A stretch of 64,000 nt of DNA from Cytospora piceicola (taxonomy: Eukaryota; Ascomycota; Sordariomycetes; Diaporthales; Cytosporaceae): contig JALQBC010000036.1 in the NCBI GenBank assembly GCA_023375675.1, positions 186,001 to 250,000 on the forward strand. Reading direction: 5' to 3'. Below are positions 1-64,000 of the stretch, piece by piece (the first letter of the stretch is position 1; every line of letters starts with the position of its first letter). The notes below the pieces were generated by a model. It ran no database searches. It saw only the letters and a list, made by a program, of their open reading frames with translations, and was not told the DNA's origin. A program made the position numbers and the translations under genes.

Positions 1-2810
1 GATACCGCTCACGGGGAGAGTATCACATGCAAGGTCTGGATGAGGTCCGCGAGAAGGAGCAAGAATTCTTCGAATTCATGGATGGCGAGCTCGAAAAGGT
101 CGAGGCCTTCTACCGGCAGAAGGAAGACCACGCTGGCAAGCGACTGGTCTTGCTCCGGGATCAGCTTCATGAGATGCGCAACCGGAGGACTTCAGAAATC
201 GCCGAGGCTAAGCGCCATAAGCGTGAAGGCGAGTCCAATGGCCATCTTGCGAGAAAGATTGCTGAGGTCAACGGGAGTAGCCACCGTCCACTCCTGGAGC
301 CTCTGAAAGCCAAGATTTTCAAGCCGGGCCCCAACTCCAAGGCCCTCCAGAAGATGACACAGACAACAAGCAATACGGAGGCCAACCGAGACGAGAGGCG
401 TGACTACGTCCGCCGCCCACTAGAGGACGAGGTTCCGTATCGCACGGCCAAGAGGAAGCTCAAGCTGGCACTGCAGGAATTCTACCGTGGTCTCGAACTG
501 CTCAAGTCATATGCACTCCTGAATAGAACGGCCTTCAGGAAACTCAACAAGAAGTATGACAAGACGGTCAATGCAAGACCGGCCTATCGCTACATGACGG
601 AAAAGGTCAACAAGTCTTGGTTCGTCAACAGTGACGTCGTGGACGGCCACCTCCAAGCAGTTGAAGATCTGTACGCAAGATACTTTGAACGTGGCAATCA
701 CAAGATAGCCGCTGGGAAGTTGCGTAGCCTAAGCAGAAAGAAGCGAGACGAGTCTGGCAGCGCCTTCAGGAACGGCCTACTCATCGGAGTGGGCGCCGTC
801 TTTGCCATCCAGGGGCTTGTGCATGGTGCACAGCTCCTATTTGACGATGATGCCGAAGTGAGGAGGCAGACCAGCTATGTGCTGCAGATCTACGGAGGAT
901 ACTTCCTCATGCTGTATCTGTTCAGCTTGTTCTGTTTGGACTGCAAAATTTGGACGGCGAACCGCGTGAATTACCCCTTCATCTTCGAGTTGGACCCACG
1001 GAACCAGTTGGACTGGAGACAGCTTGCGGAGTTTCCCAGCTTCTTCCTGTTCCTGTTCGGCCTCATGATGTGGCTAAACTTTACGAGATACGGGTCGTCG
1101 GCCATGTACCTCTACTATCCTGTGCTGCTCATATTCATCACGTTTGCGATTCTGTTTATGCCGGCTCCAATTCTGTGGCACAAGAGCAGAAAGTGGTTTC
1201 TGTATTCACATGTTCGTATCCTTCCTCCTTTTATATTCGTCTTCACTGACCCCCCCCCCTCCTGTTACATGCCATGTTATACCTCTGGAGATGACTGACA
1301 GCCACATAGTGGCGTTTGTTCTTTGCAGGCCTATACCCCGTTGAGTTTCGTGATTTCTTCTTAGGTGACATGTATTGCTCTCTGACGTATGCCACTTGTG
1401 TAAGTACCGCTCCTCGACCCGTATCTGGAGGACTGCACGACTAACTAGAGCCAAGAATGTCGAGCTATTTTTCTGTTTATACGCGCGCTCGTGGGAAAAC
1501 CCTGCGGCCTGCAACTCGAATCACTCGCGGTTGCTCGGGTTCTTTGCGTGCCTGCCCCCAATTTGGCGTTTCTTGCAATGGTAAGCAACTGACACAGCTC
1601 GGTCTGGGCGCGGAGCAACCTACTGACAGCGAATACGCAGTCTTCGGCGTTACAGAGATACCCGGAATGTCTTTCCTCACCTTGTCAACTGCGGGAAGTA
1701 TACCGCTAGCATCCTTTCCGGCGTGTTCTTGAGTGTCTACCGTATAGACGGCAACACCAAAAATTTAGCCCTCTACATTACCTTCTCTGTGATCAACGGA
1801 TTCTACACAGGTACGCTTTCCCCTCGAGGGTTGCGAAGGCTCTCATGATCAAGTATCCAACGTGCCCCCACTAACATATCCCTCTCCGTGCAGCCTTCTG
1901 GGACGTCTTCATGGATTTTAGTCTCCTCCAGTCACATGCCCACCACCGCTACCTGCGAGACATCACAGCCCTCAAGTCGCGCTGGCCGTACTACCTCATC
2001 ATGATCATCGACCCCATCCTCCGCTTCAACTGGATCTTCTACGTCATCTTCACCCACGACACCCAGCACTCCAGCATCGCCTCCTTCCTCATCGCCTTCT
2101 CCGAGGTCACGAGGAGGGGCATGTGGACGCTCCTCCGGGTGGAGAACGAGCACTGCTCCAACGTCGCCCAGTACAAGGCCTCGAGGGACGTCCCCCTGCC
2201 GTACCAGCTCGACCTCGGCGTCGAGACGCCCGCGAGCGGCAGGCTGAGCACAGAGTCGAACGCCGGCGCGAAGCGGCAGCAGGATGACGACGGCGAAAAC
2301 GACGACGGCGGCCTCGTCGCCAGCCCGTCCAGGGCCGCGGTCAGCTGGACCGGCGACGTCCTGCGGCGCGCGCAGAGCGGCAGGTCCACCGGCGTCGAGG
2401 TGCCCGGGCCCGCGTCCGCGCGGAGGGGCGCGGCGGGCGCGGACGGGGGGTCGTCCGCCGCGGCGGCGGAGGAGGGGGGCCAGGCGCCGGGCGAGGAGGC
2501 GCTGGGGGTGCGGCGGCGCCAGCGGGCCGACACGGTCGGCAAGAGGAGCTTCACGCGGATCCTGGCGGACGCGCACAAGCAGGACTTCGAGAAGAAGAGG
2601 AAGCCGGCCGACCAGGGCCGGGGCGGCCAGCTTACCGGGCCCGACGAGGCGGAGGAGTTGTTTGACGAGGACGAGGATGACGACGACGATCTGGGTGGGT
2701 CGGATGATGATTACGGGGAGGAGACGGGGAGCCTGCTTGACGAGAGGCTAGAGGTCCGGGAGGCAGAGATGTTGTCTAGAAAGGGGAGGGATGATGAAGT
2801 TGAGGGTTGA
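1..2810 (+). CDS. SYG1: SPX-EXS phosphate exporter, 5' truncated by window
   Basis: Member of the Syg1/XPR1 family, membrane proteins that export inorganic phosphate and sense inositol pyrophosphates through an N-terminal SPX domain. The window opens inside the SPX region: the frame is open from base 3, and EQEFFEFMDGELEKVEAFY is a typical SPX segment, so the first ~80 residues lie upstream. Exons: <1-1215, 1329-1399, 1456-1580, 1641-1810, 1894-2810; phases agree at every junction and give 831 visible residues. Membrane segments start near base 770, followed by the EXS domain (LYPVEFRDFFLGDMYCSLTY, NVELFFCLYA, CLRRYRDTRNVFPHLVNCGK). The C-terminal ~200 residues are hydrophilic, GC-rich and end in an acidic run, as in fungal members. 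The first intron holds a C10 tract (1250-1259). It converges on RAD16. The family call is secure; transport is inferred from the family. Confidence 0.93.
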
Positions 2811-3657
2811 ATAGGTCGGACTAGAGGGATATATTATTTTCCGAATAATTGAGATGGGCTACTTTGTTGAGACCAGACTGTATCATTGATGGGTTCGTAT
2901 CTTAAAGGTTCATACTCATACCGGAGCGATGTACGGGCTAAATCAAAGAAATAAAAAGAAGCCTAAGTGTGCAAAGGTAGGGCTTCTGGTCAGGGGATAG
3001 TGTCGAAGGGGTGTAGGGAACATCACCCGTCCATGGCGGCGGTATAAGCTCACATCACAGTGCCTCAGAGTTGACAGGCGTAGCAAATATAGCTCTCGTA
3101 TTGTGAGAGGCACCTAAACTAGTTGTGTATCTTACACTGCAATCGACCATGAGATGCTTGCCTCCGCCCGAAGGAAATCGAGGCGCCCATATTGCCTCCC
3201 TGATTGCGAGAAATGAATCAACTTCTGTTACCACCACGCACCGCGAAAAACGGGCCAAAGGCATATCTCACGCATGCCACCTCTGTGCTTCGCTTGAATG
3301 CTAAACCACCGAATCTTTTGATTTCGCAGCGACACATACCTTGCAAAAGTCTTTGCACAAATTTGCCTCGTTCTCAACGCCTCTCAATTACTCCGGAAAT
3401 CAGACCGGCAACATGCCACCGAAGCTCAAAGTGAAAAAAAACTTGAGGGAAAGGGGGATAGAAGGGTACAATACAAAGAAAAGACATCATATTTCAGGGA
3501 AAGACATCATAAAAAGAAAGAAACAAAAAAGCGCACTGTATCAGGACCAAGTTTAGTGAAGTCGCCATAAATGCGCATACCAAGACCTCGAATTACAATC
3601 AGACCCATGATTAGCCTTAGAGGAATTTGTACGACCATTGTCAGAGTATTTTGTTGT
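2811..3657. other. Convergent spacer between SYG1 and RAD16
   Basis: These 847 bases hold the 3' flanks of two converging genes. They are AT-rich near 2820-2960 and carry A-rich runs near 3430-3530. Short open frames here show no family resemblance. No RNA gene or repeat was seen. Confidence 0.6.
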
Positions 3658-6600
3658 TCAGCTTCCTCGGAAAAGGAATTGAAGGTCCTCGGGACTCAGT
3701 GACTCCATGGCCGCGTCATCGGAGTTGATGGTGCTGTTGATCATGCTGGCTTTCTTCTCTTGTAGGAGAACCATACGGCTCTCGACAGAATCCTCGATGC
3801 AAAGACGAGTGATGGTACAGGGACGCGTCTGGCCAATGCGGTGACATCGATCAGCCGACTGCCACTCCGCTGCAGGATTCCACCATCTAGGCGTGGAGTC
3901 AGTAAATGTCAAGACGAAAATGGGGGTACGGAACTTACGGGTCAACGATGAAGACTCGAGACGCCTCGGTGAGGTTCAAGGCAACACCGCCTGCCTTCAG
4001 GGACACAAGGAAACACTCCACATCGACGTTCTTCATGAAGTGGTCGATGGAAGCTGCACGCTGAGCTGGAGTCATGCTCCCGTCCAACATGACAGTGGTG
4101 ATACCCGCTCGACGCAGTCGCCACTCAATAAGCTGCAACATGGTGGTGAACTGGGAAAAGATGATCGACTTGTGAGAAGCCTTGTCGGATCGGAGCTTGT
4201 GCAACTCATGGACAAGCAGCTCGATCTTGGATGACGAGGTCCAGTTCTTCATGTTGATACGATTGATGATCGAGGATTTCTTGACCATAGCTTCGTCCTG
4301 CTCGATCTCTGGCTGCTCCAGGTCAATAGACAGAGGGATATGGCACTGAGGGCAATCTGGCTGGTCCTGTGAGCTGAGGTAGCTCTTCACGCACGAGCGG
4401 CAGAAGTCATGCTTGCACCTAGATCGAATGGCTTCTTCGGCAGGCTCGTCGCAAATGCAGCAAACAAGGACATTCTGTCCTCCTGCAGCGTCCTTCTTCA
4501 GGATCAGGTCGGGATGATCTGCGACCTGTCTCATTTGCATGATCAGACCGAAAATATTGGCGTAGTTGTTGAGAAGGACACCTTGGGCAACATAGGTGTC
4601 AAACTCGCGCTGGCCATTCGTCATGATGCTGTTGGAGAAGTCATTCTCCGCTCGGCCAAAGAACTGACGGTCGACATAGATCTCCTTGACTGGTAGCTCC
4701 ATGGAATTGGTGTGGTCCTTCTTGAGCCGTCTCAGCATCATGCGGTCAGTCATCAGCCGAAGCTTTCGGAAAGCTTCAGCGCCCTCGCCGCGGTTGCCGT
4801 ATCGTTGGATAGGGTTCAGAAGTTCCTGGTTGAAGACCGAAATGTGTTGCATGCCATTGTGCCCGCACTGAGTGCAGTTATGGTTAGAATCCATCATCCA
4901 CTCAAGCGTCTCACAAGTGCATCCTTTGCAGAAGTATGAGGCGAAAGGTCGAATATTGAGGAAGCGAATCAAGGAGAAGAATTCTCCTATGCGATTCTGC
5001 AGCGGAGTCCCTGTGAGACACCAGCGATAGTCGACATTCAGAGCGAAGCAAGCTTTTGCTGTCATCGTTGAACGAGTCTTGATGCAATGTGCTTCATCAA
5101 GCATTACACGATGAAAGTGCATGGCGTGGATGATGCTCTTCTCTTTGTGGGTACCGTTCTTCCGCTTGAAACCCTTCTCCTGCTTCCGGTAGATTGACTC
5201 CAAGCTGTTGTACGACATGATAATCACATCGTATTTCTTGAGTTCCTTGACTGTCTTGCCCTTGGCCCGAGAATTGGTGCCGTGAAAAACCAGTGTCTTC
5301 AAGGTGCCGTCCGTGTAGGACTCAATTTCGGAAACCCACTGCATCAGAGCAACGGGAGGCACAAGGACCAGGGAAGGCTTCTTGGCGGGGTAGTCAGACA
5401 TGATGAGCGAGACGGCTTGAATTGTCTTGCCAAGTCCCATCTCATCACCCAGCAAGCCACCTTTCCACGGGGTCTGCTCCATGGCCTTCATCCAAGCCAG
5501 TCCCTCCAGTTGGAAAGGTTTGAGGGTTCGTGAGATTGTCTTTGGCTGCTCTGCCTTGCCGGCTTTGACGATGTCCATCTTCTCGAGGTCAACCCACATC
5601 GTCTTAATTTGGGGATGGAAACTCTCGAGTCTGTTTCTGGCAGCCTTGACTCTCTGACGACTTGCATACGCTCGGTACCCACGACGACCGCGAGAAATGG
5701 CTTGAGTACCAGTCGAGCCAGAGGCCGCATTCGGGGGTCCGGCATTAGCATCGTCGTCTTCAGAGGAATGGCTGGACACCTGCGTGCCATCGTCACTCTC
5801 GGTAAATTCGTCGATATTGCCAAGAAGCATGTCTTCTGGATCTTCATCTGCGGAGTCTTGGGCCGAGTCTCCAGTTGCCCCCTTACGCGTACCAGCACCT
5901 CGTTTTGCGTTCTTCAGTCGAATTGTTCGCTTGGCTGGAACTACGTGATGTCAGTAAAGGTTCCTGAAACTCAGTGGAGATTTAGTGGAATCCCCACTAG
6001 GTAAAACCCGAGCTGTGCTTGCTTGCTAAGGGACAAGAACACGGGAGGCTGAGGGTAGGAGAGCGCAAGTCAGGGGAAAGGGTTTGCAACTCACCAGGCG
6101 CGTCGTCATCTGGCTCAGACAGAGCTTCAGCAGACTGCTTTCCCTTGGCAGAAATCTGCTTTCTACGGCCTTTGACAACGATCTTCTGCTTCTTGACAGG
6201 AGGACCCATGTCGTCAGAAGCCAAATAGTCATCATCAAGGTCGTCCTCATCTGAGTCTGGAAAGATGTATTTCTGAGCGGCGGCGCGGGCAGCTCGAGTT
6301 GGACGGGTAGCAACTGCTTTTCCCTTGCCCTTGCGATCGGCCATAGGGTAGTCTTCACTATCCGAAGGGCCCATGATTTGCTGCTGAGCATCACCATCAT
6401 TATAATCGGTAAGATCATCATTGCTGGCGACAAGAGCATCCTGAGCTTCCATTGCCTCGGCGGCCTCACGGTCGAGCTCTTCTTGAAGCTGTCGGGCGAT
6501 CTTCTCATCACGTCCTGCATTAGAATCGTTGTTTGAGAAGTCATCCTCATCGCTGTCTGCAATGAAGTCCCGCTTTCGCTTGGAGGTGGTGGAGTTGGTT

Positions 6601-7039
6601 CCCATCATGTAGTCCTTTGCTTTCTGAACGTTGTCGGCAGCAGACGCACGGGTCTTGAGCATAGGAATTACGACCTCAAGCTTGGAGGACTGAAGTGAAC
6701 GGGTAGAGATGGGCTTGGACTTGTCCATTGAAAGCGACGGAGCAGGGGTAGTGACATTGCTGGTCAGTGGGGTTGAGTTACCTGAGACAGGTTCGGCAGA
6801 CTTGGAAGTGGTAGTTGCGACTGAAGAGGGTGAAGCCCTATTAGCAGCAGCAGCAAAAGATGCCTTGTGAGGTCGACCACGGCCACGCTTCACTTGCGGG
6901 GCATGGTTGGGTGCAGTGGCATCCTTGGCGCCTTCAAAACCATCAGCTGTGAATTGAAGTTAGCTCTATGCTGGTAATTTGAAGCATCTCAAACTCAGTT
7001 GAACTTACCAATCTTGGCCGTCCTTCTGGTTTGCACCAT
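3658..7039 (-). CDS. RAD16: DNA repair SNF2 ATPase / RING finger protein Rad16
   Basis: Ortholog of yeast Rad16, the SWI/SNF translocase that works with Rad7 to find lesions in silent DNA during global-genome nucleotide excision repair; the pair also forms a ubiquitin ligase. Exons on the minus strand: 7039-7009, 6946-6095, 5940-3939, 3886-3658, giving 1037 residues. The ~300-residue N-terminal region is disordered, with acidic SDEDD clusters and basic stretches. The helicase core follows: Walker [10 protein letters not shown] near residue 457 and the DEAH box in [12 protein letters not shown]3HC4 RING sits inside the helicase core near residues 790-835 (CCICDE...CKHDFCRSC...CPQC), the hallmark of Rad16. 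The C-terminal motifs are [18 protein letters not shown] and HRIGQTRP. The last intron splits DP from WWNPAAEWQ. The ATG at 7039 gives [14 protein letters not shown]7 lies head-to-head. Confidence 0.95.
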
Positions 7040-8203
7040 CTTGAAGGCTTCTGAAAGATGACCGAAAGCGGCTGTTGAGTAAAAGAAGGGAGGGATTCCG
7101 TGTAAACACAAGAACCGAGAAAGAAAAAAGACGTCGTAATGTCTAGTCAGCAGGCAAAGTGCAGGGCGTCTCTGATAGCACCGTGATCCAATATGAGGAT
7201 GGATACACCAGGTTAGGTCTTGTACTTCAAAGTCCTCCACAGCGATACCTACCAGGTACCATGTGCAGGCGGTGGGAGATTAAGATCTTGGGAATGTCAG
7301 TCCGTGTGTGAAGAAAAAAGTCAGCGACAGTAGAAGTCTACCCGACTGTCTGGTTTGAAAGGAAAGGTTGTTGAGTGGAGTGCGTGGTTGGTAATCGACT
7401 GAGGTCGACGCGTCAATCAGTTGTGCTGTACTAAGTGCGGTGGCAAAGGGCGCTTTCCTTCTTTTTCTTTCACTGCGGTCGGCGCGAAGTCACCTGAAGG
7501 CAAGTGCTGCCGTGTCACCTATTTGCAGTTAGCTTCAGGCACCAGTTGGATACATAGGATCCAGTACTGCATTTATAGGCTGTCATACACTTCCAAGGTT
7601 GTCTTTACAGGGATTGTAAGTGCTTGCAGGGGTCTTAAGTGCTTGCAGGGGGAAAAGGTACGGACGGGTAGTGGGGGTCCCCACGGTACCTAGGTAGTGA
7701 CGGTAGCGCGTTTAGAGGCCTAAAGCCCCAAGCTTAAAGCGCGTAATAAGGAAAGTGATTTCCCTAACTTTCCGCCTCTGCTTCTTTGTGCAAGTAAGCA
7801 GGCACGGCAGGCACATCTTTTTTCCTCACGTCGCCACCTGGTACTTCTTTCGACCTCCTGAATTTTCACACCTTTCAGACAGGTCAGTCTTGTCGCCAAA
7901 AGACCTGAATCTCTTGCTATTAGGAGGTGACTATCGACTTCTCAAATCTCGAATTGAAGTCTGCGGTGCCCTGTCTTAAAATCAACAAGGACGGTTGTCG
8001 ACGTGCCAAGTCGATGCATTGAGGACAGACTCCCTCCATATTGCAAACATAGCCGCACTATTTTACTGTTCTACTATTAATCTGCAGGCTATCTCATCCA
8101 AATCAGCAAGCCGATACATGTCTATTGACTAGCAAAATGTTTGTTCAGATCCAATGCCATGCGATGGTCCATGAGGAAACATAGGCTGACCATGACACGA
8201 TAG
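7040..8203. promoter_or_regulatory. Shared upstream region between divergent RAD16 and RAD7
   Basis: These 1.16 kb separate two genes whose products form one complex, so they contain both promoters. Two direct copies of TAAGTGCTTGCAGGGG lie at 7617-7632 and 7636-7651. A copy of the dispersed palindrome TACCTAGGTA lies at 7687-7696. A good donor-like site (CAA, then GTAAGC) near 7794 and the acceptor-like GATAG ending at 8203 could border a RAD7 leader intron. No known factor site was identified. Confidence 0.5.
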
Positions 8204-10085
8204 GAGCAATCCACGTCAGAACCAGAATGGTCGCAATACCAGAAGTCAAGGAGGCCGCTCGATTAGAGGTCCGCAGTCGGCCTTGACTGACTACCTTGCG
8301 TCTCACAACATATCTGCAAATCAGATTCGCCAGGATTACCAACAGCGAAGACAGCAAGCTCAGGCTAGCAACAACGACGATGCTGTCGCCGGCCCCTCGA
8401 ACGCGGCTTCGAATGGCACTGATGATGCAGGTGATGCAGGTGATGCAGGCGATGCTGATGACGCCAACAATCTCAGTAATGAGGATGCGGTGGAGGCTGA
8501 AGACGAAATGAGCAAGCATCGCAAGCTCCAGCAGCAGAAGGCTATCAAGAAGATCAAGGCCTCTAAACGTTTTCAGAAGCGCAAGAAGATGATCCAGGAC
8601 TCTGATGAAGAGAATGATCTGATTGAGGAGCTTCTGAGAAGAGCTGATCCTCGTCCCGGTCAGATGGCGAACTGCGAGAGTTGCAGTGTGCGCTTCACCG
8701 TCACACCTTACTCCCGTTCCGGTCCAAACGGCGGCCTTCTGTGCAGCCCTTGCAGTAAGGAGCTCGAGAAGGACAATGGCCCAGCCAAAAAAAAGAAGAA
8801 GACTGTGCCTGGTGACCCGGTTGGCAAACGACGCAAGACTCAGAGCAATGTCCTCGACGGCACCTATGCATTGGGCGCCAAGACTCTAATGAGTCTTTGC
8901 ATCGAGACACTTGCCAAGAACATTGAACTTGCGGACGACCTCGGAGCATTGCCTCCTCGGACAATCGACAAAATCGCGCGAATGCTCTCCAAGAAACGCT
9001 TGGTCGATCCCACTACCCTCAATCTCTTCCTTCAGCCCACAGCTCATGATGTGTCCATCTACGACGCAGCCAAGCTGAGCACGGATGACCTGATTCGAAT
9101 CTTCCAGATGGTCCCGAATGTAAAGAACATCAAGATCCGCAATGCCATTCAATTCAAGGATGAGGTTATGGAGTACCTTCTTTCTCGCGATAAGATCGAA
9201 CTTGAAGGTCTGTATCTCCACGGCGCCAGCCTTTTGAGCGCAGAGATGTGGAAGAAGTACTTGACTGCCAAGGGCGAGTCTCTGCAGCAGTTGCAGGTCT
9301 ACTACATAGACAAGCACTTTGACGATAGTTGCCTGGCAACTCTCAAGACTGCCACTCCGTCTCTAATTCGTCTCAAGGTCTACAACAACCAGAAAGTCAC
9401 TGGCGACGGCATACGTGAGCTGGCCCGTCTGAAGAAGCTGCAGCACTTGGGTATCCATACCCATAACCATGTGCACTCCGACATTTATGTCGAGGTCCTT
9501 CGCAGCATCGGCACTAATCTCAAGACGCTATCATTTCGCATGACTCCCCAACTGGACAATACAGTTCTAGATGCTATACACACAAACTGTCGCAACCTCA
9601 CCAAACTGCGCATCACACACAGCGAGGTCATGACTGACGCTGGCTTCGTGCGCCTTTTCACTGATTGGAACAACCGAGGCCTTGTGTTCATTGACCTAGA
9701 GAAGTGTCGACATGTCGACTCTCAGAAGCCACGCGAGAATCCCGACAACATTGGCATGTGCTCCGAGGGATTCAAGGCTTTGATGGCACACTCTGGCAAA
9801 TCATTGCAGAAACTCAACATCCATGCGTGCAGACACATCTCCAGTGAGGCCTTTGAAGAGGTCTTTGGCCCGGAGAAGCGCTATGAAGAGTTGAGGTTTC
9901 TGGAGATCAGCTTCTGTGAGCAGGTCACCGACTTTGTGGTGGGTTGCATCTTCCGCAGCTGCCCAAACCTAAAGGAGCTCAATGTCTTTGGGTGCATGAG
10001 AGTCAGGGATGTCAGAGTTCCACGGGGGAAAATTTTGGTGGGTGTGCCCAACGCCTTGGGAATGGTTATTGAGGGCCAGGATTGA
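8204..10085 (+). CDS. RAD7: DNA repair leucine-rich-repeat protein Rad7 (start unresolved)
   Basis: Ortholog of Rad7, the LRR partner of Rad16 in nucleotide excision repair. The frame is open from about 8196 and reads RSNPRQNQNG...IRGPQSALTDYLASHNISANQIR, the conserved Rad7 N-terminus. A DAG-repeat acidic stretch and a lysine-rich segment follow. A paired-cysteine module (CESC...CSPC, bases about 8670-8755) is typical of fungal Rad7. The LRR superhelix then runs to VPNALGMVIEG and a stop at 10083-10085; 626 residues are visible. No in-frame ATG exists near the start. The ATG at 8192 reads ATG ACA CGA TAG, and the Rad7 frame begins one base later, so either a small first exon was missed or one base is extra. 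The missing N-terminus should be only a few residues. Confidence 0.9.
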
Positions 10086-10866
10086 AGCGGGCTGTCTGTT
10101 TCACATCAAGGCTTGTGGCCTGAAGCAGGAACATGATGCTGGGAAACTGCGCTTTGCAGCACTTGGGGAGGCCTAACAATCTTGGAATTTGCTGCTTGGC
10201 CGGAATGACCAGGTGGCTGCATGCATGGCAGCATTCAAAATCTACGGGGACGGTGTCACTGTCGGAGTACAAATTGAATTTTTACTGAATGGGGGGGAGG
10301 GACCTTGGAATCCCGGCATAATGAGCATCATTCACCCCTTTGCCTGTCAGATAACCTTGTAATATTCACAAAGAGTCACGAGATAGCATGAGAACAGATC
10401 ATGAAATGATACAAATGATGAACGAGAACTTTAGCCCTTGATGTTTACTTGTGAGACTGCCAGTGGGTACGTTGTGCTTAGCTCAATCACCTGAGGCATA
10501 CCCTAAGGCCACAAGTTATGTCCCTACCTTTGATCTCAGCTTATAAAGACCTAGATTCTATACCAAAGAGGCATGACACCTCGGGTGAAGTTCTCCAATC
10601 GACTGTTTGCCCAGCGCCAGGAAGATAGAAAGAGAGAAAGAGCAGCTTCGCTAGTGAGCTAAGGGCCAGCTTCAAGTTCGATGTGAAAGATGATTGGAAC
10701 TTTTGGGAAAGCAGACAATCTTTCGTACTCGATAGTCTTCCTGCTAATATTTGTATTCGATTTCCTCCCATTGAAAGTCATCACCTTATGTCCACATGTG
10801 AAGCGGACTCCAAACACAGGCATACGTATCTCCTGTATACCCAGCCTCCTTACTCTCGAAACCTTA
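10086..10866. other. Convergent spacer between RAD7 and the dynamin gene
   Basis: The 781 bases contain a short G run (about 10290) and AT-rich 3' flank. A minus-strand open frame overlapping 10659-11201 is an out-of-frame shadow of the last dynamin exon. No gene, RNA or repeat is supported. Confidence 0.6.
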
Positions 10867-13589
10867 CTATAAGCGGCTGAAATCAATGAAGGAGGATTTT
10901 TTTTTGGCCTGCTTTGACATCTTTGACACCTTTTTGGTGGTACCTGGATACGAGAAGGCGCTACTAGGCACTTCGGCTTGAAATTCCTCCGCAGGCGTAT
11001 CATCGTATGAGGGCTCAGGCATATCATCGTATGAAGGCTCAGGCACATCATCGCTTGAGGGCTCAGCCATACCCTCCTCGTACGAGAGCACGGGCTCGCT
11101 GGATTCCATAGGTAGGTGATCCGCCTTTGCAGGATGCGCCATCTCTTCCACTTCACCAAGGCCCCCATCAACATCTCCCTTAGCAACCATGCCGTTGCCA
11201 CGTGCCTGTTCGATAATCACGTCTACAAATTTAATCAGTCAATTGCCAAGGAGATGGCCCAAATTGTAGAGGATTAGACTTACCCATGAGTTTCATGCCC
11301 ACGAAGCGTTTACAAAAGTCCGAACCTTTGCTCAGAACCTCAAGTTTCTTTGTCAACTCGTCACGCTGGTGCCGGTTCTCGTCAGATTCGCCAGCGATGC
11401 GCTCCACTAGGTCAGAAGGCATTGAGTAGACTGTCACAGGCGAGAAGATCTCCGAGAGAGCTTGAATGAGTTTGATCTCAACCAGCTCGACTGCTACATC
11501 GTCCGTGAATCGCTTCAACGCAACCTGATTGTCAAGTCAGGTCTCAGAGTCCATGGGCAGCATTGTGTTCGACTGGGTTAAGGGTACTTACCTTGTAATA
11601 TGCCATCATGCAGTCCAAGGCCTCAGAAGCAGCAAATCGCTCCATGTCCGGCTCAGTACGAGCGGTTAGACTGTCGATCAGTCCACCCAAGTCGAAAATT
11701 CCGCGTAGCTGAAGCTTTCCACTAACTTCATGCTCCTCCTTTTCCAGCCACTTTGCAACGACACTGCGCACCTCAGAAACTTTGCGCTCATCCCGCACCT
11801 TTTGGAGGGTCTCTGTGAAGTAATGGTTGTAGGTAATGGGATGGCCATTGCTGTGCGGCAGCAAAAGCTTGTCAGCCTTAGCCTGCAAAGTCATCATGAT
11901 GTGATCCATGGCAGGATTGACGATCTCTTGAAGAAGGAAGCGACATGCTGTATCGTCGGCAGTGTGGGCGCACACAAGTTTAAGCAGCTCTCTCGCTGCA
12001 GCCCCAACGTTTTCAACGTGATCTCGAAGAATTGCCTTCCATGGACGGCATTGCTCCTTGAAGAGATCAGCAACTATCATGGGGCTGAAGGTACCGGGCA
12101 GCTCTCGGCCTCGGGTCCGAAGCATTAGGTTCTGGACGTAGCTGATGAAGTCGGCCCGGCTGATCTGCAAGGTACTGTCTGCCGATCCCCCTTCTGATTT
12201 TTCAGTTTGAGGATCGCCAATCCGACGGTATTGGCCTCTCTCTTCGAGTTGTCGGGCGAACTGCTGGTTGAGCATTTGGATCACGGCACGGATGCGCTGA
12301 CAATATCCCCTGTCGGACTCGGCGTCTTCGAAGAACACATCCGTATATATTCCGTCGACAGAAGCCTTCATCAGTGTCTGGAACGACAGGCTGACCTTCA
12401 CAAGATAGAGTCGCTGCTCATCTGGAGTTGTACGAGGTTGGCCCATCTTGTCGAGTTGTTCCCGGCATGATTGGAGCTTTGACTCGAGCTCCTTAATGAC
12501 ACTTGGAAGCTCGTAAACGATTTGCCGCATCAGGACCTTGCTTAGACGCATTCGCAACTCGATGATTCCGAGCAACTGGGTGGGTAAGTCTTGCCAGATA
12601 CCTTCGGAGAAGAAGACCTCCTCTTCGGTGTTTCGATTCGCTAGGGTGAAGAGACCCTTGTCTGAGTCCATGTTCTTCAGGACGTGCCACCCAAGACGAA
12701 ATTCAACCTCTCTGTTCTGAGCCAAAGAAGCGTAGTACTGTTCCCTGCGAGAGCCTGGAATCAGGTCGTCAGGCTTGGTGATGATACCTGTCGGGGGGTC
12801 AGCCAATGTCCAGCCACCATGTTTCACTTGCTTCGAGTTAAGTCAACTCACCCATGGTTCGATATCCAGTTGGATCAGCTTCCCTTGCCATCTTCAAGAC
12901 TATTTGATTCGCAAGGTCATTCTTGGCCGAGATAACTGCAAGAATAACGCTTCGTGACTCGGCCACTGAGGGAACCGAGTTAGTTTGGGCTACCATAAAA
13001 TAGGGCTTCACTTACTGTACTCTCCCACGATACCCTTGATCAAGTCAACATCATCGACTTGGCCGTCGACTTGATTGTTCGTTGCCGAGTGAATCAAGCC
13101 TGGAAGGTCAACAATTGTGAGGTGAGGACGATCGGGCCCGGTGATTTCGATTCTCAACAGATCATTTGAGAATGTCTTTCCATGGGTGTGGATCCCCATC
13201 ACGGCCTTTGCGTCCTCGATCACACCCGCCAGGCGATCAAAGCCCTCGAGCGTTTCGTGGAAGTCGGCGAAGGATGCTTTCTCAGAATCGGTCCGCGAAG
13301 AATGTGGTACGATAGAAACACTCGAGCTGACCAGAGGCGTACGACGGAGGACAAGCTCCGTGGGGAATCTCGTGCAAACGTTGGACTTCACCGGGAATGA
13401 AACGCCGGATATGGCTTCAAGTACAGAGGATTTGCCAGCGGACTGATCTCCACAAACGATGATTTGAGGTAGGGAGACATAGTGGCTGATTCCTTGGGAA
13501 CGGAGTCGATCAATGGAGTCGAGAAGATCGAGTTGATCTTTGGAGCAGAGCTTGCTCCACGCCTCCATCTGAAGTTTGGTAGCGACCAT
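10867..13589 (-). CDS. Dynamin-family (Mx/Vps1-like) GTPase
   Basis: Large GTPase of the dynamin superfamily; members assemble into helices on membranes and drive remodelling on GTP hydrolysis. Exons on the minus strand: 13589-13016, 12965-12852, 12787-11592, 11524-11284, 11222-10867, giving 826 residues with phases in agreement. The G motifs are complete: P-loop GDQSAGKSS near residue 48, a conserved threonine in VCTRFPTEL, DLPG near residue 155, and TKPD straight after the second intron. A dynamin stalk follows. The GTPase effector domain is recognisable (KRFTDDVAVELVEIKLIQAL, with CKRFVGMKLM near its end). The C-terminal ~110 residues are a low-complexity acidic tail with EPSYDD repeats and a basic end (KKKSSF). 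No PH domain or membrane anchor is seen, which fits the fungal Mx-like group rather than Vps1 or Dnm1. The exact cellular role cannot be told. Confidence 0.9.
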
Positions 13590-15379
13590 GGTGCGTGCCG
13601 CGCTTTTAGTTCAAGCAAACGGAGCAGGTTTAAGTCAAATGACAGTAAAGACTCTGGAAATACCGTCAGAAATGAAGAGGAGAGATCAAGAACTGGGGAG
13701 ACAAGGCTCTATTTGAAGAATTCTGTTGTCTCCATGCCCCAGGGTGGTTAGGGTGATGGTGTTGTGCCATTTATCAACATCGAAAATGGGTTAAACGAAC
13801 CCGATTCTCTTTTTTGTGACAGATGCAGCCTACTTACCGTCTCAGGAGCAAATCAGAAGCCTGATCATGTTGCGAGACGTCAAGATGGATGTCTAACATG
13901 TTGGAGGCCCACCGGCGGCAAGGCAGACGCATGCCTAGTCTTTGAGCCATTGGTCAAGACGTATCTTGCTCGTCTAACCAACAGATACTATGCGGGATGC
14001 CAGCTACCTGGACATGTATTTTCCGTCGAAAAAGGAGATTTTGATACCGGTTTACAAGCTCGTTGGCTCCTGTATCCTGGAAAAGCTCGTATCCCGGACC
14101 TGCCAGGCCATTGACAGGTATCCGTTATTGAGTGCCTGCATGCAGTTTTCGGATCGACTGTCACTTCATTCCGCAAACAAAATAAAGTTGGCCGTGCTCT
14201 GCAGCCGTCTCAACCTGCTAAGCTAAATGACAGGGGGATCTGTTCCGAGGAGTGTACAGAACTGCTTCAAGATGAGGCTGCGTGAGAGAAGACTGCTTGG
14301 CCACTAGTACAATGTTGTGTGAGATTTCTGGGTTAACATGAACATGAAGCGAATGAGCAAAAAGGCTGATGTTCTCGAGTAGTCGAGCCAACCTGCAAGC
14401 ACTCCTTTTCTCTCCAAGTGCCAGGTTTTTTTTTTTACCTCGTGCCGCTGTCGTCCTGTCGTCCTTCACGCACGTAATGCTCATGAAGTGTTCTGATGGG
14501 TGATCAAACGGTCGAGTTGTCGTCATGCCATAACTTGTTCGTCTGTGCCCAAAGTCCCAAGCGATGATTCGGAGGGAAGCAGCATTCTACCCCGCCCGCC
14601 ACGCACGGGTACATTCAGCTGCACGGTTCGAAGTTGTAGAGCTCGATGTCAAGAGTTGGGCAGGCTGACAAAACGGAAATGCTTCCGTCCAGATATTGGA
14701 GACAGGGGACTGACTGACTACTGGGTACACACCTACACAGTACTATGGTAGGTAGTACCGCTAACAAAAGACATTGTGGGGCCGACCGCACCGGCTCCAG
14801 GCCGCGCCGTTGACCAGGATCGCTCCGTCAAGTGGACGGCTCCGATAGCGAGATCCCGGAGAGACTTTACCAGGCTCAAAGGATGCTCCCTGTCTTTTCG
14901 GTTTTGAACATGTGTCAACGGGTTCCTAAACCGGCTTTACTTCAAACTAGTGATGTCGATTATTTGATTTGACCGCCGCAGACTGTCAGGACTGTAATCT
15001 CATTGAGAATCGCATCATTCAAGACGGGTCCATGGATTTGGTAACCGATTGGCCCACTGAACCATGGGTTTACTAGTGCCACGTCTAAAAATTACTACTT
15101 ACGCCGTCAGTCGGTCGGTGGCCGCAACGAAACGAAACTCAACTCAAACCCCTGGCCTTGGCCTTCGACTTTACAAAAATAAAAAGGGACAAGGAGGCCA
15201 CGCAGCTAAAACACAACCCAATTGACCGTTCTGCGCCGTTTTAGCTTGCCGTTCGTTCCTTCTAATACCATTGTGCTCCTCTTCTCGAACTATACTTGGC
15301 CCGACGTCGCGCTCTCGAGCCCGGCGCAACTCTGTCCTGATCTCCCGCGTCTTCCAAACTACAGCCTACCAACATCACG
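13590..15379. other. Intergenic region between dynamin and ANY1 genes
   Basis: Both flanking genes point away from this 1.8 kb, so it holds two promoters. Open frames (for example 13764-14114 plus) show no recognisable domain. A T-tract lies near 14428-14437. The stretch before 15380 is pyrimidine-rich, as is common in fungal core promoters. Confidence 0.5.
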
Positions 15380-16404
15380 ATGCGATGGCTTACCTCGCTC
15401 GCGGGCTATGTAGCCCCTCTATTTCTGGTCCTTTCGCCCATTTTATCCTACGGTGATCAGGCTATGTCGATGCACCGGAACAAGTCGAGCGCAGGCTTCT
15501 CCCTGGATATCCCACTCATCATGCTGGTGGCTTCCTTTTTCAGGTGCGCCCACTCCCCCCATCCTATCGGGAACTTGCCCCTGAATTGTGCTGAATTGTG
15601 CTAACATCTGGCTCACCTGCAGGATATTCTACTACCCGGGCGCACGATACGATACCGCATTGCTTGTTCAAGCCTGCCTCCATGTTGTAATGCAGCTCTT
15701 GCTGCTCAAAATAGCTCTGGACCACCGGCCGGCCCCCTCTGCCAAGGGCGGCGATGCTGCGCTTCCGTTCGCGGGGGCCAAGGAAGGGCTGTGGGAAAAG
15801 CAAAGGCCTTACAAGTTCTGGCAATGGAGGTCTCCCAAACCGTACGTTGGTTGATCTATGACCCCCTCCCCCTCCTTTTTGGTTTTTGCGCCGGATACAA
15901 CTGTGGTTTGTGCTGTGCTGACTGGTCATATCTTGCAGATACTGGCAGACACTCCTCTGGCTGTTCATCATCCTCACGGCGAATGAGCTCGTGCTCGCTC
16001 CCTTCCACGGGCTGTACGCCAACTACTCGGTCATACTTGGGTATATCGGCCTCTCCGTCGAGGCAACGCTCCCGCTGCCGCAGATATTCTCGAACATGCG
16101 CTCCCGTTCCTGCAAGGGGTTCCGGGTCTCGGTCCTGGCGAGTTGGCTGGCGGGTGATGCTATGAAGATGTTCTGGTTCTTTACCTCGACGACTGAGATC
16201 CCCTGGGCATTCAAGCTGTGTGGTATATTCCAGGCGTTTTGCGACGCATTCTTGGGTGTCCAGTACTTGATGTACGGCAATGGGGAGGGCAAGCTCAAGG
16301 GGGATGAAGGCGCACCGGCGTGGAATGGGGAGATGAAGCCGCTGGCTGTACCAGCTGGCTTACCGAGCGGTCGCAGGACGCCATTCGAGAAGCCGTTGCA
16401 ATAG
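15380..16404 (+). CDS. ANY1: PQ-loop repeat membrane protein, ANY1/SLC66A2 type
   Basis: Seven-helix PQ-loop protein resembling yeast Any1 and human SLC66A2, which antagonise phospholipid flippases at Golgi and endosomal membranes. Exons: 15380-15543, 15623-15841, 15939-16404, giving 282 residues with consistent phases. The N-terminal helix (VAPLFLVLSPILSYGDQ) is followed by the first PQ-like segment (SAGFSLDIPLIMLVASFFRI). After a short loop come FWQW and the second PQ motif (LPLPQIFSNMRSRSCKGFRV), then the family signature SWLAGDAMKMFWF and FQAFCDAFLGVQY. The C-terminal ~35 residues are hydrophilic. Length and helix order match the family. The symbol rests on resemblance; other SLC66-type paralogs remain possible. 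Substrate or transport activity is not shown by the sequence. Confidence 0.82.
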
Positions 16405-17818
16405 ATCAAATATGAAATACCAATTGGCTCGTGCCATTGTTCTCTAAATTGATGCGCACTGCCAACAATTAGGTTGTAGGTTGTTGATGGGGGTTTGAGT
16501 TGATGAGATGGATACCGTAAGCGGCATAGTCAACTTCGATTATCTAGAATAATACGTAACTTGAGGTCTTATGCACATACCCGTTATTTATTATAATGTT
16601 TCAATTCACAGGTACAAACGGAACAACACCACATCTTGAACCCTGGAATTATCCTTGCCAAAGCTTGTCAAAAGCAAATTTGCTGTTTTGATGCTGTTAG
16701 TCGTGAAACTCTGTTACGGTGGAACACCCAGCCACCTGATCGCAACATCAATTGAAACGGAAGGGCTGGACTTGTGAGCGTTTGAAAAGACGTGTAGCGT
16801 TTGAATACCACCTAGAATATTTACTGCAGGCTTTTGAGATCCTTTTCCTGCTGCACTTGCCAAAACTGTAGGGTTTATTGGCCCAAAGTGGGGGTCACTA
16901 CCTATCGAAAGCGCACCGGCCAACCCACCAACGCGTCGAGTATCTTCAATCAATCTTGAAGCTTCACTTAAACCCACCCACCCGGTCACCTCGATAGCTT
17001 TCGAGCTTCCCTCCACAGCTGTCTCGACTTCGACATCGACATCAACCAGCCAGCCAACCAACAACCCCAAGTTTTTGGAGTCGTTCCTGAACCAATTCGC
17101 AAGACTTCGAGCAACGTCGTTCCTCTTTGGACGATACATTTAGTTTCACTCCCCACCTTGCACTTTACTTTCATCTTGATATCCCACCACAACCGTCCTG
17201 AACATAGGATCTGGACTTCCTTACTCTCGACTACTGCCTCAATCCTTGGGCGTCTCAGTTGTAACGCCTGGACTTTGGTCATCTCAACTTTTCTTGGGAA
17301 TCAACCCATTGACCGCCTCAGAGCAGTAAGTCCTACCTACCACTCAATACCTATGTACCTACCTAGGTACTTCAAGTAGGTACCCTTCGCCTCTCCGAAT
17401 CCCCTTCCCAGTCCTTATCTACTACATCTACTCTACTATGGTTCTTTCCACGAACGACCAAGGTCTTGCAAGTTTTTATTCAACGCTGCCCCCGACAATC
17501 TTGGAAGAGAGCACAGCGTTTCTCCTTTCCCTTCCTTACTGTCTAGGTACTTCATCACAATATTTTGCAGTCGTATTGTTCCTTCCCTCTTCTCTTCTTC
17601 CCTCCTTGCCCTCAATTCCCCACACTGTTTCAAACTTGACCTCACTTGCCTTCCACACAAACCGACCGCCAAAGCTTGGAAGCACCCAACTTCTATACGC
17701 CAGCCAGCCATAATATCTCATAAATTCTACGCTGCTCAACGAGTTCGTTGGTGTTCAGACTTACCCAGCCGTCCATCAAATATTGTTTGCTAACAACGCT
17801 ATCTAGACACCATACATC
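16405..17818. other. Intergenic region upstream of the Myb-like gene
   Basis: This 1.4 kb carries the ANY1 3' flank and a long CT-rich leader/promoter for the gene at 17819. It contains the palindrome TACCTAGGTA at 17360-17369 beside further GTAGGTACC pieces. A 141-codon minus-strand open frame (16714-17139) has no recognisable domain and is not called. Confidence 0.5.
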
Positions 17819-18861
17819 ATGCCAGCCAATTTCAGAACCGAGGAAGGCATGCGCCGCCTTTTGACGGCTGTTATTGCCGCTCACGACGTCAAACTCAACT
17901 ACAAGGGTAAGTCAAAATGAGAAAGCTATATCTGCTTCTATCTGGCCTGTTTCTGCTGGTCACGGTCGCAGCGTAACTCGCTGGTCCTTTCCTCAATCTT
18001 CTGGTCCTATTGCAAATCTCTCGCCATTCAAAAGGAGGAAGCTCTGCTGACTTGGTCAGCGATATCCAAGCACTATGGCTCGGATTGGACGGAGAGTGGC
18101 ATTGAGCACTTCTTCCGTCCTCTGAAGAAAAATGCTACTTCCATTCGGAAGATGGTCGATCGCGACGAGGATGCGGCCAATTTCAACCACAATGCGGTAA
18201 GCTAACTTTCCCATTCATAGAAATCGCCAAATACTTCGGAGAATCAACGCCGGATGGCATCCAGTGGCAGTTTCGCCAGATCAAGCGCGATGCTGAGGCT
18301 ATGAAACAGGGCAAGGGAGCCAGCGACAACGTTCCCACCGCAACTCCCGCCGCGACTCCCAAGTCCAACCGGAAGCGCTCCGCCACCTCGGCCCCTTCCA
18401 CTGGAAAGTCTACCGCCAAGAAGGCCCGGGGAAAAGCTGCTAAGCCTATCGAGACTCATGTTATCAACATCTTGGACGATGATGACTCTGAGCACTCCCC
18501 GATCCAGACCCCCACCAAGACCCGCCACTTCAAGATCGACCCTGACATGGAGAGGGAGACATACGCCAAGATGGGCTTCGACTACGACAGTGGTGCCCCT
18601 CTTACCACTGCTGCCCCGTCTTTGGATCTGACCCAGCCTGATTCGCCCACCAATGACGAGGACACCAAGCCTGTCACACCTGGCGACGCCCCTTCATACT
18701 CCTTTGCTCAGTCTACCTCTACCCAGCCGCCCGCTGGTGGTGACGATTGGACCATGTGGGGAAACAGCAGCTTTGGTGCGGGCAGCACTCAGTTTTCGCA
18801 TTCTACTGGCCCCCAGAAGAGCTATATTGCGGATGAGTTTGACGACGAGCTCTCTGTCTAA
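17819..18861 (+). CDS. Small Myb/SANT-like nuclear protein
   Basis: Fungal protein with one N-terminal Myb/SANT-like module and a long disordered tail. Exons 17819-17906 and 18221-18861 give 242 residues. MPANFRTEEGMRRLL and VKLNYK (exon 1) join EIAKYFGESTPDGIQWQFR (exon 2) to complete the helix-turn-helix-like fold usual for this family. The tail has basic AT-hook-like stretches (KKARGKAAK), proline/threonine-rich segments and an acidic end (DEFDDELSV), which suggests a chromatin or DNA-binding role; the target is unknown. The 314-nt intron is long for this window and contains a second, homologous version of the exon 2 half-domain (18060-18205) with its own acceptor in the same phase, entered separately. 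The primary model is well supported because the family normally has a single such module. Confidence 0.78.
18060..18205 (+). other. Candidate alternative exon duplicated within the Myb-like gene intron
   Basis: An acceptor (CTGAC branch, then TTGGTCAG ending at 18059) opens a frame in the same phase as the normal exon 2. It reads AISKHYGSDWTESGIEHFFR, clearly homologous to EIAKYFGESTPDGIQWQFR of exon 2. If used and read through, it ends at TAA 18203-18205 and gives a 77-residue protein that is almost only DNA-binding module. Only 24 nt separate its GTAAGC donor-like end (18197) from the normal acceptor (18220), too short to splice, so the two copies cannot be joined in series at those sites. 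A splice from 18197 to the CAG ending at 18264 would stay in frame. Confidence 0.55.
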
Positions 18862-20240
18862 GAGGCCTTTTCGATATGTCCACTCAAGATAAGGATGAAG
18901 GGGCGCCGGTGTCCTGCAGCGCTTGTGTTCCTTCTCCTGTTTACGCTTTTCCTTGGGTGGTTTTCATCTTGCATTTACTCAACGATGAGCACGCCGTGGT
19001 TCATTGTTTGATTTCATGATTTCCCCCAAAACTTTTTACAGCACCTTTCGGTCTTTCGATAGGATCGAGTTTCAGCTGTTTTATTCTGCTCGAGCATATC
19101 ACCCCACGCGGAGCCATGTGTGGCAATTACGGTGGATGCGTGTTAGACACATGTGTGTCATGTCATGTAGGATACCCAAAGTTCTGTTTGATTTAATCTG
19201 CGATATGGATGGGCGAGCATCCATTCACATCATCTGCTTTCTCGTTCAAGGTTCAGGTTCGACCTGAGGGGTGTGTCTTCATAACTGGTGGTATGATTCA
19301 GAGGATCTCGGTGGTTTGAGATGGACTTGTGGGATCATGGCCTGCGTCCCGATTGGCATGTGAGGTTGTGATCTGGACGCCATCAGGGGCACCAACGTAT
19401 TGATGGAAAAACCGGAGTGGGAGATTCTTGCAATTATCGGGAAGGAATGTCGCAGCAGATATGCGGACCGCGAGAAGATGTCCTCGCTGAAGAAGAGAAA
19501 GGTTGCCAGATCCAGGTAGGGTTGACAATCAATTGCGATGAGTTTCCAAGGTTCTCCAAAACACGGATGCTTGATGTGACACCCTACGGTGTCTGGGGCA
19601 CAATGATGATCAATGTCACAACCGGGCCGATTTCAACTTTGCGCCTCACCGATAAACAAAAGCGAGCGGTCGTGGCAGACAGAGTACTGACGGATAATGC
19701 CAAAGGAGAAATGCAACGAGTGAACTGATGTCACCCATAAGGATGTATCCAGAGTGCACACTCTATGCTTCAACAAGTTTCCTCTATTCATTTCTCCAGG
19801 AACACCGAATCACTCATTCTCATCCCAGTACTGGACCAGTCCACTCAACGCATATGAAGGGGATCCCAGGAAAGGGCCAGAAACTGACCGCTCAGCACAC
19901 AAGTTTCTTGCCACGAACTATTCCGGCAGGAGGCGAGGTCTCCCTTGTGGAATACGTAACGGAAGAGCAACAGGCACAGGCACAGGCAGAGTGTATGGCC
20001 AGTTGAGTGTCAAATTAGACAATGCACAGCGGGATGTTCCCACCAGGGACAGTCTTCCTTGGGATAATGCGTTTCTCATATAGTTGATAGATGGTGTGTG
20101 CAAGGTATCTACCCTTACGAACAGGAAGTCTTTCTAAAATTCAAAGAGCCCGGTAACCTTGATACTTTACCAGAAGCGATGTTTATTTCATTATATAGAA
20201 CAGAACCGCAATCCAGCGCACCAAAAACAAGCCAAAAGCC
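18862..20240. other. Convergent spacer between Myb-like and P450 genes
   Basis: The 1.4 kb contains 3' flanks of two converging genes. Open frames at 19417-19728, 19728-20083 and on the minus strand show no domain, signal or membrane segment and no intron pattern that would join them. A short AGGCACAGG repeat is present near 19970-19990. Confidence 0.5.
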
Positions 20241-22048
20241 CTACTGCCTTGACGCCCTATACTCCCCAATCTTGTCCAGCAACTCGACCAAGTCTACATC
20301 CAGGGTATCACACTGCTTCTGGATCACCTCCTCCACCCACGGCCCCCTCGCCTTGAACAACACGTTGAAAGGCACCGGCCGGATGACCAGAGAATCCGTC
20401 ATGGCCATGGGGTCCACCTCGACCTCCTCCCCCGTCTCGCGAGACACCGCGCCCTCCAGGTCGAAAGCCCACAGGAGCATCGCGATCTGTATCCAGAGCA
20501 CGCTCCGCGCGACGTGCCGGCCCGTGCACGCCCTCCTGCCGAAGCCGAAGCCGATCGAGGGGAGGTCCCTGAGGGCGCCGACGCCGCCCTCCTCCGAGTT
20601 TGACCTCCCCTCGTTGTCCGCGTCCGCAGCCACGCCGCCGTTGCCATCGCCGCCGGGCCCGTCGGCCTCGGCGACGAGCCACCTCTCGGGCACGAAATCC
20701 TCGACGTCCTCGCCGAACACCCCGGCGTCCCTCGCGATGGCCCACTGGTTCGCGAACACGATGCTCCCGGCCGGTATGCGGTAGCCCTCGTACTGGTCCT
20801 CCACCTTGGTCAGGTGCGGCACGCCCGTGGTGCCGATGGGCCGCCACCTCAGGACCTCCTCGACGATGGCGTCGATGTACGGCAGGCAGGCGCGGTCCTC
20901 GAAGCCCGGCAGGCGGCCCCTCCCGACGACATCGTCCAGGCACCTCTGGGCCCTGGCGACGAACCCCCCCGCGGGGGATGCGCCGCCGCCGCGGCCCCCC
21001 GCCGCCGCCCACGCCACGACGAACCAGGCCGCCGAGATGACCGTGGTCTCGAGGGCCGCGTCGGCCAGGATGCCGAGGTCGAAGGCGAACTCCTCCTCGC
21101 CCATGAGGCGCCGCTCGGGGCTGGCGGCCATCTCCTTGGCGAAGTTCCAGCCGGGGCCGGCCAGGGCGCGGCGCAGGTTCGCCATGTGCAGGTCGCGCTG
21201 GTCGCGGAAGTGGCGCTCGGCGCGGCGCTTCCAGGGCCAGGGGAGGGGCACGCCCTGCAGCGAGGGCGCGAGGTCGACGAGGTTGGGCCCGACCATCATG
21301 GCGGCGAACTGCTTCTGGATCTCGTGGGCGCGCGCGTGCTCGGGCTCGCGGCCCGTCGGGAGGCGGTACCCGTAGACGAGGGCGTACGTGGTCGAGGCGG
21401 TGGCGCGCTGGAGGAGGGCGTGGTGGTTGACGCCGCCGCCGCGCTGGCCGGGGGGCGCCCGGCTGCCCTTGAGGATGTCGTAGAGGATCTGCTTGGACTC
21501 CATGTGGAGCAGTGGCCGGTAGGAGAATGCGGCCCTGGGGGAGAGGAGCGGGGCCTCCATCTTCTGGTGTACTAGATAGGGCAGTGACGGGTGAGTCTCG
21601 AGGTTCCGGAGCTGGGGTCATATGTCCTTGCATGTGTGTGAGTGTATCGAGTTCGTGTCTTACCCTTGTACTGAGTATCATACGGCATGAGGAGCAAGTG
21701 CAGACCCTTTAGGGCCAGTTCTCCGGCCAAGACGAGGCGAGGCCGGTCCGAGTAGATGGCACCGCGCCTGGCGAGTAGGTCCTGGGCTGCTCTGGCAGAG
21801 TTTAGGATGATGAGGGGTTGGCCCAGCATGTTGAGATATACCACCGGGCCATATTGCTTTGCCCAGGCATGCCACTGCGCCCATACACGAGATTTTGGGT
21901 TTTGATGGATGTTGCCGATGAGAGGTAAGCCCGGCGGGCCGGGAGGAAGAGGTAGGAAATTTGACCTGTTCAGCAGGTAACTCAACGACCGCTGGACCAG
22001 GAGTATTGCGGCGAGGCCGGTGAGCACGAGGTATATTTGTGAGACCAT
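20241..22048 (-). CDS. Cytochrome P450 monooxygenase
   Basis: Microsomal haem-thiolate monooxygenase, 571 residues, exons 22048-21664 and 21571-20241. It has an N-terminal membrane anchor, then the hinge PPGPPGLPLIGN. The C-helix region reads VHQKMEAPLLSPRAA across the intron. The I-helix segment AALETT replaces the usual AGxDTT core; the ExxR is EEVLRWRP, the PERF-type motif is FVPERW, and the haem loop FGFGRRACTGRHVA contains the Cys ligand. All key residues are present, so it should be active. A glycine- and acid-rich insertion of about 35 residues lies between PERW and the haem loop. Overall it resembles the fungal group that includes O-methylsterigmatocystin oxidoreductase-like enzymes, common in secondary metabolism; the substrate cannot be read from sequence. 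The second exon is markedly GC-rich. Confidence 0.93.
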
Positions 22049-23221
22049 CCTGAGGTGTTGTTAATTGGTGTGTTTCTGCGTGTTTTACAATACGACACAA
22101 CATGTGCGACCCTTTCCCAGGCCGTAAAGGAGGGTGGTATGTAGGTGGTTTCGCAGAGCCAGCCCGACGGGATTTTATTTTATTTATTTGTCAAGAGGAC
22201 AAATTGGGTTTTGTATATAAAACCCCCCGGGGTCACCAAAGAAATCATGCGACTGACCCGCGGCCTCGGGACTTGTCCAACGAGGAGGAGACGAAAAGGA
22301 GGGGATGAGGTGGCATCAGATGCAACCTTCCATGGCAGGGTGAGATGCCCGGGTGGGCGGGGAATGACCTTGTTGATATTTTTTGGGATTTTCTGTTGGT
22401 TGGTGGCTGTTGGGTGCACGCAATGCATGCAATGCAGGCGATGCAGTCGATGCAGGTCATGCAGGTCATGCAGGGGTTGTTGTCGAGTGAGTGAATGAGA
22501 TGTGACTGGAGGTTGCGGTAGATTTATGGCCTACTAAATACCTAGATACTTAAGTGGTCTACTGCTACTGTGTACTGTAGTACGTATGCGTAAGTATTGA
22601 GAGAGTGGAAGACTGGGAGAATGGAAGACTGTAGGAGTGGAAGACCGGTGGGAGTGGAAGATTGGTAGACAGGAGGACTGGAGGAGTGGAATCCGACCGG
22701 GCGTTGCCAAAACAGTGGGCGCGGGCCGATCCTCGATAGACTACTGGGGTACCTAGGTACACTATATACTGGGGTATATACCGGGGTATATACCGGGGTA
22801 TACACCGGGGTATATGGGGCCCTTTTTCATCACCTTCCCTGCTGCTACTGGCGGGGCTCCCATGGATGACGAGACCCGGCAGATCGGGACACCGGTGGGA
22901 CCCTGACGTCCTGATAAATACCCAAAAGTAGGTAATTAATGGTCCCAATTTCCCGGGTCACCAAATCTGGAATCATTCTGTCGGTGTTATCATCACTGTT
23001 GTGACTTGTTGCATACGCGTTGGTAATCCACCCAACCATCCACCCCATGCTTACGGTTCAACCCACAACGACAACAACAACAACCGGAGATTAAAGACCG
23101 AACCTACCAATCAGGCATGTGAAGTAGACTATAGCCTTCCTTGTGCTTCAACTTGTGTTCTGATTCACTAGTCCCTTGAACCTCTCTGTGTCTATCAATC
23201 CGTTCGCATCGGATCTCCCAA
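22049..23221. other. Repeat-bearing spacer upstream of the P450 gene
   Basis: No gene is supported here. The region contains ATGCAGG-type short repeats (about 22420-22480), degenerate GGAAGACTG repeats (about 22605-22690), the palindrome TACCTAGGTA at 22750-22759, and a 12-bp tandem repeat at 22771-22818. It is the likely P450 promoter side. Confidence 0.55.
22771..22818. repeat. 12-bp tandem repeat GGGGTATATACC
   Basis: Two exact copies of GGGGTATATACC (22771-22794), one copy with a single change (22795-22806) and a partial fourth. Each unit contains the palindrome GGTATATACC. Confidence 0.9.
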
Positions 23222-24163
23222 TCAGTACATCCCGGCATAAGGCCCAAACCCTCCAGTCCCCATTCCCATCCCACGCTCACACCACTCCTTCACCTTGTTC
23301 TTCCCCACCATCTTCCGGAATCCCTTTTTCTTGGAAGACCCGGACGAGCTTGACGACGTCTCCTTCTTGCCCGCATGATCCGGGCCCCCCTTGGTGACAG
23401 GAACGGAGCTGATCGGGCCCGCCGATGTCATCGACATCGCCGACCTGCCCCCGCCCGTCGTCAGGCTCTGCGCCCATGCCAGGTCCGGCAGGGAGGAGAT
23501 GTCACGGACCGTCCGCGACGAAGGGAGGGAACGGGGTTTCCTGCGTCGGATGTCCACCATGGAGACGGAGCCGCGTGCGACGAGGTGAGCAACGCGGGCA
23601 GTCCCCGTCTCCGCCGGACCCGCCTCTCTTCCTTCTCCTTCTTCCTCTTCTTCTTCCTCTCCATCTTCCTCGTCGTGTTCACTTAGTGGCCAACGCTCTT
23701 GCTCTTCGTGTCGCAAGCGTTGTCCCTCGCCTTCCTCAAGAGCTTGCTGCCCCTGCTGCGGTGCATGGGCATGTACTTGCATTTCGATGTCGTGCTCTCG
23801 ATTTCCAGCTGCAGTTCCACTGTTGCTGTTTTCGTTGCTGCTGCTACTGCTAGGTCGGCGGCGCAGCGAAGCGCAAATGTAAAAACCTAACAAGGTAAAG
23901 GTCAGGACTAGAAGCACGGAGATGGCGACAGCGACAGCGGTGATCGTACCGACGTTGGCGGTCCTCTCAAGCTCCCCAGGAGCGACTTCTCCTTGCGCAG
24001 TCTGTCCTTGCTGAAGCGACATGTTTCCCGCTTGCTGAGTGGCCTGAGATGACATCTCCCCAAAGGTGTTCGATCGAGGCAGTCCAGCTGGGCGGCAGGG
24101 GAAAGAAGGTTGGCTTGGAGCTGGGTTGTCGCGATCGAGAGCTGGCATGTCGGTGTCCTCCAT
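23222..24163 (-). CDS. Fungal single-pass membrane protein of unknown function
   Basis: Single-exon frame of 313 residues. The N-terminal ~70 residues are Ser/Gln-rich without an obvious signal peptide. One strong transmembrane segment (TITAVAVAISVLLVLTFTLL) is followed by ICASLRRR, the positive flank expected on the cytosolic side. The C-terminal two thirds are low complexity: a serine run, a histidine/alanine patch, a long glutamate run, then basic stretches (KKKGFRKMVGKNKVK). This layout is shared by many Pezizomycotina hypothetical membrane proteins and wall-sensor-like proteins, but no named domain is visible. Codon use and uninterrupted length support a real gene; function is unknown. 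Confidence 0.65.
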   Translation of the reverse strand: MEDTDMPALDRDNPAPSQPSFPCRPAGLPRSNTFGEMSSQATQQAGNMSLQQGQTAQGEVAPGELERTANVGTITAVAVAISVLLVLTFTLLGFYICASLRRRPSSSSSNENSNSGTAAGNREHDIEMQVHAHAPQQGQQALEEGEGQRLRHEEQERWPLSEHDEEDGEEEEEEEGEGREAGPAETGTARVAHLVARGSVSMVDIRRRKPRSLPSSRTVRDISSLPDLAWAQSLTTGGGRSAMSMTSAGPISSVPVTKGGPDHAGKKETSSSSSGSSKKKGFRKMVGKNKVKEWCERGMGMGTGGFGPYAGMY

Positions 24164-24759
24164 GTTGTTTGACTTACAAACTTAGGCTGCAGACTGCAAA
24201 ATAGATCTCGAGCGATTGTCAACGGTTTAAGTGTAGAAGCAGCTCGAGTGCGATGAGTCGATGAAAGGTGTGGTTGTCATCGAAGGCCATAGAGTAAACC
24301 GTAGTCACACACTCTGGGTATGGCGACAAGCAAGCTTTGATATGCTAGACTCTTTGGCCACAGTTGAGATGAAAAAAGAGATTCACTGGACTGAAACTGT
24401 GAGTTTTATGCCACAACTTCCAATGCGATTGAACGCATACACCGAAGAAAGTTGGCGCAATACCATACTAAGTACTGCTATTTCGAACCATGTAGTCCAT
24501 AGTGGAGATTTATATTCCCCTGTGACCAAATCTCGGCCATCCACACGCTACGCCTTGCTCTACCTGGTATGCTTCGTCACTTATCTATCCAGAACCGTGA
24601 TTAACACCGCCCCTCTGTACCAGAATCCACGGGTATCATAATACAGGAGTCGCAGAAATACACATATTTTTCCATCCATCCATGAAGTGCCAGCCTTCTC
24701 GGCCCTTTGCTCTACCTTAAGTAACATCAACCGCTCCCTTGTCGGCGAGCTCGCCCGAC
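24164..24759. other. Spacer between membrane protein and MFS genes
   Basis: The 596 bases contain the upstream side of the 24163 gene and the MFS 3' flank. A 126-codon plus frame at 24261-24641 has no recognisable features and is not called. Confidence 0.5.
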
Positions 24760-26875
24760 CTACTGGGAGGGCGCGGGGACAGTCCTCTCCATGTGCTGGC
24801 CAGACCCCACAGCAGCACCGTTCCTGGAGGTGTTTGTCTCGTCAGGTTCCTCCACCGCGACCTTGTCGTCAGCGACTGACCCCGTCTCCCTCTCCGCGAC
24901 GCCGACAACCCCCTTCTCCGCCGCGCCCGCGCCCTCGCCCTCCCCCGCCTCGTCCCCATCCCTAGCAGGTCTCTTGCTCTTGACACTCCTCCACTCCATC
25001 GCCGCGGCGCCGAACGCAGTCAGGCAGGTCATGACCAGCCCCACGCGGAACACCTGCCGCAGCGCGGCGTTGTACGCGACCAGCACGGCCGACCGGAGCG
25101 GCTCGGGCAGCGCGGTGTTGACGGTGGTGGCGCCCGCGTCCAGGACCGCCGACGGGTCAAACCCCCCCGCGGCGGCGCCCGCGAGGTTCCGGACTAGCGC
25201 GCCGTCGAGGACGTTCTGCGCGACGGACACGAAGACGGCGCCGCTGAGCAGCTGCGAGAAGAGCATGAGCGAGCTGCCGGCGGGGACGTCGCGGGCCGGC
25301 AGGACCGTCTGGGCCGCGAGGTTCGGCGCCTGGAAGGTCGACCCCATGCCGAGGCCGTAGAGGACCTGGTAGCCGACCCACCTGGCCTCGCCCGTGCCCA
25401 CCTGCAGGGTCGTCAGGAGGCCCGCGCCGGCGGACAGCAGCGCGACGCCGAGGAGCATGAAGGGCGTGTAGTATCCCAGCTTGGCGGTGAGGATGCCGGA
25501 GCAGATCGACGCGACGACCATGGACAGGACCATGGGGAGCAGGCGGATGCCGGAGTTGACGGCGTTGACGCCCTCGATGGCTTGGAACCATATGGGCAGG
25601 TAATAAACCATGATCATCATGGAGGAGCCAGTGCAGAATGTCGTCCAGAAGCCAGCCATGATGCTGCGCTGGCAAAAGATCCGGGGCGGGATAGTAGCGG
25701 TGTCCGGCATAAAGATCTGGACGGCGATAAACCCGACTAGGAGCACGCCGCCCAGTGTGAGCAGCGCGATGATGCGGCCATCACTCCAGTCATAGTCTAG
25801 GCCTCCCCACTGCAGAGCCAGGAGCAGGCAGATGATTCCGGGTAGCAACATTGACAAGCCGACAAAGTCGAGCTGGGCAAGTTTCTGTCGGTTGGAGAGA
25901 TGCGTTGTCTCACGATCAGGGACCTGCAGGAGGAAGAAGATGAACAACATCGCAACGCCACCGAAAGGCAGGTTGATGTAAACTGTTCCCACCATTACTC
26001 GGTCAGCTAACACTCGGTATGCTAGTGCGGTATTCAGACAGACTCACAACACCATCTCCATGTGACATTGCTGGTGAACGCTCCCCCCAGGAGGGGACCA
26101 ATGACACTGGCCAGGCCGAAGACAGCCCCAAACATGCCTTGTAACAACGGGCGCTTGTGGAGAGGAACCGCGTACACGATCACGGTGATCTGGAAGACCA
26201 AAAAGAAAACACTGACATCAGCCTCTCCGTATACCTAGGTATCTTCAACAACACCACAGGGGACAGAAAAAAACGACCTACCGCCCCAGAGAAGATTCCT
26301 CCGCTCCCAACCCCGGAGATCGCGCGGCCGATGATGAAGGCCACCGAGCTGGGCGCAGCACCACAGATGGCACTCCCGACCTCGAAGAGCAAGATGGTGG
26401 TCAGGAGGACCCCCTTCACGCTGTACAGCGTGTACAGCTTGCCGAAGCTGAGCTGAAACGCGCAGTTGGTGAGCAGAAAGGCCGAGCCATACCAGCCGAT
26501 ATCCGTGACTGAATGGAAATCATCGGTGATCTGAGGGATCGCAGTCGAGATGATGAGTCGGTCCTAGGGAAGCTTGCCGTTTAGTTCGCATCTATATGAG
26601 GGCAACACAACACAACAAGGGGAAGCGGGTCCATATACCAAGGCGACCAAGAACATCGAGATAAACACAGAGACCATGAGCAGGATCAGCTTGAGGCCAG
26701 CCGGATAGACAGTGTCTTCCGTGCGAGTCCGCGATAGGCCGATCGCATTCTTCTCCGCCTCAGCCTCCGCATCTGTGTTTGGATTCGAGTCTGGATGAGG
26801 CGCCGAACTGATGGAGCCATCCAGGGGTGGGTTGGCAGCCTGGTCTGGCTTCTCGGACCGATTGAAGAGCTGCAT
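24760..26875 (-). CDS. MFS drug/metabolite transporter, DHA14 type
   Basis: Major facilitator proton antiporter with 14 predicted helices, the class that exports drugs, toxins and secondary metabolites across the plasma membrane. Exons on the minus strand: 26875-26639, 26563-26282, 26189-26048, 25982-24760, giving 627 residues; all phases agree. The N-terminal cytosolic ~55 residues are hydrophilic. Helix 1 leads into [20 protein letters not shown], a family hallmark; [16 protein letters not shown] and the antiporter motif C-like [13 protein letters not shown] follow, then FYINLPFGG. The C-terminal tail is acidic and basic. The neighbouring P450 and Zn2Cys6 regulator, all on the same strand, make a role in metabolite export plausible, but no polyketide, peptide or terpene synthase lies in the window. 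Confidence 0.93.
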
Positions 26876-27969
26876 TTCGCCGTCGGTGTTGTTGCGGCCG
26901 CGGTCAAATTGGGCTTGACCTGTAGTAGCCGTGATGAAGTTTCACGACCACGCAGTGTTGTTCTCGTGCCAAGTCCGGGGGAGCTCTCTTTGGCTTCACG
27001 GCAGACAAGGACTCATGTGATGTCGTGGAGAAGTTCTCGAATGAGCGGAACAGTGTGATAGGACGGAAGCTGAAGAGGGAAGACCCAACTAAAGAGAGAC
27101 ATGGCTTGCATATGAGCCGGCTACGACTTAATTAGGAAAATAGAGGAAAAAGGAACCTGAGGTGACTTCGCTCAGTTCAACTCGTGTGGACCTACGGCAT
27201 TTGCGCTCACTGTCAACTGCTATTTACTCCGTTACCGAGGGGACTGCTGACCTACTTGCGACGAAAACAAGTCGCACATACCAGTCGGCTAGAAGAGTTG
27301 AGAGGGCCGAGTTCGAGGATCAAGGCTGGATGATAAGTTTCGGCGAGATATGACGCCGAGGCGCTGCGACAATCTGGGCTGAGAGTCCGACACTATGAGG
27401 CCGGGCCAATATGCTCGGGACCGAGAAAGCTTGTCCGACTCCCAATGTCTCAAGGATGGTGCTGCGGCCATCTCGTCTGCAAACAATTGAGTACCTGGGT
27501 CCGTAAATACTACAATATATGTTCTCGCAACAGTCCCGATCCTCTGTTGTCTAGTCTTCTCTGAAGAGGCAACATCAACTTCCGGGACTATGCTTCTGCT
27601 GTGCGGGTTGTCTCACAATTGGCCACCCCACCCGCACGCCTTGCTATAGCGAGAGATACCACGTGCTGTCAGGCCGCTGTACCAGCAGTATCGTAGTGTG
27701 AAGTGTAGTAGCGTATTTGTTGCATTGTATCTGCTATGCCGTTAGAATAGCATTCTCGGCCACAACGAGGTAGAGACCGGATTATAACCTCTCCGTAAAC
27801 TAGCACCTAGTTCCGTACGTTGCAGAAATATCAGAACGGTATCATATCTCGTTTTTTTTTGGAGGAGAGATGATGAGCCGTACGGGGCTGTACCACCAAA
27901 AACACCAAAACCAGCGACGCCGGAATTTCACTCCCATTATCCCTCCCAAGAAAAGCGAGTACCTCAAAA
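26876..27969. other. Spacer between MFS promoter and regulator 3' end
   Basis: About 1.1 kb, probably the MFS promoter plus the 3' flank of the regulator at 27970. Short frames show no domains. A T8-10 tract lies near 27850-27860. No tRNA or repeat was found. Confidence 0.5.
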
Positions 27970-30431
27970 CTACCAGTCAGCTGGAGGCCCCATCCCATAC
28001 GGAAACACGTCCGGCAGTTGCATAATATGCCCTTCCACCGGATTGGGCACGGTCGCCGGCGCGTTGCCCCAAATATCAAAATCTAGCGTCCCATTGAAAT
28101 CAAAGTAATCGCCCATGTAAAAATCCAAAGGCCCGCCCTCTGCGCTGCTGAAATCCGTGGAACCGTTGCCGCGGCCTGGGGCGCCGTTTCCACTGCCGAC
28201 AATATTGAACATCTCGTTGTTCGGCGTCTTGCCCGCCTCGCTCTTGACGCTCGAGTCGTCCGATCCAGGCATCGTCAGCCGGAGTTTCTGCACGCACTGC
28301 GGAACTTCTGGGGGGTGGCCCAATTGGGCAAAGAGGACCGCTTCCCGTTTGCGCCACGCCTTGAAGACGAAGTAGGCGAGTTGGTAGTAAATCCGCTGGG
28401 ATGTATCGGCAAATTCCGGATAATGATAATAGACATCGTCGACGACTTGCCATGCCTGGTCCACCAGACGGCCGGTTGTGCGGTGGGACAGCTGGCCCAC
28501 GAGGTAGGTGAAAATATCAAACTGGAAGTGCAGCCGATGGAACCAATTCCAAGCTGGGTGGTTGGCAATTCTGTGCTGCTCGACGCCATGAGCTGTGGAG
28601 TCAACCGCAAGCTTGAAAGCGTTGCTGGTGTGGTCAAAAACTTCGACACCCCAGTCACGCGACTCCTTTGGGGCCACGATCAGGGCCGAGAGCTTCTTCA
28701 TGATGTGGTCTTTCAGCTGGCCGGCCAGTTCATGGAGTTCTCCAGCCGTGGGTGATGAGAACCTGGCGAAGAGCTCGTCGAGGTCCTTATTCAGCTGCTG
28801 GATGACTTTTCTATACTCATCCACTTTCTCATTCTTGGGTGCAGCGTCGCCCCTCGTGGCCTGGAGCTCGATTATCAATAGAATTGTCTCGATGCCTGGT
28901 ACCCGGATCAGGTGCTTGGCGATCTTGAAAACTGTGAGGGCGAGCATCATGTCTGTTGGACCTTCTCTGTCTTTGATAGGTTCTGTAGCGGAGGGCAAGA
29001 GATCGGCATCGTTGATATTTTTAGGCTCCTTGGTGTCCCATCCACGAGGTAGAAGGGTATGGCTGAGTCCCGATAGCATAGCATATTTGGCGTCGATCAT
29101 GATGATTTGCCACCATAAGCGTCTTCTCATCTCCGTATCGAATGGCTTCAATCCCAGGAGTTCGCCATCCCGATGCAGGCCCATTTTCTGGGCAATGCGA
29201 ATCACGATGCCGTTCAGAATCCAAGACGCATGGCGATTATACCTCCCTTGAAGTGAGATCTACAGAGCGTTAGTCAATGATCAATAATTGTGCATAGGGA
29301 GAAAGTCACCCACCAGGTATATAACAAGGGCTTGGAGAGTGAAGAGGTCGTGAGTCTTCAGGAAGCCCAGGCGCGTTAGGCAGTTTCGAACGCCTTGGCT
29401 GAACTTGGCCAGCGCCTTGTCCCGTTGTATGCCGAGTATCTCCTCACATTCTTCCTTTGTCATGGATACGACGGCGAGAGTATATATGGCGAAGAGCAGA
29501 GCCTCGATGTTCCTTGGTAGGTTTGGTGAGTTTCCTGTTGCTTCGAGTAGGTAAGGCTGCACGGTTGGGACGTGAATAACCTTGGTTAGAGGATTACATC
29601 TATCGAGATAGATCTGCCACAACCGCACTATGTGGCTTGGGCTCGGGGTGAGGTCTTCTGAGCTGGCTGACGGGGTCTCGCCGTTACCAAATATCAACTC
29701 GGCGTTGCCATCGGGCGAATTCGAGAAGTCGTCGGGGGCAGGTGCGGGGGTGGATTCGTCGCATGCTATCTCCTCATCGATCAATCTGCGCATAGATTTC
29801 AACTGGGTGAAGGGTCAACTGTCAGAGAGAGCCTTTGGATGGATCGTGGGCGAGATAGGCATACCTCATCATAGACTGTTCCCAGCAGGTATGAGTCCAT
29901 GAAGCGGAGGCCGCCATCCTCCTCAATAAGCTTGCCAGCTGGTTTCCACTTTGGTATAGGGTCCTCCAACTCAGGGACGCCGTCGATCTTTACACGTTTG
30001 GGTGACGGAGATCTGGCCGGTTGCGGAGAGTCGGGCTTCGCGGTCGCGTACTCTTTCAAGAGCTCTTCGCATCTGGCCAGGCGTTCTTGAAGGTCCTGGT
30101 TCGGTCTCCGTCGTTTGCGGGCGGGGGCTGGAGTACTGGGAGTGCAAGTTACGTTCGCCTACAAAAAGCCAATCGTGATCATCAGCAATGCCGCTCATAC
30201 TGGCCGGGCTCTTCATCCTGCATAAGGCGAGGCTAGCGCATATTGACGAACCTTGAGGCAGTTAGCACAGGGGAAAGTCCGGTCGCATTTGATCTTGCGA
30301 TGCTGGCAGAGGACGCAGGCGAGAATGCGTGGAGGTTTTGGTGGCAGGTTGTTAGAGTTCGTAGCCTGGACGGGCGAAGGAGAGTTCGAGGCCCCTGTTG
30401 GGACTGTCGGGGCCCCTGATATCGAAGTCAT
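27970..30431 (-). CDS. Zn2Cys6 fungal transcription factor
   Basis: Binuclear zinc cluster regulator with a fungal-specific middle homology region, 750 residues. Exons: 30431-30252, 30158-29865, 29802-29314, 29259-27970. The cluster is [17 protein letters not shown], then ANC, then a last cysteine after the first intron (NVTC); the spacing CX2CX6CX5CX2CX6C is exact only when that intron is removed, which confirms the splice. A basic linker (ARKRRRPNQ) and a short coiled coil ([12 protein letters not shown]) suggest dimeric binding. The Fungal_trans domain includes [29 protein letters not shown] sequence (bases about 29240-29160) and MRRRLWWQI. The tail is rich in Gly/Asp with aromatic residues and may activate transcription. 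The target genes are not known; the P450 and MFS genes nearby are candidates. Confidence 0.93.
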
Positions 30432-31977
30432 GATTCCTCGTGTCTCCCCGGCTCACTCACAGCAACGTGCAGCCGAGACGAGATCTGACCGATTGAGGAA
30501 GTGTACCATGGGAGAAGACCAAAGCAGTAGGAGTAAGGAAAGTGCCGAGGAGTGGATGGTGTGGAGACCCGGACGGCTATGTACTAAGTATGTAAGAGAT
30601 GGGGGCCAATTGGTGAGATGGGAGGCCAAGCCCAAACGAGTTCCGTAGTCTTGGGTGCCTGATCGCGGGGGGGGGGGGGGACGCAATCGGGGGCAATTTT
30701 CGGCTTGGGTTTACAAGCTGACGGCGTATTTAGGAAGAGTGCTTAATATCTAGGTGTGCAAGGTTGACCGGTTGACCGGTTGATCGGCAGCGTTAGTGTA
30801 TAGTGTACGTACAGGGCTGGATGGCTTGGTGGGGGTGGTGAGAAGGAGGAGGAGGATGATGAGGAGGGATGGATGAAATGTCGAATTCATACAAAGACTG
30901 CACTGCACGGCTGAGCGCTGACGGGCTGGGCAGGAACGGGATCTCCAAGCGGAGTTGAGCTGGCATTTGCGGCTTGGTTTTGGCTGAGCTCATGCATGTG
31001 CAATGTGCAACGACCCGAATACGTAGGGATTTGTACTGGTGGTAGACTTTTGGCACGTATGGACAACTGTCCGATTGGTTACTAGAGTGACTTGTTCCAT
31101 GGGCATCGCTGTATATGCCGAAGCTTGGCATATGATTCAAAACTTTTGGGACTAGAAAACTGAATATATACCTTAGCTAGGTACCTATATGCCTGCCGAG
31201 GTAACCTACCTAGGTAGGTACTCAAGTACTCAAGTGAGTATTCCAGAACAAAGAGCAAGGAAGCGCCTAGCCAGCATAGACATGTGTATCCTATCAAATA
31301 TACATACAATCCGTGGCCAATGTGAAATGGCATCATATGTGGTAGCCAGACCCCAAACACATGTCTGCCTTGCTGCTTACTGGCAGTGTTCACTGAAAAA
31401 CAAACCAAACCAAACCAAAACACACTATGTAGGTACTTAGTAGCTCAGCATGCTTTATAATGTAGATACTTGGTACGTAATTGTGCACTCTGACTGCCCG
31501 CAGTTGAGCCCGTCAGCCCCAGCTGAGAGGGTACTCAGGATCTGATAAAAAATTACGGATTGTACGGATAAGCAATGACGGGAATCGGAGTCCGGATAAG
31601 AGGAAGTCCCCGATGTCCGTCCGCACGTGCTTTTATTGCTTTTATGAATGTTCTCAAGGATTCCATTTCCTTACTCAGCATTTCCAGCGAATCAAAACAG
31701 ACCACAAGCTGCTTACGCAATGTACCACGGTACAGGAAGGCCCATGCACGACATGTCACTCCGTCTTATCTTATCGCCCTCCAAATGCTGCAAAAAGTCC
31801 GGGGTTTTCCCCACTTAACTTTTTCCGTGCCTCTTGCGCGCATGTGGTTTGGTAGCCGTTGCATCGCGAGATCGGCCCCAATATTTCCATGATTTTCGCT
31901 ACCTCGTCTGCACATCTTGGGTCCATTGGGGTTTTATGATAATGATCGCTGCGAACTGCTTCATATAAGACCAGAAA
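30432..31977. other. Intergenic region between Zn2Cys6 regulator and LYS4
   Basis: Both flanking genes point outward, so this holds two promoters. A G14 tract lies at 30667-30680, GGAGGATGA-type repeats near 30845-30870, and TACCTAGGTA at 31207-31216 among further GGTACC/GTACTCAAG pieces. Two short upstream ORFs precede LYS4 (entered separately). No gene is supported. Confidence 0.5.
31889..31968 (+). promoter_or_regulatory. Two overlapping upstream ORFs before LYS4
   Basis: ATG 31889 opens a 16-codon frame ending at TGA 31937-31939; ATG 31936 overlaps that stop (ATGA) and runs 10 codons to TAA 31966-31968. The LYS4 start is at 31978. They could lower LYS4 translation if they lie in the leader, which depends on a transcription start that I cannot see. 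Confidence 0.35.
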
Positions 31978-34588
31978 ATGTTTGTCCTGGTAAGTTCAGA
32001 CCCTTCCGAGGTTCCCCTCTGCCTCGAGACAGTAGCACCTTGAAGGCTAACGTCAATCGATGGCCGGCACAGCGGAGGAGTCTCGCCGCCGCGGCTACGC
32101 GAGCAGCACGTCGCCAACTACCACTTCCTAGAGTCGCAACACGCTCCATAAGGGCCAATTGGTATACGACAACGACATCAAGGCGCCAGACTGCCTTCCA
32201 CTCCCAACTCGAAGACCCTGTCACCTCTCAGGTCCTCTCCTCCCTCAAGACGCCCACCCCTGCTCCAACACCCCAGACCCTCACCGAGAAGATCGTACAG
32301 CGCTATGCAGTCGGTCTCCCAGAAGGAAAGATCGTTCGGAGCGGCGACTATATCACCCTTTCGCCCGAGCACTGCATGTCGCATGACAACTCATGGCCTG
32401 TAGCCCTCAAGTTCATGTCCATTGGCGCATCAGAGATTCACAACAACAAACAGGTCGTTATGACGCTGGACCACGACGTGCAGAACAAGAGCGAGACGAA
32501 CCTGAAGAAATACAACCAAATCGAGTCCTTCGCAAAACAACATGGTGTCGACTTTTACCCGGCAGGTCGTGGAATTGGACATCAGATCATGGTCGAGGAG
32601 GGCTATGCGTGGCCAGGAACCGTCACCGTCGCGTCCGACTCCCACACTAACATGTATGGTGGTGTGGGATGTTTGGGAACCCCAGTGGTTAGAACTGATG
32701 CTGCCAGTATAGTGAGTAAAGATCCGAGAGCAACTAACTTCTTCCTTGGATGTTTCTCAAGTCTCGGGATATGTTTGCTCCGGGAGCAACAAAGGCTTCA
32801 TTCTGGGTTCATGTCTCGCGACTCTTGTTTTTTACCCTTTCCAGCAAATACTGACTTTCGTTTTTGTAGTGGGCAACGGGCCGGACATGGTGGCAGGTCC
32901 CTCCTATCGCCAAGGTCACTTTTACCGGAATTCTACCCGCAGGCGTCACCGGAAAGGACGTGATCGTTGCCCTCTGCGGACTGTTTAACAACGATGACGT
33001 CCTCAACCATGCAATTGAGTTCACAGGGTCAGAACAGACGATGCGTAGTCTCCCGATCGACCACCGCCTCACTATCGCCAACATGACAACTGAGTGGGGC
33101 GCCCTGACCGGTCTGTTCCCCATCGACGCACCACTTCAGGCGTGGCTGCGGGCCAGAGCCACCACGGCAGCGATGTTCACCCCGGATTCCGGCGCCGGAA
33201 AGCGATTCACACATGAGAAGATCGACGAGCTGGTAGACAACCCGCTTAGTGCTGACCCAGGTGCAACATATGCCAAGTCCTTATACCTCAACCTCTCTAC
33301 GCTCTCTCCGTTCGTGTCCGGCCCCAACTCGGTCAAGGTGGCAACCCCCCTCAAGGACCTGGAGGCCCAGAACATCAAGCTCCACAAGGCGTACCTCGTG
33401 TCCTGCACAAACTCCCGTGCCTCGGACCTCGCTTCTGCCGCAAATGTCTTCCGGGAGGCAGCCAAGGACGGCATCCAACCCAAGATCGCCGATGGCGTCA
33501 AGTTCTACATCGCCGCGGCCTCGATCCCGGAGCAGCGGATAGCAGAGGAGGCTGGCGACTGGCAGGTCCTCCTCGACGCCGGCGCCATAGAGCTCCCCTC
33601 CGGCTGCGGTCCCTGCATCGGCCTGGGGACGGGTCTGCTCGAGCCGGGTGAGAACGGCATCAGCGCCAGCAACCGCAACTTCAAGGGCCGCATGGGCTCC
33701 ACGGACGCCAAGGCCTACCTCGCGAGCCCCGAAGTCGTCGCCGCCAGCGCGCTGCAGGGCAAGATTGCCGGCCCCGGCTGGTACCAGAAGCCCGAGGGCG
33801 TCGAGAAGGTCATCATCGGCGAGGGCAACGGCGACGCGCAGGTGGACAAGGCCGTCAGCATCGAGGACGCGCTGGACAAGCTCATCGCGGAGGCGGAGAG
33901 CATGATCACCGCCGCGGAGAAGGAGTTCTCCGCCGAGGGTGAGCCCGCCGCCGCCCCGGCCGATCGCGCCGCCCCCGCCGCCGAGGGCGGGGACGAGTCC
34001 CTGACGGAGATCCTCCCGGGCTTCCCCGAGAAGGTGGAGGGCGAGATCGTCTTCTGCGACGCCGACAACATCAACACGGACGGCATCTACCCGGGCAAGT
34101 ACACGTACCAGGACAACGTGCCGGTCGAGAAGATGGCCGAGGTGTGCATGGAGAACTACGACACCGAGTTCGGCAAGGTGGCGCGCGAGGGCGACATCCT
34201 GGTGGCGGGCTTCAACTTCGGCTGCGGCTCGTCCCGCGAGCAGGCCGCCACCGCCATCCTCGCCAAGAAGATCCCGCTCGTCGTGGCCGGCAGCTTCGGC
34301 AACATCTTCAGCCGGAACAGCATCAACAACGCGCTCATGGGCGTCGAGGTGCCCAGGCTGGTGCAGAGGCTCCGCGAGACGTTCGGCAAGGACGGCGGCA
34401 AGGCCGCCGCCACCAGGCGGACCGGCTGGAAGTTCCTCTGGGACGTCAGGAGGAGCAAGGTCACGGTCACCGAGGGCGAGGGCGGCGAGACCTGGAGCCA
34501 GAAGGTCGGCGAGCTGCCCCCCAACGTGCAGGAGATCATCGCCCGGGGCGGCCTGGAGAAGTGGGTCAAGTCTCAGATCGAGGCCTAA
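31978..34588 (+). CDS. LYS4: Homoaconitase, mitochondrial
   Basis: Homoaconitase of the fungal alpha-aminoadipate lysine pathway; it converts homoaconitate to homoisocitrate in the mitochondrial matrix and carries a [4Fe-4S] cluster. Exons: 31978-31989, 32073-32711, 32870-34588, giving 789 residues. The first coding exon is only 12 nt (MFVL); it joins [15 protein letters not shown], a good arginine-rich targeting peptide, and the donor (GTAAGT), branch (GCTAACG) and acceptor (CACAG) are strong. Aconitase motifs include [12 protein letters not shown], the cluster cysteines in [12 protein letters not shown] and [10 protein letters not shown], and a C-terminal swivel domain with [13 protein letters not shown]. 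Across the third-exon junction the frame reads [19 protein letters not shown], as expected for the family. A Pro/Ala-rich linker joins the large domain and the swivel. GC content rises sharply in the 3' half. Confidence 0.96.
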
Positions 34589-35417
34589 GGGACCGCATTC
34601 AAAGAGCGAGGGGGACCATGGGTCTGGCATGGTCTTGGGTAGTATACAACAGCAATATCTCATTTCGAGCGGCATAGAAGAAGAAAAAAGTCTCTGGAGT
34701 CTTAAGAAAGGGGGCTGTACATATTGGGATGGGATAATGGTTTATTTTTGGTTCATAAAAATGGGGAGTCTCCAACTTGCTTGAGGAGTCCTTTCTTCTC
34801 AATCAATCTGTATGAAATCCAATGAAATCCAACCAAATCCAGAATGCAATGGCTTGTGTAGAACAGCAGGTTCATTGACGAGACTCAACAACGACTATGA
34901 CCCGTTGTGTCCGTATCGTTGGTCGTACATTCACTGAAATGTCATTACGAGTTGGTCAAGATGGAAGAATGGACTTCCGGAACCTCAGTCGATTGCTATT
35001 ATACCAGTGTTGTCACACAAGCCCCCGAGTACTTGCGCTAGGTCTACAATCGACAAATGACCAGCCCGAGTATCTCACACCCGAAGCCTCAAGCTATCCA
35101 TAAACTGTGGAAGCAGACTGAAGCCGCCCATCTTCTCCCCAATATGACAGCCACTCCGACCTTTCCTCCTACTCTCTCTCATGGTATCATATGCAAAGGT
35201 TGTACGTCCCTCATGTAGTTGCTTCAAGTCCCCGCTCCCCCTTCATAACCGCTATATCAGGAAATGACAATGCAAAACCTGCAAACCTGCATCTTTTCCC
35301 TCGTTCTAGCGAATGCAAAGTTTTCCCACCTTATGCAAATCCGCACAGTACAGTGCTGTTTGTCCCCAACGCCATGCCAGTTGATATCCCTTCTTTTCTC
35401 ATTTAAACACGTCATTC
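34589..35417. other. Convergent spacer between LYS4 and the deubiquitinase
   Basis: These 829 bases contain two 3' flanks. ATCCAAxxAAATCCA-type short repeats lie near 34815-34840. No gene or RNA is supported. Confidence 0.55.
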
Positions 35418-38144
35418 TCACATGACGACACACTCCCGATCTGGGACCTCGCCTTTGCCCTTCGCCTTCTCCGGATCCTTTTCTCGGCCCTTCGACTTTG
35501 CCTTTATCTTATGGTGCAGGTGATGGTGATGGTCTTTCTTCTCCTTCTCCTTTTCCTTTTCCTTTTCCTTTCCGCCATCAGCACCATCGGAGGAACTTCT
35601 CTCTGGTGCGATGGGGGCGATGGGCGTTTCTTCACCATCCTCAATCTTGTCTGATTCCCGGAGCGTATCCTTGCTCCTGGTCTTGAAAGTCAGACGCCCC
35701 ATTGTTATGCTGATTCGGTTGTCTCCCGCCTGGCTGGTTGGCCTGCTCTTGCCTTTCGTGAATTTCGCCGCGGCTCTTGATAATCTCTGTGCCGTGGACT
35801 CTTCATTCGGCGTAGCGGTAGGTGAGTGCCCTGTTTCCGGAGTGATGGCCGGGGTCTGTCCTGTGGTTTCCGAGAACGTCACGCTGCCACGCCGGGATGC
35901 GTTGGCACTGAGTAAGGTCGTGGAATTTTGACCGTCGTCATCAGTGCTGAGACTTATTCGTGGTGGTCGCTCCAGCTCTGACGAGAAGCGAATAGCAGGC
36001 CCTGCCGCATTCAGGGCAGAGGAGTCAAAATAGCCACTAGCTGGTCTTGACAATTCCTGGCGGTCACTGTCAACGCCTGGTGTCGTGCAACCATTCGTAG
36101 TGACATTGATGGTTGAGTCGTTGTACGACGGCGGTTCGGTTTCTGACCCTGCAGTGCTAGCGGTAGTCACATCGACCATAGGTACGATCTGGAAAAACAG
36201 GAGATAGGGCATTTCATGGCTCAGGGATTCCTTGATGTCGTCGACATAGGTGACCCGGTTCTCAACGGCGAGGTCGTCGAACTTGACCCATTGAGCCTCT
36301 TCGTAATCTGGTGGAGGATCACTATCGTGGCGACGGTTGTCTGTGAGGAGTTTAGGATTGACCCTCGCGAAGGTGATATAGTGTCCACTGTGAAGTGAGT
36401 CGCCACGATGACAAACAACGGACTGAAGCACCAGCTTGTACTCTTGGCTCAGCACGGTGTCCTCTTCAACTTTGGCATCGTCCATGAGCATGAAGTGAGG
36501 GAGCCTGAGACTATCGGGAATGTCGATAAAAGTGTTTTGTCTCTTGGCCAATCCATCTTCCGTATACATGTACCTCTTCAAACATATCCCTACGACGGGC
36601 CTTTGATTGAAATGGCTCTGAATCTCCGAATCCGTCTTGGGTTCACCGTTTGAGATGGCGTGCCACGCTGAAATATTGTCAGTACCATAACGCGACCGGA
36701 AGGGAACAGGGCTTTTGGGTATAACCAATACATACGTATCAGTCGGAAGAACTGCCAAGCAGGAATCGTTATGGCCTTGACGACCGTAGAGCCTTTCTTC
36801 TTTGCTTTCTGCAGCAGGCTGGCAGAATCCGAGTCGGTCGGGTTTCCTTCGTCATCCAGGACAATTCGCTGAATGATGCTCGTCGATCTACTACGAGCAG
36901 AAGGGCGCACTGGCTCCGAGGTTGAATTGGAGGCTGCCAAGTCTGGTAAATCGACCATAGTCCAACGCCGCTGAACAGAATCCATGTCGACTTGGTCTAA
37001 AGACTCTGCCTCCGCTTCCTCGTCTTCATCAATGATCCGAATGGTGCTTCTCGGGGTGAGAAATCCCTTCTCTTCCACATTGTCGCGCGAAACATCGACC
37101 TTAGCGTTGAAGTATTCCTCAAGGCAGTCTTCAAGTTTGATGCCCTTGCCCTCCGGGTCGGCGGGCACTGCAAGGTTCAGCAGACGCTCATAGACAACCT
37201 TGTGGTCGTCTACATCACCCTTGCCTTGGTGGAACAAATCGACTTGCAAAGGAAGCAGTGGCAGTTGGAGAGTCTCTGTGATGAAGGCGAAAGCTTCTGA
37301 AGTGTCTTGCTGCTCCAACAGTTGCGCATCTTTCCAGCCGCAGGCTGCTAGAGCATCTTGGATCAGTTGTGTCTGTCGCGGCACCGTCAGCACAAGCTAT
37401 CGCAGTAGTCTCGCGAGGGGGACCTTACCATTTCTGTATGTATAAGCTTCCCACTCCTTAGCATGTTTACCCAGAGGCGAAGTAAGGCAGCCAGATTCCG
37501 TTGTGGTTCGTCAGATGGGTCGTTTTTGAGCATGCATTCGAAGGCTTCCAGCTTTGCAAACATGGCAAATAGCAAGGCATCCAAATAGCAGGTGACATTC
37601 CCCCGATTCTCCGCGCCAAGCATATTCACATTTGGGTTGTAGGGCAGTATGGTGCCGGAGAGGGAGTCCTGGTGAAGGACCAGTAGCTCCATGGCCTTGT
37701 CGATATCGTCCGAGGCGTAGGTGCTTCTTAGTGCAAAGCGAAGGTGCTCGGTCGAGATGTCGTGTATGTCCTTAGCAAGGAGCCGCCTCGATAGTTCGTC
37801 GACCTAAGATACGCCTCGCAGTTAGCTGCAGCCCGAACACTAGCGATTTCCCCAAAGATAACTAACCTTTGCATTTTCTACATTTTCCTTCTCTTTCTGA
37901 TCATCCTCGTTGGCGGGTTGCGACGTTGTGCCATTCTTGAACATGGAGAAGAAGGCATCGGTGGATAGAGGACGGGACTAGAAGGCACAGCAGCGGGTTA
38001 GCGCAACGCCTTTCTGACATTGGTAGATTGGTTGTGAAAATAGCAGAAACGCACCTTGTGGCCATCAGAGGATTTGCCTGTACGGTTACTGCCGCCATTC
38101 TTGTCCCGTAGAGTGAGCAATCGCTTTGGTATGCTGCCCTTCAT
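35418..38144 (-). CDS. Ubiquitin carboxyl-terminal hydrolase, family C19
   Basis: Cysteine protease of the USP family that removes ubiquitin from proteins. Exons: 38144-38055, 37977-37867, 37803-37429, 37372-36736, 36667-35418, giving 820 residues with agreeing phases. The Cys box is GNVTCYLDALLFAMF (active Cys near residue 120), and the second conserved block is LEQQDTSEAFAFI. QRPVVGICLKRYMYTEDG precedes the His box HRGDSLHSGHYITFARV. The aspartate/asparagine position is in WVKFDDLAVENRV. The fourth intron rebuilds RLIPWHAISN, a family motif. The C-terminal ~230 residues are disordered and end in a lysine/glutamate/histidine-rich stretch (KEKEKEKEKKDHHHH). It belongs to a filamentous-fungal USP group without a close budding-yeast namesake that I recognise. 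Eleven CTG/CAG triplets sit just upstream of the start codon. Confidence 0.9.
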
Positions 38145-38153
38145 GGTGTGGTT

Positions 38154-38154
<1 letters not shown>

Positions 38155-38187
<33 letters not shown>
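38155..38187 (-). repeat. (CAG)11 trinucleotide repeat in the deubiquitinase leader
   Basis: Eleven uninterrupted TGC units on the plus strand, read as GCA/CAG on the transcribed strand. They end 11 bases upstream of the start codon at 38144, so they lie in the 5' leader. Confidence 0.92.
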
Positions 38188-39564
38188 GAAGGCGTGGCAG
38201 GGTGTTGAGCAGAGGAAGGGTTGACCAGAAGCCCAATGGCTCGAGGCTATCTTGCAATAAGCAACTGGTACATGTCTTTTTGCAAATGTGGTAGGGTACC
38301 AAGTGAGAGAGGGTAAGTAGAAGGCAGAAGCAAAAGGTGGAGATTCAGGGGAGGGTGAGAAGGCTCGGCGCAGTTCAAGTGCGTTTGAAGATGGGATGTT
38401 GGGCGAGAGCAGAAATATGCAAGGGTTGTTTGTTGTATGGGTTGTATGGCACCTAGACCTTGGTAGGGTGCTGGTGGTGCAGGTCCCAAAGGCTTGATGG
38501 TGGGTGGGATTGCGTATTGATAGACGACGAGTAAGTGGGTAGTGGGGCGTCCTCGAGGCAGGTCGACGTCGAGGTGGTATGTTAGTGGTTAGTGAGTGCG
38601 TGTCTGTGTGTCTAGGTACCTAAGTAGGCTGGTAGGTATATGTCTGAGGCCAAAAGGCTATGACGCTGTTCGCATCCTCCCAGCGGCGAGTATTTTGGGC
38701 CGGGGCCTCTCTTTCTGCCTCTGCAATTTATTTTGGGTAAGCCACACGGTCAGACGGTACGCCTAGCGGGACCGAGTACGGATCTATACGTCCGTCCGTA
38801 CCCTGCCAGCCTGCCAGGCCTGCGTACCTAGGTAGGCATGTGCTGTGAAACGGATCGCGTTTACTTTGTGCGGGGCGGAGGCAGTTGCGAGGCTAAGCGC
38901 GGTGGGTTTCTTGCTCTATGCAACAATTTTCAATCCAATACCCCCAGTTCATTTCTACTCTACTCTCCTATCGATGTCGCTGGTCCTATCATATCTCCTG
39001 CTCCCCTTTCTTGCACTATGTTTCACAGAAAATAGGGATGACAAACAATGTCTAATGTCCAGTGTCCAATGTCCAATGTCATGAATTGTTTGGCCATTAC
39101 TATCACCCATCACCATCACCATCATTATCATCATCAACAAATTGGACCTCCTCCCATGTCCTGTCGGAGTTGATTCACTACATGCCAGTGCACCCAACAA
39201 CCGCAGACAAACAGAAAGGGGTCAATCACCCTTGGTGCCCTTTTCTGGCGCGGGGGACGGAGGCAGCCCCGAAGACGAGGGTACACATACCTAGGTAGCT
39301 ATATATAAATACGGATTAGTTGATATCTCAAAGTGGACTACTAAACCATCTCGCTTGCTTGGCAAAGTATGTTGGCAGGCTGGCAGGCAGTGGCAGGCTT
39401 GATCTGCACCTTGGCCCTTCTATAACAGGATTCAGGCACATACGGAGACCCGTACATACCTAGGTAGGTACTGTGTAAGAAGAAGGTGATTCCAAGCCCA
39501 TACCTACCTAGGTACCTAGGTAGATACTTACCGTCTATTCGTACCAGTAGGTCGGGTCAGCATT

Positions 39565-39594
39565 GCATCGCATCGCATCGCATCACATCGCATC
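39565..39594. repeat. GCATC pentanucleotide repeat
   Basis: Six consecutive 5-bp units, five of them GCATC and one ACATC. Intergenic microsatellite. Confidence 0.9.
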
Positions 39595-39964
39595 TCGCGG
39601 GGGATCGACCTACCTACTAGGTACCATAGATTCGCAACCCCATCACAGCGTTGCAAAAACCTGGAGAAGGGTTCAATGGGGTTCAATGTGCCGAGATTTA
39701 TCAGTGTCCACTCTATACTATGGCTCAGGGGCCCGCATAACAGGGATCATTGTATCTCAGTGCGGGGTTCTCAGCCCTGGAGCGTTTTACCCCTGCTGAG
39801 CATCAGTGGACTGAGCATTGTCCAGTTGCCTGCCCCGGTAGCGGTCCTTCGACACGACCTCAAGCCAGAGCCAGTCCGTGTCAACACAACCTTGCACCCT
39901 TGAACCCCTCCTTTCACCAATCCCGCAACAAGCCCGTTCTGTTGCGTATAAGCCAAGCACCACG

Positions 39965-40666
39965 ATGGAGCTTTCTTCTCAAGATGATGCTCCAGTGGAC
40001 ATCCATGCGCCATTCACCCGCATCGAGCGCATGCAACAGCTGGCCGCAATCGACACTGTAATCCCCCCCCCCTTCCACCTATTTACAGCTGCGGGCTTCT
40101 AGACCTGAGTCTAACCTGCGCTTCTGCCACAGGATATTGCCTCTCTCCTAGAACTCACAGGCAAGAGCATACAAAGTCTGGGAAAGCAAAACGTGGCCAC
40201 CCCTCCTCCGCACAACAACAACGACAACAACAATGACGCGACCGAACAAGACCAGTCCCAGTCCCAGTCCCAACCTCAGCCCTCCGCCGAAGAGCAGACA
40301 CAAGCCTTCCGAGACGCGATGAACAAGTTCCTCTCAACACTCCACTCCGTAGACGCCCTGCTTAAGCGGCAGATCCTGGGGCTCGACGAGGCGGGAATCA
40401 TCTCGCTGCCCAACCAGGAGAACAAGGACAGCGGCAAGGACAGGTCCAAGGAGGACGACAACACCAGCAGCAGCAGCCTGAAGCCCGCCCTCGAGCCTAA
40501 CGGTCTCGGGAAGGTCGGGAACCTCGACGTCGGCTGGCTGAACAGCCGGAGCAACCAGGTCGAGCGGGAGATGGAGGCTGAGCTGTGGACCAAGGCGCGC
40601 AAACACCTGGAGAGCCTGGCTGGGGACTCGGGAAATGGCGTCGGCGATGCCAACATGACTGGATGA
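39965..40666 (+). CDS. MED11: Mediator complex subunit 11
   Basis: Probable Med11, a small head-module subunit of Mediator that links activators to RNA polymerase II and TFIIH. Exons 39965-40057 and 40133-40666 give 208 residues. The signature spans the intron: RIERMQQLAAIDT joins DIASLLELTGKSIQSLGKQN, the Med11 N-terminal helix pair. A Gln/Ser/Asn-rich linker with SQSQSQPQP is followed by a helix with FRDAMNKFLSTLHSVDALLKRQ, also conserved. The rest is low complexity with a final amphipathic helix. The intron donor is GTAATC, a weak site, and a C10 tract follows at once (40063-40072), yet the splice restores the family motif exactly. The protein is longer than yeast Med11 (131 residues), as is usual in filamentous fungi. 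Confidence 0.8.
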
Positions 40667-41200
40667 TCGGCGACGTTTGTTGTTCTTTTGTTTCTTCCGA
40701 GTTGCTTGAACTCCCGGTTTGTAGAGGATTGGAGTACGGCGCAATAGGGATTATACCGGCTGTTTCTAGGAAAAGGAACGGAGCCTGGGCATACTAAAAG
40801 GTGACTTTACTACTACTACAGATACCCCTTACTTGATCTTTGAATCCCTGGTCTTTTCGTTGAAAACTGTGAAGCGCTGACGGGCAGCTAAAGCGCTAGC
40901 GAATTGAGTACCATACAGTGATATCCTCTGTTCTGTCTTCACTCGGCGACGGAACCCCTCCAAAGCGACAATCTCATCCTCGCCCTCCTACATCTAATAT
41001 ACTGTGCTTGTCTTGTCGTCTCACGACCGGCAGTCCCGTTTCGTTCTTCTGTCCGTCTTGTACTTTTGGAGCCGCTACTTCTCGTAGGCCTTTCTTCGCT
41101 CCCTCGGAAGTTCATCGAGTCTCGTCAACCAGAAAAGACAACACACTCAAGCCAGCGACAAACGCGCAAAATCCACCAGTCAGAATGCGAAACCGGCCTA
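40667..41200. other. Convergent spacer between MED11 and the secreted protein gene
   Basis: The 534 bases contain 3' flanks of converging genes. Frames at 40918-41287 on the plus strand are shadows or chance. No RNA or repeat was seen. Confidence 0.55.
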
Positions 41201-41950
41201 TCAGCAGAATTTATTGAACCCTCCAACGGCAACGTTCTGGGAAGTCAATATGAAAGCAGACTGGTCGAGGCTGGCGAAGAGAAATGAAAGGCTCGTCAGC
41301 TATCTTCTCCCTTTTTCTTATATCCCGAGTAATCCCGGCAAGGAGGTCGCGAAACTCACAGGGCATCGAAGCTCATACACTCAAACTGTTCCCTTGTCGT
41401 GTTGACCTGCACAAACCGGCCGAAGAATGAGACGCAGCCAGGCGTACCATTGCAAGTGTACTGGCACTTGAAGGAGGCATAGTCCTTCACCACATCGCTA
41501 ACATCGCCACCGGGGCTGAAGGACAGGCTCTAGAGGGTTTTCCACAGCCACGATCAGCACGGTCCATGGATTTAAGAACCCTCCCCGGGACCCGAGTGTG
41601 AGTGAGATAACGGGGGGCGGGGGTCTTGATTGCTGGCCCGTGACCCGACGGGGACTCACCGTCACGCTCCCGACATGATGGGCGGCCCGAAAGCCCTCGC
41701 CGATGTCGTAGCTGCCGGTCGTGTCCGGGGGGCCCGCGACCGCGGCGTAGTCGACCTGATATGCCGAGGCAGTACTGGCTGGGGCGCCGGCCACGCAAGT
41801 CGCCGAGGAGGTCTCGGCGGCGGTGGCAGACGCGCGGTTGTGGAGGCCTGGCTCCCCGGTCCGCGCCGGGGCGGCGATGGCCGCGGCTGCGAGGGTCCCG
41901 AGGACAAAGGGTGAGCGTTTGGCGATGGCCATGATCATGATCATGATCAT
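41201..41950 (-). CDS. Small secreted cysteine-containing protein
   Basis: Secreted protein of 176 residues, exons 41950-41660, 41529-41360, 41270-41201. The start has alternating methionines (MIMIMIMAIAKR); the last ATG, at 41932, gives the neatest signal peptide (SPFVLGTLAAAAIAAPA), so the true protein may be 170 residues. After a Thr/Ala/Ser-rich stretch, the C-terminal part holds most cysteines: KCQYTCNGTPGCVSFFG, EQFECMSFD and a final FC. The pattern and the phenylalanine-rich core resemble small secreted proteins of plant- or insect-associated ascomycetes, but I recognise no named family. Both introns have GTGAGT donors and good branch sites, and the last one rebuilds a frame ending in GGFNKFC. 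Whether it acts as an effector or is a wall protein is unknown. Confidence 0.72.
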
Positions 41951-43629
41951 GCCAGCGGTATCTGGACGTTAAGTGGTAATGGGACGTGAAGGTGAAACGC
42001 AAAGATGTATGATCCTGATCAGCCTCACGATTGCATCCAGGAGCGGATCCAGGAGCTATCTTAAGTGGGTTGTTGGTGGGAAGTACTTCAAGAAGGGCTA
42101 GAGAGTCAAGGGGATGGTCTATGCGACTTGGAATCTGACCTGGCGGGGGTTTCTTTATCTCATATCGACGTAGGTCTTCGGCCCCATTCCATTCAGCCCT
42201 ACGAGGCGAGATCCAGGATCGAGACTGAAACACCCTCCGTGGTGGGACGTTTCGACCTCAGGAAAGTGGTCTATGTATGTAGCAAGGCAGATCGACAATG
42301 CCACCGACAATCGAGTTGAAAATTAGGAACGTGCCATAAGGCGAAATATCCGTTCGCGTTTGTGACGAAGACCGTATCGTTATATGGTCACACATAGCAT
42401 GCTGACATGCCGCCAATATTACAGTGCATAAAACCAATCCCCAGATAGATTGCGAGACACCCCTTGAGGGATTCTTCCGTGCCGCTCTTCCAACCGCTAC
42501 TCACCGCAACGGAGAGCCAGTGATTCTCACGATTCTTATTAAGGAGACGTTTTGTCTATAATCCGGCCCGGACGAATCAACGAGTAGTTTTGTTGGTGGA
42601 ATCATCCCTGTTTAAGGTTTCGATGACCATGACACGACCTTCTTTCGCCGACAGCCTCATACCATTAAGCAGCGACGTCTCTTCTCTGCCTGAGACTGTG
42701 TCCTCACGGGGCGCTGGCGGCCCACCAATAGTCTCTCCCTGTCGAGACGTTTGTAGATAGCATCGCACTGCACGTCAAGAGAAGCTATCCATCGTGGCAT
42801 AGGTAGTGGGCCACAGGGACGGTGAAACTGTCAAGCTGAGACCAGGTGGCACCCATACAGGTCATTTCCTACTTCTTCCACTAGTGATGAGATCAAGACC
42901 CTCCTTCCCTCATGTCAGGTAGCCGGCAAGGCACAAACCTTGTTCAGGAATGAGGGAGACAAGTAGGAGACATAGGGTCCAGACTCCACGTATCAGACAC
43001 CCGAGACATAATCGTCCGCTGTACTTGTGAAACCCTCCTTGCATAAGAGGAGCGAGCAACTCAAGGGCACGCGTTTTCTACATGGATCCATGCAGAGGCA
43101 GAGAGGGTATCCCATGCTGCAAGCAAGTGACTGGCAAGTATACTATAGCCGATTATACTGCAACCACACAAAAGGGCAACCCTTGGACTGGCGTGTCGCA
43201 TAATCAGCAAAAGTTCAGCACTGTTTCAGGCAAAGACATGCTGACAGGAAAACAGAGGGAGTTACCGCTGCGGAATACGATCCGGGAGGGCACAGCGTGA
43301 CAATCTAGTTATTACACGACCTAGGCGCAGTTACAGCTCGAATGCCCCGGAGGAAGATACAAGGTGATGTGACATTACGCGCCTATCGAGCAAAGAGATA
43401 CCATCAGGAATTGTAAATAGAAAGCGGTACAGGCGCGGATATGCAATCTGTGCAATGACAAGGCAGCCCAGACGCCCCGGAATGCAAACCTCCCCATCCG
43501 AACGGGGACATATTATTAGTGGTAAACCCTCGCAAAGATGTCCATTGCGTATGATCCATCTCAACCGCACCAGTGTCCACTCACCAACAGGGCGTCTAAG
43601 CCCACGCGGAATCGTTCGTATCTGCTTGC
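41951..43629. other. Intergenic region upstream of the secreted protein gene
   Basis: These 1.7 kb separate the secreted protein start from the PFF1 3' end. Short frames at 42065-42319, 43082-43300 and 43331-43570 show no domains and no joinable splice pattern. An ATGATCATG alternation lies at the secreted gene start. Nothing else is supported. Confidence 0.5.
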
Positions 43630-46600
43630 TCAGACCATAAAGCTCTTGCTACCCTCGACCAAGCCAGGAGCAAACTTTGTAATCACAGCCCAGTCGGGTG
43701 CGTAGCTAATAGCCTCGTCAAGAGCGGGAATCGCGCCGGGGGTGTTGATGTCGCTCCAGATGCAAGTAATGTTGCCATCCAAGCCAGCCGTCTCTCTCGC
43801 CTTGAGCTCGTCGGCCACGTACGCAGCGTTCTCAACGTCCCCATCCCCTAGGTAGACCGGTCTCTCGGAGTAGGCGGTTAAAACATCCCAGTACACATTG
43901 ACCTCCCACGTCTTGTTCCAATCCCGTCTCCACAGCAGCACTTGGTCGATTCCACCCTGCGGTATCGCCCCAAATCGATCATCCCAGACAGTGCCACCCG
44001 CGACAGTAAATTTCTTAATAGGCCGCGCGAACTTGAGGTAGCAAGACTTGGTGTTCTTTGCGTTGATCCTAAACTTGGCCTTGGCCTGACCATCATCGTA
44101 ATCGGTGCCTCGCGACACCTCCAATGACACTAAATCAAAGAAGCCCTGAGACGGCGGAACACCCTCCACAACGTTATCGGCCACGTTGGGTGGAATGTCT
44201 GTCCCGTCATACAAGCACTCCGAAATGCCGGCTCTAGTCGTTGAATCCTGACACACCACATCTTTCCCAGCAGCAGACGGCAAGTCTGCAATGATGAGTC
44301 GTAGGTATTCCTCCACACCGCCGAGCTTGACAACCGAGGCTCCAGTATCAAGGTTGACTGTCTGCTGCCAAAATGCCTTGTATTTGTTGTCCGGCGAGAA
44401 GGGGAAGACCACAAGGTTGTAAATTAGCGTGGCAATGAAGATAAGAAGTAGAAACATAGGTATGTGGTACGTAATGCGGTGCATTACAGGCATGAGGGGC
44501 AAAATCAGCAGCATGGTATAGAACGCAATGCTCATATAGGGGACGATGGTGACCGAGCCCTCGACTGCGGTTTGTCTCATCGCATCCGTCATAAACAAAC
44601 CACTTTGAGCTGTGAGAATGATAATAAACGGACCTAGGAGAAGGAATTGTATCAACCATGTCCAACTGGGGAGACTCTTGGACCAAGGCTGCTCGTTACC
44701 AAAAGCGTCATTGTCAGTAACTGTGGGCTCTTGTGTTTTGTTGGTAGCTTCAGTGATGGCTGCAATGGAGCGGCGGTATGTGGTCGTGAATGTTGTCTGC
44801 GAGTCTTCTTCGCCAGTGGGCCTACCAATAAGAGGAGTTGCTTCGCTGGGGGGGTCTCTCTCGTCCTCGTCATCAGCCAGTTCTTCAGATTCAGTACCGT
44901 CAACCTCGCCAGGTCCAGGTGCGATGATATCATCCGCACTGGGGGGACCTTGCAGGTGGTCCTGAGATTCGTTATCGGTTATGAATTGCTGGCCGTATGT
45001 TTTCGTGTCCGGTAAAGTGAACAATTCCAGTACAGCAATAAGCGTCGTCAAGAATAGTGCCGAATGGAGGAAAACAAAGATGTACCCAGATGCGATCTCA
45101 TGACGGTCCTCTAGAGCAGCGACGGCGACCAGAATAACCCATGCAAGAGTGAACAGCCAAATATTGACATAGCCCCGATGCAGCGCACTCGGTCTTATGG
45201 CATCTGCGCCTTTCATGATGCACCAAAATGCGAAGTATCCAATTGATACAGACATTGCCCAACTAAATCTCAGTCAGCCTGGTTAGAAGGTAAAGGGGGA
45301 TGGGGAGTACCGGAGGAAGCCTTACACTGAGTATTGGCTGCTGTGTACGATATAGGGGTTGAACTTCCTCAAGAGGAATGCTCCGCCAAAAACAAGTGCT
45401 CCAGACACAATAATGGCCAAGGGAAAGCGAAATATTCCTTTGTGGCCGCTTATATTGACTTGCTGCCCATCCCCCGAATCAAGACCAGGATGCTCATAAA
45501 CTTCCACCTTGTCCAAGAAGTAGTAGTGTTTACCCTTGGTTTGAGTCAAATACGACAGCAGCATGAGGATGAGAGGCGTCGCAATGAGCAGCGACAAAGT
45601 CCACGCGAACATGCCACGCAAGTTGAACAAGACGAAGCCCTTCCCGAAGAGATCAAACCACACAGCGCTACTGCCTCTCCCGTTGGGCGCGACGCTGCCT
45701 TTGCTATCCGAGACATCACCTCCGAAGGTGCGGCTTGATAGATCGCGCATGGTAACAAGTGACGATGACAGCATGTGCCAAAGGCTGGCTCGGCTGGTAT
45801 GCCTCACGTCATCTTCGTTCGTGTGGTATCTCGCCCGCGGTTTGTAGAAGGCCATATCGAGGCCCCTTTGGCCATATATACCATTGAAAATAACATAATC
45901 AGTCTGACTCTTGATGAAACCCCTCTTGAAGCCATCTGAGCTGAGGACGGTGCCAAACGGATTTGGAGACTTGGCGTATGCACTCATAACCTCTTGGTCG
46001 GAGCTGCGAAAGAGCGTGGCACGTCCACCAGCGCCAGCGCCCTCGAGATTGAGGAAAGTGTGGATGAAAGGCAGTAGCGGGCTGTTCCCGAAGGCCCGAG
46101 CACCGTAGAGGAAATCCTCTTCACCATTGTTCAACAAGGCGACGATACCGTGCTTAGGTTGGTGCCCGGCCGTAGAGAAATACTTGATCAGCTGAAGGAC
46201 ACTTACGACACCCATTCCGTCGTCAGTTGCTCCAAAGCCAGTAGAAACCCTGTAATAATGTTAGAACAAGGCAAGAGATCAGACAGATCATGATATGTCT
46301 CACGAGTCGTAATGCGCGTTCACCAGGACTCCGCCTTTACCAATTGGTAACCTCCTATGGTTTCCTCTCTTGTTCCACCATTCTCCTTCCTCGTCCAAAG
46401 TGCCGCGGATGTAGACAATGATATTGGTGCCCTCAAAGTAGGCGGCGTTTCCTGTCTCAGCCCCATCCTTGTGCGAACCAGGAAGACCACCAAAGGAAAC
46501 AGTCACATTCGACAGTAGGTCATTGAAGACGGTTACACTGTGACCCGACGACTCCATAGAGTTCTCAGATAGTTTCAGAGCCTTGGCTGAGTAGTTTGAC

Positions 46601-46965
46601 CTGTCATGATTAGGTCAGCATCGCAGCATGGGACAGCACACAAAGAAACCATCTTACGGCTGCTTGCTGGTGGACGTTTCCCAGCCCCAATCAGCTTCGT
46701 TCTCATCAAGTATCTGTTGAATGCGTAAGAGAAGCCAGTCCCGGACTTCATCATTCTTGTGACTATTGTACGGATGGTACCCTTGGGTCAAGGCAGCGAG
46801 GTCGACCCAGGCTTCAGTGAGATTGATGCCGGGGCGGGGTGTCGGGGTAGATGGTGGAGGTGGTACAGTCTCATTGATAATGATCAGAGGTATGAGAAGA
46901 GCCAAATAGACGATGGTTGTCCAAATGGTGACCTGAGCGGGCCGAAAAGCGAATGGATTCAACAT
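43630..46965 (-). CDS. PFF1: Vacuolar membrane protease, M28 family
   Basis: Ortholog of Pff1, a multi-pass vacuolar membrane protein with a lumenal M28 zinc aminopeptidase domain. Exons: 46965-46658, 46600-46304, 46249-45326, 45262-43630, giving 1053 residues with agreeing phases. The N-terminus ([20 protein letters not shown]) is a signal anchor typical of the family. Metal and catalytic residues are present: VNAHYDSV (His), GATDDGMG (Asp), [14 protein letters not shown] (Glu-Glu) and [10 protein letters not shown], with a final His in [10 protein letters not shown]. The C-terminal half carries about eight transmembrane helices in two groups, separated by an acidic disordered loop, and a lumenal domain before the stop. 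All residues needed for zinc binding appear intact. The physiological substrates of Pff1 are not established. Confidence 0.95.
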
Positions 46966-48015
46966 GACTGCAGTGCCAAGCGCCGTTCAAGACGCCGTCG
47001 TGATGGAGATGGTCGTAAGTTCGGATTCCCAAGCCGCAGAGTGGTCAGCCAGAGCAGGCTCGACACAGCGTGATGTCGTTATTGCAATTGCCTAGGGAGG
47101 AGGCGGTGATGCATCAAGGCCTCCGTCCTGACCGTCACAGACTACCTAGGTATGTCTGGAAAAAGGCGAATGCAGGTAGGTCAATATCAGCCGCGGGGTT
47201 GTCTCCCCAGACAAACGACAATGACGCGTGCGTGATCAGAGTATAGGAAAAGAGGAGGCAAGGTCACGGTTACTGCTAAGGTCAATGATATTAGGTCTGT
47301 TACACGATAGGCCCATCCAAATTGATTGTGTACTCGCGGAGTCCGCAGTCAGATCTTCGAAACTCGTGTGATTCTTGGAATGGCAGGCGCGAGTCTCCTT
47401 GTTCCCGTACCGTAATATAAATAATTGCAGCATGAGATGCAGAGTGATGTGATGATGGCTGGCACCACCACCAAGAGCTGCCCACCGCATTACTGTGGAA
47501 GCTCCGCTGCCCCGCAATGAGCTTCCCCTGACGGCTTAGCTCAGGTGGCCCAAGCTCCTCCGCCCCTCCAAAAGGAACTCATGTGAACTTACACACAACA
47601 GCTGGCGGCTATTCGATATTCTACAGATTAGAGTCGAGTTATGTCTGATTACCTAAGTAATTATCAACTACAAAGGTTAGTCTGGAACAACGACAACACA
47701 ACTTGGCCAGTATCACTCAAATACATCGTGGACATGTTTTCCGCAAATGTTTGCAACAGGTAAAGTATCAATTTTATTAGTAAAAGCTGCCTATCATACA
47801 GTCAGTACTCCAGTGGCCCTTCTCTGCGCCATCAGTCTGTCAGTCAGTCTGTCGTGTTCTCTGTCAAGAGACCCGTTAAAACTGGAGCCCCGTGGAATCT
47901 CCGCTATCGGTGGGCAGGCCAAGCCGATGAAGCTGGTACCGTGGTAATATGACATGCATCAGTGCCACAGAGTATCGGGGAACGATTTCGAAGGTGAGCT
48001 GCTGTAAGTTGCCTT
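46966..48015. other. Spacer between PFF1 promoter and BBP 3' end
   Basis: The 1.05 kb contains the PFF1 upstream region with TACCTAGGTA at 47143-47152, and CAGTCTGTCAGTCAGTCTGTC repeats in part near 47830-47850. No gene is supported. Confidence 0.55.
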
Positions 48016-50135
48016 CTAAGCACCGGGAGGAGGTGGTGGCGGCTGATCACCGGGTGGTGGCGGGGGTGCTCCGTTGGGGGGAGGAGGCGGAGGAGGCACC
48101 GACGCACCCCCTGAAAACTGCTGGATCAGAGCATTCAGGTTATCAGCGGTAGGTGCAGGAGGTGCTCCGAGGCCAGCGGCTCCAGGTGGTCCACCCAGGC
48201 CCGGAGGCGCGCCCATAGAGCCACCAGGGTAACCACCAGCATAGCCACCAGCATAGCCTCCGTATGCTGCCTGCGCTCCAGGGGGTTGCTGCCACGGCGC
48301 TGTGCCGGGAGGGGCAGACCCTCCGTAGCCGTTGTTCTGCCCACCATAGTACGTATCGCCGCCATGGCTGTCATGGTTGCGTTCACGTCGGTCGCGAGCC
48401 CAGGGTGCAGGACCGCCAGAGCCTCCGCCGCCACCTTCTCCGCCACCACGGCCGCCGCCGCCGCCGCCACCACCTCCTCCTCCTTCATGATGGTCGCGGT
48501 CGTTGGTGCGAGTGCGCCAAGGAGCAGGACCTCCAGTGGGGCCGCGCTGCCACGGCTTGGCATCTCCGTTGCCATGAGCTCCAGGTCCGGCCTCAATGCG
48601 TGCGGGTGCTGCTCCGCCGCCAAGTTCTGCCATGAATTGCTAGACATCTCGTAAGTAATTGTCTCGTGTTGGTACTTTAACTCTAGAGGGTGAGCTTACC
48701 TCATACTCAGCATCGACGTCTCCGCCACCGACTGCACCGCCGGCACCGGCGCCGATGCGTTCCTGGGGCCGAGCACCGCCTGGTCCATCGTTGCGCCAGC
48801 TCGCACCCCTTTGTCTGTCGGGACAATCACGAGCCATGTGGCCGGCATTGCCACAGACACGGCAAATGATGCTAGCAGTGAAATTTTGCTTTTCGGGACA
48901 GTCGTACTTTCGGTGACCGATTTGTCCACAGTTCTGGCAAGCCTGGTTCTCATCGTCACGCAGAGTTCCGTTCAGTGCCGCCAGTTCACGAAGCTGGTTA
49001 CGCTTCAATTCGTTCTGGCCTTCGGGGATGGAAGCAGCCTGGGACTGTTAATTTACATATGCCAGCATATAAAGAAGTGTAGGACTTACGGTCTCAATGA
49101 CGTTGTGGATCAACTTCTTGGCCTTGTTGACCTTGTCTTCAGTGTCGGCCATGATCAAGCAGTGGAGGTCCTCTTCCTGGTTACTGGCGTGAGCTGCGTC
49201 GGACCGGCCCTTGCCCTCCTTGACGGAGCCTTTACCACGAATGGCAATCTTTGCACCCGACTCGGTTTCCATCTTCTTCAAAGTGTTGCCACGAGGGCCG
49301 ATGAGTAAGCCAACTTAAACAGGGAGAGCTAAGTGTTAGTATCGTCATCATAAGGGCAGGAGGAAAAGCACGTTTCGCTCAGTCACACAAGCCTGAGGCA
49401 GTGAGGCTAATGTATCATGAGATCCGGAGCATTGCCAGATGACAGGAAGGAGGGACATGGTTAGAAAGGTTAGAGGGTTAGCAATCATACTGAAATTGAT
49501 CTCCGGGTAGTCATTGACCGGCACATAGACCTTCTCCTGGGTCTTGGTAGGTCGTCTGTAATCCTGAGGCGGGTGGTAGTTAGGGATGGTCTTCATCGCC
49601 TTTTCGATCAGCTTGTGGCGTTCGTCCTCGAGGCGCTTCCGGTATCGGTATTCTCTGGTGTTGACACGGCGACCATGATTGTCGTACTGGGGGGCAGGAG
49701 ACGGCGATCTGTCAAGGCTCATATTAGTATTGAAAGATGAAAGACAGATGGTTGGCATGCTTACCTGTCGCCATCAGCCGGCACAACGTCGTCGATCTTC
49801 AACTTCTGACTGATTTCCTCGATACGAAGATGGAGGGTGTATGCCTCGAGCTGCTCGCTGGTCATGTTCGCGACGATAGCAGTGGGAAGGCCCATGAGGC
49901 CGGCGGCCTTGTTCTCGGAAGCATCGCCCCAGCGGTTACGCTTCTTGCGACGACGAGTGCCGTCGGCGTCCGTCACAATACGAGGTTCAGGGCTGCGGCC
50001 ACGTTTGAGGTCGCGATCCGGTCCATTGGAAAGAACGTCGCTTCGGTCTTCAGGCTCAGCCGAGTCGCCACCGAATCGGCGTTTGCCTAGAGGGATGTTG
50101 TTGGAACCAGTGGTTCCTTGAGCTCTCCACGACAT
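48016..50135 (-). CDS. MSL5: Branchpoint-bridging protein (SF1/BBP)
   Basis: Splicing factor that binds the intron branch-point sequence and bridges it to U1 snRNP and the U2AF dimer in early spliceosome assembly. Exons: 50135-49765, 49708-49491, 49313-49090, 49038-48700, 48639-48016, giving 591 residues. Order: basic nuclear signal ([10 protein letters not shown], with the conserved RW and serine region), coiled-coil helix ([20 protein letters not shown]), the KH-QUA2 domain with [15 protein letters not shown] (the GPRG loop), then two zinc knuckles ([14 protein letters not shown] and [14 protein letters not shown]). The C-terminal ~200 residues are glycine-rich, then polyproline, as in SF1. 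The third intron has tandem acceptors 6 nt apart (AACAG and CCCAG), which could add Ser-Gln. The branch sites it should recognise (CTAAC) are plain in neighbouring genes. Confidence 0.95.
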
Positions 50136-51070
50136 CTTGATGCTACCGCTCCTTGGAGGCAGAGGATGTTTGGATGGAGGCGTTTGGTTGGTAGGTTTGC
50201 AGTCGAAGGTTGGAGGTCGAGTACAAGGCTGAAAGGTACAAAGGTTTAAAGTTCTTTGAATCAGGCAGCTGGGCGGTAGTCAGTCTGGAACCTTGGCAGC
50301 TGGCGCGGCGCGCTTACCCAATTGCTATTGATCGCCGGTCTAAAGTTCTTGCAGGCCGAGAGTAGAACCCGCCCAATAACAAGTACCTAGGTACTTCACC
50401 ACTGTAGTCTGAGCACTGGAGGGCACCTGGGCAGTTCAGACACCGGCTACCTACTTAAGTAGGTATCTAGGTACCCTCACCATTAGGCCTCTAGTTTGCT
50501 TAATAGTAACACGCTATTTTTCACCGAGGCACTCTCCAGCCCACAGATAAACCCTGGCTCTCAGGCCCGGGTCCTGAACTTAGCGACTGCTGTCGCCCTG
50601 ATGGCGGAGTGAGAGATGCTGTTGCATCCATGTGGCCAACCTGCGTGGGCAGAATCGGTCGGACCCCAGCCTGTTGACACTAAAAGTTTCAATGTCGGTT
50701 TCTGAAGTCAAGGGGATTACAGGCGAAATCGAGTAGCTCATTGCGCATTCGCCATTGAAAACCACAGGAGCTTGCATACGATTACGAGCACGATTGGGCT
50801 TTATCGTGCTGGGAGACTTGTGTGGCTTCTGAACCCGACAAGGCCAGCTTGGAGCAGCAACATATCGCGTACATATGGACGATCAGAGAAGGTTGTCTAT
50901 CAGAGCAGGTCACTGAGGCATGGCAGAATCTAGCAGTCTTGACTCTAGTGGATGTCGGACCTGTACATGGCAAACGGCTGACATAGCTGATCGCAACCGA
51001 CCTCAGTCCATCTCACACGTGAAACAGAACAATAACAAAACCACCAACACATCGCTCCGAGGCGACTTGC
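50136..51070. other. Spacer between BBP promoter and GST 3' end
   Basis: About 0.9 kb with TACCTAGGTA at 50384-50393 and a near copy around 50466. Short frames have no domains. No RNA gene was found. Confidence 0.5.
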
Positions 51071-52289
51071 CTATTTCTTGGCATCCGCCTTCATACCAGC
51101 CTGGACCCAAGACCTCCCAACCCCTGCCTTCTTCTCGAGCTCCTCCTCGCTTAACTTGGCCAACTCAAACGCCTTGTGCTCCGACGGAACGTGACGGCCC
51201 TTTTCGAAGCCGGGTCGCTCAAGCAGCTTGTGCAGCCACTTCTTCAAGGCAGGGAACTCATCGATGTCCACGCCAGACCATTCTTTGTTGTGATTACGAC
51301 GGTTAGTCTAGGCAAAAGTACGAGGAGGACGGGGCAAGACGCAAGGGGTTTAGCTATCAAGTGCTGGACTCACTGGCTGAAGAAACCCATCCCCAGCAGC
51401 TCATGTCTGCGATGGTGCATCTGTCACCGACGAGGAATCCGGACTTAGACGCGGCGAGCGTGGTGTCCATGACCCGATACAGACGGCGAGTCTCGTTCTG
51501 GTACCGAGCCATGCCGTAGGGAATCTTCTCGGGTGCATATCCTGCGAAGTCACTCAGTTCACTGGTCTGCCTCACCAGCTCATGTTAAAAAGCGAAGGGC
51601 TTACGTGTGAAGTGGTTCGATTGCCCCTGCATAGGACCGAGACCACCCATTTGCCAGAAAAGCTGGTGTCTTAGTCAGTAATGGCGTACGACTCCCGAAA
51701 TGGGCTTGGCTTGACAAACCCAGCTGTTGGTTTCATAGTACTCCTTCGTGCCGTGAGGATACGACACCTTGTGTTCGGTGTCGTACTTGTCAACCAGGTA
51801 CTGCATTATCGAACCGCTCTCGAACAGCCGGATGGTAGACCCATCGGTGTGCTTGTCCGTCAAAGCTGGGATCTGCGTTGGACTGTTCAGCTTCTTCCTG
51901 CCACTTGGATCTTGGACACTGGGGATAACTGACCCTCCCGTTGGGGTTGATCTCGAGGAACCAATCCTCCTGGTTTCAATTAGCCAACGTCCCAGTAAAG
52001 CGTACGTGGACATGGCGACTTACCTTCTGGACGTTCTTGGAGATGTCGATGTCCGTGGTCTGGCTTAATGTCAGTTCAATTCCTGATTGGTACATCCCGG
52101 AACATATGTACTCACCTCGTATGAGAGACCAAGCTCCTCTAGGAGAATGGACACCTTGATTCCATTTGGTGTCTGGGCAGTGTCTGTGAAGACGCCATGT
52201 CAGTAAGGGACCCAAGCTAGAATGATTTCACTCTCTCAGCGTTGAAGAGCAGAACACTTACAAAGGTGGATATCAGATTTGCCGGCCAT
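51071..52289 (-). CDS. Glutathione S-transferase, Ure2-like
   Basis: Cytosolic GST of the Ure2/bacterial-like fungal group that conjugates glutathione to electrophiles or reduces peroxides. Eight exons: 52289-52262, 52183-52116, 52059-52024, 51969-51934, 51872-51720, 51662-51605, 51541-51374, 51282-51071; 252 residues, phases consistent. The thioredoxin-like domain begins YTAQTPNGIKVSILLEELGL, then EDWFLEINPNGR and IPALTD (cis-proline), then FESGSIMQYLVDKYD, which binds the gamma-glutamyl group. The helical domain has LFWQMGGLGPMQGQSNHF and the N-capping motif region CTIADMSCWGWV, and ends KKADAKK-like. Two consecutive 36-nt microexons encode the strand between the first helix and the active-site loop. 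The last acceptor is AAAG rather than YAG, preceded by GACTAACC; it is the only one that keeps frame. Confidence 0.92.
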
Positions 52290-53490
52290 TTTGAGATGTT
52301 GTCCTAATTTGCTTAGCCTTGAAGAAATTAGAGGCTCAAGGGCTGCCTTTCTTGTTGACATGAGTTGCGAGGTTATATGGCTTTACGTCAGGCATACGCG
52401 ATTAGAAATCAAGCGTCCTGCTGGTGATGCTGCTCCGTGCCAATATTCAAGTGACCCCACTGCCGATGAGGGGCATCTCATTCCTGCGGGTATGATGCGA
52501 TACTAGTATGTAGCTACCGGTGGTCTACGTACCCCATCCGTTTCACTCGGTTTTACCTAGGTACACTTTGCTGCATACTGATTTGTAAACAATGGTGATT
52601 ACTAGCTATCGAAGGATGGATTTGTAATGATGGCACGACTAACGAGGATTGCTTGCTGGGTCAATCATCGAACTTTTGTAAGCGCAAAGCAATTGATTCG
52701 GATGAGAGTCATTATATCGACTTGCTCGTGTAGGTAATACATCAGGGGGCCGTGCAAATAAGCAAAGGCAACTGCTATCAAGCCTATATAGGCTACAAAT
52801 GATAAAAGTTTCATCGTTCGACTGTATGCAAGCAAGCAGGTAAATCAGGAACTGCCGGTCATGTCTAGAGATGAGACTAGAATCAGGGAGTTCCTGGGAT
52901 CACGTCGCGCAGTCTAAAATAAATATAAAAGAAAAAACCTCAAGAATGGCCTTGCTTCCTACAGACACATGCAAGGGCAGAGAGAATTGTAGAGTTGGAG
53001 TATTTCAAGAAGTTGTCTATTTTTTAAGCAGTTCAAATGTTATATATATATATATATATATTTACGTATAAATTCTTTTTTTTTTTTGTGGAAGGGTGGG
53101 TGGTCCCTCCTTTTCCCTAGTGCCTCTTCTTTTATTTTCCCTTATTTCTGCGGAACGTTATTGCTGTTAGCACATTTTGGGTTCGACAAGACTGACCACT
53201 TCCCTTTCTCGCCGGGGGGCCTCCAGGGATGCCCAGGTGTTTGTCGAGGTAACATATAAGGTACTGTAGTAGCTGAATACTCCGGGAGCGTGGGAGTCCC
53301 TTGAAAAACACTGATGAGAGCAGTATCTTAAACTATCCTGAATGCCTTGTCTCAATGAATTGCTCATCTCTTAATCAGATACTAAGTTGATCTACATATA
53401 TTGAATACCTACTTAAATACTAAAACAGGGAAAGTAAAGTCGAAAGTTAGCTTCCAGACTTACAATTCCAGTCAACCCAGGTGATAGAAG
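52290..53490. other. AT-rich spacer upstream of the GST gene
   Basis: Contains TACCTAGGTA at 52554-52563, a (TA)10 tract at 53041-53060 and a T11-12 tract near 53078-53089. No coding sequence is supported. Confidence 0.55.
53041..53060. repeat. (TA)10 dinucleotide repeat
   Basis: Twenty bases of uninterrupted TA, followed about 18 bases later by a poly-T tract. Intergenic microsatellite. Confidence 0.9.
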
Positions 53491-53497
53491 TCTCGCA

Positions 53498-55900
53498 TCA
53501 AGCAATCAGTTGATACGTTTCCTTCTCGCAGTTAGCTGCGCTTTCTCTTTCTTCGCCATCATATTCAAACAAACGAACCAAAGCTAGAGAGCTCCAAGAC
53601 ACCAAGCAGGCACGATCAATCGAGCTCGTCCAAGCCCCCCCCGTCCCTGGTTTCCGAGCGACCTGGGACATTGAAACGCTCATTACCTGAGTATACAGTA
53701 TCAGGAATAGTCCTTGATCCGTAGAGCATGAGCAGAGTGTGATCTTAACCATCTGGAACTGTATTATACTTCCTTAGCCCTGGCTGTCGTGTGATATGGT
53801 GGATATAGTATCTCTTCGAGGTATCATTTGATAGTCCTATGTTTTCTGTAGTTCTCGGAGCATCTTATATCACCTTGGATCGCCAGAACACCTTTGGAAG
53901 GCACTGGAGTATCTCGGATCTGAAACACTGGGGCTGAGCACTGTTCATAGTGTGCCCTCAATTCATTGAAGTCATGGCCCATTGAAGTCACCCCCATTGG
54001 GATGGACGTTGTAAAACCGTGCCCTCGACTGAGGCAGTCCTCAAGTGCTACCTGCAGGGTGAACTGCAAAGTTGCTTCCATGTCTGCCAGTGTACTCGTC
54101 TATTGGGCTCGCCTTCGTGCTCGTACTGCTGCTCGCTGCTGTTGATTCGATGCACTATATTGTGGCCTGGAAGTTGGTGAGGCTGTCGTCAGGTCTGAGC
54201 CACAAACAGCAGGTAGGGTCTGAGATGTCGGAACTGACCTGGTCGGCACTCGAAGCCCGCTCCTTTCCAAGGTTGGGCTGGAGAGACGTGGGAGTCCTGT
54301 GCTTCTTCAAAGCTCCCTTGACTCCACTGTTGCTTCCCCGGTAGCCTCCTTTAGCTCTGTTACCTTGATGCTATCGACCCAGGCTGTGGCAGTGGAGAAA
54401 TCACCGATGGCAGGCCTCTCTGCCATGGGAGGTTGGCATCCAGGGCTGAGGAGTCATAAGCCTGCCCTCATCTTTCTTGTTGAGTTGTGAGGCCGGTTAA
54501 GCGGCTTCTGAAGAGAGATGGGCCTCTCGGAGCCCGAAACCCATCTTAGACTGTATTCGAACCTCTCTTTATTTATTTCTCCCTCGCCCCCTCTTTCCCG
54601 TTCTTCTTCTTCTCCTTTACTCTCTACTTACCCTCTTTCTTGCCAAAGCATCCGATATTCGTAAAGGTGCTGTCGAGTGTCAGATACGAAAGGATTTGGT
54701 ATTCACTTGCAGATATAGCATCCAAAGTGCAGTCCTGTTAAGGTCTCATAGTAGGCGTGTTGAGACAGTGATTCCATATTCGGGCGGAAGCAGAATTGGT
54801 GTAACAGTCTATGGATGGGGCTGGCGTTGAGACTGTTGGTGTCATTGACGAAGGTGGACGCAGAGTCTTCCGATGAAGACAACCAAATTACCTAGAAGTT
54901 TCGCGATGAATCTGGCACGGCAAAAGTGTGATCGGGGAACCTGCCCTAGAATGGCTATCGCCAAACTCACTTTGCTGTTGCGGTCCATCACCTGACACAA
55001 GATAGGTAGCACGGCCGCGATGGTGTTTTTTGTTATTTTAATACTAGCTCCATAGCCAGGCCCTATCTCGGTGAGTCCCCCGCCTGATGATGCATTCTCA
55101 CACCCAAGGCATGACTGTTTGAAGAGTGTGCTCAGTCGTGGTGTTTTGTGTAGCCTGCTATTCGCGAGTTGAGTTTCCCACACCAGACCCCCCTGCCCGT
55201 CTTCCTACTCCAGAAGAGCTCGTGTTGATGATTTTGAGACAAAACTCCTTGAAGAGGCTGACAACGGACATCGACTTCAACCGTGTAGCATTGGTAAAAT
55301 CAGGCTGGCTTGAGTCCGTGTGTAGGAGATCCTCCGTCAGATCTTGCCACTCGACATCTCTGGGTACTTGAATCCAGCCCTCATTGTCTGAAAGCTTTTG
55401 ACCCCGATCGGTTCGGTTGGCTCCTGATTTTAGATTTGGCATGTTGATGCAATTAATCTGGAGCCAAACCCGCTAGCGTTGGATGTGGGTTGCGAGTCGG
55501 TAGGATGATCCTCAGTCTCCCAGTGGGTGAGTTTGGGCTTATAACGGCCTGTGGGATAGTGTTTCGTCGATATCCCTTAGTTGTTTGTGCCTTTCAACTG
55601 TTCTTGTCAAGTCTCACGGGACTTGATCCGTATGAAGAGAAGAGTGTTTCTGATGGCTGCTTCATCTGGCGGGATTTCTGGGTTCGAAAAGCATGTTTGA
55701 CATATGAGTTATGTTCTTGTGTCAGTGCCTGTGGTGTTGATTTGATGAGGAGTAACACAAGAACCCCATGGGCATCAGATGTATCTCAGGCAGAAGGAAT
55801 GGATGTTTCTCGTACACGAGATACGTGTCACGAATTTCTGTCAACACCTAAAGAACTAGCCCTAAAGATAAGGGGTAGTACAGCGTAGATAGATGGTGAA
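53498..55900 (-). other. Coding-like minus-strand fragments, unresolved gene or decayed gene
   Basis: Several minus-strand stretches read like exons but I could not join them into one full model. The best pair is 55115-54961 (about 50 codons, ending VMDRNSK at a GTGAGT donor) and 54890 downward, which follows a TTCTAG acceptor and stays open for about 60 codons (VIWLSSSEDSAST, RLLHQFCFRPNMES, TGLHFGCYICK). Others are 55442-55170 (GWIQVPRDVEWQDLTEDLL), about 54460-54350 (FSTATAWVDSIK), about 54320-54160 (NLGKERASSADQ) and 54081-53824 (DCLSRGHGFTTSIPMG). Frames change between pieces, as expected either from an intron-rich gene or from a decayed one. I do not recognise the family. Confidence 0.35.
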
Positions 55901-56306
55901 GGTCAATGGTGCCTGGGTATCGCCCAAGATACCGAACTGCTTGGAGTATCAGAGTGCCTAGTTGAACTGATTTGCCAGTTGACCCCTGGCCCAGACCCAC
56001 TTGACCTTTAAGTCCACATCAAATGCATCCACCACATGTCTTACAGGGCTGAACAGTGGGGGAGTTCGTTCCATGAGCATCTGTCGAGGCCTTGACCTTG
56101 TAGCTTGCAGTGCCTGCCTGCCAGCCTGTTTGACCAGTTCGAACACACTGTGTCAGCCTTGGAATAAATACTGCATAGTACAGCGGCAGTATTGATGATA
56201 CCCACATCATAAGATCCACCTCGGCAGGTTTGACTCTTGCGTGAGTCTCGGGACTGCCAATATGAGTAGCCCTGACAGGCCGCAAAATATGAGAACAACA
56301 GCTACA

Positions 56307-56317
56307 TAGCTCAGGGG
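56307..56317 (+). promoter_or_regulatory. Internal A box of the tRNA gene
   Basis: TAGCTCAGGGG fits the A box consensus and lies wholly before the insertion, so TFIIIC could still bind. The A-to-B distance is 56 nt longer than in the uninterrupted gene. Confidence 0.75.
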
Positions 56318-56321
56318 AAGA

Positions 56322-56377
56322 GTGAGTCAACCCACAAAGATTCTATCAGTCAAAATTGACACTAACACCAAATCAAG
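56322..56377 (+). other. Spliceosomal-type intron-like insertion inside the initiator tRNA
   Basis: 56 nt with 5' GTGAGT, a branch-like CACTAACA whose branch A (56365) is 12 nt from the 3' AAG, and a length typical of introns in this window (50-92 nt). Exact removal restores a fully paired D stem. The usual tRNA intron site is between positions 37 and 38, which is uninterrupted here. Confidence 0.7.
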
Positions 56378-56405
56378 GCGCCGGGCTCATAACCCGGAGG
56401 TCGCT

Positions 56406-56416
56406 GGATCGAAACC
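56406..56416 (+). promoter_or_regulatory. Internal B box of the tRNA gene
   Basis: GGATCGAAACC matches the B box in its initiator form and is intact downstream of the insertion. Confidence 0.75.
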
Positions 56417-56435
56417 AGTTGTAGCTACTCCATCA

Positions 56436-56441
56436 TTTTTT
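56436..56441 (+). terminator. RNA polymerase III terminator (T6)
   Basis: Six T residues begin 9 bases after the mature 3' end of the initiator tRNA, a normal pol III stop. Confidence 0.8.
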
Positions 56442-57284
56442 GTTCCCTTTCCTTTTTGCTTCAGCAGCATCTTATCGTCACACAAAGGGGGTATTGTGAC
56501 GGGCGTTTCTCTTCTATTTCCTCTTTTCTTCCTTACTCACAATTACCTAGGTGTTTACCACCATATCAATGGCTCCAATCCAATTCCATATGATCATATA
56601 TCCATGTAAGATGCTCCTGAGTTTGGCTCTCCGTAAGGATTCCAAGAACGTACGCCTCGGGCTTTTAAGATTGGATCCAGAAATTGAGAGTTGAATGGAA
56701 ACCAGCAGGCATCAGTCACTTCACCGGAACTTTAACGTGTGCCACAAATCAGTTGGGATACCATACGCCTTTTCAGTATTGCTTGGAGGTACCTAGATGG
56801 CTGAGGAAGTCCATTCTTCCTGTCATTTGCGGGCTGACTGTATGGAATCCTGAAAACAGGGTTGATAATCGAAAACCGGGGACGGAAGCCATCTTGTAGC
56901 GTTGAAGCTTCCGCAGAGAGCCAGTCATATAACAGTGGTGTATCCTGTGTGTTTGTGCCTCTGTATGTGTTTTTAGGCTGTCTGGCTGTCTTCAACAGGG
57001 CCTGCAGGGGTGAGGACGCCGTTGAATTTGAGCCTCATCATTTAGCGTGGGGTGCAAGGGGGGTTCCACGCGATGAGACCCTTCGAAGTACCACTACTAT
57101 AGGCATTGATCTGCAGCATCCCCCCAATTTTAGAACCCGTTTTTCCAACTCCTGGTCCCAAATTCCTTATCGATACCAGAAACTTTCAAAGCAAAGTAAC
57201 CATCCCATCTACAGCTTGTTGCTCTCAGACTTTAGACCACACGATTACACACCCTCGATCAAACCAAACCAAACCAGCAAAACA
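56442..57284. other. Spacer between tRNA-iMet and ALB1
   Basis: About 840 bases; the last part is the ALB1 promoter/leader, with repeated AAACC pieces (57261-57276). Frames here show no domains. A partial copy of the dispersed palindrome (TACCTAGGTG) lies near 56544. Confidence 0.5.
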
Positions 57285-57969
57285 ATGGGAAAACCAGTGA
57301 TAAAAAAGGGGGCCAAAGGTAAGAAGTACATCCCAAATCAACCAGCTGTCGAGCCTTGAACCCTCGAGAGACAAGAAAGAAACAACATGGACCAGTATTG
57401 ACGTTCTGCGCTCCCACCCCCCCACAGGGCCCTCCGTCCACTCCCGCGCAGCCCGCCGGGCCACCTCCCCCAGCATCAACACAGACAAGTCCCTCAAGGA
57501 GGTCCAGCCGCCCAGCGACGTCAACAACCGGCCCTCGATCCTCGGCATCCACCAGAGCGCCGGCGTCTCCAAGAAGGCCAAGAACGGGCGCAAGTCCGTC
57601 CTGAGCACCAAGGCCCGGAAGCGCCGCGAGAGGGGCCTCGAGCGCGCCGAGGAGATCGTCGACCGGACCGCCCTCAAGATCCAGAAGAGCAAGAGGTCCG
57701 CCGGCGAGATCGCCAGCCGCAAGAAGGCCTGGGACGCCGTCAACGGCGCCGCCGCCGCCTCCAAGGCCGGCGTGAACATGTTTGCCGGCCTGGGTGGTGA
57801 CGACGGCGGCGACGACGACGACGACGAGGATGTCGAGGAGGTCGACAACTTTGATGATGAGATGGGCGAGGTCGAGACGGGCGCGGTGGCTGGGAGGACG
57901 AGGGCAAAGACGGCTGCTCCTGCCCCGGCACCACCGCCCCAGGATGACGACGATGAAGAGATTCTGTGA
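57285..57969 (+). CDS. ALB1: Ribosome biogenesis protein Alb1
   Basis: Alb1 is a small basic shuttling factor that binds Arx1 on pre-60S ribosomal particles during nuclear export and recycling. Exons 57285-57318 and 57428-57969 give 191 residues. The short first exon MGKPVIKKGAK joins GPSVHSRAARRATSPSINTD, the family's N-terminal signature. NNRPSILGIHQSAGVSKK and KSVLSTKARKRRERGLERAE follow, then a basic helical middle and an acidic C-terminus (DDDDDEDVEEVDNFDDEM) ending in PPQDDDDEEIL. Length is close to the yeast protein (175). The coding strand is very GC-rich, which creates a 295-codon antisense open frame (57225-58112) with no family likeness. Role is inferred from homology; the sequence match in the basic core is strong. 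Confidence 0.88.
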
Positions 57970-58542
57970 GCATGTGTGTATGTTTGTTGGATTAACGATT
58001 GGAGGGGTGGGTACTCAGAAAACTTTTCATGACCAGGCGTTGGGGATTTGATACCAGATGCAACATAGCTTCGCTTTTCGTACGACGAATTGGATTTCAT
58101 GCCATCATTCATAGGGACACCGAGCCTCCAGTGTTCTGACCGGGCCCTCTATATCCGAATATGCATTCTGTGATGGGATGTAGCCGGTCTTGGGCGGTGA
58201 GCTACAGTCCTGTTGCCCACATCCCCAGATCGATATATTCGAGTATGCTTATGGAAACAGGCGCTACAATTCTATGTGTCATGAAATGGTCACTCAAATT
58301 ACCGGCAATTTGAAGGCAGTTCAGCTAAGGGTCTTCGTTCCTTGTACTCTGATTTCTAGCTACAGATGAAACCCGCTTCGGTCACAACCTTTTTGGGGGG
58401 GGGGGGGCGCTAGAACTTCGCCAGCCTGAATGCCTCCAGTAATGCCTCCAGTACCACGCCCTCAACGCCCAACCCTGATCAGCAGAGACGAAACTTGCTC
58501 TACTGGAAGTCTGAAAAAGGACAGGAAACTTCTCTCATGACC
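57970..58542. other. Convergent spacer between ALB1 and a membrane protein gene
   Basis: The 573 bases contain a G13 tract (58395-58407) and a repeated GCCTCCAGTAATGCCTCCAGTA element in two halves near 58430-58452. No gene is supported. Confidence 0.6.
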
Positions 58543-60192
58543 TCAGCTCAAAGTTGATGCTCGCCGGCGAGACATGGGCTGTTCGATCACCTCTCGTGGT
58601 ACAAACATGCCATCCTCCACTTCGTGCTCTGAATGCAAGGATGACCGTTTCTCCAGGGAGACGAAGGAGCACCAATCTCCCGAGGAGACCGATGATACAA
58701 CCGAGTTCCGGCCCCCGGTGTGAAGCTGCATTGTCGAGACCGAGTGGCGCATCTTGTCGACCGAGCAATAACCGCTGTCAGCCGATCGCCTCCAAGGCCT
58801 GACGGGGGAGTGTTGGTACTGGATCTCGGCCCTTTGGCTTGGCATCCTTTCCACCGTTCCCGGGGCCTTGTGGATGCTGACCGACTTCCGCTCCGGGTTG
58901 TCAACGACCACCACGCCTGTGTCGTCTGCTCGACGTGTAACTTGTTTCTCCAAAACACCATGCCCTGACCAGTTGAGGGCACAGGGTCGGGGCTTCCATT
59001 CCAAAAGGCGCCTCGACAGGAGATCCATCAGATCAGGCTCTTGAAGTAACACAAAGTAGCCCTGGACCTCGCCGGCTGACAGCTCGACGGGATGACTTTG
59101 CGGCCCGGCTTGGTTCGCCACCTCGTTCCTCTGGTTGGGAAGCGGCACGAGGTTGTCCGGGGATGAAGGTGACCCCAGGAACAGTTGCCTCCCAACCCGC
59201 TGTCCAGGAGGGGCATTACCTAGTGTGTATGAACTCCCCTGATTCCCTACAGCAGGTTGGCCATGCCGTCTCTGTTGGGACGGACGTTGGCCTCTTGAGG
59301 TTGACCATGGCTCAGTCTCCATTGTACGGCGTACCGAATCCATGGCTTCCTCTGGAGTCAACCCAGCAGCGTGTAGGGATGATACTTCTTCAACGGTGTT
59401 GCGGGAATCGCGAGCCCGGGTCTGATACGAAGGTGTCCTGGGGTCTAGTGGTCTGTACGGAACATATCTGCGTTGGCCTCCACCAATCCCGGAACGTCCT
59501 GCCTGTTGACTCCTCATAGAGAGAGGCTCCGGGGCCGCGGAACCATGGCTGCGAATTCGTTGCCCGTGATGATTCCGATGGTTTATCGAAAGCGTACTCT
59601 GGGGTACACCGTTGGTGACTCGCAGCGGGGGCCGCACCGGCTCCTCGTCAAGGACGTCCTCGACCTGGGCCTGTAGATTCGCATTTGGGAGTGCCGCAGC
59701 AGGATGGTTTTGGGGAAGTCCCACCCCTGGGTTATTTGGCCCACTCTGGTTCACTTGCTGTCCGTTGTTGTCGTGATCCTGCTGAGCTGACTGCCCGTGA
59801 ACTCCAGCAGACGGTTCGGAACGTGAGCTCGAGTTCGTAGTACTGTGACCCTGGTTCTTCTCCAAGTCCATCTGGTCCTTGATCCTGGTGCAGTAGAGGA
59901 CGAGGTGACATGATGCGAAAAAGGCGATGAGAAGACCTGCCGTGACGCAGAAACCAATAACCTCGGCGTGGGAGAGGTTTCCAGAGACGCTTAGCATTGC
60001 CGTGCAGACGATAAACAAGTACACAACAAGCCCCAAGGGAGTCCATTTGTACACCAAATCGTACATGAACTTGCGCTGCTCTCTTGTCTGGTCCATTTTG
60101 AAATTTGATGGACGCACTCCTGAGAGATCGCGCCCAAACATGATGTGGTATTCAATGTTTCTATAATATTGACGCCTTGACTCCCGTCCCAT
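58543..60192 (-). CDS. Fungal two-helix membrane protein with long disordered tail
   Basis: Single-exon frame of 549 residues. Two transmembrane segments lie near the N-terminus (LGLVVYLFIVCTAMLSVSG around residue 53 and VIGFCVTAGLLIAFFASCHL around residue 79), separated by a short loop, so both ends face the same side. The remaining ~440 residues are disordered, rich in Ser, Gln, Asn, Pro and Arg, with candidate phosphorylation clusters (RRASTLS at the end). A 17-residue patch, LQEPDLMDLLSRRLLEW, could be a short helix for binding a partner. No named domain is visible. Its uninterrupted length, a normal start context and coding-like composition support a real gene. It lies next to another one-helix membrane protein on the same strand, with no evidence of a functional link. 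Confidence 0.72.
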   Translation of the reverse strand: MGRESRRQYYRNIEYHIMFGRDLSGVRPSNFKMDQTREQRKFMYDLVYKWTPLGLVVYLFIVCTAMLSVSGNLSHAEVIGFCVTAGLLIAFFASCHLVLYCTRIKDQMDLEKNQGHSTTNSSSRSEPSAGVHGQSAQQDHDNNGQQVNQSGPNNPGVGLPQNHPAAALPNANLQAQVEDVLDEEPVRPPLRVTNGVPQSTLSINHRNHHGQRIRSHGSAAPEPLSMRSQQAGRSGIGGGQRRYVPYRPLDPRTPSYQTRARDSRNTVEEVSSLHAAGLTPEEAMDSVRRTMETEPWSTSRGQRPSQQRRHGQPAVGNQGSSYTLGNAPPGQRVGRQLFLGSPSSPDNLVPLPNQRNEVANQAGPQSHPVELSAGEVQGYFVLLQEPDLMDLLSRRLLEWKPRPCALNWSGHGVLEKQVTRRADDTGVVVVDNPERKSVSIHKAPGTVERMPSQRAEIQYQHSPVRPWRRSADSGYCSVDKMRHSVSTMQLHTGGRNSVVSSVSSGDWCSFVSLEKRSSLHSEHEVEDGMFVPREVIEQPMSRRRASTLS

Positions 60193-60459
60193 ATCGCATG
60201 GTATTTATTCGATCTTCGGACACTTGCTCAGGTCGCCCTTTGATGTCAATACATACGGCTGGGATCTTCTAAACAAGGTCAAGAAACGCCTGGAAGTCTC
60301 ATTCGTTCAATGTCGTATGAGACATCTTTTGTTCATGTGAATCAGAGGACACCGAGAATAACGAGAATGCATGTCTGAAACCTAAGTTTTCAAACAAAGA
60401 GTGATTGAATTGTTACACGCTTTCCTTCCGAGACTTCGAGACAAGAGTATTGAGGCCTC

Positions 60460-61539
60460 TCAATACGCCCCCTGAGGCAACCACCTTGCTTCAAGCTCAT
60501 GAAACTCCTGAACGCTCAGTGAGTCTCGAGGATACGGCCGGTGGGCCATATTCGGAGGCTGTATCACCGGGGTTGCTGGCAATTCAACCGGAGTCCTGTT
60601 GATTACCGATGGTACCCAGCTGAGCATTGACCTCCGTTTCTTCCTCGCGACCTGATGGTGTTCTTTGGGTGGTAAGGGTGGTGGCATCGATGATAACCTC
60701 TGGGTAACGGATCTCCGTTTCTCATTGAGGCTCTCCTTGAGGCGTCTCCTTTTGAGCCAGGCGAATGCCAGAAATCCAGCGACAACAAAGACACCGCCTA
60801 CCGCAGACCCTGTGGCGATGCCAATGGCTTTGGTTTTGGATTGACTCGATGAATTGGACGAAGCGTGTTTGTCGGAAACAGGTTCGAGAGTCGGCACGAA
60901 CGGTGCAAAGGTGGGATCCGCCGCTACCAAAGCAGTGGCACTCCCGCTTGTGACTGTTGTCGTAATTGCCATACTAGATGAGGGACGGGATGTTGTTGCG
61001 GTAGCCAATATACCCGTCGATATGGGAGTCTCGGTCTCCGTGAGGACACAATTGGACTCCCCGTTGCAAGAATATCCAAAGGGGCAGCATGTTTGTGTGC
61101 CCGAGTCTTCCGCCCCACAAGTTGGTAACTGTCCATCCAAATTCAAGGTATGAACAACGCTGGTTGGATATGCTGTGGCGTTCTGGCCAACGAGTGAGCA
61201 GGTGATGGGCTTGATCGTGGAGCATTTCCCTGACCCGGCAGGGCAGCAGAGGGCACTGGTGTTGTTGTCCAAAGATATGCAGGTATCGCCGGAACTGCAG
61301 CAAAAATCACTTGGGAGCCCATTGCCGCACTGTTGGTAATTGGTGGGACAAGTGTCTGAAGTCGAGCGAAGCAACGACCTGAAGAGTTTCGCGCCTTCAC
61401 GGCGGCGTAGTTCAGGTTGGAGATCCAAAGGGACAACATATGGGCTTGTATTGCTCGGGTCATGGTCTCCTGACGCCAATATCAAATGGGAGTGTAGAAT
61501 ACAAATAAGAACAAGAATAAGAAGATGTAGTGAATGCAT
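60460..61539 (-). CDS. Secreted-type cysteine-rich protein with single transmembrane helix
   Basis: Type I membrane protein of 359 residues when started at the ATG at 61539, which gives a proper signal peptide (HSLHLLILVLICILHSHLIL). An in-frame ATG at 61644 would add 35 residues in front and bury the signal, so it is not preferred. The outer part has a cysteine-rich module (CPTNYQQCGNGLPSDFCC, CCPAGSGKC, TCCPFGYSCNGESNC) of the kind found in fungal surface proteins. A Ser/Thr-rich stalk with likely O-glycosylation follows. The membrane helix is AIGIATGSAVGGVFVVAGFL, then a stop-transfer KRRRLK. The cytosolic tail of ~110 residues is basic with a PPPLPPKE motif. The layout resembles wall-stress sensors of the Mid2/Wsc type, but no such domain is confirmed. 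Confidence 0.75.
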   Translation of the reverse strand: MHSLHLLILVLICILHSHLILASGDHDPSNTSPYVVPLDLQPELRRREGAKLFRSLLRSTSDTCPTNYQQCGNGLPSDFCCSSGDTCISLDNNTSALCCPAGSGKCSTIKPITCSLVGQNATAYPTSVVHTLNLDGQLPTCGAEDSGTQTCCPFGYSCNGESNCVLTETETPISTGILATATTSRPSSSMAITTTVTSGSATALVAADPTFAPFVPTLEPVSDKHASSNSSSQSKTKAIGIATGSAVGGVFVVAGFLAFAWLKRRRLKESLNEKRRSVTQRLSSMPPPLPPKEHHQVARKKRRSMLSWVPSVINRTPVELPATPVIQPPNMAHRPYPRDSLSVQEFHELEARWLPQGAY

Positions 61540-63256
61540 CAGGACTACATTGTTTGTAAGTGAAGCATAGGGATCGTTGGTCAACGCGGTCAGGTATGAC
61601 AGATACCTACAGCGAGCGAAAGAGGGCGACAGAAAGGAGACCAAGAGACATAAGAAACAGCACCAGTCAGTAATATACTCTGAAAGGGCCCCGAGACCAG
61701 CCAGGCGGGTTCAGATGTCTCCATAAGGCTGGCCTAGGTCGGGGCCGGACCGATATAACCACGCTTCCGTCGTCCACTTGACAAAGTCGGGTCATGATGG
61801 CGCTGCTATTGAGAGCCATATGTCGGGAAGGATTCCCGAGCATGGGCTGGTCCTGTCCAGAGCGACCAGGATTCCAACCGTGAATTCTCCGAGACTTGAT
61901 ACCAGTGTCGATCATGTTGTCACAAAGTCCAGAACCCTGAGGACATCATCCAAAGGGGAAATCGCCTGCAGGGCCATTGCAGCGAGATCGATGCGTGAAA
62001 GATCTGTGCCTCGGTGGCGGCTGCGAGGTAGCTTGCTTATTCGTCGCCATCCATCTTCCTTCTGGCCCCGGTGGTAGCCCGGTAGCCCGGGTGCGTCGAC
62101 GCACCGTTCTAAAAATAAGAACAGTTGGGGTCTTTCGTTTCAGGCCAAGAAAACAGTAGACAACAGGCGAAATATTGCGAGAGACGTTGGCTGATGGTGT
62201 GCCCTGAAAAGTCATCGGTGGCTGGCATAAGCCGTATTGGGTATTGGCTGTGTGCAAGCCTGCCTGGACGATGGGAGGCACCTAAGGGTTTTCCAACCCT
62301 ACGCGTCAATAACCCCCTGGGGGGGGGGGTGACCTTTATTAGCACCATAGCCACTGCAAAAAGTCAGTAAGGCTCTTCATTCATCGAATGCTCATCAATC
62401 GTCAGCATCATGTATAATTAGTCTCGATCTTTTCGAGTGGACCTGGCCCCTGGCCCCGGCCCTGGCAAAGACATTGTTGGAAGCCATATTTTAATTCAGA
62501 TACTTCTTCCCAACAAGCCGGCGCATGTCCTCGTCCCTCACCTCAGAAAGGCCAGCTTCAACAGCCCCAATAGATCGCAGTAAGACCTGAATGTGTTAAA
62601 TTGGCCCTGTGCTGGCTGTGCTGAAGTTATTAACAGTCCGCCGCAGCGGATGAATGAGTGGAATGCATACTTGAGTAGTCAAGTATGTGTGGCGCAAGCG
62701 AAATGCCACCCCAATATTGACCGCAGCTTACTGGCGCATGTGACGCACCTTCGCTGCTTTGGTGAACTGCCAGCCTCTTAGTAAAGACTAAAAAAGAGAG
62801 CCAGTTGCTCAAAATGAACACCGGGTTCCGATGGCCCTCCATGGTATACGGCAGGGAGGCCGTACCAACTATAGATTCCATGAGCCTACTCAAACCAGCC
62901 TTTCAAGGCAGCTGCCAATGCATTCGGTCAAGTATCGTCTTTCTGCCTTAGAAAGAGACTGGTTTTGCGCAAAGCTCAGTCAGCGGTGGGCTGATACGGC
63001 ACTTAAGTCGTGATTGTCGAGTATGCCGTCAAACGGGCCATCGTGAGGTACTGAATAGCGTCCCACGATGAGACACAACTGTTCTTACTCGAGAGGCCTG
63101 GCAATCTTGTTGGTTTGACTTTGGAAGTGTGAGGGAATTGAACGGCATAGATCAAGATGCACACTCGAGTATCCAAATACCCCGGGCTTCACGGTACAAG
63201 TGTATTGTCGTATACAGACGTCTTCATACAGCTACTTTCGCCACACCCATGACTCC
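61540..63256. other. Intergenic region upstream of the surface protein gene
   Basis: The 1.7 kb contain a G-run near 62320-62331 and several short frames (61778-62077, 61946-62354, 62630-62893) without domains or joinable exons. No tRNA or repeat was found. Confidence 0.5.
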
Positions 63257-64000
63257 CTATTGAATGACAGGCGTCCCGATAGCAGGCCCCTTGTCGCGCA
63301 CACCGTTGATGAGGATGTTGCTCACAAGGTCGCTCTGATGCCTCTTGAGGATCTCCTTCAGCGCGCTCCGCTCCATCACGATCCTGCCCGTCTCGAGCAG
63401 GTTCTTGACATCCACGTCCTCCATGTCCATCGCCGTGCCGTGCTCCCCGGCCACGTCCAGGCTGGTGAACAGGTTCGGCCTGTGGTCCGTCGTGACGAAC
63501 GTCGTCCGGCCGTGCCTGGCCCCCCACTGCAGGCCGTCCATGACGTCCCGCAGGTACCGCGCCACGAACCCGTCCTCCAGCACCGTGCCGAGCTTGCCCG
63601 ACTGCGCGAGCGCCAGGAAGTCCTCGGGCAGCGGCAGCTCCAGCCCGTCCTCGCACACGATCAGCTCGCCCCGCCTGTACCGGTACGACAGCGCCGTGCG
63701 CCACGCCAGGTCGTACACCTTGCGGTTGAGGCCGGTGCCGAAGTCGCGCGGCTTGGGGCCGAACGACTTGCCGCCGCCCTTGCGCAGCGGCGACTGCTTG
63801 GTCCCCACGCGCGCCTTGCCCGTGCCCTTCTGCCGGTACACCTTGCGGTGCGAGCCGTGCACCTCGAACCGGGTCTTGGTGTTGGCCGAGCCCTGGCGGG
63901 TGTTGTCGCCTTCGTATGTGACTGCCAGGTGGAGGATGTCCCTCCGGAGGGGCAGGTGGAGGTGTTTGGTCGAGTAGGACTCGAGCGCGCGGGGCTCGAG
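63257..64000 (-). CDS. YML6: Mitochondrial large-subunit ribosomal protein uL4m, 5' truncated by window
   Basis: Mitochondrial ribosomal protein of the uL4 family, which lines the exit tunnel of the large subunit. The frame runs from the window end (codon at 64000) to the stop at 63257; 247 residues are visible. The N-terminal mitochondrial presequence and some leading residues lie outside. Conserved uL4 sequence is clear: LHLPLRRDILHLAVTYE, then HGSHRKVYRQKGTGKARVG and SPLRKGGGKSFGPKPRDFG, the basic loop that enters the ribosome core, then KVYDLAWRTALSYRY. The C-terminal third (DMEDVDVKNLLETGRIVM, ALKEILKRHQSDL) matches fungal mitochondrial members. The 5' half is GC-rich. No intron is present in the visible part. 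Confidence 0.93.
   Translation of the reverse strand, partial: LEPRALESYSTKHLHLPLRRDILHLAVTYEGDNTRQGSANTKTRFEVHGSHRKVYRQKGTGKARVGTKQSPLRKGGGKSFGPKPRDFGTGLNRKVYDLAWRTALSYRYRRGELIVCEDGLELPLPEDFLALAQSGKLGTVLEDGFVARYLRDVMDGLQWGARHGRTTFVTTDHRPNLFTSLDVAGEHGTAMDMEDVDVKNLLETGRIVMERSALKEILKRHQSDLVSNILINGVRDKGPAIGTPVIQ

Follow-up and report, generated by a model that had tools for sequence, protein, structure and literature searches.

Initiator tRNA-Met genes of Cytospora piceicola are interrupted in the D arm by a predicted mRNA-type intron

The stretch of DNA analysed here, hereafter the window, comprises 64,000 nucleotides of Cytospora piceicola (assembly GCA_023375675.1, contig JALQBC010000036.1) and holds at 56300-56427 of its forward strand an initiator tRNA-Met gene, which measures 72 nt once its exons are joined and is split by a 56-nt insertion between tRNA positions 23 and 24 (Table 1). 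Eukaryotic initiator tRNA-Met is marked by a CAU anticodon, an A1:U72 pair, three G:C pairs next to the anticodon loop, and A54 together with A60. Each of these features is present in the joined exons, as an earlier note on this DNA had claimed for A1:T72, the G:C pairs and A54/A60, and the recomputed coordinates agree with its statement that removal of 56 nt leaves a 72-nt initiator tRNA with paired stems and one G:T. ARAGORN folds the joined exons into a tRNA-Met(CAT) with all four stems, the sole G:T pair lying at the outer end of the T stem. The same program called no tRNA in the unspliced forms of the four initiator copies that we found in the genome, and scans of the window with ARAGORN (bacterial settings) and Rfam (gathering scores) gave no match, which is the expected outcome since the gene is interrupted; annotation tools can thus miss genes of this kind.

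Shifting the boundary of the insertion by one base (G24) does not alter the product, and only one of the two possible registers gives GT..AG ends. The insertion starts with GTGAGT, carries CTAAC 11 nt before its end and closes with AAG, a description already given in the earlier note and re-read from the sequence without change. When the 56-nt insertion was shuffled (mononucleotide), the arrangement GTRNGT...CTRAY...AG was matched in 6 of 2,000,000 cases.

The stretches that we take, by consensus, to be the A box and the B box of the window gene are intact, and these boxes and the downstream T run, likewise claimed beforehand, are present in all four copies. A run of T5 or T6 is found 8-11 nt downstream and TATA-like words at -30 to -41 in 4/4 copies; both are ordinary features of tRNA genes, being common in 49 other tRNA genes called by ARAGORN (46 loci outside contig C65), where a run of at least four T within 40 nt downstream was seen in 47 and a TATA-like word in 29. 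No T run longer than 2 exists inside any of the four insertions, so that pol III should read through them, and we infer from these signals that the four initiator genes are transcribed by pol III.

Table 1. Features of the interrupted initiator tRNA-Met gene (window positions) and of the intron-bearing U6 gene of the same genome
Feature	Position	Strand	Remarks
Weak TATA-like AATAT	56259..56263	+	upstream; loose match
Exon 1	56300..56321	+	acceptor 5' strand, D stem 5' strand, D loop and first two bases of the D stem 3' strand; positions 1-23; ends with A23
A box TAGCTCAGGGG	56307..56317	+	uninterrupted, wholly in exon 1
56-nt mRNA-type intron (predicted)	56322..56377	+	between tRNA positions 23 and 24
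5' splice site GTGAGT (putative)	56322..56327	+	invariant in 4/4 copies
Branch-site motif CTAAC (putative)	56362..56366	+	invariant in 4/4 copies; TACTAAC in the C1 copy
3' splice site AAG (putative)	56375..56377	+	first AG after the branch site; invariant in 4/4 copies
Exon 2	56378..56427	+	rest of the D stem, anticodon arm, variable loop, T arm, acceptor 3' strand and A73; starts with G24
Anticodon CAT	56388..56390	+	from the sequence and from ARAGORN on the joined exons
B box with initiator-type T loop GGATCGAAACC	56406..56416	+	in exon 2
T6 run, presumed pol III terminator	56436..56441	+	from the sequence
U6 gene with two introns	C68:682185-682353	-	Rfam 55.9 bits; second intron right after the ACAGAGA region

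In the assembly that holds the window (43.6 Mb in 99 contigs of up to 2.3 Mb), four initiator loci were found on three contigs, at C1:1034449-1034593, C25:1676122-1676266, C32:242280-242440 (the window gene) and C32:347842-347985, and the insertion occupies the same position in all four. A 15-base anticodon-arm pattern matched these same loci, as did a pattern linking the anticodon loop to the initiator T loop, with 0 matches on the reversed control in either case, and the spliced 72-mer used as a DNA query (E up to 10) returned the four loci only, each in two pieces. An uninterrupted junction, sought with a 28-base pattern over the joined exons and up to 3 mismatches, had 0 matches in the assembly, and a 161-nt query for repeat or introner copies of the intron (E up to 10) matched the four tRNA loci only. 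The count of other initiator genes and of any lacking the insertion, proposed in the earlier note, therefore gives four loci, of which none is intact, and the initiator tRNA of this fungus appears from these searches to be encoded only by genes interrupted in the D arm. The intron tail and exon 2 of copy C32b form a borderline match to the Rfam tRNA model (30.3 bits, cut-off 29) in an alternative cloverleaf (L019 1514-1583, minus strand), which counts against the spliceosomal reading given below; the corresponding portions of the other three copies did not reach the cut-off.

The exons of the four copies, aligned in the same direction, show 0/72 differences in all six pairwise comparisons (exon 2 is identical at 50/50 positions across the four copies), while the insertions differ at 5, 9, 22, 10, 21 and 21 of 56 columns in the six pairs. 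The flanks align poorly, except for a short CAAC/CATC immediately upstream of the gene and YTCCA immediately downstream. When the window copy is compared with the C1 copy, the contrast between exons and intron has a Fisher p of 7e-10 and, within the insertion, GTGAGT, CTAAC and AAG are invariant in 14/14 columns vs 17/42 for the rest (hypergeometric p 4.6e-5), the four copies being related by descent so that both p values express a contrast and not four independent events. The 14 columns are those of the three splice signals named in the earlier note; a previous, wider choice of motifs taking ACACTAAC gave 15/17 invariant columns vs 16/39 (p 0.001, to be read in the same way). Since the exons are identical, selection appears to act on these copies themselves.

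Introns of the U2 type have a GT 5' splice site matching GTRAGT, a CTRAY branch site near the 3' end and, as their last bases, the first AG beyond that site; they leave as lariats while the exons are ligated. The four insertions present GTGAGT, then CTAAC with a tail of 11 nt, then an AAG whose AG is the first one after the branch site, in 4/4 copies, and the invariance of these signals amid a drifting intron fits selection for spliceosomal removal. Splicing of the tRNA by the spliceosome was one of two options put forward in the earlier note, and it is the one that the sequence supports best, given that all four loci are interrupted with identical exons and that no uninterrupted copy was found. 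The best explanation, and in our judgement a very probable one, is that the four loci are functional initiator tRNA-Met genes whose pol III pre-tRNA is spliced by the U2-type spliceosome. U1 would recognise GUGAGU at the 5' end of the intron, U2 would pair with CUAAC, cleavage would take place after the first AG downstream of CUAAC, and excision of the lariat with ligation of the exons would restore the D stem, to be followed by end trimming, CCA addition and modification of the tRNA. It is likely, by extension, that every cytosolic initiator tRNA is made by the spliceosome, so that all cytosolic initiation, and with it each translation start on a product of a nuclear gene, would require a pol III transcript to be spliced, and initiation could be limited directly by the capacity for splicing.

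Several points count against the spliceosomal route. A pol III transcript does not have the pol II cap, and fungal introns rarely end in AAG, which is a weak variant of the 3' splice site. In the fold of the alignment, the 5' splice site pairs with the 5' strand of the D stem (GCUCA with UGAGU), and the first bases of the intron can therefore replace the 3' strand of the D stem in the precursor; this modelled pairing may help the precursor to stay tRNA-like, and it may also compete with U1 at the 5' splice site. A motif scan of the window for mRNA introns, which likewise counts against the route, gave fewer matches (30) than its reversed controls (38). In favour of the route, the RAD16 gene of the window shows two introns that start with GTGAGT and GTAAGT; they were read by eye where the protein match breaks, and the longer of them is without a fixed 3' end. 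The 631-aa RAD16 piece encoded in the window shares 93% identity with the Cytospora schulzeri and C. chrysosperma proteins, the best two among the 120 matches listed, and this one protein puts the genome in or near Cytospora (Diaporthales, Sordariomycetes).

Removal of the insertion by the Sen complex and tRNA ligase, acting at a non-canonical position as in Cyanidioschyzon merolae, would be the main alternative, and one expects this fungus to have the endonuclease pathway, because ordinary introns at 37/38 coexist in this genome (in Ile, Ala, Tyr, Arg, Thr, Lys, Leu, Ser and Pro genes). The insertion lies at 23/24 and thus away from the canonical position of an endonuclease-type intron. We scored the four central pairs of a bulge-helix-bulge (BHB) under nine bulge geometries, for the four copies in both registers and for nine canonical controls from this genome: the initiator insertions had at most 2 of 4 pairs in every copy and register, and 8/9 canonical 37/38 introns reached 3-4 of 4, a moderate separation since one Arg control scored 2. 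The fold of the alignment contains no helix that joins the two intron ends, and the Sen route would leave the invariant GTGAGT, CTAAC and AAG unexplained. For want of a BHB, we rejected the insertion as an endonuclease-type intron. Non-canonical tRNA introns are described in excerpts of a review (PMC4090602) for C. merolae and nucleomorphs, with BHB motifs said to guide the splicing endonuclease in C. merolae, and a D-arm intron is named in part of PMC9602550; on the other side, yeast Sen54 is reported, in a source available in excerpt, to contact the D arm, which is interrupted here. Taken together, we consider the Sen route improbable.

An uninterrupted gene could also be missing from the assembly and supply most of the initiator tRNA, the four genes being real whether or not they are spliced. 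The assembly consists of 99 contigs and comes without a completeness figure, but its contigs reach 2.3 Mb, the four copies on three of them are all interrupted, and the identity of the exons argues that these four copies are themselves under selection, so that we hold such a gap to be highly improbable. The second option of the earlier note, that the intron killed this copy, is hard to square with the comparison of the loci. The four copies would in that case be pseudogenes with introns derived from reverse splicing, and the true initiator gene would lie elsewhere; neither relaxed exons nor an intact copy was seen, all four loci being interrupted, no other being found by three pattern and two DNA searches, and the exons being identical at 72/72 positions while the introns drift, with the A and B boxes and the T run preserved in each copy. 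According to the part of PMC4090602 available to us, insertions in the D or T arm of eukaryotic tRNAs mostly affect a single member of a large set of synonymous genes, which is then regarded as a pseudogene, a rule that the initiator genes break because every copy found carries the insertion. We give almost no credence to dead copies, which are very unlikely if the assembly is complete. Group I and II introns have a conserved catalytic core of hundreds of bases; a 56-nt intron is too short for either, and the window had no Rfam match at gathering scores. A U12-type intron, whose 5' splice site is ATATCCTT-like, was rejected because the 5' site of the insertion is not of that kind.

Among the searches for other tRNA genes, the Rfam tRNA search (63/1659 candidates scored, 58 matches) is not a census, because a Lys gene found by ARAGORN is not among its matches; ARAGORN as used seeks introns only in the anticodon loop. 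An Asp/Gly pattern had 7 matches vs 14 on the reversed control; of the 7, one looks like a degenerate nuclear Asp copy and one lies on C65, a 135-kb contig taken for the mitochondrial genome; ARAGORN found no tRNA at the remaining five. The elongator Met pattern had 3 matches vs 2 on the control, one on C65 and two without a tRNA according to ARAGORN, and a concatenated query of 11 tRNAs found one Pro gene. On contig C2 near 185656 there is a degenerate tRNA-Asp-like copy without a 37/38 intron, perhaps a copy of a spliced tRNA, with an intron-bearing tRNA-Asp a few hundred bases away on the other strand. Five tRNA-Asn genes are clustered with one Lys and one Val gene within 14 kb at C21:384810-398602. 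Outside this genome, the strict initiator signature had 0 matches among genome contigs of bacteria and archaea and among those of viruses, and a looser one had 3 and 1 matches in these two sets, with no fungal relative among them. In JAPUJT010000197.1 (labelled as a Planctomycetota MAG) there is the 3' half of an initiator-like tRNA with no 5' half visible in the preceding 130 nt, possibly owing to an intron that splits the anticodon stem; at that locus every Rfam family stayed below its cut-off.

The precedent invoked in the earlier note, an mRNA-type intron in a U6 gene, turned up in this very genome. Two U6 genes were found (47/2118 candidates scored), an uninterrupted copy on contig C63 and a copy on contig C68 with two mRNA-type introns, the conserved U6 core remaining once both are removed. 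The first intron of the C68 gene has 53 nt (GTAAGT..TACTAAT..AAG) and shares the AAG end with the initiator intron, and the second has 60 nt (GTAGGT..ACTGAC..CAG). The first also resembles the 5' half of a tRNA-Arg of this genome, A-box-like stretch included (0/300 shuffles score as high), and the second, more weakly, the 3' half of a tRNA-Ile with a B-box-like GAGTTCAAGTC (15/300 shuffles). The promoter boxes of the C68 gene may sit inside its introns. A 1990 paper reportedly, to judge by its title, describes a B-box match in the introns of Schizosaccharomyces U6 genes. By length, no insertion was seen in the SRP RNA (one match of 274 nt against a 293-position model, 27/287 candidates scored) or in the 47 matches listed for 5S RNA, 120 nt each (47/2275 candidates scored).

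In teaching, the introns of nuclear tRNAs and those of mRNAs are presented as separate systems, each with its own enzymes. Among the matches listed in the open-licence literature (titles and abstract openings), outside which most subscription papers lie, we found no report of a spliceosomal intron in a tRNA, and the initiator tRNA would, if the reading is true, be the first tRNA known to us to have left the endonuclease pathway for the spliceosome. The border between tRNA and mRNA splicing would then have been breached in an essential gene and in its full initiator gene set, and the spliceosome would accept a pol III substrate that is very short, lacks a cap and folds as a tRNA. The fungus would also allow one to test directly whether the amount of initiator tRNA can be set by splicing, and this tRNA and perhaps some of the RNA supply of the spliceosome itself would share a route, since one U6 gene also needs splicing.

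Compared with known systems, the initiator insertion differs from the ordinary eukaryotic 37/38 introns present in the same genome in position, in signals and in the enzyme expected to remove it. A known self-splicing ribozyme intron in an initiator tRNA-Met gene shares the kind of host gene, but 56 nt is too short by the size range generally given for such introns. The introns of C. merolae and nucleomorphs, as far as the excerpts of PMC4090602 and PMC9602550 describe them, lie like the present one outside 37/38, the D arm included, in nuclear-type tRNA genes; the initiator insertion differs from those of C. merolae in having no BHB and in its GT..AG ends and branch site. A further likeness is with U6 of Schizosaccharomyces pombe, a pol III transcript with a short intron and spliceosomal signals, which according to parts of PMC10484740 and PMC8917221 is removed by the spliceosome and is thought to derive from reverse splicing. 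Reverse splicing into U6 is easy to picture since U6 is a component of the spliceosome, which a tRNA is not; here, unlike in the U6 case, it is the initiator tRNA that hosts the intron, in every copy found.
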